A DNA stretch of 31,284 bases, taken from a virus. Location of the stretch: positions 1 through 31,284 of the IMG/VR virus record IMGVR_UViG_3300048102_000021. One strand, given 5' to 3'. The position numbers and the translations under genes are program-made. The notes beneath the pieces are model-generated. The model searched no databases and was not told the DNA's origin. It worked only from the letters and a program-made list of their open reading frames with translations. Shown here piece after piece: positions 1 through 31,284 of this stretch (positions are counted from its first letter, which is position 1; every line of letters starts with the position of its first letter).

Positions 1-1383
1 ATGCTTTTGCACTGGCCCGACGCACCGCTTGGCATCTACTCGGCAGGAATTGGGCGTAAAGAATCCCATTGCAAAATCACGTTTGCAGGCATTCAGTCTA
101 TCAGAAACAAGGCCCACGAAATAGGGCATATTGACTTGATGATTGTCGATGAGGCGCACCTAATATCCCATAACACGGATACCAGTTACCGTAAACTAAT
201 CGATGCGCTTAAGATTATCAATCCTGCGCTGCGCGTTGTCGGACTGACTGCGACGCCGTACAGACTTGGTCACGGTATGCTGACCGATGACGAAGGCATA
301 TTCCATGACCTAATTGAGCCAACCAGTATCGAGGCGCTAGTCGAGGATAAATACCTTGCACCGCTGCGCTCTAAACTGACAGGAACGCAACTGAGCGTCA
401 AAGGCGTACATCGTCGAGGCGGCGAGTTCATCGAGAAAGAGTTGCAAGCCGCAATCAATAAGTCGCACACAAACGCGGAAGTCGTGCGCGAAGTGATTAA
501 ATTGGCTGGCGACCGCAAGGCATGGCTGTTCTTTTGCGCTGGCGTAGACCACGCTCACGCCATTAAAGATATGCTGGTGGACTCTGGCATCCCTGCGGAG
601 TGCATCACCGGAGAGACGCCTAAGATCGAACGAGAGCGCATGATTGCCGACTTTAAGTCTGGGCGCCTGAGAGCGCTTACAAACGCCAACGTGTTGACTA
701 CCGGCTTCGACTATCCAGACATCGACTTAATCGCCATGATCAGGCCCACAATGTCTGCTGGGCTGTATGTGCAGATGGCTGGACGTGGTATGCGGATTAA
801 GAGCCATACCGATCATTGTTTGGTGCTAGATTTTGCTGGCGTTGTGCAGATGCATGGGCCGATCACAAATGTTCAGCCGCCAAACAAAGCCGGTAAAGGC
901 ACTGGAGAGGCGCCAGTAAAGACTTGTCCAGAGTGTGACAGTTTGATCGCGCCAGCTGTTAAAGTCTGCCCAGACTGTGGATATGAGTTCCCACCGCCAA
1001 AAGAAAAAAAGTACCGTCTGTCAGATATTGACATAATGGGCAGCGAAAACAATGCGCTCTCGGTAGAATCTTGGTTGTGGTCAACGCATACCTCTAGGGC
1101 CAGTGGAAAGAATATGGTGAAAGTTCAATATTACTCTAAGCTGTTAAGCGATCCAGTCATATCAGAATATTTTCCACTGACGCATCCCGGTTTTGTCGGT
1201 AATAGGGCTACAATTAAGTTAGCAGAAATTGCTAACAAGTCTAATATTAATTTTCAATTTTTAGATGCAGCGTCATTAGATGATATTTGTTTTGAAATGA
1301 ATAAAGGAAACTGCCCTGATGAAATACGTTTTCGGAAAGAAGGGAAATACTACAAGGTTGTCAAAAGGGACTGGTCGCTCTGA
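1..1383 (+). CDS. DEAD/DEAH-box (SF2) helicase, N-terminus missing
   Basis: Superfamily 2 helicase, likely unwinding DNA during phage replication or recombination. Visible motifs: DEAH Walker B at residues 50-53, TAT motif III at 83-85, motif V around TGFDYPD 234-240, and motif VI Q-x-x-GRG-x-x-R at 258-265. A four-cysteine zinc knuckle (C309, C312, C323, C326) follows, then a roughly 130-residue tail of unknown role. Motif I (Walker A, GxGKT) is absent from the readable part. The helicase core cannot work without it, so the gene almost certainly begins before base 1 and the ATG at base 1 is internal. It is the first visible gene of a four-gene plus-strand operon and overlaps the next gene by 65 bases. 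The last 200 bases are visibly AT-richer than the core, as are the genes after it. Confidence 0.93.
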   Translation: MLLHWPDAPLGIYSAGIGRKESHCKITFAGIQSIRNKAHEIGHIDLMIVDEAHLISHNTDTSYRKLIDALKIINPALRVVGLTATPYRLGHGMLTDDEGIFHDLIEPTSIEALVEDKYLAPLRSKLTGTQLSVKGVHRRGGEFIEKELQAAINKSHTNAEVVREVIKLAGDRKAWLFFCAGVDHAHAIKDMLVDSGIPAECITGETPKIERERMIADFKSGRLRALTNANVLTTGFDYPDIDLIAMIRPTMSAGLYVQMAGRGMRIKSHTDHCLVLDFAGVVQMHGPITNVQPPNKAGKGTGEAPVKTCPECDSLIAPAVKVCPDCGYEFPPPKEKKYRLSDIDIMGSENNALSVESWLWSTHTSRASGKNMVKVQYYSKLLSDPVISEYFPLTHPGFVGNRATIKLAEIANKSNINFQFLDAASLDDICFEMNKGNCPDEIRFRKEGKYYKVVKRDWSL

Positions 1384-1714
1384 ACACGTTGAACAGCGAG
1401 AGTTCGTAAGTTGGTTTCGCAAAAGCTACAAAGGAATAAGGATCATTGCAATACCAAACGGCGGTCAAAGAAATATCGCGACTGCGGCACGATTAAAGGC
1501 CGAGGGAGTCATGCGAGGAGTTCCAGACCTGTACGTCCCGGCGTGGATGCTGTGGATCGAAATGAAAAAAATTAGCGGCGGTCGAGTGTCGCCGGAACAG
1601 AAGGACTGGCACAATTATTTACAAAGCATTAACCAAAATGTTATTATCACCGCAGGATTTGAAAATGCAAAATTACAAATTGAAGATTTTATAGAGGAAA
1701 TGGAAGATGCCTGA
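1319..1714 (+). CDS. VRR-NUC domain nuclease
   Basis: Small stand-alone VRR-NUC (virus-type replication-repair nuclease) of 131 residues, a PD-(D/E)XK-fold enzyme often found beside or fused to SF2 helicases in phages. Visible family landmarks in order: E25-Q26, PNGG at 46-49, GVPD with the metal-binding Asp at 67-70, the I-E-M-K signature with E81 and K83, and Q94. It likely cuts branched or flap DNA with the upstream helicase (inference from family and context). The start is an ATG inside the helicase gene, preceded about ten bases upstream by an AAAGGA ribosome site. It overlaps the next gene by eight bases. Length is normal for phage single-domain members. Confidence 0.92.
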   Translation: MKYVFGKKGNTTRLSKGTGRSEHVEQREFVSWFRKSYKGIRIIAIPNGGQRNIATAARLKAEGVMRGVPDLYVPAWMLWIEMKKISGGRVSPEQKDWHNYLQSINQNVIITAGFENAKLQIEDFIEEMEDA

Positions 1715-2051
1715 TAAAAATTTAACCAAGTCTTTAAGACTTAGCCAAAACATCAAAGCGAATCGAGCAAAACTAAATTTACGCCAAGACGATTTAGCCA
1801 AACTGTTAGGAACAAATCGCTCAAAAATTAGCCAGTGGGAGAATGGGACATCGAATCCATCTGACGTTGAAAAACAAAAAATGGAACAGTTGTTTTTAAC
1901 TGGTCGCATCTTGGAAGATCAAGTGCAACTCGATCCTGAGCGCAATGCCTTGTTATTTACCGAAGTTAACGTTATAGGTTTGATCGGTATTACGCTTGGC
2001 GCTATGGCCGTGATCACAATGCTTTACTTGGTGGCAAGCCTATATGGTTAG
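1707..2051 (+). CDS. XRE-type HTH protein with C-terminal membrane anchor
   Basis: Residues 14-58 form a Cro/CI (HTH_3) DNA-binding domain: an N-terminal helix, the helix-turn-helix LRQDDLAKLLGTNRSKISQWE, and the conserved W-E-N-G-x-x-x-P. After a short acidic linker, residues 87-111 are an uninterrupted hydrophobic helix running to within three residues of the C-terminus, a tail-anchor arrangement. It should bind DNA while tethered to the inner membrane, or the hydrophobic tail may mediate oligomerisation. Start ATG at 1707 has a GAGGAA ribosome site at 1694-1699 and overlaps the nuclease gene by eight bases, so it is translationally coupled to it. A plain repressor would have a C-terminal dimerisation domain instead. 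The HTH is certain; the membrane location is inferred from hydrophobicity alone. Confidence 0.88.
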   Translation: MPDKNLTKSLRLSQNIKANRAKLNLRQDDLAKLLGTNRSKISQWENGTSNPSDVEKQKMEQLFLTGRILEDQVQLDPERNALLFTEVNVIGLIGITLGAMAVITMLYLVASLYG

Positions 2052-2262
2052 TTTAAACCTTCGTAAGTTTAATAAACGCATCAAACACATTAAGTTTGGG
2101 CCGTACTACATGGTGGCACTAAACAAATGGGATAATGGCGAACAGTTGTTTACTTTTATTGATGGGAAAACTTATCGAGACTCAGAGGTTATGACATTGG
2201 CAAAGAAATATGGTTATAATAACGTTGAGCGAGTTTACGAGACCTATAATTCGCTTGGTTAG
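2044..2262 (+). CDS. hypothetical protein, 72 residues
   Basis: I do not recognise this protein. It is soluble-looking and basic at the N-terminus (RKFNKRIKHIKFG), with aromatic residues spread through the middle and a final NNVERVYETYNSLG helix-like segment. It overlaps the HTH gene by eight bases in the same manner as the other genes of the operon, and ends about 30 bases before a strong terminator, which supports it as the last gene of the plus-strand transcript. The ribosome site is weak, so expression probably depends on coupling to the HTH gene. Confidence 0.7.
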   Translation: MVSLNLRKFNKRIKHIKFGPYYMVALNKWDNGEQLFTFIDGKTYRDSEVMTLAKKYGYNNVERVYETYNSLG

Positions 2263-2292
2263 TATTTCATTGATTCTCCAATCACACCTCTT

Positions 2293-2319
2293 GCCCCACT
2301 TCGCGTGGGGCTTTTTTTT
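2293..2319 (+). terminator. rho-independent terminator of the plus-strand operon
   Basis: A perfect 7-bp GC-rich stem GCCCCAC/GTGGGGC (2293-2299 with 2305-2311) closes a TTCGC loop and is followed directly by eight T on the plus strand. It sits 30 bases after the last plus-strand gene and touches the stop codon of the last minus-strand gene. Read on the other strand the hairpin is not followed by a U tract, so it should stop only rightward transcription. Confidence 0.9.
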
Positions 2320-2443
2320 ACTTTTTCTTTGCGTAACTTCTTTTTTTCTTTTTAACTTTTATGCCTTTCTTTTTTGCATCTTCCTCGGCTTTTTTCATAC
2401 CAGCTTTGGTATAGCTGTAGTGTTTCTTTCCAACCATTGGCAT
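2318..2443 (-). CDS. lysine-rich miniprotein (MPMVGKKHYSYTKAGMKKA type)
   Basis: A 41-residue ORF read from ATG at 2443 to TAA at 2318-2320. It starts MPMVGKKHYSYTKAG and then becomes almost pure Lys/Ala/Glu with a K-rich tail. Short proteins starting with a G-K-K-x-Y/F-x-Y-T-x-x-G pattern are frequent in marine phage genomes (known to me, function unknown). A strong AAAGGAGAT ribosome site lies about seven bases before the ATG and contains the stop codon of the upstream gene. The strong basic charge suggests nucleic-acid or capsid binding, but that is a guess. It is the last gene of the leftward transcript. Confidence 0.75.
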   Translation of the reverse strand: MPMVGKKHYSYTKAGMKKAEEDAKKKGIKVKKKKRSYAKKK

Positions 2444-2454
2444 AACTATCTCCT

Positions 2455-2925
2455 TTAACGTTTAACTGCAGAACTACCAACGTAGAAACTGAAGATGCTT
2501 AACATGATCTGATCATACGACGAACGAAACATTGCTGCGCCTTGAATGATTTCCCATTCTGTCCATCGTTTTGTTGTATCAATTAATCCAAACAAATAAT
2601 TCCCACCAGATGACTTCTCAACTGGCACTGCAATATCGATTGGCGTAAACATCGGCGCGAGACTAATAAATGCAACCATCGACAAAAATCCTAACACAAG
2701 TACACGTCGAGTTGCGCTTGAGAACCTGTCTTGTGTTCTTACTTTAAATTCTTTGTCGGCAATTTCTGCTCTGGCCTTCATATGCTCGACATCAAAGGCG
2801 AGCCTCTCCATCATCAGTTTTTGTTGATCCGCTTTCGCCTTCGCCGCATTTGCCACCAAGCCGCTGAATACGCCCACGAGATTGCTACCAATAGCGAGTA
2901 TAACTTCTGTCCCAAGTCCGAGCAT
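2455..2925 (-). CDS. holin-like membrane protein (3-TM type)
   Basis: A 156-residue protein with a hydrophobic N-terminal segment at 6-27, a charged helical stretch at 30-72, a clear membrane helix at 74-96 (after RR) and a weaker hydrophobic C-terminal segment at 138-153 ending in KR. This layout resembles the 3-TM holin family known from gene transfer agents and marine phages; no catalytic motif is visible. It would form inner-membrane lesions for lysis. Start chosen at ATG 2925 because the N-terminal hydrophobic segment belongs to the layout, yet no good ribosome site precedes it and the upstream endonuclease ORF runs 112 bases into it. It could equally be a virion or other membrane protein. 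No endolysin is visible nearby. Confidence 0.6.
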   Translation of the reverse strand: MLGLGTEVILAIGSNLVGVFSGLVANAAKAKADQQKLMMERLAFDVEHMKARAEIADKEFKVRTQDRFSSATRRVLVLGFLSMVAFISLAPMFTPIDIAVPVEKSSGGNYLFGLIDTTKRWTEWEIIQGAAMFRSSYDQIMLSIFSFYVGSSAVKR

Positions 2926-3290
2926 CTATGTTTAACTCTAAATTTAATTAAGTAAAATCCAGCATTCATTAACACTTTAAAACTGTCTTTATACATCCCA
3001 AGCCCCATGTTGCAGCGCTTGCACAGCATACCTCTTATTCTCCCACTATCGTGACAGTGGTCAACTGAAAGTGTGTCTATTGCGTCCTTAGTCCCTGTTT
3101 TTTTGCAAATTAAACAACGGTTTTGCTGGCTGTCTGCCAGATCCATCATCTCAGGCAGCGTTATTCCGTAACGAGTCCTTAAATGATAATCAGCATTTTC
3201 GCTTTTACTTCTTGTTCTTCTTTTTCTTTTTGGTTTTGACTGTTTTTGCTGTTTTGGCTGCTTTTTTAAATTGCTTGGCTGTTGGCGCAC
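2814..3290 (-). CDS. recombination endonuclease VII-like (His-Me/HNH) nuclease
   Basis: Endonuclease VII-family protein, expected to cut branched DNA before or during packaging. Visible signature: zinc ligands C59-x2-C62 and C90-x2-C93, with the catalytic D77-H78-C79-H80 and the R-I-R-G-M-L-C segment between them. The N-terminal 30 residues are extremely basic. The only available start is GTG at 3290, with a GGGAG ribosome site six bases before it, both lying inside an upstream 59-codon gene in another frame. Residues after about 117 look out of frame: they overlap the holin-like gene for 112 bases and have no family-like sequence. A lost stop codon or an indel near 2940 would explain the read-through tail. 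Confidence 0.82.
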   Translation of the reverse strand: MRQQPSNLKKQPKQQKQSKPKRKRRTRSKSENADYHLRTRYGITLPEMMDLADSQQNRCLICKKTGTKDAIDTLSVDHCHDSGRIRGMLCKRCNMGLGMYKDSFKVLMNAGFYLIKFRVKHRCSDLGQKLYSLLVAISWAYSAAWWQMRRRRKRINKN

Positions 3291-3384
3291 CTTTGTCTCC
3301 CGGCTTTCTCATTTTCTCACCAGAGCCGGCTTTAATCCTATCTTTCTTGGCTTTGATGTTGGCATAAAGTCCACGTTTTGCCAT
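3205..3384 (-). CDS. small basic protein, GSGEKMRKPG family
   Basis: A 59-residue ORF from ATG 3384 to TAA 3205-3207. It carries the segment I-K-A-G-S-G-E-K-M-R-K-P-G-D-K-G-A-P-T, which I recognise as a recurrent small protein of marine phages with no assigned function, followed by a K-rich tail. A good AAAGGA ribosome site lies six bases before the ATG, and the gene starts three bases after the stop of the DUF6321-like gene. The endonuclease VII gene starts inside it, in the +1 frame. It is one residue too short for common ORF filters. Confidence 0.85.
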   Translation of the reverse strand: MAKRGLYANIKAKKDRIKAGSGEKMRKPGDKGAPTAKQFKKAAKTAKTVKTKKKKKNKK

Positions 3385-3386
3385 GA

Positions 3387-3677
3387 CTATCCTTTCTTAC
3401 TTTTGTTGCGTTTAGAAATTGATGCGCTTTTTCTTTTGGCGTCTGCCTTAGATGATGCGCCCCACGCCTGTAAACTTAAAAGCAATCTTGTCGGCTTTCC
3501 TTTAGAGTCTCGCTCTGGGCCTTTCATGCCGCCCATACGAGCAAGAAAAGACGCACGTCGAGGATTGTCTCCAGACTTAACTGGCGACTTTAAATTTGCG
3601 CCTGTAGTTTTTTTAAAGTGTTTGCGGCCTTTTTCATTTAAGCCGCCTTTTGGATTTTGATGTACTTTCTTAACCAT
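3387..3677 (-). CDS. DUF6321-like phage protein
   Basis: A 96-residue basic protein with the family hallmarks H-Q-N-P-K-G-G-L-N-E-K-G-R near the start, V-K-S-G-D-N-P-R-R-A-S-F-L-A-R-M in the middle, then G-M-K-G-P and a K-rich tail. I recognise it as the DUF6321-type protein common in marine phages; its function is unknown, and its basic, compact nature suggests DNA or capsid association. ATG start at 3677 overlaps the stop of the upstream membrane gene by eight bases. It sits between membrane proteins and the nuclease, downstream of the capsid gene. Confidence 0.85.
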   Translation of the reverse strand: MVKKVHQNPKGGLNEKGRKHFKKTTGANLKSPVKSGDNPRRASFLARMGGMKGPERDSKGKPTRLLLSLQAWGASSKADAKRKSASISKRNKSKKG

Positions 3678-3942
3678 CTGGGCCTGTCCTTTCTAACAAA
3701 TGCACTCTCACTTTAAGATCGTGAATGTGTTCAAGAATTTCTTCTTTTAAATCTTGCCGTGCAAATGCGTTTCCCGGCGATGGAACAATAACGCCCTGAG
3801 GACTTATCAACTGCATTTGATTGGCGCGAATCAACTGAATGTCTGATGAAATTTCGCCAATGCTAGAAATGACCCACCACATAGCCGCCAGCAAAACTGG
3901 AACTAAACTAGCCAGTGCTTTTGCTATGTCAAAGTCTTTCAT
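3670..3942 (-). CDS. small single-pass membrane protein, 90 residues
   Basis: One membrane helix at residues 9-27 near the N-terminus, followed by a hydrophilic region and a predicted coiled-coil-like end (E-E-I-L-E-H-I-H-D-L-K-V-R-V-H-L-L-E). This is the general shape of an Rz-like spanin or a small lysis accessory protein, but no specific family is recognised. It starts ATGA-coupled (ATG 3940-3942) to the stop of the preceding 50-residue membrane gene and overlaps the next gene by eight bases. Confidence 0.75.
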   Translation of the reverse strand: MKDFDIAKALASLVPVLLAAMWWVISSIGEISSDIQLIRANQMQLISPQGVIVPSPGNAFARQDLKEEILEHIHDLKVRVHLLERTGPDG

Positions 3943-4091
3943 TTTTTGTTTAAAAGATCAAAAACAGTTTTAATCTTTTCTTCCAAAAATTTAAGGCGCA
4001 ACAAAACTTCACTGCGAAAACTAATTAAACCAGCAGCCAGTATCGCTAACGCCGATATAATCGGCCAAAGTTCTACTAACGTTTGAGTCAC
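3939..4091 (-). CDS. 50-residue single-pass membrane protein
   Basis: Short ORF starting with GTG at 4091 and ending with TGA at 3939-3941. The protein has a hydrophobic helix at about residues 9-25 and a charged, leucine-rich C-terminal helix (RLKFLEEKIKTVFDLL). It is linked on both sides by four-base overlaps: GTGA with the stop of the 83-residue gene and ATGA with the start of the 90-residue gene. Those exact couplings are the main evidence that it is real. It is the middle of three consecutive genes with one N-terminal membrane helix and a helical tail. Function unknown; a lysis or membrane role is a guess. Confidence 0.75.
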   Translation of the reverse strand: MTQTLVELWPIISALAILAAGLISFRSEVLLRLKFLEEKIKTVFDLLNKK

Positions 4092-4339
4092 TTATCAGCC
4101 TTCCCATCCAGCTTTTCGTCAATGGAATCTAACTTAACAAAAACTCGATCGACAAACTTTTCAAACTCTTTGCGTTTGAGATAGTCGCCAGCAACCAAGA
4201 CCTCGATCTCGCCAACTCGACGTTCAGTACGGCTTTGCAGTTTCTGCAAGTCGCGGATTGCCGCCCAGATAATATGCGCCAAAGCGCCTAACAATGCGCT
4301 TGCGCCACCAAGTATAAAATTGATGGTGGATTGATCCAT
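4088..4339 (-). CDS. small membrane protein with coiled-coil tail, 83 residues
   Basis: Starts at ATG 4339 rather than the longer in-frame ATG at 4381: the later ATG follows the upstream stop codon by one base and has a GGAAGGA ribosome site just before it. Residues 5-27 are a membrane helix. The rest is charged and helical, with the repetitive end FVKLDSIDEKLDGKADK. Proteins of this shape are common near phage lysis genes. A spanin or holin-accessory role is possible but not shown. Its stop overlaps the GTG start of the next gene by four bases. Confidence 0.75.
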   Translation of the reverse strand: MDQSTINFILGGASALLGALAHIIWAAIRDLQKLQSRTERRVGEIEVLVAGDYLKRKEFEKFVDRVFVKLDSIDEKLDGKADK

Positions 4340-4340
4340 G

Positions 4341-4634
4341 CTAGAACGTTCCTTCCCAGACTCTGAATTTGTTGAAGTCACCAGATAATATCTTTCTCTT
4401 TATCACTTCCTGCGCTGCCTTATGATCGTCCCATTTAACGCCAGCCTCTTTCAGCCACTGCGACATAATGTGCATTGGTATTCGGCCTACAAGTCTATTA
4501 TCGCCTTTTTGTTGATCGAATCCAGCATCTTTTAAGTCTTTAACTTGTTTAATTGTTGGATCGTTATCGTATACGTTCTCAATGGTAAGTGTGTCCCCAC
4601 CATCGTCGTGATGTACTATCTCTTTAACTTTCAA
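4341..4634 (-). CDS. hypothetical protein, 97 residues, TTG start
   Basis: A soluble protein beginning MKVKEIVHHDDGGDTLTI, with a central segment on 'path'-like lysine/aspartate-rich helices and a C-terminal basic patch (VIKRKILSGDF). No family recognised. The start codon is TTG at 4632-4634, chosen because a perfect GGAGG ribosome site stands five bases before it and no upstream in-frame start exists in the 50-base gap. That gap also contains a terminator, so this is the first gene after the capsid terminator and depends on read-through or a promoter I cannot identify. Confidence 0.75.
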   Translation of the reverse strand: MKVKEIVHHDDGGDTLTIENVYDNDPTIKQVKDLKDAGFDQQKGDNRLVGRIPMHIMSQWLKEAGVKWDDHKAAQEVIKRKILSGDFNKFRVWEGTF

Positions 4635-4647
4635 ACAAACCTCCGAT

Positions 4648-4676
4648 AAAAAAAGGGAGAGGCGTTAGCCCCTCCC
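4648..4676 (-). terminator. intrinsic terminator after the capsid gene (leftward)
   Basis: Read on the minus strand: a 9-bp stem GGGAGGGGC/GCCTCTCCC with one G-U pair and a TAAC loop, followed by seven T (plus-strand A at 4648-4654). It lies ten bases after the capsid stop codon and just before the ribosome site of the next gene. It should cap the highly expressed head transcript and reduce expression of the small genes to the left. Confidence 0.88.
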
Positions 4677-4685
4677 ATACACCAA

Positions 4686-5651
4686 TTAAGATGTTGTGTT
4701 GTCAAAGATACCGCCTGATGCTTTCTCGTTTTTTGAGACCATCGTTAGTTCGGTGACTATAGCACGTCTAGTTGCATCTCCTGTGCGAGCAAGCTCCATA
4801 TTCTTAGTGTTTCTAAGAACACCAACGCAGAACATATCATCTTGAACAATGAACACATCACGACTTCGGTTTTGACGCGAAGGCATAAAGTTTACAGTTC
4901 CCCAAGGAGTAACGTAAACGTCAACTGCGTTAACAACAGCGTTTGTGCCACCGACAGATGCGCCGATAGTTGCTCGCTGATTGTTCATCCCGGTGAAGCC
5001 AAGAGCCTTATTCATCTGGAATGCTGATAAGTACACAGTATCAGGATTTCCACCTTCCTCCCAGATTGACTGCATAACACCGTCAAAACGAGCTTGACTA
5101 AACGCTTGTAGCGTTGTTGTCTCGTCTGTACGAGCGTCAGTTCCGTCTCCGGTCGCGTCAGCGCCTTCGTTGTCACCAAAGTCAGTGTTGGTGATTAACC
5201 ATGATGGCAAACCAGCAAGCTCACGCGCAGTTGTGCTGTTACCAGCAACTCGAGCGTTGTTGTCAAAGAGAGCCTTCTCAATATCGAGCTTTTGCTCTTT
5301 GGCAGTCTTGAGCATTTGATATGCAACCTCAGATGCGCGACCAGCTTTTTTAAGGCCAGAGTCTGTATCTGGAACTGATACAGCGTCAACAAAGATTTGA
5401 GTGTAGTTCCCAAGTCTTGATGTTGCTGTACGAGCATTGGCAGTAATATCATCGCCCTCAATGTGAGCGTTAGCAGCTGCTGCACGAAGCGAGTCTGTCT
5501 GCCACTCATGTAGAGAGTTAGTTGCCGTTACTTTTTTACACTTAGTGTAAAACGGTGTTTCTTCTGGAGAAACGTCATAGATGATATCTGAGAGATCCTC
5601 TCGGATACCGACAGCATCATAGCTGTCAAAAGTGTTACTTGGTTGTGCCAT
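4686..5651 (-). CDS. major capsid protein, DUF5309/SU10 type
   Basis: A 321-residue protein whose start (AQPSNTFDSYDAVGIREDLSD.IYDVSPEETPFY) and overall order match the DUF5309 family, the HK97-fold major capsid protein of SU10-like podoviruses and many marine phages. Further family-like segments are the E-W-Q-T-D-S-L, the A-R-T-A-T-S-R-L-G-N-Y-T-Q-I-F region, and the C-terminal R-N-T-K-N-M-E-L-A-R-T-G-D segment. It polymerises into the procapsid shell around the scaffold encoded immediately upstream. ATG at 5651 has an AAAGG ribosome site. A terminator follows within ten bases, consistent with high expression. Confidence 0.92.
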   Translation of the reverse strand: MAQPSNTFDSYDAVGIREDLSDIIYDVSPEETPFYTKCKKVTATNSLHEWQTDSLRAAAANAHIEGDDITANARTATSRLGNYTQIFVDAVSVPDTDSGLKKAGRASEVAYQMLKTAKEQKLDIEKALFDNNARVAGNSTTARELAGLPSWLITNTDFGDNEGADATGDGTDARTDETTTLQAFSQARFDGVMQSIWEEGGNPDTVYLSAFQMNKALGFTGMNNQRATIGASVGGTNAVVNAVDVYVTPWGTVNFMPSRQNRSRDVFIVQDDMFCVGVLRNTKNMELARTGDATRRAIVTELTMVSKNEKASGGIFDNTTS

Positions 5652-5668
5652 TATATTTACCTTTTAAG

Positions 5669-6685
5669 TTATTCATTAACAATTAAACCGATCACATCTT
5701 CGATGCGACCAGACTTTTTGAACTTGGCTTTTTGCCGTTCCATTGCCTTGCGACTGGGATTAACGTTCTTCTTCGCACCCGGCTTGATAACTGGTTTCGC
5801 GCCTTTAGCTTTTTGCTCGGCTTTCGACTTGCCAGCGACTATCTCGCGGTACTTGATAGCGTCGTTTAAAACCCTTATGGCTCGATGATCCATGATGCCC
5901 CCAATCTCTTCCTGCGTGTAACCGTAGAAATTCTGACCAGAGTTCACCAACTTTTCCTTCAATTTAGGCGCCTTTTGAGCATCTCCAAAATCAGGAATAA
6001 CTTGTGCTAACGATTGCATTTCCTGTTGCAAATACGTTTGTACAGCTTGCTCACGAGCTTGCTCACTTTGTTTCATGACCTCGCCCATTTTGCCTTGTTG
6101 CTGATTGTATTCGCCCAACGCCTTGTCGTATCTGGCCTTCTCTTCAATGTATCCAATTGGATCAGTTGAGACAAGATCGTCAGATGGTGGAGTTGGCGGT
6201 TGCAAGAATTGCCCTTGTTGCATTTGCTCATACATCGATACCAATTGCTGTCGTTCGGCTAAGAGTGCAGAGTAAACTTCCTCAGCTTGTTTTTTACTAG
6301 CTGCGGCCTCTTGCATTCCTTTTTGGACGTACTTCTGGCCTGAATAACCTTGCTTGAGATCCTCTAAGGATACCTGCTGTTCTGCACCATCAACCTTGAC
6401 AGTATAGAACGTTGGCGCAGGCTCTTCTGAATCGGCTGGCTCTTCTGACTCTTCGTCATCGTCCGACATTTCAACTTCTGTTTCTTCTTCCTCGCCGTCG
6501 TTGACCTCGGCGTCATCAACATCCTCTGATTCCGATGCTTCCATTTCTGGAGATACATCCTCAGATTCTGTAATTTCTTCTTGCTCGACCTGTTCGGATT
6601 CTTCAGGCATAGTAATTAAACCAACTGCCTGTTCGATACTTCCGTCGAATGATTGTGCTTCTTGAGTTTCAGTCGTGTCTGACAC
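5669..6685 (-). CDS. capsid scaffolding protein
   Basis: A 338-residue, highly charged, mostly helical protein. Residues 27-90 are almost wholly Glu/Asp/Ser. A short ordered segment with YTVKVDGAEQQVSLEDLKQGYSG-like sequence follows, then Gln-rich coiled-coil (about 125-230) and a Lys/Arg-rich C-terminus (about 285-325). An acidic head with a basic, capsid-binding tail, placed directly upstream of the capsid gene and downstream of the portal, is the usual scaffold arrangement. It would act inside the procapsid and leave before packaging. No protease domain is visible. The role rests on position and composition, since scaffolds diverge quickly. Confidence 0.85.
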   Translation of the reverse strand: MSDTTETQEAQSFDGSIEQAVGLITMPEESEQVEQEEITESEDVSPEMEASESEDVDDAEVNDGEEEETEVEMSDDDEESEEPADSEEPAPTFYTVKVDGAEQQVSLEDLKQGYSGQKYVQKGMQEAAASKKQAEEVYSALLAERQQLVSMYEQMQQGQFLQPPTPPSDDLVSTDPIGYIEEKARYDKALGEYNQQQGKMGEVMKQSEQAREQAVQTYLQQEMQSLAQVIPDFGDAQKAPKLKEKLVNSGQNFYGYTQEEIGGIMDHRAIRVLNDAIKYREIVAGKSKAEQKAKGAKPVIKPGAKKNVNPSRKAMERQKAKFKKSGRIEDVIGLIVNE

Positions 6686-6690
6686 GGTAC

Positions 6691-6927
6691 TTATCTCCTA
6701 GTTTTTTTATCGAAAATCTTTTCATCCGCCAAGGCGGTGTTGATGTAATCATCGATAGTTGATAATGCACGGATAATATCGTGCGCGTTATCGCGATCCT
6801 CGGTGGTCGAGTCCGGATCTGTGAAAATGCTAACCTGTAGCATTTTTACGGCATCAATGACTTCCTTAAATGTGGAGTCGTCTTTGAGCCGTTGTAATCT
6901 TGATGCTTTCTCTTTAACTTTTGCCAT
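6691..6927 (-). CDS. small helical protein between portal and scaffold
   Basis: A 78-residue charged helical protein (MAKVKEKASRLQRLKDDSTFKEVIDAVK at the start, A-L-A-D-E-K-I-F-D-K-K-T-R-R at the end). A small gene in this position between portal and scaffold is a recurrent feature of podovirus head modules, but I cannot assign it to a named family. Its ATG shares one base with the portal stop codon (TAATG), so it should be made in step with the portal. A portal-associated or head-assembly role is inferred from position only. Confidence 0.78.
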   Translation of the reverse strand: MAKVKEKASRLQRLKDDSTFKEVIDAVKMLQVSIFTDPDSTTEDRDNAHDIIRALSTIDDYINTALADEKIFDKKTRR

Positions 6928-9020
6928 TAAAATCTACCGCCAGACACTGCACCGCTTGGGCGTTCATCTGGATATCTTGGCTCTTTCTGTGACTGCTTAA
7001 TGTTTTCAACATCAACTGATGTATCGTATTTGCCAAGTATTTCAGCGGCCTTAATAAGTAAATCTTGATCCATTTTATCGCGCTCTCGGTCGTCTTGAGC
7101 AATGGCTTTCTGTGCGTCAACTTCCATCTTAACCATGTCAGATTGAGCCTTGGCTTGCGCTTTGAGCTGTTCGGCTTGTACGAGCGCTTGACCGGGATCG
7201 AGCGGCATTGGCTTGCCTTGAGCCTGCTGTTGTTTCATCATGAGCAACTGCTGCTCGTATTCATCACTCATTGGCGTAAAGTATCTGTCGCTGTTTCTAA
7301 TTCCAGCAATCGCCATAATATCCGCCATCGTATTGCGAATAAGCGTCATTGATACGAGGCCGTTACCTGCTCCGTAACTTTGCCAGATCTGCATCTGCAT
7401 CTGTAACGTCTGCTGTAGGATAGCGATCTTTTCGTCTTCCTTGCCAGTGCCAAGACCAATGTTGCACATAACGTCCATGCTAGAGTTCCATGATCTTGGA
7501 TCAATTGGCACGAACTGGCTATTCATACGCATCATTTTCTCTTCGTCGGTGTTCTCAATAAAGAGTTTTAACATGAGCTTAAATAGGCGCTTCATACCGC
7601 CCTCGGCAAGATTGCGTGACATAACCTCAATCTGAGCCGCACCAGCTTGTTTTGTAATGTTTGCCGCAGTAGCGGTAGTATTCTGTAGAGCGTCTGGATC
7701 AAGGCCCATAGAGGCCCGAGAGACGCCTGTTTTAGTCTCGATGGCGTCATCCATATACTGAATGGCTGCGAGCGTCTGAGCGGCTACAAACGGCACTGAG
7801 ATAGGCACAATCGCCTGTGGATTCTTCATCCTGATAATGCCGCCAATCTCGTTGTTTAGCACGTCGTCGACGTTGACCTGATTGTCCACAATGCCTATGC
7901 GAGGATTGTTTGTTAGCGCAACGTTGTCTAAGACGCCCCTGAGCATCGCTGTAGATGCGTCCTGATCGTCATTGATAAGATCAGATATAGAGCGGCCAAA
8001 GAACGCATGAGGCTCAGGATCGACCTCAAACACGGCAAATGGGACTTCACTGTATGGCTCGTAATCTAGGAGCTGGTAGTCATTGCCGCCAAGCATAAAC
8101 TTGTAGAGCTGTGCGACGCCAGTTCCCTCGATGTCCATCTTCATGTACGCCTCGGTCACTGCTACCAGTTTCATTGATAGATCTTCGGTCGACTCTTCTT
8201 CTTCCTGCTGATATCCGCGACGCTCAAAATCTTCAACTTCGGAATATGTATCGCTAGATCCGATGCCAGTAAGATTAGATACTTTCTCAAAATCGTATCC
8301 CATGTTAACGAGATCAGATACGCGCATCTCGGTACGGTGCGCCACAACGTAAAAGTCATCAATTGACGTTGCATTCCTGTCCACCATAAATTCTTCTGGC
8401 GGAACAGATTTTACTTGAAGCATCCCTTTGTCAGTTTTTCGACTAATCGTGACACTATGCTCAGGAACTTCGATTTCCATTCCCATTTGATCCATCGAGA
8501 TAGAGACTTCTTGGCTATGTTCGATAACATCTACATTCTCCTCGTTAACGATGGCTGCAAACTCTTCATCAGTTAAGTTTGTAAAACTGTAAGTCTCAGC
8601 CTCTGTGTATTTGTCCCAATAAACTTTTAGGACGCCAGCCTTCTTAACCATTGCGTCGTGAAACGCATCATTTAACAAACTGTAACCATTAAGCTCATTA
8701 AATGCCCAGTGCATATATTGCGTTGCCTGTTGCGCAACGGAGACATCATCTTGGTTCGATGGAATGTACTCGACCGCTCGATCAGTCGATAAAAACACGC
8801 GCAATAGACTTGGTTTAATTGATCGTATTGTGTCGCGTACTTTTGTTGCGACTACTTTAGATCGACCGTCTTCTTCGCCAATATCTACTTCGCCATCAAA
8901 GTATCTTTGTGCCTTAATTCTGTCCTCAGAAATTTCGCTCTCAATAAAATCAACGGCATCCTGTACGGCCTGCTGCACGATGCTTTCAACTCTATCTTCA
9001 TCCATTTTCTCTGGCTTCAT
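6927..9020 (-). CDS. portal protein
   Basis: A 697-residue protein typical in length for P22/SU10-like portals. The start holds a helical region followed by G-R-S-K-V-V-A-T-K-V-R-D-T-I-R-S-I-K-P-S-L-L-R-V-F, a segment I associate with this portal type. The middle has EYIPSNQDDVSVAQQATQYMHW and the conserved-looking P-F-A-V-F-E-V-D-P-E-P-H-A-F-F-G-R-S-I-S-D-L. The C-terminal part is Gln-rich and helical, consistent with the barrel of long portals. It would form the twelve-fold ring at the packaging vertex. The gene lies eleven bases after the preceding virion gene and is followed by the head genes. Confidence 0.92.
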   Translation of the reverse strand: MKPEKMDEDRVESIVQQAVQDAVDFIESEISEDRIKAQRYFDGEVDIGEEDGRSKVVATKVRDTIRSIKPSLLRVFLSTDRAVEYIPSNQDDVSVAQQATQYMHWAFNELNGYSLLNDAFHDAMVKKAGVLKVYWDKYTEAETYSFTNLTDEEFAAIVNEENVDVIEHSQEVSISMDQMGMEIEVPEHSVTISRKTDKGMLQVKSVPPEEFMVDRNATSIDDFYVVAHRTEMRVSDLVNMGYDFEKVSNLTGIGSSDTYSEVEDFERRGYQQEEEESTEDLSMKLVAVTEAYMKMDIEGTGVAQLYKFMLGGNDYQLLDYEPYSEVPFAVFEVDPEPHAFFGRSISDLINDDQDASTAMLRGVLDNVALTNNPRIGIVDNQVNVDDVLNNEIGGIIRMKNPQAIVPISVPFVAAQTLAAIQYMDDAIETKTGVSRASMGLDPDALQNTTATAANITKQAGAAQIEVMSRNLAEGGMKRLFKLMLKLFIENTDEEKMMRMNSQFVPIDPRSWNSSMDVMCNIGLGTGKEDEKIAILQQTLQMQMQIWQSYGAGNGLVSMTLIRNTMADIMAIAGIRNSDRYFTPMSDEYEQQLLMMKQQQAQGKPMPLDPGQALVQAEQLKAQAKAQSDMVKMEVDAQKAIAQDDRERDKMDQDLLIKAAEILGKYDTSVDVENIKQSQKEPRYPDERPSGAVSGGRF

Positions 9021-9030
9021 TTATATTCCC

Positions 9031-11019
9031 TTACGGAGTCATTATGTTTAATAAGCCTTCTGGCTGAGTAGCTTGAGATGTTGCTGCCGTTCCAGCATAG
9101 ACACCAGCAGCTCTGCCGACTCTAGAATATTTTCTCACCAGCTTATCCATTAATTTTTCATCGCTCAATGCTTTAAAAGCAACTTTTGGCTCTTGCGTAA
9201 AGATAGTTTGAATAATTTTTAAACGCTCTGCATCATTAAGCTCTGGAGCGTCTTTTTTTAATAATTTAAGCCCAGCCCTAAGAAAGCCAGTAGTAGGATC
9301 TAAAAGATCTGCGGCAGATATATCTGTTCCTTGATTATTTAATTCTCTTTGCAACTGAGCAGTTGGTGATCCAGCACCCGGTTTTACTTTTTGCGCTATC
9401 TCAGATGTGGCCCCAGCAAGATCTAATTTCTTTATTAAATCATCAAACTTGTCGTCCGTTCCGCCTAGAATTGTTCTTAAAGCAGCTCCAAATTGAGAGT
9501 CTTCATCGGCCAACTTTGAAAATGTTGTTTTTTGCCTGTTAACTTGATTTCTTAATGCAGTCATGGCGCCAGCTTTAAATGCTTTTAATTGCTCGCCTGA
9601 TAATTTTTCTAAAAACATTTCAGTTTGAGAAATATCTGTTCTTAGAAATTTTCTACCTTCTTCAAAAGATTCTTGCGCACTCATCATTTTTGCGTAATCA
9701 GCTCTCACTCTTTTTAATGGCTGCGATGACTGGTCAATTGACTCTCTTAACGCTTTTTCTTTTCCCTTAACCGCAGTACCTAAAGAGCCTTGACCTTCTC
9801 TGAACATTTTTCCTGATATATCATTTAATTCTCGCCTTATCATTTCTGCATCTCGCAGAGTAGGCTGCCTAACCATTCTCATTTCTCCTGCCGCATTTTT
9901 AGCAAACAAAGGAACTAAGTTTCTCATAGCGTACATTTTATTTACATTCTCTAACGCTCCGGGAACAGTTTTTGCTGCCTCCAACATATCTTTGGCAATA
10001 GATTTAGTTATAACGTCGTCTGGAGCGTTTTTAAATATCTTGTCGTATATCTTTCCTTGTTCTTTTTTTAACGCTTCTTGTGATCTTGTAAATCCTTTTA
10101 ATACGTTGTCATCCATATTTGGAGCAAGTCTTTGCTGTAACGCATCTATCGCACCTTGCTTGGTTGTTTTTGCTCTTGACGCAGTTCTAGATAAAACCTC
10201 TGCCCCAGCCGCTCCGCCTTCGATAACGTATGCTTTTAAGGCGTTTTGCAAAGTTTTGTTATCAGATAAGTATCGTCCTTCCATAAAGTCCATCATTAAC
10301 TGCTGCTCGTTTTTTCCAGTTAATTTAATCAATCTTTGTATTTCTGCTTGAACAGCGTCTGCTGGCAATTTACCAAGTTTTCTTTTTGCAAAGTCAACCA
10401 AATCAGAGACTTTTCGTATTGCAAATTTTCCACCTTTACCAACGACTGGATTTAAAAAAGTACCTATACCTCCGCCTTGCAAAGTATCTGCAAACTGCCC
10501 TCCAAAATCTTCTGATTCAGAGTAACCTAATCCACTAGCAGCCCCTTCTGCAAATCCAATTCCAGCCAGTCTGCCTACCGTTAATGGAGCAGCAGTTCCG
10601 CCAGTCATCATTGTTGCAATAATGCTTGGCACAATCGCACCAACAAGTTCTGTTGTGATAGCGGTGCCGGGATTTTGTTGTTTATATCTTGAAAGCTCTT
10701 CTCTTATTTTATTTCTTATTTCTGAATATTCTCCACCGCCCATGCCCTCTGGCAACATAGATCTAATTGCCGCTTCAATTTCATCTCCAAATCCAAACGT
10801 TGCTCCTTGAGTGAATGTCCTCCCAAGATTCATTGCCGCAGGATCTTCTGGGAGGGGAGCTGGCGCAACAGGAGATGGTAGACCGCTCCTTTTGATATCC
10901 AATTCATTTATAAGTTTTTGTTGAGCTGCATTCGGCCCTACTAGAGGAGATAATACTGACGAACCATTCTGCTCTCTAATTACTTCGTCTAAGATGTCTT
11001 GCTGGGCTTGATTCGGCAT
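9031..11019 (-). CDS. putative internal/ejection virion protein
   Basis: A 662-residue protein with the segment G-A-T-F-G-F-G-D-E-I-E-A (72-83) followed by a Y-x-E-I-R-x-K-I-R-E-E-L helix and a Gly/Ala-rich hydrophobic stretch at about 123-168, which could insert in a membrane. The remainder is long, charged helices. Large proteins with this motif next to the portal are known in marine podoviruses and are thought to be packaged in the head and ejected with the DNA. That function is inferred. No lytic transglycosylase motif is seen. The gene is visibly AT-richer than the portal and terminase genes. Confidence 0.7.
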   Translation of the reverse strand: MPNQAQQDILDEVIREQNGSSVLSPLVGPNAAQQKLINELDIKRSGLPSPVAPAPLPEDPAAMNLGRTFTQGATFGFGDEIEAAIRSMLPEGMGGGEYSEIRNKIREELSRYKQQNPGTAITTELVGAIVPSIIATMMTGGTAAPLTVGRLAGIGFAEGAASGLGYSESEDFGGQFADTLQGGGIGTFLNPVVGKGGKFAIRKVSDLVDFAKRKLGKLPADAVQAEIQRLIKLTGKNEQQLMMDFMEGRYLSDNKTLQNALKAYVIEGGAAGAEVLSRTASRAKTTKQGAIDALQQRLAPNMDDNVLKGFTRSQEALKKEQGKIYDKIFKNAPDDVITKSIAKDMLEAAKTVPGALENVNKMYAMRNLVPLFAKNAAGEMRMVRQPTLRDAEMIRRELNDISGKMFREGQGSLGTAVKGKEKALRESIDQSSQPLKRVRADYAKMMSAQESFEEGRKFLRTDISQTEMFLEKLSGEQLKAFKAGAMTALRNQVNRQKTTFSKLADEDSQFGAALRTILGGTDDKFDDLIKKLDLAGATSEIAQKVKPGAGSPTAQLQRELNNQGTDISAADLLDPTTGFLRAGLKLLKKDAPELNDAERLKIIQTIFTQEPKVAFKALSDEKLMDKLVRKYSRVGRAAGVYAGTAATSQATQPEGLLNIMTP

Positions 11020-11020
11020 A

Positions 11021-12631
11021 TTATTCTTCTCCTGCTAGATAATAGTCTTTTCTTTGCGCAGCATTAAACAAAGCCCAAGTTTCCCTTGGAACTCCATCTG
11101 GTTTTTTCAGATACTTCATATTTTCTTGTGTTATTTCGTTTTGTTTTTTGATGTACTCGGTATATGGCATATCTTGCAATTCTGCGGCTCTGCGAGAAAC
11201 CTCAACTTTAAGTTTTTCTAACGCATCTATTTTTCTTATAATATGATTTTGTAACTCTGGCCCTTTTAAATTTAAATCTAAACCTTTACTTAAAACTAAT
11301 TGCAGCTCTTTTTCACTTAGAGCGCCAAATGTTGCTTCATTAATTGCTTGAATACCTAAACTGATAGCCGCCTGCCTTAGCCTAGCGGTTGCATCATTAA
11401 ATGCTGGTAAAAATTCATTTTGTATGACGCCTGACTTTGCGCCGTCTGCTAAAGCGTCTAAAGCCTCTCTGTATATGCCCAAATTCCCTTCAATGGCGTA
11501 AGTTTTAGCTATAGCATCTTGCGCCATGTCTCTGCCTTTTTGGACATCTGCGTCATAGCGCTTCAGCGATAACTCTGCTTCAAATATCGCCGCTGGATCT
11601 CTGCCTTTGATTTGATCTCCTTCAGAGTCAAGCAATGGAACTACTTTCGTTGTTCCGTCTGGTTGTGATTGCACAACAAACATTTCATGTTGAGAGTTTG
11701 TTTGAACGCCAGAGGTGTTTGTTTTAGCCGTTATGCCTAAGTCTTTTTGTATGATTTGTTCATATATTTTTTCTGCCATCGCTGGATTTTCTTTAGCAAT
11801 AGCTGCGTAATCTTTGTAATCTTCACTGTTCTCTAAAAAGTTAACAATCTGTGCAGAAGTTTTTCCTTCTCTGTAGATCTTCATAGCTTCTTTAGGATCG
11901 CCACCTGCTTTAATCCAATCAGCCGCTTCAGTCCCAGCGACTGTCCCCATAGATGAAAAATAATCCGCCGTTCTGTTTAATTTTCTTAAATCCGTATTAG
12001 ATTTGATTCTTGCCTGCATCGCTGTATTTAATCCAGCATCTGGCTTTAATCTTAATGTGTTAAATGCCATTGCAGCGTCAGCAAAAAATGTACTAGCGGC
12101 TCTTGGATCGTCTTTTAAGTTTGCGTACAAACGCTTTAAAAAAGTAGATTGCTCGTTCCCAGATCCAGACCTGTTTTCTTCGTTTTCAACTGCCTTAATT
12201 GCCTGCACCTCTGGCTCGATTGGTGCAGTCCCAGACATATCATACTCATATATTGGAGCGCTTACTTGACCAGCGTTGAACATTGTTGTTTGGCCCTGCG
12301 GATAAACAGTGCCTTGTCTAATTATGTCTTCTCGATCAGAGTTTGCAATTTCATATTGATCTTTTAACGTTAAGTGTCCGGGCATCTCTGAGATTACATG
12401 TGGATAGCCGGGATTTGCAACTAAAAAAGGATCAGGTTCTTGTTCTACAATTGGAACCATTCTGTTTTGTTGCGGCTGGACTAATTGAGGAGTTTGCTGT
12501 TGCAATCCTCTTTTTTCTGCCATTCTTTCTCCGACAGCTCCAACTACATCGCGCAACGCACTCATGTCAGACGCCGTTCCTTGCTGTCTTTTAAAAAATT
12601 CTTCGTCTAGATTAAGTAATCCGATCGCCAT
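11021..12631 (-). CDS. large virion protein of unknown function
   Basis: A 536-residue protein starting MAIGLLNLDEEFFKRQQG. After a Gln/Pro-rich N-terminal part it is mostly long helices, with no catalytic motif I can recognise. It precedes the putative ejection protein by one base and shares its AT-rich composition and many-helix architecture, so the pair may be two parts of one internal complex. It could also be a head or tail structural protein. No signal peptide; no clear membrane segment. Confidence 0.7.
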   Translation of the reverse strand: MAIGLLNLDEEFFKRQQGTASDMSALRDVVGAVGERMAEKRGLQQQTPQLVQPQQNRMVPIVEQEPDPFLVANPGYPHVISEMPGHLTLKDQYEIANSDREDIIRQGTVYPQGQTTMFNAGQVSAPIYEYDMSGTAPIEPEVQAIKAVENEENRSGSGNEQSTFLKRLYANLKDDPRAASTFFADAAMAFNTLRLKPDAGLNTAMQARIKSNTDLRKLNRTADYFSSMGTVAGTEAADWIKAGGDPKEAMKIYREGKTSAQIVNFLENSEDYKDYAAIAKENPAMAEKIYEQIIQKDLGITAKTNTSGVQTNSQHEMFVVQSQPDGTTKVVPLLDSEGDQIKGRDPAAIFEAELSLKRYDADVQKGRDMAQDAIAKTYAIEGNLGIYREALDALADGAKSGVIQNEFLPAFNDATARLRQAAISLGIQAINEATFGALSEKELQLVLSKGLDLNLKGPELQNHIIRKIDALEKLKVEVSRRAAELQDMPYTEYIKKQNEITQENMKYLKKPDGVPRETWALFNAAQRKDYYLAGEE

Positions 12632-12642
12632 ATTATTTCCTA

Positions 12643-13077
12643 TTAGTATGCTGGAAAACCAAGATTTGGCATAAGCGTATATCCACTACTCATTGGTCGT
12701 TTAAACTCTGACTCATCGATCCCAGCAATGTAATTGCCACGCTGGAACGTATCACCGGCTGGCATTCTATTGCCAAACATATCCATTAAGTTTTGAGCGC
12801 CCTCAGCGCTAATTGGAGGTTGCTCTTGCGCTCCAATGCCTCCCATATCTGGCATATCTAATAAGCCCATGCCAGAGCTAGGAGCTGCCCTAAGCGGCTC
12901 TGGAGTCATCATGCCTTGAGCAACGTTAACTCCGCTTCCTATTTGTTGCGGTTGCGGTTGCATTTGCATCATAATTACTTGGAGCTGCTTAAGCTGCTCT
13001 TCGCTTAAAGAGGATGGAGACATCCCCATTTGCTGCATCCCCTGCATCCCCGGCAGCGTAGGCCCTCCCATCATCAT
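12643..13077 (-). CDS. Met/Gln/Pro/Gly-rich virion-associated protein
   Basis: A 144-residue low-complexity protein: the first 60 residues are dominated by M, Q, P and G (start MMMGGPTLPGMQGMQQMG), and the tail ends in aromatic and proline residues (TLMPNLGFPAY). No family recognised. Its ATG overlaps the stop of the S74 gene by four bases (ATGA), and the next gene begins 12 bases on. Such short, disordered proteins often fill the interval between tail-vertex and ejection genes in podoviruses. A structural or assembly role is inferred only from position. Confidence 0.72.
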   Translation of the reverse strand: MMMGGPTLPGMQGMQQMGMSPSSLSEEQLKQLQVIMMQMQPQPQQIGSGVNVAQGMMTPEPLRAAPSSGMGLLDMPDMGGIGAQEQPPISAEGAQNLMDMFGNRMPAGDTFQRGNYIAGIDESEFKRPMSSGYTLMPNLGFPAY

Positions 13078-14069
13078 ACGTTTAGCACCTCATAGTTAAC
13101 CATTAAGTATCCGTCTTTATGACGCTTAACAAAGTCTGGATGAGTCTTCATAACTTTTTGAGCAATAACGCCTACCTCTGGGTTTTTATTTAATCCAAGT
13201 TTCTTAGCAAGTTTGTTCCATTTCCAAGTAAATATTTCAATACCATTTTTTGCCTTACCAACTAACGTAATATCTGTTTTTAAATTTTTGTCTGATCCCA
13301 TAAAAGCTGCTTGAACGGCAGGATTAGACGCCATACTTGCAACACTGCTTAACATTCCGAACAGCCCCGGCGAACTACTCGTTGTTTGAGTCTGCCCACC
13401 ACCGTTCGGCACGGCTTGCAACGCATTGCTTGCGTAGTTAATAGATTGAGCTGGTGCGTTTGTGTATCCAGCGTATTGCTGTTTAGCTGCATCAATCAAT
13501 GCCTGCTGTATGCCCTGCTGTAGCGCTCCCTGCTGCATCATATTTTGATTGATTTTTTGCCCCATGCCAAAACCAAGATTTGCGACGTTTCCAAGCTGTG
13601 CGCCTGCGGCTAATCGTTGCTGACTTCCTTGCAATCCACTGTTAACGTTAAATTGGTCTGCCGCCATTCGATTATTAATATCAAACTGACCTGCCGTTTG
13701 TGCGTTTTGAAATCCCTGCGCCCTTAGAGCAGCAGATTGTTGTCCTAACAAATCAGCAACGCCACGCCCCATCTCAGCTTGAGCGATTCCGTGTCGAGAT
13801 CCACCAAATGCCTTAGCAGCCTGCGCTCGAGCGCCCATGTTATTCATTCCAATTTGTGCATTACGCAGCACGTCTTGCGCCTGTGCGTCGATCACCTGTT
13901 GCGTGTACGGATTTTGATATTGGCTGAGATCAGTCGTTGCTAACTGGCCAGCTTGAACCTGTTGCGGCGCATATCCCATTTCAAAAGCAGCACCTTGTCC
14001 AGCTCCGTATACACCTTGAGCTGCTGCTTGATTTACGTTAGGGATTCCGCCCTGTGGAGAGCCTGCCAT
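13074..14069 (-). CDS. virion protein with C-terminal S74 self-processing chaperone domain
   Basis: Residues 1-250 are Gln/Ala/Asn/Gly-rich and helical. Residues 259-331 form a short peptidase S74 (intramolecular chaperone) domain: S259-D260-K261-N-L-K264 contains the Ser before the cut and a Lys five positions on, matching the Ser/Lys spacing of the endosialidase domain. N-P-E-V-G-V-I-A-Q-K and a final Y-L-M-V-N-Y-E follow. The domain normally folds and trimerises a fibre or spike and then cuts itself off. Here it is attached to a Gln/Ala-rich body rather than a beta-helical spike. It is also shorter than many S74 domains. The gene starts three bases after its companion. Confidence 0.85.
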   Translation of the reverse strand: MAGSPQGGIPNVNQAAAQGVYGAGQGAAFEMGYAPQQVQAGQLATTDLSQYQNPYTQQVIDAQAQDVLRNAQIGMNNMGARAQAAKAFGGSRHGIAQAEMGRGVADLLGQQSAALRAQGFQNAQTAGQFDINNRMAADQFNVNSGLQGSQQRLAAGAQLGNVANLGFGMGQKINQNMMQQGALQQGIQQALIDAAKQQYAGYTNAPAQSINYASNALQAVPNGGGQTQTTSSSPGLFGMLSSVASMASNPAVQAAFMGSDKNLKTDITLVGKAKNGIEIFTWKWNKLAKKLGLNKNPEVGVIAQKVMKTHPDFVKRHKDGYLMVNYEVLNV

Positions 14070-14072
14070 AAT

Positions 14073-14633
14073 TTATCCTTTGTATATTGCGTAACCGTTG
14101 CCTAATGAAACATATCCGCTAGGAGCCGCTTGGTAACTTGGCTTAAAATTGTTTTGCAGAGTGTTATGTAAATAATGATTTGTCCCTAATTTCACAAGAC
14201 TTCCAGCTGCTGGCCCCGGAGGAGTTATTGGCGCTGGTTGATTTCCACTATAAGGATCAACAAACATTTTGTTATATTGCGCCACTTGGCCCGGCCTTCT
14301 TGACTCTAACTCTGCTAACGCTTGATCAAACAAGTCGCCAGATGAATACGCCTGCAATCCGCCAGCATATGTATTAGGCGTTGGTGCCATGCCTTGCATA
14401 GCAGTTAATGAGCCTTGTGGAACCATTCCAAACGCTTCTGCCGCGTTAATGTTTGAGTTAAAAGCCGCTTGCTGAGTTGGATTAAATGCCGCGACATCAG
14501 GCCCATAAAATGGCATATATCCAACTTTTTGGGCCGTTTCAGCTCTAGCAATGTTCCTTTCTGCTGGCGCTTGAACCCAAGCTGGTACGCTACTGCTCGT
14601 TGTTTGGCTTCCGCCTTTACCGCCGCCGCTCAT
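14073..14633 (-). CDS. virion protein, MSGGGKGGSQTT type
   Basis: A 186-residue protein starting MSGGGKGGSQTTSSSVPAW, followed by P-A-E-R-N-I-A-R-A-E and a Y-M-P-F-Y-G-P-D-V-A-A-F-N-P-T-Q segment. This N-terminus is familiar to me from structural proteins of marine phages that often lead straight into a Gln/Ala-rich body with an S74 domain. Here the S74 protein is a separate gene three bases downstream, so the two may be halves of a formerly single polypeptide, or partners in one complex. Function unknown. Confidence 0.75.
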   Translation of the reverse strand: MSGGGKGGSQTTSSSVPAWVQAPAERNIARAETAQKVGYMPFYGPDVAAFNPTQQAAFNSNINAAEAFGMVPQGSLTAMQGMAPTPNTYAGGLQAYSSGDLFDQALAELESRRPGQVAQYNKMFVDPYSGNQPAPITPPGPAAGSLVKLGTNHYLHNTLQNNFKPSYQAAPSGYVSLGNGYAIYKG

Positions 14634-14999
14634 TTATATCTCCCTTTTAAGCGTTGTAAACTCAAATTTCCATCCAAGTTTATTTAATACTTTTTCCCAG
14701 CCCTTACGACCGGCTATTGTTAATGAAGAGCATCCGTTTGCCTTAGCAAACTCAGCAAATGGCTCGTTTAAGGTTGTAATTTGTTCAAGACTACCACCAG
14801 CTAGAAAAACGTGAAACACTTTTTTACGCGGATACTCAATGATTTCAGTGATGCAACAGCTGTCATCAAGAGGCCAAAACTGGTACCTATAACTAAGAAC
14901 GCCAAGAACAATGTCATCAAAAGTATGTGTACCACCGCTATAATCAAGAGCATCGTCAATGTATTGCCTACATCTAACCAATTCTTCAGTGACATTCAT
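14634..14999 (-). CDS. GNAT-like phage tail-region protein
   Basis: A 121-residue protein starting at ATG 14999, which overlaps the preceding stop by four bases (ATGA). The longer ORF start at 15050 would bury 51 bases in the upstream gene and is rejected. Sequence features: F-D-D-I-V near the start, V-F-H-V-F-L-A-G-G in the middle and C-S-S-L-T-I-A-G-R-K-G-W-E-K-V-L near the end. This matches a small acetyltransferase-like (GNAT-fold) protein that recurs beside phage tail genes. Whether it transfers an acetyl group or acts as an assembly factor is not known; I see no clean acetyl-CoA motif beyond the G-R-K-G-W segment. Confidence 0.78.
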   Translation of the reverse strand: MNVTEELVRCRQYIDDALDYSGGTHTFDDIVLGVLSYRYQFWPLDDSCCITEIIEYPRKKVFHVFLAGGSLEQITTLNEPFAEFAKANGCSSLTIAGRKGWEKVLNKLGWKFEFTTLKREI

Positions 15000-15655
15000 G
15001 GCACATACAGTTCCGCCACAGATAACGTAACGGATGGTGATGCTGGGCAAAATGCAGTTGCCGCAGTCGTTGATAAAGAGCCATTTGTGCTATCTACGGC
15101 AAACATTGACTGCAAATAATCGTTGGCATTTACATCAAAAACGCCAGACCTGCTAATTATTTTCTTTTGCCCATTGTTGTGCAGCGTAGTCACCATCGTT
15201 GAGTTGTCTACATTAACGCCGTTAATTCTAGGCCAGAAATAAAACGTAACCGTACTGGCTGAACTTGAAGTAATCTCAGCGCTAAAATTTAATCGATATA
15301 TGCCAGACTTAGCAAACACAATCTTGCTTGCATCAGTACCGTCAATAGACACATTATGCGACGATGCGCTTGTGTTGTAAGTTATTGCTGTGGCGGTATC
15401 GGCTCCAGAGGCGGTCTGGTTGGTAAAATCTACAAAGTATCCATATGAGTTCTCACCGTATGGAATGGGCTGAAAAGCGCCATCAGTTGAGACGACCATA
15501 TGATTTATAGATGCGTCCCAAAGCATAATCCCATCGTCAGATGCAGAATCGCCATCCAAACGAAAATTTAATTTATTTTTTGTTCTAGCTAAAAAATTGT
15601 TAAGGCGCTCCGCCCATTCTCGCCAGCTGCCACCTAATGGTGGAGGCCCGGTCAA
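14996..15655 (-). CDS. tail fibre or tip protein with C1q-like C-terminus
   Basis: Residues 1-45 hold a conserved short N-terminal attachment-like segment (G-G-S-W-R-E-W-A-E-R-L-N-N-F-L). The rest, about 65-219, is beta-rich (Y-R-L-N-F-S-A-E-I-T-S-S followed by alternating Ser/Thr/Val) with the feel of a C1q/TNF-like jelly roll used as a receptor-binding tip in marine phages. Its start overlaps the stabiliser stop by four bases (ATGA) and its stop overlaps the GNAT-like gene by four. The assignment to tail adsorption is inferred from fold-like pattern and position. Confidence 0.75.
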   Translation of the reverse strand: MTGPPPLGGSWREWAERLNNFLARTKNKLNFRLDGDSASDDGIMLWDASINHMVVSTDGAFQPIPYGENSYGYFVDFTNQTASGADTATAITYNTSASSHNVSIDGTDASKIVFAKSGIYRLNFSAEITSSSASTVTFYFWPRINGVNVDNSTMVTTLHNNGQKKIISRSGVFDVNANDYLQSMFAVDSTNGSLSTTAATAFCPASPSVTLSVAELYVP

Positions 15656-17136
15656 CGCTTGCCTCCGGGCTTGGCCTCAATTCGCATCGTACCAACTCTC
15701 CAATCATTATTTACTTCTGTTTCAACTCTCATTCTAACTTGTCTGCCGCTGAATCTTACACTGGTTGGATTAGCCATTGCAAATGATCCAAACTCACTTT
15801 CTGTGCCGTTAGGATAAAAACGAGTCTTAAATTTGGCTGTTACATCCCCCTGAGTTAATTCATCTGGAATCAGGTTAGTGACGTGCATAATTTGATCTCC
15901 AGCACCAAGGCTTATTGGGCCAGACTCAACAAATTTAGTAGCGCCATCATGATTAAATCCATATTCTTGAAAATACAAATCACCATCTGGGCCAGCCCAC
16001 AATGGATATCTTAAAATTCCAGTATCAATTGCAGCCGTTCGAGACAGTTCGCCAATCATCCATATGTTGTCTTTGTAATCATACGATACATATCGATCAT
16101 TTTCTAAAGATCCCTCGCTAGGATAAAACCACCAAACCTCCGAAAAACGACTATTATGCGTCGCGTATACTTTACTAATTTGGTTTGTGTTTATATCTCG
16201 GAATATATGATCGCTAACCTCGCAATTAAGCTCTTTGACGATAGAGCCGTCAAACAAGAAAAATCCTTTTTGCCCCATCCAAAATGCAGCCTGATCAACA
16301 GTAACTAATGATTTTGGCGAATCTGTACCGCAGGCAGAACCAATTCGTTCAAATCCGTATACATACGGCGGCCCTTGATAAGTCGCAATGTGTGCGTCAA
16401 CGTCTGTAAGGATTAACGTGCGGCCTCTAATTCTAACTGCTGACCGAATGGTTCCAGAGGTCTGCAACTCAATGTCGCCAGCCTCATTAGTTGCCGCAGG
16501 AGTCCATGATGTTATGTTTTCTTTATCGCACCATTGTATTTTGCGAGGATTGCCGCCAGCGCCAAGTGCGAATAAAAAACGTTCCTCGGTAACAATTAAT
16601 GATTCATTATTTATGGGCGCATTAGTTACTGGCGCAGCCGGTGATCCTGATCCGCCGCTGATATCCCAAATGTGCAACTTTCTATCATCAGTAGAACATC
16701 CAACCAGATCCTCACCAAAGTTATCAAGCGCCCAAGTTGTCGCGGTCAACCAAATAGCGCCGGGAGTTCTTGGCGTACTGTATGATCCTGTGTTGTAGTA
16801 ACTGCCGCCGTATCCAGTGTTTTGCGTAGAATCTTCTCGCCCTGCGGTAAACGATGTTGGCGTGATATCAGCCACAGTGCCTGATGCATTAATATAATAA
16901 AGTTTGTTGTAGGTTCCTACCACAATATTGTTTGCACCACCTAAGTCACGCCAACCATGCATACCTCTAGGGGCAGCATCTATCCCAGATGTAACAAAAT
17001 CAGACCATCCGCCAACTGGACGCATACTGCCCTCAGACCAGCGTACTAAACTTGCATCACGCCATCTGTTTGATTGCTCGAACTCTGTGCCGTTTTTATA
17101 CACGCCCGGCGGTAACTTTATTGGAAGTAACGCCAT
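15652..17136 (-). CDS. P22 gp10-like tail/DNA-stabilisation protein
   Basis: A 494-residue protein with the family-type opening K-L-P-P-G-V-Y-K-N-G-T-E-F, W-R-D-A-S-L-V-R-W and M-R-P-V-G-G-W within residues 8-44, then a long beta-rich body with repeated W/Y/G turns consistent with a propeller-like fold. P22 gp10 and its relatives close the portal vertex and hold packaged DNA. This fits the adaptor gene and portal elsewhere in the window. The start at 17136 is directly beside the end of the zinc-ribbon gene (one base). Confidence 0.82.
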   Translation of the reverse strand: MALLPIKLPPGVYKNGTEFEQSNRWRDASLVRWSEGSMRPVGGWSDFVTSGIDAAPRGMHGWRDLGGANNIVVGTYNKLYYINASGTVADITPTSFTAGREDSTQNTGYGGSYYNTGSYSTPRTPGAIWLTATTWALDNFGEDLVGCSTDDRKLHIWDISGGSGSPAAPVTNAPINNESLIVTEERFLFALGAGGNPRKIQWCDKENITSWTPAATNEAGDIELQTSGTIRSAVRIRGRTLILTDVDAHIATYQGPPYVYGFERIGSACGTDSPKSLVTVDQAAFWMGQKGFFLFDGSIVKELNCEVSDHIFRDINTNQISKVYATHNSRFSEVWWFYPSEGSLENDRYVSYDYKDNIWMIGELSRTAAIDTGILRYPLWAGPDGDLYFQEYGFNHDGATKFVESGPISLGAGDQIMHVTNLIPDELTQGDVTAKFKTRFYPNGTESEFGSFAMANPTSVRFSGRQVRMRVETEVNNDWRVGTMRIEAKPGGKR

Positions 17137-17304
17137 TTACAGTTCCTCAGCTTTCCATTTTTTCATTGGACATTCTGCATTTTTTATTCTAGCTTTTAGA
17201 TAAATAACGCACCCGCATTTGTTACAAACATTAACGCCTAACGCTGTTGTTTTATGTTTGCAAGAATTGCACAAATTAATTCTATTTTCTACGAATTCTC
17301 CCAT
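17137..17304 (-). CDS. zinc-ribbon miniprotein, second copy
   Basis: A 55-residue protein (start ATG 17304; a TTG at 17319 would extend it but is the weaker choice). It has C-x2-C (LCNSC), C-x2-C-x-C (VCNKCGC) and a final C-P-x-x-K-W, a small zinc-binding ribbon. Its C-terminal half, C-x-x-C-G-C-V-x-(Y/F)-(L/M)-K-A-R-I-x-x-x-x-C-P, matches the gene immediately upstream, so it is a tandem paralogue. It overlaps that gene by 16 bases. Related short zinc ribbons are known in marine phages (DUF6171-like); function unknown. Partner binding or fibre assembly are possibilities. Confidence 0.78.
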   Translation of the reverse strand: MGEFVENRINLCNSCKHKTTALGVNVCNKCGCVIYLKARIKNAECPMKKWKAEEL

Positions 17305-17471
17305 TTTCCCTCTGGGCAAAATTGATCAATAATTCTGGCTTTCATAAAAGTAACGCATCCGCAGGCATTGCAAAAATCTTGAGCCGGATCTTTTGATGGG
17401 CAAGTCTTACAAACTGCTAATCTAGCGTCTTGTATTTCTTGTGAAGCTAAATATTCTTCTTCTAAAGACAT
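17289..17471 (-). CDS. zinc-ribbon miniprotein, first copy
   Basis: A 60-residue protein with an N-terminal helix (SLEEEYLASQEIQDARLAV) and a zinc ribbon: C-x2-C (VCKTC), C-x2-C-x-C (FCNACGC) and C-P-E-G-K-W. It is clearly related to the following gene but keeps the N-terminal helix. The ATG shares one base with the stop of the tail-adhesin gene (TAATG). It lies between the adhesin and the gp10-like stabiliser. Zinc binding is inferred from cysteine spacing; function unknown. Confidence 0.8.
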   Translation of the reverse strand: MSLEEEYLASQEIQDARLAVCKTCPSKDPAQDFCNACGCVTFMKARIIDQFCPEGKWENS

Positions 17472-18616
17472 TATCTAATCCTTATGGCTATTTTTGAGTT
17501 ACCTGTATAGTATGGGCTGTTACTTTGATTTGATCCTGATCCTTGATATGTTGCGCTTCCAGCACTAGCAGCAGATCCAACAAATCCAGATCCACCTCCT
17601 GATCCAGCGCTAGAACATGGCGGATTAGTTGAGCTTCCTCCGGGATAGTATCCGCCACCGCCAGTTGAGTAAGTGCAGGTTTCAAAACCTGATGCAATCC
17701 AAGATCCTATTAATCTGCTTGGGCAAGTTCTAAATACAGCTCCAGATATCCCAGAGCATGAACTGTAACAAGCGTTATTAATGTTAGGCAAATAAAAACT
17801 TCCATGATTGGATTGGCTTGCAGGACGATTGCCTCCGCCAGAGGTTCCCCCGCCAACATATCCTTGTGATGACATTCCGCCAGCTATGCCCCATATGTTT
17901 GAGTCGGCAGTAATTTTAGACGCATCTCGGTAACTTGTTGTGCTGCTATATGGATGAGCAGAAAACAATCCACTCCAACCATTGGTTACTTGGTTTTGGC
18001 TTGCGCATCCAAATCTATCCCATTGGAACCTACAAACTCCAGAAAAACCGTCATTCCAAACGCCTTGTGATGCGACGACGTAATAAACAGTTCCAGTAGT
18101 TGTCCCCATGTTAATGTAAGTATAACCACCTCGACCAGAACTTCCCCCGCCCCAGACTTCCGCAGAAACTGATGTTGGAGCAATTGTTCCAAATTGATCT
18201 GGAATGGCTGTTGGAATAACATAAGATCCAGTTAATCCGGTGTAACTTGCCTCAAATGCAAACTCCCCAACGTAGTTAGATCTAACTTGAGGATTTGATA
18301 CATTTTCTATACTAGCAAACATTTTAGATCCAGCGACCCACGCCTTAGTAGATGCTTGGCCTTGATAAGTTACTGCGCCGCTAATATTTATACTGTACCA
18401 ATGCGCATTCGCGCCAAGATTAGATGTGTAAACAGCAGTTGATTGATACTCAGTGCCAGACGATAAAGTGACTGTGATGCCAGCGTAAAATTGATCCCAA
18501 TTGCCACTGTTTTTTACATATCCAGCCTTGACGGTTTGCCAATCGCCACTGTCTTTAGCATACAAAACATTGACCAACTCCCATTGACCGTCTTTTTTAA
18601 CATATGTTCTAGCCAT
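17471..18616 (-). CDS. glycine-rich tail adhesin with Y-x-K-x-x-G-x-W repeats
   Basis: A 381-residue protein beginning [12 protein letters not shown]; this ATG (18616) shares one base with the preceding stop, so the ORF's longer start at 18631 is rejected. Three exact 14-residue repeats of Y-(V/A)-K-x-x-G-x-W occupy residues 5-40. A beta-rich middle follows, and about the last 130 residues are Gly/Ser-rich (G-G-G-G-Y-Y-P-G-G-S-S, G-S-G-G-G-S-G-F), ending NSKIAIRIR. The repeats look like a virion attachment or ordered stalk, and the Gly-rich end could be a polyglycine adhesin. Cysteines are scattered through the Gly-rich part (C-S-S-C). Host-recognition role is inferred. Confidence 0.78.
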   Translation of the reverse strand: MARTYVKKDGQWELVNVLYAKDSGDWQTVKAGYVKNSGNWDQFYAGITVTLSSGTEYQSTAVYTSNLGANAHWYSINISGAVTYQGQASTKAWVAGSKMFASIENVSNPQVRSNYVGEFAFEASYTGLTGSYVIPTAIPDQFGTIAPTSVSAEVWGGGSSGRGGYTYINMGTTTGTVYYVVASQGVWNDGFSGVCRFQWDRFGCASQNQVTNGWSGLFSAHPYSSTTSYRDASKITADSNIWGIAGGMSSQGYVGGGTSGGGNRPASQSNHGSFYLPNINNACYSSCSGISGAVFRTCPSRLIGSWIASGFETCTYSTGGGGYYPGGSSTNPPCSSAGSGGGSGFVGSAASAGSATYQGSGSNQSNSPYYTGNSKIAIRIR

Positions 18617-19119
18617 TATATTTGATACCAAATATCTCCGTCAGATCCTCCAGATGGGGCGCTTGTACTTATTGTTCTCGCACCAAATCCATTTGATCCT
18701 GTAGTGTCTGTAATATTTGTTAGCGCTGCTTGCTTTGCATCTAACTGAGTCTGTACCGCAGACGTTACTCCGTCAACAAAATTTAATTCTGCGGCTGAGG
18801 TTGTTACGCCAGATAATATATTTAGTTCTGCCACCGTTGATGCGATCCCATCAAGCGCGTTTAACTCAGTTGCCGTCGATGTGATCGCAGTTCCGTTAAT
18901 AGACAGTGCGCTAAAATTACCAGTTGATGCGGTAGTGGCTCCAATTGCAGTGTTGTCAATAGCTCCAGAATTAATATCGATACCAGTAACAGGTGTTGTG
19001 CCGTCCAATAAGTCATCAAGCGTGTCGAGCGTTATATTTATTTTACTTCCCCAAGTGTTTTCAGACGCGCCAACCTCTGGCTTGACCAGTGCATACGTCG
19101 TCGTTGTTGTATCTGCCAT
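18616..19119 (-). CDS. tail fibre protein with A-E-L-N repeats
   Basis: A 167-residue protein with the common marine fibre opening ([26 protein letters not shown]), then three 13-residue repeats of (A/T)-E-L-N-x-x-x-G-(I/V), then A-x-x-T-Q-L-D-A-K-Q, ending in [15 protein letters not shown]. The repeats are the triple-stranded stalk type seen in cyanophage and other marine tail fibres. It is short, so it may form a stalk completed by the adhesin, whose start shares its stop codon (TAATG). Confidence 0.82.
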
Positions 19120-19135
19120 CTATATCTCCTGTTAA

Positions 19136-19303
19136 TTAATCTGCTGGTTCAGGTGTGTTGCCCTCAGCCAACCACTCTAAGTATTCTTGATAGTCTGTGT
19201 TATTTTCATCGAATATAAAAGATTTTAATGGAACAGTCCCAACAGTCATAACTGCATTAGGTTCTTCTTTATCTGGGTCTGTTCTATAAAGTTTATAATT
19301 CAT
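19136..19303 (-). CDS. tail fibre-associated miniprotein (NTDYQEYL..AEGNTPEP)
   Basis: A 55-residue protein starting at ATG 19303 (ATGA overlap with the preceding fibre stop), not at the long ORF start 19447, which would run through the fibre gene. It contains P-L-K-S-F-I-F-D-E-N-N-T-D-Y-Q-E-Y-L-E-W-L and A-E-G-N-T-P-E-P. Proteins ending this way sit directly after marine phage tail fibres and are thought to assist their folding or attachment. Chaperone role is inferred from that association. Confidence 0.8.
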   Translation of the reverse strand: MNYKLYRTDPDKEEPNAVMTVGTVPLKSFIFDENNTDYQEYLEWLAEGNTPEPAD

Positions 19304-20304
19304 AGTTCGCATCCTGTAAAATAAAGATATCCGCTTGAGTTCTGTGATCGTAAAAAAGTACCTTGCCCAGAACTTAAACCTGAAGAAACACTTCCAGTAA
19401 CTCTTCCTCCAGAAGTTCCTGCAGCAGAAAAATTTAATGCGGTGCAAGTAATTCCACTTGATGTGGGACCACCTACCTGAAAATTACTATCAGTGCCATG
19501 TATAATTCCAGTAGGAGCTACACGAGTTTGCACTTTCCAAGGAATAAAAATAAGCCAAGAAGTGCTTCCAGTAGCATATCCAATACCTAGTTGATCGTCA
19601 GTACCTGAACCAAACCAAGGCAAGTACCTCTGACACAACTGCAACTCAGTCGTATACGGTCTATGCTCAAACTCAGTAGCTGACTCACCGACCTCTAGCT
19701 GGACTCCTGTAATGTACATTGTGCAGTTTGTATCAACACTCCAAAGCATACTAAACGACAAATCTCCAGCAGCAACTGTATCTGCGTTAGTAAAAGTATG
19801 TGTAAATCTTTGCCAAGTTGTTGTAAGAGAATCAGATGTTGTTACTGTTTGTGTATTACCGCCACCAAGTGCTGAAGCTGCATATCTATATTGAAAAGTG
19901 CCGTTAGCAGTACCTGTGTTTATTTTTGCGTAATATGAAACTGTTAATGTTTCATCTAATCTACCTGCTTTCCCATCAGCAGGTAGTTCAACTGCGTGTC
20001 TAAAATCTTGTCCTGAAGCAGTTCTTGTAAAAGACATTGAATACTCTAATCCTGTGTTTGCAGGAGCATCAGAAGATTGTGCTAAAGTTACAGATGTACC
20101 GTTAGCATTTACAATAAACCTATCAACAGAAAGATAACCAGTGCTTGATGTTGACCCACTTGTCCCACGCTGTGCAATCTGCATCGCACCATTGATGATT
20201 AAGTTCTTACCTACTACGTTATTAACGTTAGGCGTGACTCCATTGATGGTTGTTGTGTTGCCATCGTTAGCATCTGTAATTGCATTGACTGCGATTGTAC
20301 TCAT
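19300..20304 (-). CDS. large tail fibre protein with lectin-like body
   Basis: A 334-residue protein. The N-terminus (M-S-T-I-A-V-N-A-I-T-D-A-N-D-G-N-T-T-T-I-N-G-V) is a common marine fibre opening. N-L-I-I-N-G-A-M-Q-I-A-Q-R-G-T-S and V-D-R-F follow around 33-63, the start of a beta-sandwich seen in carbohydrate-binding fibre proteins. F-x-F-x-x-R-P-Y-type ending of that domain (E-F-E-H-R-P-Y) is near 222, and a variable Ser/Gly-rich tip ends the protein. It likely binds a surface glycan. It is followed by a 55-residue miniprotein and preceded by an XkdW-like gene, both in four-base overlap. Confidence 0.82.
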   Translation of the reverse strand: MSTIAVNAITDANDGNTTTINGVTPNVNNVVGKNLIINGAMQIAQRGTSGSTSSTGYLSVDRFIVNANGTSVTLAQSSDAPANTGLEYSMSFTRTASGQDFRHAVELPADGKAGRLDETLTVSYYAKINTGTANGTFQYRYAASALGGGNTQTVTTSDSLTTTWQRFTHTFTNADTVAAGDLSFSMLWSVDTNCTMYITGVQLEVGESATEFEHRPYTTELQLCQRYLPWFGSGTDDQLGIGYATGSTSWLIFIPWKVQTRVAPTGIIHGTDSNFQVGGPTSSGITCTALNFSAAGTSGGRVTGSVSSGLSSGQGTFLRSQNSSGYLYFTGCEL

Positions 20305-20597
20305 GTCTTAGGATACCTTTCTTTAACTGCTTGAATCTGTGCAGCCATGTCATCAGGAAACACACCAGCGTGATACAGTGCGTCTAGCTGATCGCCTATT
20401 GCTGGATACTCTGTAACACGACTACGAGCATATTGATTTGCGTCATACTCAGCTTGTAATCTAATTACTTCAGCATCTATCTCTGCGTCAGTTGGTTGGT
20501 TTTGTACTAAATCTTGCCAAATAATAGTATTTCCAACCATGTGAAAATCAGCATTAGGGCGCAAAGAAAGCAATGCTGTTGGTTTATCTATAATCAT
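20301..20597 (-). CDS. XkdW-like tail fibre assembly protein, copy B
   Basis: A 98-residue protein with Q-P-T-D-A-E-I-D-A-E-V-I-R-L-Q, Y-A-R-S-R, Y-P-A-I-G-D-Q-L-D and a final V-K-x-x-Y-P-K-T, the pattern of XkdW-like proteins placed after tail-fibre genes. It is a paralogue of the gene at 22422-22736. At the DNA level the 17-base string at 20470-20486 is identical to 22594-22610, which argues for recent duplication or conversion. Four-base overlaps link it to the gene after; it touches the gene before at base 20597. A fibre chaperone role is inferred. Confidence 0.82.
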   Translation of the reverse strand: MIIDKPTALLSLRPNADFHMVGNTIIWQDLVQNQPTDAEIDAEVIRLQAEYDANQYARSRVTEYPAIGDQLDALYHAGVFPDDMAAQIQAVKERYPKT

Positions 20598-21190
20598 TAT
20601 CCAGCGATCTCCAATAGTGTCATTCTACTTGTACCACCGTTATAGTTTAGTCTGGCTTGCTCTCCAGCTTGCTTACTTACTTGTAAAACGTAAGTGAGTT
20701 GTGATGTTGTAGAAGGGGAATCTAACCAATTTATTGGTAAATTAATACTTGTTAAAATACCACTCCCACCATAATCATAAGTCTGACCTGTAGATGCTGC
20801 ACTTGCGGTAGCTCCTACTGCTCGGTAAAGTCTAAATAAAGCATGAGCAGAGTTTCCAGAAGATAAGTAATACATCATTGCTACGTCTGCTACTACAAAA
20901 ATTTTATTACTCGTGCTAGATGGAGTAATAACTCCACTAAAAGAAGATGTAGATGTGTAAGAACCTGATGTAAAAGTTTCTTGTGTAGTTGATTGAGTTT
21001 GAACTACTTGCAATACTTTACCAAGTCCACCGTTAATCATTGTCTCAGTAACTGTTCCTGTATCGCCTGTAGTTACTACATTTCCTGTGACATCAGGTAA
21101 CGTCAGAGTTCTATCTGTGTTGCTATTAGGGGCAGCAATGGTAAAGTCACCTGTCCCACTAGCGTGTCCCTGAATAACAACTTTACTCAT
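20597..21190 (-). CDS. tail fibre tip protein with C1q-like body
   Basis: A 197-residue protein. Residues 1-45 (MSKVVIQGHASGTGDFTIAAP, then D-R-T-L-T-L-P-D-V-T-G) are the usual marine short-fibre opening. The body from about 60 (L-Q-V-V-Q-T-Q-S-T-T) is a beta-rich C1q-like tip with N-K-I-F-V-V-A-D-V strands. It resembles the gene at 22733-23221 in layout, so it is a second tip module of the same type. Its ATG touches the preceding stop by one base and its stop touches the XkdW-like start. Confidence 0.78.
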   Translation of the reverse strand: MSKVVIQGHASGTGDFTIAAPNSNTDRTLTLPDVTGNVVTTGDTGTVTETMINGGLGKVLQVVQTQSTTQETFTSGSYTSTSSFSGVITPSSTSNKIFVVADVAMMYYLSSGNSAHALFRLYRAVGATASAASTGQTYDYGGSGILTSINLPINWLDSPSTTSQLTYVLQVSKQAGEQARLNYNGGTSRMTLLEIAG

Positions 21191-21429
21191 TACATATTCT
21201 CCACAACAGTTGTCAGTGCGTCTACATCCGCAGCAGCATCGATGTCAGTCTGTGCTGTCTCGTACTTAGTCCTGATAGCAGCCCTAGCCGTCTCAGCAGC
21301 GTCAGCATCAGCACTAGGAATCTGCTTAGATATGATGTCATCGTGTGGCTTAAACTCCTCCTCACGATTAGCTCTACGCATCTCATGTGCAATAGTCTTA
21401 GCTTTAGTCAAGTTAGTTGTGATCGGCAT
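21190..21429 (-). CDS. fibre-associated helical miniprotein, 79 residues
   Basis: Starts at ATG 21429 (MPITTNLTKAK), sharing one base with the preceding stop (TAATG); the start at 21444 is rejected as it overlaps the upstream gene. Mostly helical and charged: A-H-E-M-R-R-A-N-R-E-E-E-F-K-P-H-D-D-I-I, then a Glu/Asp/Ala-rich coiled coil. I know this type from marine phage fibre clusters; it is probably an assembly helper, but no reaction or fold is shown. Confidence 0.75.
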   Translation of the reverse strand: MPITTNLTKAKTIAHEMRRANREEEFKPHDDIISKQIPSADADAAETARAAIRTKYETAQTDIDAAADVDALTTVVENM

Positions 21430-21617
21430 TATGAATACTCCCAAGCATTTCTAAAAGTTCTATCGCTAGGCACGTCAGTTACATCTACAATCTGATACGC
21501 TACACCAGTAGGTACATCCTTATCTGCGATCTGTTCTATTGTTAATCCACAGTTAGGAGCAGGTACTATGACTGCAACTCCTCCGTCATCTGTGGGATAT
21601 ATAATTCTTTTATCCAT
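21429..21617 (-). CDS. fibre-associated miniprotein (MDKRIIYPTDDGGVAVIVPAP)
   Basis: A 62-residue protein starting MDKRIIYPTDDGGVAV, with P-A-P-N-C-G-L-T-I-E-Q-I-A and ending S-D-R-T-F-R-N-A-W-E-Y-S. Proteins of this exact kind occur in tail-fibre clusters of marine phages. It is likely a fibre-assembly or tip-cap protein, unproven. It shares one base with the next gene. Confidence 0.8.
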   Translation of the reverse strand: MDKRIIYPTDDGGVAVIVPAPNCGLTIEQIADKDVPTGVAYQIVDVTDVPSDRTFRNAWEYS

Positions 21618-21634
21618 TATTGCTCCTTGTTAAG

Positions 21635-22030
21635 TTACCTAAAGACTGCTGCCATTACTGTGTTGCAGTCAAATGAAGTGGTTGGTCCTCCAGTATTAAT
21701 TCTTACACTACCTGCTGCAGGATTAGATCCAATTTCATCAATTTTAAACAAAGCGTCTGTTGTTCCAGAGTCTGCCTCTTTAGCTGATCCTGAAACAGCA
21801 TAGTTTGCGTCAGTCATTGCGTTGGTAAAATTAATAGTGTAGTCACCTGCACCGTTATCAGTAATGCTACCTACATTAAACGATCCTCTAATAGCTACAG
21901 TACCAGTACCATTAAAGTTAACCCATGCCTTTGCAGATCCGTTAATCACATTAGTGACCGCAGTAGACTCTGTGTCTAACTCGTCAGCTATTGTTGTTGT
22001 CTTTACTTTCCCTGTTTTAAGTGTACTCAT
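21635..22030 (-). CDS. short tail fibre tip protein, copy B
   Basis: A 131-residue beta-rich protein with A-K-A-W-V-N-F-N-G-T-G-T and S-I-T-D-N-G-A-G-D-Y-T-I-N-F-T-N-A-M-T, then D-A-N-Y. These blocks are shared almost residue for residue with the upstream gene 22054-22425, so the two are paralogues placed in tandem. Both read as complete small tips starting MST(L/V)K. A cell-surface receptor-binding role is inferred from the fibre-tip family. Confidence 0.82.
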   Translation of the reverse strand: MSTLKTGKVKTTTIADELDTESTAVTNVINGSAKAWVNFNGTGTVAIRGSFNVGSITDNGAGDYTINFTNAMTDANYAVSGSAKEADSGTTDALFKIDEIGSNPAAGSVRINTGGPTTSFDCNTVMAAVFR

Positions 22031-22053
22031 TTGATTTACCTAAAGACTGCTAC

Positions 22054-22425
22054 TTATCGAATAACTTGAATAGACACAAGTTCATTATCCCTAGTTGTTC
22101 TGTTTACGGTTGAACTTGCAATAGCTGACTGCACTTGCAATGCAGAGGCTGTTCTTATTCCGCCTGTTGGTGCTTCTATAGTAGTTACACCGCTTGTGGC
22201 TTCTTCAAATGAAGATGTTGAAAAAGAATAATTTGCGTCAGTCATAGCAGTAGTAAAAGTAATTGTATAATCACCAGTGCCGTTATCAGTAATACTACTT
22301 ACATTCCCAGATGCTCTAATCATATTACCTGCTGTTTGTGTGCCATCAAAGTTAACCCACGCCTTGCAGGTATAGACTTCTACGTTGCCAGTGGTCTTGA
22401 TTGTGTCTACCTTAACTGTACTCAT
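22054..22425 (-). CDS. short tail fibre tip protein, copy A
   Basis: A 123-residue paralogue of the gene at 21635-22030. Shared blocks: K-A-W-V-N-F-D-G-T, S-S-I-T-D-N-G-T-G-D-Y-T-I-T-F-T-T-A-M-T and D-A-N-Y. The end (T-V-N-R-T-T-R-D-N-E-L-V-S-I-Q-V-I-R) differs completely from the copy downstream, showing that the tip end varies while the core is kept. It follows the XkdW-like gene with a four-base overlap and is separated from copy B by 23 bases. Confidence 0.82.
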   Translation of the reverse strand: MSTVKVDTIKTTGNVEVYTCKAWVNFDGTQTAGNMIRASGNVSSITDNGTGDYTITFTTAMTDANYSFSTSSFEEATSGVTTIEAPTGGIRTASALQVQSAIASSTVNRTTRDNELVSIQVIR

Positions 22426-22736
22426 GGCTTAGGATTCTCCGTCTTAACAGCAGCAATAGCATCCTTCCAAGTAGTTGTACCATTCACACTATCCCAGTAC
22501 TGCATATCGAGTTGCTCTTGTATTGATGGATAAGCTGATGCTCTGTCTCTTGCGTACTGTTTAGCATCGTACTCAGTTTGTAGTCTAATAACCTCAGCAT
22601 CTATCTCTGCATCTGTTGGTTGTGTTTGCTCTGTGTCTAACCACTCAAGGACATCACCACGCATTGCCCATTGTGCGTCAGGACGTAAAGAAACAATTGC
22701 ATCTACTTTGTCAGCAACTCCATCTAAGTTAATCAT
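22422..22736 (-). CDS. XkdW-like tail fibre assembly protein, copy A
   Basis: A 104-residue protein aligned with the gene at 20301-20597: Q-P-T-D-A-E-I-D-A-E-V-I-R-L-Q, D-A-K-Q-Y-A-R-D-R, Y-P-S-I-Q-E-Q-L-D and an ending N-P-K-P. It shares a 17-base identical DNA string with its paralogue (22594-22610). It is four-base coupled to the tip gene before it and to the tip gene after it, which is why a chaperone for those tips is likely. Confidence 0.82.
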   Translation of the reverse strand: MINLDGVADKVDAIVSLRPDAQWAMRGDVLEWLDTEQTQPTDAEIDAEVIRLQTEYDAKQYARDRASAYPSIQEQLDMQYWDSVNGTTTWKDAIAAVKTENPKP

Positions 22737-23221
22737 TGTGCAATCTCCGTAGCTGATAAAGAAACACAGTTCGGATAAACAGTACTTGACGCACCTACGC
22801 CAGCACCTCCAATAGTGACTGTTCCAGAATAAGTTTTTGCAAAAATATTATAAGTAACTGTAGAAGTTGTGTTTGGAGAATCAATTATAAACATAGATAC
22901 GTTTTGCCAAAATGCTGTGTAATAAGCTACACTTCCTGTAAGACCGTTAGCAGAATCTCCACTTAAACCTGTTGTTCCATTTCTATAAATATCCATAGCA
23001 ACATAATGAGCAGAAGATAATACTGACGCAGCAAAGTCTATTTTAATTTTACTATTTGCAAATTTAGGCGTAATAGATACTTCAAAACCAGTATCAGTAA
23101 GTGTTGACACTGCTGCACTAAATTTTGGACGTGCTGTACTGTCGTATGTAACTTGTATTATCTTGCCTTGATTATCAGTACCAGCAGTATCTTGTATACT
23201 ATCAACTCTTAGCGTACTCAT
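22733..23221 (-). CDS. tail fibre tip protein with C1q-like body
   Basis: A 162-residue protein with a short marine fibre opening (MSTLRVDSIQDTAGTDNQGK), then K-I-I-Q-V-T-Y-D-S-T-A and beta-strand blocks such as P-K-F-A-N-S-K-I-K-I-D-F-A-A-S-V, similar in layout to the gene at 20597-21190. It is followed by its XkdW-like gene in four-base overlap and preceded by a 60-residue fibre-like miniprotein, also overlapping. Receptor-binding is inferred from family and place. Confidence 0.78.
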   Translation of the reverse strand: MSTLRVDSIQDTAGTDNQGKIIQVTYDSTARPKFSAAVSTLTDTGFEVSITPKFANSKIKIDFAASVLSSAHYVAMDIYRNGTTGLSGDSANGLTGSVAYYTAFWQNVSMFIIDSPNTTSTVTYNIFAKTYSGTVTIGGAGVGASSTVYPNCVSLSATEIAQ

Positions 23222-23400
23222 AAGATCACCCAGTTCCCACCGCTTGTCACAGTTACTGTAACGCCACTACTAATCTCTATGTCACCAATGCTTGCAGCGT
23301 TCTTAGTTGCAGCAATCGTGTAGTCAGCGTCTATGCTTTGTTCGTTCTCTATAAAGTTAGGAATTTGTATTCCTGTAGTTCCATTAATTACAACTGCCAT
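23218..23400 (-). CDS. tail fibre miniprotein, 60 residues
   Basis: A 60-residue protein: MAVVINGTTGIQIPNF, then Y-T-I-A-A-T-K-N-A-A-S-I-G-D, then S-S-G-V-T-V-T-V-T-S-G-G-N-W-V-I-L. Its last 40 residues resemble the last 40 of the fibre gene 24000-24509 (Y-A-I-T-S-G-N-N-A-I-S-A-G, S-G-V-S-V-T-V-P-S-G-S-S-W-K-V-V). It looks like a stand-alone copy of that C-terminal module. It overlaps the next gene's start by four bases. Confidence 0.75.
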   Translation of the reverse strand: MAVVINGTTGIQIPNFIENEQSIDADYTIAATKNAASIGDIEISSGVTVTVTSGGNWVIL

Positions 23401-23408
23401 ATATTCAC

Positions 23409-23999
23409 CTATGCCGCTAATTTAGTCCAAATTTCTGAGTTCTCAGACTGCTTTGACCATGTCTCTGCATTTGCAGATTGTTTAGTCCAAGACTCTACAT
23501 TAATTACTGAATCTTCCCACTTCTTTCTTGCCGATGCGGTAATTGCAGATGCCCCATTAATCGAGGCTGATCCAAACTTTATTGCATTCCCATTTGCGCT
23601 AACAGTAGAAACAACGTTAATTGTTGCACTTGCAGCAACTATAGTAACTGCGTTAGCATTTATATTTGATACAGCAGAAACAAGAGCAATCCCAGATTGG
23701 ATTTTGTTAGCTGTAGCGGTAACAGTAGACGTTGCAGCAATTGTTGCCGTGTTATCACGATCTCGGATGTATACAATCGATGTAACCGAGGCCCCGGCAG
23801 ATAACGAATCAGACTCGCGAACTCTTGTGCCGCTCGATGTTACTGTCGCCGTACTTGCAATGGCAGATGCTGCATCAATAACGATTCCTGCGCTTGCGGT
23901 GACGCTCGAGGCAGCAGTTACCGTTGCTGCGGCGTCAACAAAGTTAATTGCGCCTTCAGCAGAAAACGGTTGTTCACTAAATGCGTTTATGCCAAACAA
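23409..23999 (-). CDS. 20-residue-repeat virion protein with tryptophan decad repeat
   Basis: A 196-residue protein of two repeat blocks. Residues 23-160 hold seven units of about 20 residues with the core S-x-V-T-A-x-A/G; core hydrophobics fall at residues 33, 53, 72, 93, 113, 133 and 153. Residues 161-196 hold Trp at 161, 171, 181 and 191, exactly ten apart, with (T/S)-K after three of them. The regular Ala/Val/Ser/Thr units suggest a beta-solenoid or stacked stalk; the Trp block may be a binding or docking end. It begins directly after the fibre gene stop and precedes the 60-residue fibre piece. I do not know a named family. Confidence 0.78.
   Translation of the reverse strand: MFGINAFSEQPFSAEGAINFVDAAATVTAASSVTASAGIVIDAASAIASTATVTSSGTRVRESDSLSAGASVTSIVYIRDRDNTATIAATSTVTATANKIQSGIALVSAVSNINANAVTIVAASATINVVSTVSANGNAIKFGSASINGASAITASARKKWEDSVINVESWTKQSANAETWSKQSENSEIWTKLAA
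23434..23930 (-). repeat. 60-base and 30-base coding repeats inside 23409-23999
   Basis: The protein periods of 20 and 10 residues correspond to DNA units of 60 and 30 bases on the minus strand. Identity between units is kept mainly at the protein level and not base for base, so the repeat is old or selected at the protein level. Boundaries are approximate. Confidence 0.6.
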
Positions 24000-24509
24000 T
24001 TAAACAACTTTCCAGCTAGATCCTGACGGCACAGTGACGCTAACGCCAGAATTAACGGTTAATGGGCCAGCGGATATTGCGTTGTTTCCACTGGTGATCG
24101 CGTAGTTTGATGCAATCGTGTGCGTATGCTCAAATATGGCGCCAGAGATAATGCCGCCAACAGACGTTAAGTCTGCCGGAACGTTTACATCATCGTTTGA
24201 GTCGGCATATATTGATTTTTCGGCAGGATAAGTAACAAATACATCTTTTGTCCCAACGCCAAGATTTAACGCACTGCCAGAGTTTGACGACTCTAGTATC
24301 GTTGTGCGACTTAACGTTGTCCCGGAGGCTGTATAAGTACCTAATCCAACCTCGTAGTCATTGCCAGACACAATCGCATAGTATGTCGTGTTACCGTCGC
24401 CTACAGCGGAAAAAGATTGAAAGCCGTCTGCGGCTCCGGCAAGAGTTAACGTGCCTGTCCCAGTCGTTGTACTTGTTTCCTTGACTCGATCCTTTACAAC
24501 TAGAGCCAT
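24000..24509 (-). CDS. tail fibre protein with common N-terminal attachment domain
   Basis: A 169-residue protein with the familiar marine fibre opening (M-A-L-V-V-K-D-R-V-K-E-T-S-T-T-T-G-T-G-T-L-T-L), G-F-Q-S-F-S and G-D-G-N-T-T-Y-Y-A-I, then L-S-R-T-T-I-L-E-S-S-N-S-G. This N-terminal domain typically attaches fibres to the virion and is followed by a variable tip. Here the tip is short and ends S-G-V-S-V-T-V-P-S-G-S-S-W-K-V-V. The C-terminal forty residues recur in the 60-residue gene downstream. Confidence 0.82.
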   Translation of the reverse strand: MALVVKDRVKETSTTTGTGTLTLAGAADGFQSFSAVGDGNTTYYAIVSGNDYEVGLGTYTASGTTLSRTTILESSNSGSALNLGVGTKDVFVTYPAEKSIYADSNDDVNVPADLTSVGGIISGAIFEHTHTIASNYAITSGNNAISAGPLTVNSGVSVTVPSGSSWKVV

Positions 24510-24517
24510 ATCAGTCC

Positions 24518-24898
24518 TTAATCAAGCGTTATGTCTAAATCTCCGGCTGGAACACGAAACACGTCGCCAGATTCAATTGCTTTTGATGCAGATAAAGTTG
24601 CATAACAAAGTAAATTGCCGGAACTTGATGCATCAAACACGCCAACATGGCTCACTGTGCCATAATTACCAGTAGCAGTTGGAAATTCAATAGAGCCAGA
24701 GTTTGTCGCTGTGTTTCCAGATACCGTAAACGCAGCAGTTTGCCTTGCGTAAGCTGATCCAGATACCTCTGTGCCGCCGCCAGCTTCACCGGGCGCACCA
24801 GTAAACAACGCCAAATAAAGCGTTGACGGTGCAGTGTAAGCGCTGTTTGTAAAGACGTGATCTAACAGCTCAGTCTCTAAATAGTTTGAAAAGCTCAT
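24518..24898 (-). CDS. tail protein (LYLALFTGAPGEAGGGTEVSG type)
   Basis: A 126-residue protein with S-T-L-Y-L-A-L-F-T-G-A-P and G-G-G-T-E-V-S-G-S-A-Y-A-R-Q, then N-S-G-S-I-E-F-P-T-A-T-G-N-Y-G-T-V-S-H-V-G-V-F-D. This is a widespread small phage tail protein of unknown exact role that sits between adaptor and fibres, plausibly a fibre-attachment or collar component. Its start overlaps the adaptor stop by four bases. Confidence 0.82.
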   Translation of the reverse strand: MSFSNYLETELLDHVFTNSAYTAPSTLYLALFTGAPGEAGGGTEVSGSAYARQTAAFTVSGNTATNSGSIEFPTATGNYGTVSHVGVFDASSSGNLLCYATLSASKAIESGDVFRVPAGDLDITLD

Positions 24899-25521
24899 CC
24901 TAGTCCTCTCACTTTAAGTTTTAATCCAGATCCAGACATTCTGGATCGATCTGATGATTCGTTTAATCTTGCAGCTGCTGCCGCATACAACTGCGCCCAA
25001 ACTGTGATCCGTGCATCTTCCTGCAAGTATGGCGCAGAATGCATTAGCGATCCATATAAATATACATCGGGCGAGTCATCTAGCAACCAGTTATCGCTAT
25101 TTGACGCTAAATCAGGCACTTTAGCAAAGTACAACAGCTCAAGCGTGTAGTCTGCATCCGGCGTCGGATAGAAGTTAAACTGCCCATCTGCGTGAGTGTA
25201 ATACTCAGGCCGACCAGACACATCCTCGGCGCCAGCACGTTTATCTGCCATAGCGTCTCGAGATATTAAATTAACAACGGTTGTGCCGGTGCCTTGTATG
25301 CTGACTCGAATTGTTTCCATCCAGTCGGCTGGCACTTGCGAGTATTGATCGCCAGCATCTATCGTTGCCGTTGATCGAGTCTCCATCTTGTAGTGCCGAA
25401 TATCGCGATTGATTTGCGACTCTGCCAGCTGAATGAACGTTGGGATGACTGCCGTTAGATCACTTCTATTGAGGTAATCGGCGACTGTCGATTGCAGTGT
25501 GCTGTAGTTTGTTATTGTCAT
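24895..25521 (-). CDS. head-tail adaptor (SU10/P22 gp4-like)
   Basis: A 208-residue protein with the opening L-Q-S-T-V-A-D-Y-L-N-R-S-D-L, F-I-Q-L-A-E-S-Q-I-N-R-D-I-R, then Y-S-Q-V-P-A-D-W-M-E, R-P-E-Y-Y, F-N-F-Y-P-T-P, L-L-Y-F-A-K-V-P. These blocks are those of the phage adaptor family that docks under the portal in SU10-like podoviruses. It links the portal ring to the tail. Its start overlaps the upstream unassigned gene by four bases, its stop overlaps the tail gene by four. Confidence 0.87.
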   Translation of the reverse strand: MTITNYSTLQSTVADYLNRSDLTAVIPTFIQLAESQINRDIRHYKMETRSTATIDAGDQYSQVPADWMETIRVSIQGTGTTVVNLISRDAMADKRAGAEDVSGRPEYYTHADGQFNFYPTPDADYTLELLYFAKVPDLASNSDNWLLDDSPDVYLYGSLMHSAPYLQEDARITVWAQLYAAAAARLNESSDRSRMSGSGLKLKVRGLG

Positions 25522-25949
25522 AGCCCTATTCCCGGTTTGCGGTCAAATAATGGTACTGGCGGCGCCTTATAGTTATCTTGAAACAAATTATAAATATCTT
25601 TTCTTAAATCTTGATTTAAATAATTAAACTCATGCATTAAAAATTTTGCTGGATCATCAAGGCCGTTTTGTCCAAAATAATTAGTTAAATAGTCAACCAT
25701 CTCTGGAGACATGTTTTCTCTAGTAAAAGCATCTTGAGGCCTTATTGACGGATCATTTCCGTATCCATGTTGATCCATAACGCCGCCGGGATTAATATTT
25801 GGATCTCCGCCATAAACATAATCATCTTTTCTTTGCTGCTCACGAATAGATGCTTCCTCTCGTTCCTTAGCAAAATCCAAGAACTTACTACCAAGTCCTT
25901 TTGCGCCTTGGACAAACTGATCTAACAATCCTAATTTTTTATCTGGCAT
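25518..25949 (-). CDS. hypothetical AT-rich protein, 143 residues
   Basis: I do not recognise this protein. It begins with a basic helix (MPDKKLGLLDQFVQGAKGLGSKFLDFAKER), then a Gly/Asp/Asn-rich part with two G-Y-G-N-D-P-like motifs, and ends with an aromatic/acidic region (FLMHEFNYLNQDLRKDIYNLF). It is AT-rich like the gene before it, with which it forms a pair four bases apart. It could be a small virion or cargo-associated protein; no domain supports a sharper call. Confidence 0.65.
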   Translation of the reverse strand: MPDKKLGLLDQFVQGAKGLGSKFLDFAKEREEASIREQQRKDDYVYGGDPNINPGGVMDQHGYGNDPSIRPQDAFTRENMSPEMVDYLTNYFGQNGLDDPAKFLMHEFNYLNQDLRKDIYNLFQDNYKAPPVPLFDRKPGIGL

Positions 25950-25953
25950 ATAT

Positions 25954-27585
25954 TTATTTAAATTGATTTAACAATCCTAATCTCTCAAGCTGTCGTAAAG
26001 TATCCTCAGTAAATCGGCCTCCGACCATGTTTAAGTTTAAAGACCTTTGATCGCGAGGAATTAAATTATGTGGATCTACTATTGATCCATCTTTTCTACC
26101 GATAGCCTGTCGCGCCCAATCTAAACCCATACCTGATTCTTTAGATCCAGCGGTTATAAGGCCCGGTATATCGTATGGAGTAATATTGCTTTCAAGCAAT
26201 CTAGCTCGCATTTCGCCGGGCAAATTTGTTGGATAACTATAATGATCAGATGGAGTAATTTTTCCAGTCAGATCCATAATTCCTATATTCCTAAACGCGC
26301 CGTCTATAGCGTTTAGCTGATCCATATCTGATACACCAGCTCTAATTTCTGAAGCGCTCAAAAGACCTTCTTGACCAAACGCTGTATCCGCATTTACTAC
26401 TGTTCTATTTGCTCCCAACTTAGTTACTATAGCTTTTCTTAACTCTGCTGAAGCATTTCTCATTTGCTCAATGGATTTTGGATCATTAATCCCAGCCCAA
26501 TCAGGTATCCTAAAATTCTTTGTTACAGTTCGTTTTTTAGGATCTCCGTTAGCTTTAAACTGACCCGGTATATCTTCAGATACCGAAACATCAAAACCTT
26601 TATTTTTAATTAAATCATCTAACCTTCTTTTATCTGCCGATCCAAGCGTTTCATATGCCCAACTCATTTGCAGCTCAGGGCTAAACGTTGCAAAATCAGA
26701 TCCTGATGGCGTCATAGTATGCGGCATTAATACTGGATCAACACCGTATCTACTTTTCATATATTGCGCGTACTCCATAAGTTTTTTTGAAATCGCTGGA
26801 TCATTTGCGTAAACGTTGCCTTCCATCTGAAATCCGTAATCCTGACCGCCTTGCAAATGCACCGGCCTTGATAGTTTTACGCCTTTAAATTCAGTAATTA
26901 ATTGGGCTGTATCGCTTCTGTCAGCCATAGGCGTAATGAATGGAGTTCCAGCATTTGCGAGATCAATAATACTTATCGTATCATTTGCGTTTTCAGATAA
27001 ATCTCCAATCTGCTCAGTTTTATATTGTAAATTTTTTACTTTTTCAGTGTTAGTTTTAGTGCCTCCATATCTGTCGTCAAAACCATAATCAGAAACAGAT
27101 CGAGGGCCGCTTGGCGCCATTTCTTGCAACAAACCTGTTTTGCGCATAGTATTCTCAAGCATTTCTTGCGCCTTTGGTGTCGCTCCCTTTACCGCTGACT
27201 TTGCTCCAGCTTTAGCGACTGCGCCAACAGGAAATAAACTTTCTCCGAGAAATACGGTATCAGCCAAACTGGTTTGTCTGTTTGGCTTGACTCTAGGCAA
27301 ATATCCGCCGGTGCCTTGATACGGCATATCAAATGGCATATTGCCATATGATAGATTTTCAAACTCTTCAGGCGCTTGACCAATCATAAGATCGCCAACT
27401 CCCTGACCACCAATCAATGGTATTAGATCTGGAACTGTTGCCTTATTGCCAAAACCTCTGGCAGACTCAAGCCCTTGCCCCACCATAGCTAACAATGAGT
27501 TTTGCGGAATTGCTGTTAATTCTGCTTGACGATTAAGTCGCGCCATCGCTCTGCGCCTTGCCTCTTCTTTATAATCAACTGCCAC
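25954..27585 (-). CDS. large unassigned protein with polyvalent-protein-like segment
   Basis: A 543-residue protein. Residues 105-140 are a Gly/Ala-rich part. Residues 213-250 hold G-T-P-F-I-T-P-M-A-D-R-S-D-T and V-K-L-S-R-P-V-H-L-Q-G-G-Q-D-Y, which resemble a segment of the large polyvalent proteins of phages and conjugative elements that travel with the DNA. No catalytic motif is visible, so that likeness is suggestive and not a family call. The end (Q-A-I-G-R, I-V-D-P-H-N-L-I-P) is helical. The gene is clearly AT-richer (28% GC in 26581-26640) than terminase (60% in 28441-28500). It shares one base with the terminase stop. A virion-borne, ejected protein is one possibility. Confidence 0.65.
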   Translation of the reverse strand: MAVDYKEEARRRAMARLNRQAELTAIPQNSLLAMVGQGLESARGFGNKATVPDLIPLIGGQGVGDLMIGQAPEEFENLSYGNMPFDMPYQGTGGYLPRVKPNRQTSLADTVFLGESLFPVGAVAKAGAKSAVKGATPKAQEMLENTMRKTGLLQEMAPSGPRSVSDYGFDDRYGGTKTNTEKVKNLQYKTEQIGDLSENANDTISIIDLANAGTPFITPMADRSDTAQLITEFKGVKLSRPVHLQGGQDYGFQMEGNVYANDPAISKKLMEYAQYMKSRYGVDPVLMPHTMTPSGSDFATFSPELQMSWAYETLGSADKRRLDDLIKNKGFDVSVSEDIPGQFKANGDPKKRTVTKNFRIPDWAGINDPKSIEQMRNASAELRKAIVTKLGANRTVVNADTAFGQEGLLSASEIRAGVSDMDQLNAIDGAFRNIGIMDLTGKITPSDHYSYPTNLPGEMRARLLESNITPYDIPGLITAGSKESGMGLDWARQAIGRKDGSIVDPHNLIPRDQRSLNLNMVGGRFTEDTLRQLERLGLLNQFK

Positions 27586-28847
27586 TACGCTATCCCTCGC
27601 AAGTTACGCCTGATTGGCTCGCCCCAGCTCGATGCCTGATTCTGGTATCCAACTGCCAAGTAGCGCATTGCATCTGCGCCATGTGATGTCCAGTCATGCC
27701 GAGGCCTGCCTCGCCACGTTCTGCCCTTTTCGTCAAAGTCTCGTTGATATTGCCGCAATGCCTCGATGCCTCGATTGCACTTAGCTTCGTCGAACCAGCA
27801 TCGCCCGAGCATGGATCGCACTGCCTGTATTCCATCATCGACGCCTAGCTTTGGTGCTATTGTCACGGGCCTTATCCCTAGCGAATCCAACGTTTCGAGC
27901 CGAGACTTGCCAGTTCCCAGCTCTTTAACCTGCACGTCATGCGGTAGGACGTGCGACTCATAAACATAATCCTTTTCTTGCAACACTTTGGCGTAATGAT
28001 CAAGGCCAACGCCAGAGCTTTCGTAGTAGTCGATCAGCCTAACCTCGGCTCCAACGTGTTGCGCGAACCAGATCGAGGTCGAATCCCCGATACCTAAATC
28101 CCACGCCGTGACGACTCCAACGGCTCTATCATATGGGACTGCGGCGATCCGTCCAGTATTTGTTACTTCCTTCATCTCGGTGCCGTAATAAGCGCCAGCG
28201 ATTGCTGCCTCAAAGCTGCACTCAAACTCTTGCTCGTATCGATCCTCGCCCATTGTCTTGAGCGCCGCGTCTAACTCCTCAGCTGGCAATATGCCAGTGT
28301 CGCTAGACTTATGCACCGCCGTGTACCACGTCGGGTCATTGCGCGATGCATCAAATATCTCCCAAAATTCGTTCTTACCTTTAGGCGTACCGATAAAGGT
28401 TGCGCGGCCTTGGCGATCTGCAATCGCCGGGCGAATGACCGTCGACCATGCGTTAGCCGGGAAGTCAGCTGGCTCGTCCAGCACCACCGAGTCAAAGTAC
28501 AGCCCTCGCATAGAGTCTGCTGTCTCGGCGCCAAACAATCGTATGCGAGCGCCATTAGGAAAATCAATGCGCAACTCAGACTCGTTGATCTTGATGCCCG
28601 GTATATTAACCGTGAACTCTTTGCAATAGTCCCACGCTACGGCCTTGGACTGCCGATAGGTCGGCGCAATGTACGCCACTCGGACGTTAGGCCGGTCAAT
28701 CGTCAGCGCATCGCGAATCAAGTCATTAATCGCGGCGACAGTCTTGCCGCACCGCCGATGCGCCACCAAACAGGCAAATCGACTCGTTCTATCGTGAAAC
28801 GGAACCATGACGTCCCGAGGCGTGTACGGAATCGTTATCTCAGGCAT
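27585..28847 (-). CDS. terL: terminase large subunit
   Basis: A 420-residue packaging ATPase-nuclease. Walker A is A-H-R-R-C-G-K-T at 29-36, Walker B V-V-L-D-E at 121-125, and the coupling motif I-G-T-P at 152-155. The nuclease half begins at T-A-W-D-L-G (Asp250) with further acidic residues D273 and D385/D392 in the H-D-W-T-S-H-G-A-D-A segment. Length and order are normal for a phage packaging motor. It acts on the portal and cuts DNA at headful. The preceding 31-residue gene overlaps its start by eight bases. Confidence 0.95.
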   Translation of the reverse strand: MPEITIPYTPRDVMVPFHDRTSRFACLVAHRRCGKTVAAINDLIRDALTIDRPNVRVAYIAPTYRQSKAVAWDYCKEFTVNIPGIKINESELRIDFPNGARIRLFGAETADSMRGLYFDSVVLDEPADFPANAWSTVIRPAIADRQGRATFIGTPKGKNEFWEIFDASRNDPTWYTAVHKSSDTGILPAEELDAALKTMGEDRYEQEFECSFEAAIAGAYYGTEMKEVTNTGRIAAVPYDRAVGVVTAWDLGIGDSTSIWFAQHVGAEVRLIDYYESSGVGLDHYAKVLQEKDYVYESHVLPHDVQVKELGTGKSRLETLDSLGIRPVTIAPKLGVDDGIQAVRSMLGRCWFDEAKCNRGIEALRQYQRDFDEKGRTWRGRPRHDWTSHGADAMRYLAVGYQNQASSWGEPIRRNLRGIA

Positions 28848-28935
28848 ACCATCCTAAGAAATCCGCCATCATTGCAAATGTCGACAGGATACAACCAGCC
28901 ACCATCAAAAATAAGAACTTATCCCAGTTACTCAT
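28840..28935 (-). CDS. 31-residue membrane peptide between terminase genes
   Basis: ORF from ATG 28935 to TGA 28840-28842. The peptide begins MSNWDKFLFL, has one hydrophobic helix at residues 6-24, and ends A-D-F-L-G-W-Y-A. It fits exactly between the terminase genes: its ATG overlaps the small-subunit stop by eight bases (ATGAGTAA) and its stop overlaps the large-subunit start by eight. This geometry and the absence of any other gene in the 80-base gap are the evidence. Function unknown; it may be coupled to terminase or provide a membrane anchor. Its small size is the reason for caution. Confidence 0.6.
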   Translation of the reverse strand: MSNWDKFLFLMVAGCILSTFAMMADFLGWYA

Positions 28936-29335
28936 CCTTGCCCTTCCACTTGATGACCATCGGCCCACCGGACTCGCCAGTATGCTCAAGCTGCTGTTTC
29001 TCACCATAACGTTTAGGCAATAGCTTACTCGCCACCCATTTGTGCGCGTCGACCTTCAATCGCGCCACATTGTATGTCTCGGGAGTCGCATCATAGGCTA
29101 TCTCGAGGATATCCTCTGCGGCAAATTCTTGGCACGCATTCTTCGCTCGCGCGTATTTGTCGCGTATCGATTCGTGTTTGTACATCCACCGATAGAATGT
29201 AGACTTATCTGGAGCCCAGCTCTCGGTCTTGCAGATACGATTTAATGATCGACCAGATGCGATTTCCTCGCAGATTCGATCCACCAACTCATCAGTGTAA
29301 TCAGTTGGCCTTCCAATTTTTACTTCTTCAGTCAT
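28928..29335 (-). CDS. terS: terminase small subunit
   Basis: A 135-residue DNA-recognition subunit. The N-terminal half has an HTH-like helix pattern (Y-T-D-E-L-V-D-R-I-C-E-E-I-A-S-G-R-S-L-N-R-I-C-K, then D-K-S-T-F-Y-R-W). The C-terminal half ends in K-R-Y-G-E-K-Q-Q-L-E-H-T-G-E, a segment common in small terminases of this kind. It picks the packaging site and stimulates the large subunit. A GGAG ribosome site precedes the ATG, which abuts the stop of a possible 15-residue leader. Confidence 0.9.
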   Translation of the reverse strand: MTEEVKIGRPTDYTDELVDRICEEIASGRSLNRICKTESWAPDKSTFYRWMYKHESIRDKYARAKNACQEFAAEDILEIAYDATPETYNVARLKVDAHKWVASKLLPKRYGEKQQLEHTGESGGPMVIKWKGKDE

Positions 29336-29383
29336 CTAAAACTCCATCAAATAATTACCTAAACCTGATTCTAATTCAGACAT
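29336..29383 (-). CDS. possible 15-residue leader peptide of the terminase genes
   Basis: ATG at 29383 to TAG at 29336-29338 encodes MSELESGLGNYLMEF. The TerS ATG follows its stop directly (TAGATG), and the TerS ribosome site lies inside its last codons. Its ATG overlaps the stop of the weak ORF 29376-29606 by eight bases. This looks like a translational leader, but a 15-codon frame can arise by chance, so confidence is low. Confidence 0.25.
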   Translation of the reverse strand: MSELESGLGNYLMEF

Positions 29384-29606
29384 GACAATCAGGACAGGAC
29401 AAAAAGGACAAAAGACATAACTCTTTAGAGTTATGTCTTGTCTTGTCCTCTAATTTATTTGTCCCCGACAATGTCCTCGACTTTGTCTTTAAAAACTGTA
29501 AGTTGTTGATTTTATTAGCTTTAATAAGGCAATACTCCAGGACATTGCAAAATGTCTTCAAATGTCTTTTGTCTTTTAATTGATGTAAGTCATTGATTAT
29601 ATTCAT
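29376..29606 (-). CDS. doubtful 76-codon ORF over the RGACA array
   Basis: The frame begins six bases after the primase stop and ends inside the leader. The translation is low-grade (many K, L, C, N and S, no fold signature) and coincides with the RGACA repeats and the 13-bp hairpin, which shape its residues. There is no good ribosome site. It may be real, but a regulatory region with an open frame by chance is as likely. The interval contains no other gene. Confidence 0.25.
   Translation of the reverse strand: MNIINDLHQLKDKRHLKTFCNVLEYCLIKANKINNLQFLKTKSRTLSGTNKLEDKTRHNSKELCLLSFLSCPDCHV
29386..29575. repeat. array of RGACA/TGTCY words before the terminase genes
   Basis: In about 190 bases I count some fourteen matches to (A/G)GACA or its complement TGTC(T/C), for example at 29392, 29397, 29406, 29413, 29434, 29439, 29444, 29460, 29472, 29484, 29540, 29552, 29562 and 29570. 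About one is expected by chance. Words occur in both directions, converging on the hairpin at 29412-29439. The array is AT-rich between words. Binding sites of a regulator, an origin or a packaging recognition site are the candidates. Confidence 0.65.
29405..29449 (-). promoter_or_regulatory. large hairpin in the terminase upstream region
   Basis: A 13-bp perfect stem (29412-29424 with 29427-29439) with a two-base TT centre, extended by AGGACAA/TTGTCCT (29405-29411 with 29443-29449) past a three-base bulge. On the minus strand it is followed by TTTTGTCCTTTTTGTCC, T-rich but interrupted, so it could act as a terminator of the replication transcript before the terminase genes. It could also be a protein-binding or packaging-site structure. 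Confidence 0.6.
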
Positions 29607-29612
29607 TTGTCG

Positions 29613-31284
29613 TCAAGTGTTCACTTGTGTGTTCAAAACTGCAATAAAAGCGCTATCGGTTGCCGACCATCCTTGCCCAAAAGGCACGATATATTCTGCA
29701 TCGATCAGCACTCCAACCATCCTTGATGGATCATTTTGCATTGCTTTTTTGGCGGAAGATTCTTTCATCATCATTGCCGGGCCGGTTAAAAAGTCGAGCA
29801 TACCAGATCTAGTCACATGAGGTCGCCCCTGTGGATCGTTAACTCTACCAGCAAAATGCCAAGCTCTCTCGAAACGTTTTCGATGCTCTTCAACCTTTGA
29901 GACAACCTTTGTCTTGGCCTGCGGCTGACTCACTGATTCCAAGACAACGCTCGATACCTGATCGCCGTCCTCGTCTCGCCATCCTCTAATATCAACCTTC
30001 TTAAGATCAAAGAACAGACTGTCCTGCATCTCGGAATCCTTCATCTTTCTCTGAATAACCTCAATTGGGCCATTCTTAGATGGCTTCACGCTAACCTCTA
30101 TATCCAGTGCGCCTCGCCATGCACTAGAGCCTCTGGCACGGTGTTGCGCCTCATCCGATACGCCCGTGTGATGAACTAGGACGACTGTACAGTCGAACTC
30201 TTCCATCAATAAGGCGCAGGCATCCAGCATTGTCTTGGCATCCTGAGCGCTGTTCTCATCGCCATTAAGAAATCGGTGCAATGTGTCTACAACGATAACC
30301 TTTGGCGTCTCAGGCAGCGCCCGGACGTTATCGATGACCTTAACCAAGCCCTCGCTCGAGTTGAGATCAGTGCCGGTCTTACTCATCCAGAATTTAATCT
30401 TATCGACATTAAAGTTCTGCATCCATGCGGCGACTCGAGCGCGTAAACCGTAATGGCCCTCACCAGCCAAGTAAACGATCGGCAAGTCTTTTGTCCTGTT
30501 ACCGCACCAGTCTCTGCCCTCCATCTCGATAGCAGCCATCCTTAGGCACCAGTCAAGCACTAAAAATGTCTTACCTGAGCCCGAGGGGCCATGCACCATC
30601 ATAAGTGACTTATTCTGGAGCCAGTTCTTGATGTACCAGCTGATCGGCGCCGGCTTTGTCGTGAACTCATTGCCATCAACTAGCCAGTCGAGCTTGATCT
30701 CAGGTGGCTCCAGTAGAGTTGCTAAATCATTGCCTGCCAACAAGTAATCGTTAGCGTCGCCTTCATCTGGGGGAATGATGACGGTCGCCCCGTACTTCGC
30801 GCTGGCTTGGTCTGCGTATGACTTACCAACCCCACTGGAATCATGATCTGCCACTATGATGATGCGCTGAGAGGCTCCAAAACGCTCTCTAAGCTGTCCA
30901 ACAACATTAGGGATGTTACTCGCCGAGTATGCAACGTAACACGACACGCCGCTCGTCTCAGCGATTGTAGCGGCAGTTGCGTAGCCCTCGGCCACATATA
31001 GGTGCGTATCCTGATTCGATCCGATACGCCAGAATGATCCGCCGGTCTTGCCGCCGGGATGATAGAGCTTGCCACCATCAGAGTCGATGTATTGCACGGT
31101 AGTCATCTCGCCGTCACTGTTAAACAGTGGCACGATCAATCGACCATCGCCAGTCACTCGAGCGCCGTTAGGCTGAATCTTTTTCTTAATTAAGTAAGGA
31201 TGATCCTCGGTCGCTTCGGCGGCCTCAGCCCAGATCTTATTGACAACGTCAGAGACGTTATCGCGCATCAGTTTCTCTGCCGTC
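29613..31284 (-). CDS. Toprim primase/RecA-like helicase, N-terminus missing
   Basis: A combined primase-helicase protein. H-P-Y-L-I-K-K-K-I opens the visible part; a Toprim domain has A-E-G (E94) and V-A-D-H-D (D141, D143). An AAA/RecA-like (RepA-type) ATPase follows: Walker A G-P-S-G-S-G-K-T at 227-234, Walker B V-I-V-V-D at 324-328, V-L-V-H-H-T-G at 363-369, and R-A-R-G-S-S-A-W-R-G at 377-386. It would prime and unwind replicating phage DNA. The frame is open from ATG 31268 through the window edge (T-A-E-K-L before it), so the gene likely starts outside, where a zinc-finger primase domain would be expected. Residue numbers count from the internal ATG. Confidence 0.9.
   Translation of the reverse strand, partial: TAEKLMRDNVSDVVNKIWAEAAEATEDHPYLIKKKIQPNGARVTGDGRLIVPLFNSDGEMTTVQYIDSDGGKLYHPGGKTGGSFWRIGSNQDTHLYVAEGYATAATIAETSGVSCYVAYSASNIPNVVGQLRERFGASQRIIIVADHDSSGVGKSYADQASAKYGATVIIPPDEGDANDYLLAGNDLATLLEPPEIKLDWLVDGNEFTTKPAPISWYIKNWLQNKSLMMVHGPSGSGKTFLVLDWCLRMAAIEMEGRDWCGNRTKDLPIVYLAGEGHYGLRARVAAWMQNFNVDKIKFWMSKTGTDLNSSEGLVKVIDNVRALPETPKVIVVDTLHRFLNGDENSAQDAKTMLDACALLMEEFDCTVVLVHHTGVSDEAQHRARGSSAWRGALDIEVSVKPSKNGPIEVIQRKMKDSEMQDSLFFDLKKVDIRGWRDEDGDQVSSVVLESVSQPQAKTKVVSKVEEHRKRFERAWHFAGRVNDPQGRPHVTRSGMLDFLTGPAMMMKESSAKKAMQNDPSRMVGVLIDAEYIVPFGQGWSATDSAFIAVLNTQVNT

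Follow-up and report, generated by a model that had tools for sequence, protein, structure and literature searches.

A putative multi-slot rack of exchangeable adhesin tips in an SU10-type podophage

In this study, we analyzed a stretch of 31,284 nucleotides of viral DNA (IMG/VR record IMGVR_UViG_3300048102_000021, hereafter the window) and compared its array of short fibre genes with 38 non-redundant related arrays, nearly all of whose loci are metagenome assemblies. Our analyses suggested, at a probability of roughly two in three, that this array represents a multi-slot adhesin rack of an SU10-type podophage, diversified by homologous recombination, whose helper proteins are tip-specific chaperones or caps. 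This reading builds on the genes observed and their order, the units in which they are exchanged, the linkage between tips and helpers, the independence of the slots, the sharing of the rack across phage backbones and the predicted fold of one tip, T2.

The surroundings of the array are those of an SU10/GP4-type podophage tail. The window encodes a portal (PF23899, 1e-195), a capsid protein (PF17236, 2e-81), a tail adaptor in the upstream flank (24895-25521; PF24175, E = 1.9e-41; 99.5% identical in relative L002) and the fibre I protein Gp80 (24518-24898; PF23140, E = 1.2e-46; PDB 8jou chain a, E = 2.3e-12). Since PF23140 is the family of fibre I gp80 of podophage GP4, the rack can be placed in the tail module; the rack genes themselves have no established GP4 counterpart. 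The array is contained in one operon, with the Gp80 gene on one side and the tail nozzle gene (15652-17136; phrog_3287, E = 2.7e-85; PDB 8zkk 'nozzle gp16', E = 7.8e-9) on the other, an interval that spans 0.56-9.1 kb among relatives. All genes located here by coordinates lie on the minus strand, including the eight open reading frames originally predicted to be short fibre or tip genes, all of which are complete and intact. In the window, 4-nt overlaps join T1c/T2, T2/H1, H1/T3, H2/T6 and T6/M3, 1-nt overlaps join M1/M2, M2/T5, T5/H2, T7/T8 and T8/D1, and gaps of about 16-23 nt separate T3/T4, T4/M1 and M3/T7. The 4-nt overlap recurs in relatives (39 cases from tip to helper and 32 from helper to the next gene). 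Array genes having homologous relatives are under purifying selection, with dN/dS of 0.03-0.47 wherever measurable, which indicates that the array ORFs are coding genes.

The overlaps and shared cores described in the original prediction were borne out by the coordinates and by the T3/T4, T1/T1c and H1/H2 comparisons, with probable corrections for T1 and T7. T1 (24000-24509), a short fibre, is probably the trunk that carries the tips rather than a tip: its residues 124-169, termed the socket here, form a C-terminal piece found on the trunk fibres of other phages. T1c (23218-23400), of 60 residues, repeats this socket, sharing a C-terminal piece of ~45 residues with T1 (39%); it stands behind the trunk in other backbones too, and the portable rack begins with it. 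T1b (23409-23999) is an Ala/Ser-rich backbone protein with homologues in relatives without the array, and starts with TTG in the window and ATG in L027. At the far end, homologues of the fibre gene T7 (18616-19119) occur in relatives without T2-T6, so T7 is probably a backbone fibre gene; its last 29 residues (139-167) are matched at 69-72% by fibres of L167 and L171 whose genes immediately precede a T8-like gene. T8 (17471-18616), a glycine-rich, adhesin-like protein, is 99% conserved in L002 and L005 although their tips T2-T6 differ. It is followed by two zinc-ribbon DUF6171 proteins, D1 (17289-17471; PF19668, E = 3.9e-8) and D2 (17137-17304; PF19668, E = 1.9e-7).

Each of the five tips combines conserved and exchangeable parts. 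T2 (22733-23221) has a conserved N-terminus and an exchangeable TNF/C1q-like body, with 11 body types at 25 loci, and T5 (20597-21190) has an anchor of ~36 residues before a body of the same kind (23 types at 34 loci). T3 (22054-22425; phrog_11355 tail fibre, E = 7e-15) and T4 (21635-22030; phrog_11355, E = 2.2e-21) keep a conserved core and vary in their last ~55 and ~50 residues, respectively, with 20 C-end types among 25 loci for T3 and 13 among 19 for T4; the two share 53% identity across their first 80-90 residues and a 107-nt DNA repeat (79%), and their ends are unrelated. The conservation profile of T6 (19300-20304; phrog_4492 tail fibre, E = 4.9e-36; weak match to a carbohydrate-binding domain) shows an anchor, an exchangeable mid-body (20160-19716), a conserved hinge (19715-19625) and an exchangeable C-end (19625-19300). 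Two miniproteins, M1 (21429-21617) and its partner M2 (21190-21429), are conserved at 84-98% and 70-96%, respectively, across rack-bearing loci. In cyanophage 9515-10a, an M1 homologue sits behind a very large gene.

According to its AlphaFold model (pLDDT 80), T2 has the jelly-roll fold of the TNF/C1q-like lectin superfamily, with Foldseek matches to Pgp3, PLTL, BC2L-C and C1q heads (E 1e-5 to 1e-3, TM 0.4-0.6), and alignment with the T2 family predicts the TNF/C1q-lectin fold for T5 as well. The T2/T5 profile matches the C-terminal domain of orf22 (PDB 9efk, E = 1e-24). Neither the rack nor 9efk was found described in the open-licence literature, and searching 50,697 phage records for near-identical copies of the rack gave no match. 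Octadecabacter Antarctic DB virus 2 and a contig related to the rack, from an Ascidiaceihabitans genome, suggest a Rhodobacterales host.

Small helper genes stand behind three of the tips: H1 (22422-22736) behind T2, H2 (20301-20597) behind T5 and M3 (19136-19303) behind T6. Some of the genes between the tips had been proposed to be XkdW-like; no array protein matches Pfam's XkdW model. H1 and H2, which are 53% identical, had no Pfam match at E<=1, curated chaperone models (Tfa/DUF4376/Caudo_TAP type) included, and the two matched only PHROG families of unknown function. In BFVD, the H1 model (pLDDT 92.7) weakly matched a protein labelled 'tail assembly chaperone-like' (TM 0.64, E 0.088), and the helper fold matched no solved structure in the PDB. 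The term chaperone is therefore based on position, covariation and this weak BFVD match. Each helper gene lies directly behind its fibre gene, with a 1- or 4-nt overlap, and its N-half is linked to the tip body.

Comparison with relatives revealed how the array varies. In close relatives, the bodies of T2-T6 are exchanged, while the genes otherwise keep their order and number. For example, L002 and L083 (about 96.5% DNA identity) and L005 (about 91-94%) keep the same order with other T2, T5 and T6 bodies and other T3 and T4 ends, and L167 and L171, which carry backbone B and share 95-97% identity along some 12 kb, differ at the T3 end, the T4 end, T5, H2 and the T6 mid-body. Whole slots are also gained and lost: H2 is absent in L027 and replaced in L005 and L024, an unrelated helper of 86 residues takes the H2 place among relatives, and T3-T4-M1-M2 are missing in some of them. 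The prediction that tips and helpers move as cassettes thus stands as to units and slot gain or loss, but not as to exchange at the gene overlaps. The exchanged unit starts within the tip, spans the overlap and stops halfway through the helper that follows, whereas tip start and helper end are constant for the slot. This is reflected in a saw-tooth conservation profile, with conserved blocks at 23400-23170, 22560-22230, 22050-21810, 21630-21095, 20410-20160, 19715-19625 and 19214-19150.

Such differences might also arise by ordinary fast divergence under positive selection inside each lineage, given that nothing in phages changes faster than the tip ends and that bodies within T2 or T5 are mostly alignable as one family. 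We consider this very unlikely. The T2-H1 stretch of the window is 92-93% DNA-identical to that of L163-L165, which have backbone B, whereas L083, 96.5% identical in the flanks, has a different body. In addition, L167 and L171 switch abruptly between their 95-97% blocks, and T2 has a dN/dS of 0.22 between the window and L165.

Exchange by recombination is further supported by the linkage of tips and helpers, computed on loci with slot anchors. All 51 pairs of loci with the same T2 body shared the H1 N-half type (14.4 expected, p=0.0002), the C-half of H1 being fixed for the slot. Across different backbones only, the helper N-half was shared by 23/23 same-T2-body pairs vs 21/162 pairs with different bodies. 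The H2 N-half likewise tracks the T5 body before a slot-fixed C-half (same H2 type in 9/9 same-body pairs, 2.4 expected), and the M3 N-half varies with the T6 C-end before a constant C-half (4/5 pairs, 0.6 expected); both comparisons involve few pairs. The exception is L002, whose M3 N-half differs from that of L011/L162 despite a similar T6 end. The M3 linkage is visible when T6 is clustered by its C-end and hidden with whole-T6 clustering. In an initial Mantel test that took in every locus with an H1-like gene, the correlations were weak, as the majority of these loci are not rack-type. We discarded the idea that the helper C-half belongs with the tip that comes next, as H1-type C-halves precede T5, not T3, in L174, L088 and L240.

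Between slots, no pair of tips was significantly linked, and the slots assort independently. This independence could be inflated if assembly had produced some chimeric contigs, switching at conserved blocks from one co-occurring variant to another; the loci are nearly all assembled contigs, and the longest conserved blocks measure about 540 bp (21628-21091). We regard even a partial artefact of this kind as improbable. The same combinations recur in assemblies of different names (L002/L004, L163/L164/L165, L166/L167, L181/L182 and L250/L251), some of which may come from the same sample, and neither the large number of body types per slot nor the sharing across backbones depends on how slots were joined.

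One helper, in L177, shows a border inside the gene itself. It has an H1-type N-half and an H2-type C-half, lies after a T2-type body and before T6, and its junction lies at the internal helper border, the site of a 92-nt direct repeat in H2 (20428-20519) that has a copy in H1 (22552-22643, 77%). We also considered that a cassette had moved here from one slot to another, but the contig ends before the N-terminus of the tip is reached, which limits the claim to the helper chimera.

A constant start, a variable end and a helper gene are also the layout of the invertible tail-fibre segments (S/U genes) of Mu and P1, in which the variable fibre end and the helper gene move together while the fibre start stays constant, switched by a recombinase between inverted repeats. 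A programmed switch within one lineage, by such inversion or by a diversity-generating retroelement, nevertheless has hardly any probability in our view. There are 0 inverted repeat pairs of at least 20 nt in 17300-25600, and no reverse transcriptase or invertase was found among the window proteins scanned, in a virus record that may be a fragment; the small terminase matched a 'DNA invertase' profile weakly (E 0.008), far below its terminase match. Moreover, the differences between bodies are not point changes but extend to the entire sequence and its length. These results gave no support to the fast switching proposed at the outset, whereas multi-receptor adsorption by a putative multi-tip rack is a plausible prediction. 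Unlike the Mu/P1 segments, the rack exchanges between phages, without inverted repeats, and its unit ends mid-helper.

The rack is not confined to one kind of phage. It was found behind trunk fibres of five types, the window's T1 and types B, C, D and E, of which type D is a T7-type fibre with N-domain PF03906. Conserved rack blocks have 83-97% DNA identity behind types B, C, D and E, and the C-terminal 46-residue socket is almost invariant in these four types and 59-64% like that of T1 (identical 46-mers in L171, L169, L164 and L246, 64% like T1). The capsid families differ as well, with the SU10 major capsid protein PF17236 in the window and PF19821 in L171. We propose that the whole rack has passed among phages whose capsids and trunk fibres are unrelated, since any trunk bearing the socket could carry it.

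An unlikely, though not negligible, alternative is that T1, T1c and T2-T6 stack end to end into a single heteromeric fibre, so that the variation is distributed along one receptor-binding organ and not over several alternative adhesins. The fixed gene order would suit stacking in a set sequence, and in L038 (nozzle 86% identical), where T2-T5 are absent, the T1 N-domain (1-104) and a T6-type protein form a direct fusion, so that T6 can sit straight on the trunk. A BLAST suggestion that L038 keeps the T1 socket was rejected, the socket being absent from its sequence. Against stacking, slots (H2; T3-T4-M1-M2) can be missing while others remain, constant parts are limited to N-termini and helper C-halves, and independent slots are harder to explain if each neighbour must bind its neighbour's variable end.

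For the multi-slot rack, we propose the following. Trunk T1 would end in the 46-residue socket, with T1c and the five short tips behind it, each tip having an N-terminal plug specific to its slot, followed by a distal body that can be exchanged. From order and conservation, we infer that the plugs dock to the trunk socket; several tips would sit on one virion and bind receptors. The helpers translated right after T2, T5 and T6 would act as chaperones or caps for the preceding tip's body, the helper N-half recognising that body and the C-half remaining constant per slot. Co-infecting phages would recombine homologously, with crossovers in conserved plugs and helper C-halves, and one unit of tip body plus helper N-half would be replaced per event. 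More tentatively, and at somewhat below even odds, the rack may be independent of the backbone: a common socket would take slot-coded tips, and a pool of such units would circulate among different capsid and tail types, giving several exchangeable adhesins per virion.

Exchange of fibre ends between phages is already well known. New here are several independent slots under a repeating rule (fixed plug, swapped body and half helper, fixed helper end) that is common to phages of different architecture, so that tips paired with matching and non-matching helpers become available as a natural dataset. It becomes testable what sets tip-helper pairing, and whether unrelated marine phages draw adhesins from one pool via a common socket; the rack may let marine phages alter their attachment target piecewise, one tip at a time. 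In phage receptor-binding proteins, domain shuffling was reported for single proteins, whose C-terminal binding domains were exchanged recently while the N-termini are near-identical (PMC10684548), whereas the rack repeats such exchange over five adjacent slots and across gene borders. Ackermannviridae carry several receptor-binding proteins per phage in a branched tailspike complex with conserved N-terminal docking parts; their genes are exchangeable, and one added gene led to recombination or deletion among neighbours (PMC11414711). However, these are tailspikes of another phage family, without helper half-swaps, and the rack proteins have 120-335 residues. The array, variable among otherwise near-identical phages, also resembles the metaviromic islands of marine phages, hypervariable regions in which tail-fibre, C1q-like and 'XkdW' genes abound and under-recruiting domains lie within genes; the parts of that report used here describe islands and under-recruitment, whereas slots, tip-helper linkage, portable sockets and independent assortment are features of the rack (PMC3909814). 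Finally, the marine Alteromonas phages A5, V22 and P24, of unrelated families, have in common a module of tail fibre and cognate chaperone, the chaperone acting on the preceding fibre (PMC10579305). The likeness lies in a host-recognition module common to marine phages of different families; the Alteromonas module has one such fibre and one DUF4376 chaperone, whereas the rack has five exchangeable slots, with borders of exchange that fall within the tip and the helper, and a helper without a Pfam match (PMC10579305).

The window, which comprises an entire virus record of 31,284 bases, comes from an SU10-type podophage. It carries genes for an SU10 portal (PF23899, E 1e-195), capsid (PF17236, E 2e-81) and adaptor (PF24175), for the fibre I protein Gp80 (PF23140) and for a nozzle matching phrog_3287 and PDB 8zkk. 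Bounded by the Gp80 and nozzle genes, the array is encoded on the minus strand in the order T1 (a short trunk fibre), T1b, T1c, T2 (tip), H1 (helper), T3, T4 (tips), M1, M2 (miniproteins), T5 (tip), H2 (helper), T6 (tip), M3 (small helper), T7, T8 (further fibre- or adhesin-like genes), D1 and D2 (zinc-ribbon genes), and the majority of adjacent genes overlap by 1 or 4 bases. All eight short fibre or tip ORFs listed in the original prediction were recovered with unchanged coordinates. Wherever measurable against relatives, dN/dS of the array genes was 0.03-0.47, and they are therefore translated and under constraint. Genes like Holliday-junction resolvase and endonuclease VII were seen at 1319-1714 and 2814-3290; none of the window's genes was recognised as a recombinase.

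Comparison with close relatives located the exchanged segments. The flanks of L002/L083 and L005 share 96.5% and 91-94% DNA identity with the window, whereas the T2, T5 and T6 bodies and the T3 and T4 ends (the exchangeable distal parts) differ, in some slots beyond recognisable similarity. Recent events were seen as well. L167 and L171 are 95-97% identical across ~12 kb but differ in the T3 end, T4 end, T5, H2 and T6 mid-body. Across 23 loci bearing the rack, the portable row of tip and helper genes, the conservation profile was saw-toothed, with conserved blocks at T1c plus the first T2 residues, the H1 C-half plus T3 core, the T4 core, M1+M2 plus the T5 anchor, the H2 C-half plus T6 anchor, a T6-internal hinge and the M3 C-half. 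Because the variable blocks start in a tip body, span the gene overlap and stop mid-helper, this shows that the exchange unit is the tip body plus the helper N-half, which contradicts the exchange at gene overlaps expected originally. The helper of L177 joins an H1-type N-half to an H2-type C-half, and a 92-nt repeat common to H1 and H2 lies at the border where it switches. In L005 (4694-4954) and L024 (7145-7405), where T5 has another body type, H2 is replaced between T5 and T6 by an unrelated protein of 86 residues (MADYTVTLTDAEDKSLRY...); L027 has no helper behind T5. In L038 (7650-9020), a natural fusion joins the first ~104 residues of T1 to a T6-type tip, the putative socket (the T1 C-terminus) and T2-T5 being missing.

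Linkage was counted in 38 non-redundant loci, nearly all metagenome contigs, some of which may be chimeric at conserved blocks, with genes in the compared loci called by a simple script. Two loci with the same T2 body always had the same type of helper N-half (51/51 pairs; expected 14.4, permutation p 0.0002), pairs with the same T5 body shared the helper type in 9/9 (expected 2.4), and the same T6 C-end went with the same M3 type in 4/5 (expected 0.6). No cross-slot linkage of tips was significant in these 38 loci (for example, T2-T4 0/49, T3-T4 0/6, T5-T6 0/10; T2-T3 3/51 with p 0.07). To rule out common descent as the cause, pairs were limited to different backbones; helper type was shared by 23/23 pairs with the same T2 body but by only 21/162 with different bodies. 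Several bodies can go with one helper type, and for T2 and T5 no body was seen with several. Diversity per slot was high, amounting to 11 bodies in 25 loci for T2, 20 ends in 25 for T3, 13 ends in 19 for T4, 23 bodies in 34 for T5 and 24 ends in 29 for T6.

The same rack, its conserved blocks 83-97% identical in DNA, was present in phages that lack the adaptor and nozzle of the window. It stands behind trunks of type B (L162-L171, capsid PF19821), C (L246), D (L250, with a T7 tail-fibre N-domain, PF03906, E 1.5e-43) and E (L316), which have related shaft repeats (28-63%) and differing N-termini, none resembling the N-part of T1. The C-terminal 46 residues of the trunk are identical in L171, L169, L164 and L246, and in all types 59-64% identical to those of T1. 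T1c directly follows the trunk in other backbones, whereas T1b intervenes in the window. We infer that the 46-residue piece is the socket for the rack. Tip-less relatives still have homologues of T1b, T7, Gp80, adaptor and nozzle, with a Gp80-nozzle interval down to 0.56 kb; gain, loss and sharing concern the stretch from T1c to M3. In Octadecabacter Antarctic DB virus 2, the isolate relative with the best annotation, this interval contains only four genes. In other relatives the interval may carry metabolic genes too, as gene ends in L105 (12110-13994) resemble, by eye, 2-oxoglutarate oxygenase and fatty-acid desaturase.

Several observations concern individual array genes. Two tandem, overlapping zinc-ribbon genes (DUF6171; 17137-17471) follow the glycine-rich T8 in the window, and a single one follows a T8-like gene in L024 and L171, which suggests that the T7 end, T8 and zinc-ribbon form a separate module. 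T7 (18616-19119) comes in two states across the window, L027, L038, L013, L008 and L018: a short form with T8 behind it, and a longer one (~257-271 residues) that has a C-terminal domain of its own, ending FMWKRTA, and lacks T8. The two states are reminiscent of the gp37/gp38 choice in T-even phages. On contig L383 (7513-8288), which comes from the genome of an Ascidiaceihabitans (Rhodobacterales), a T5-like tip and H1-like helper lie beside a fibre with a T7-like-looking start, a hint of the host group. In cyanophage 9515-10a (L313, 3486-3949), an M1 homologue lies behind a very large gene of 5,127 bases, probably encoding a fibre, and in front of an M2-sized small gene; M1 and M2 may be a pair long associated with phage fibres.

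The predicted structure of T2 (pLDDT 80) shows a TNF/C1q-like jelly-roll; among its matches are two glycan-binding lectins, PLTL and BC2L-C, as well as human C1q heads. The T2/T5 profile also finds a match in the last 170 residues of orf22 in PDB 9efk (658 residues, 18 chains; E 1e-24), and therefore the same domain also occurs at the C-terminus of a longer protein. H1, modelled at pLDDT 92.7, comprises a helix, a beta hairpin and a helical C-half, with no structural relative found in the PDB. In the most likely scheme, every tip would dock via an N-terminal plug, its body would bind a surface structure, and the helper, made next after the tip, would fold or cap that body via its N-half. Recombination at conserved plugs and helper C-halves would swap one adhesin together with the matching helper half, leaving the remainder of the rack untouched. 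Programmed switching of tips is unlikely, because the array contains no inverted repeats and the scan of window proteins revealed neither an invertase nor a reverse transcriptase.

In Alteromonas phages, a fibre-chaperone module is common to unrelated marine phages (PMC10579305). We found no published description of several adjacent slots under one exchange rule, of exchange borders in mid-helper, or of a socket common to trunks of different phages.
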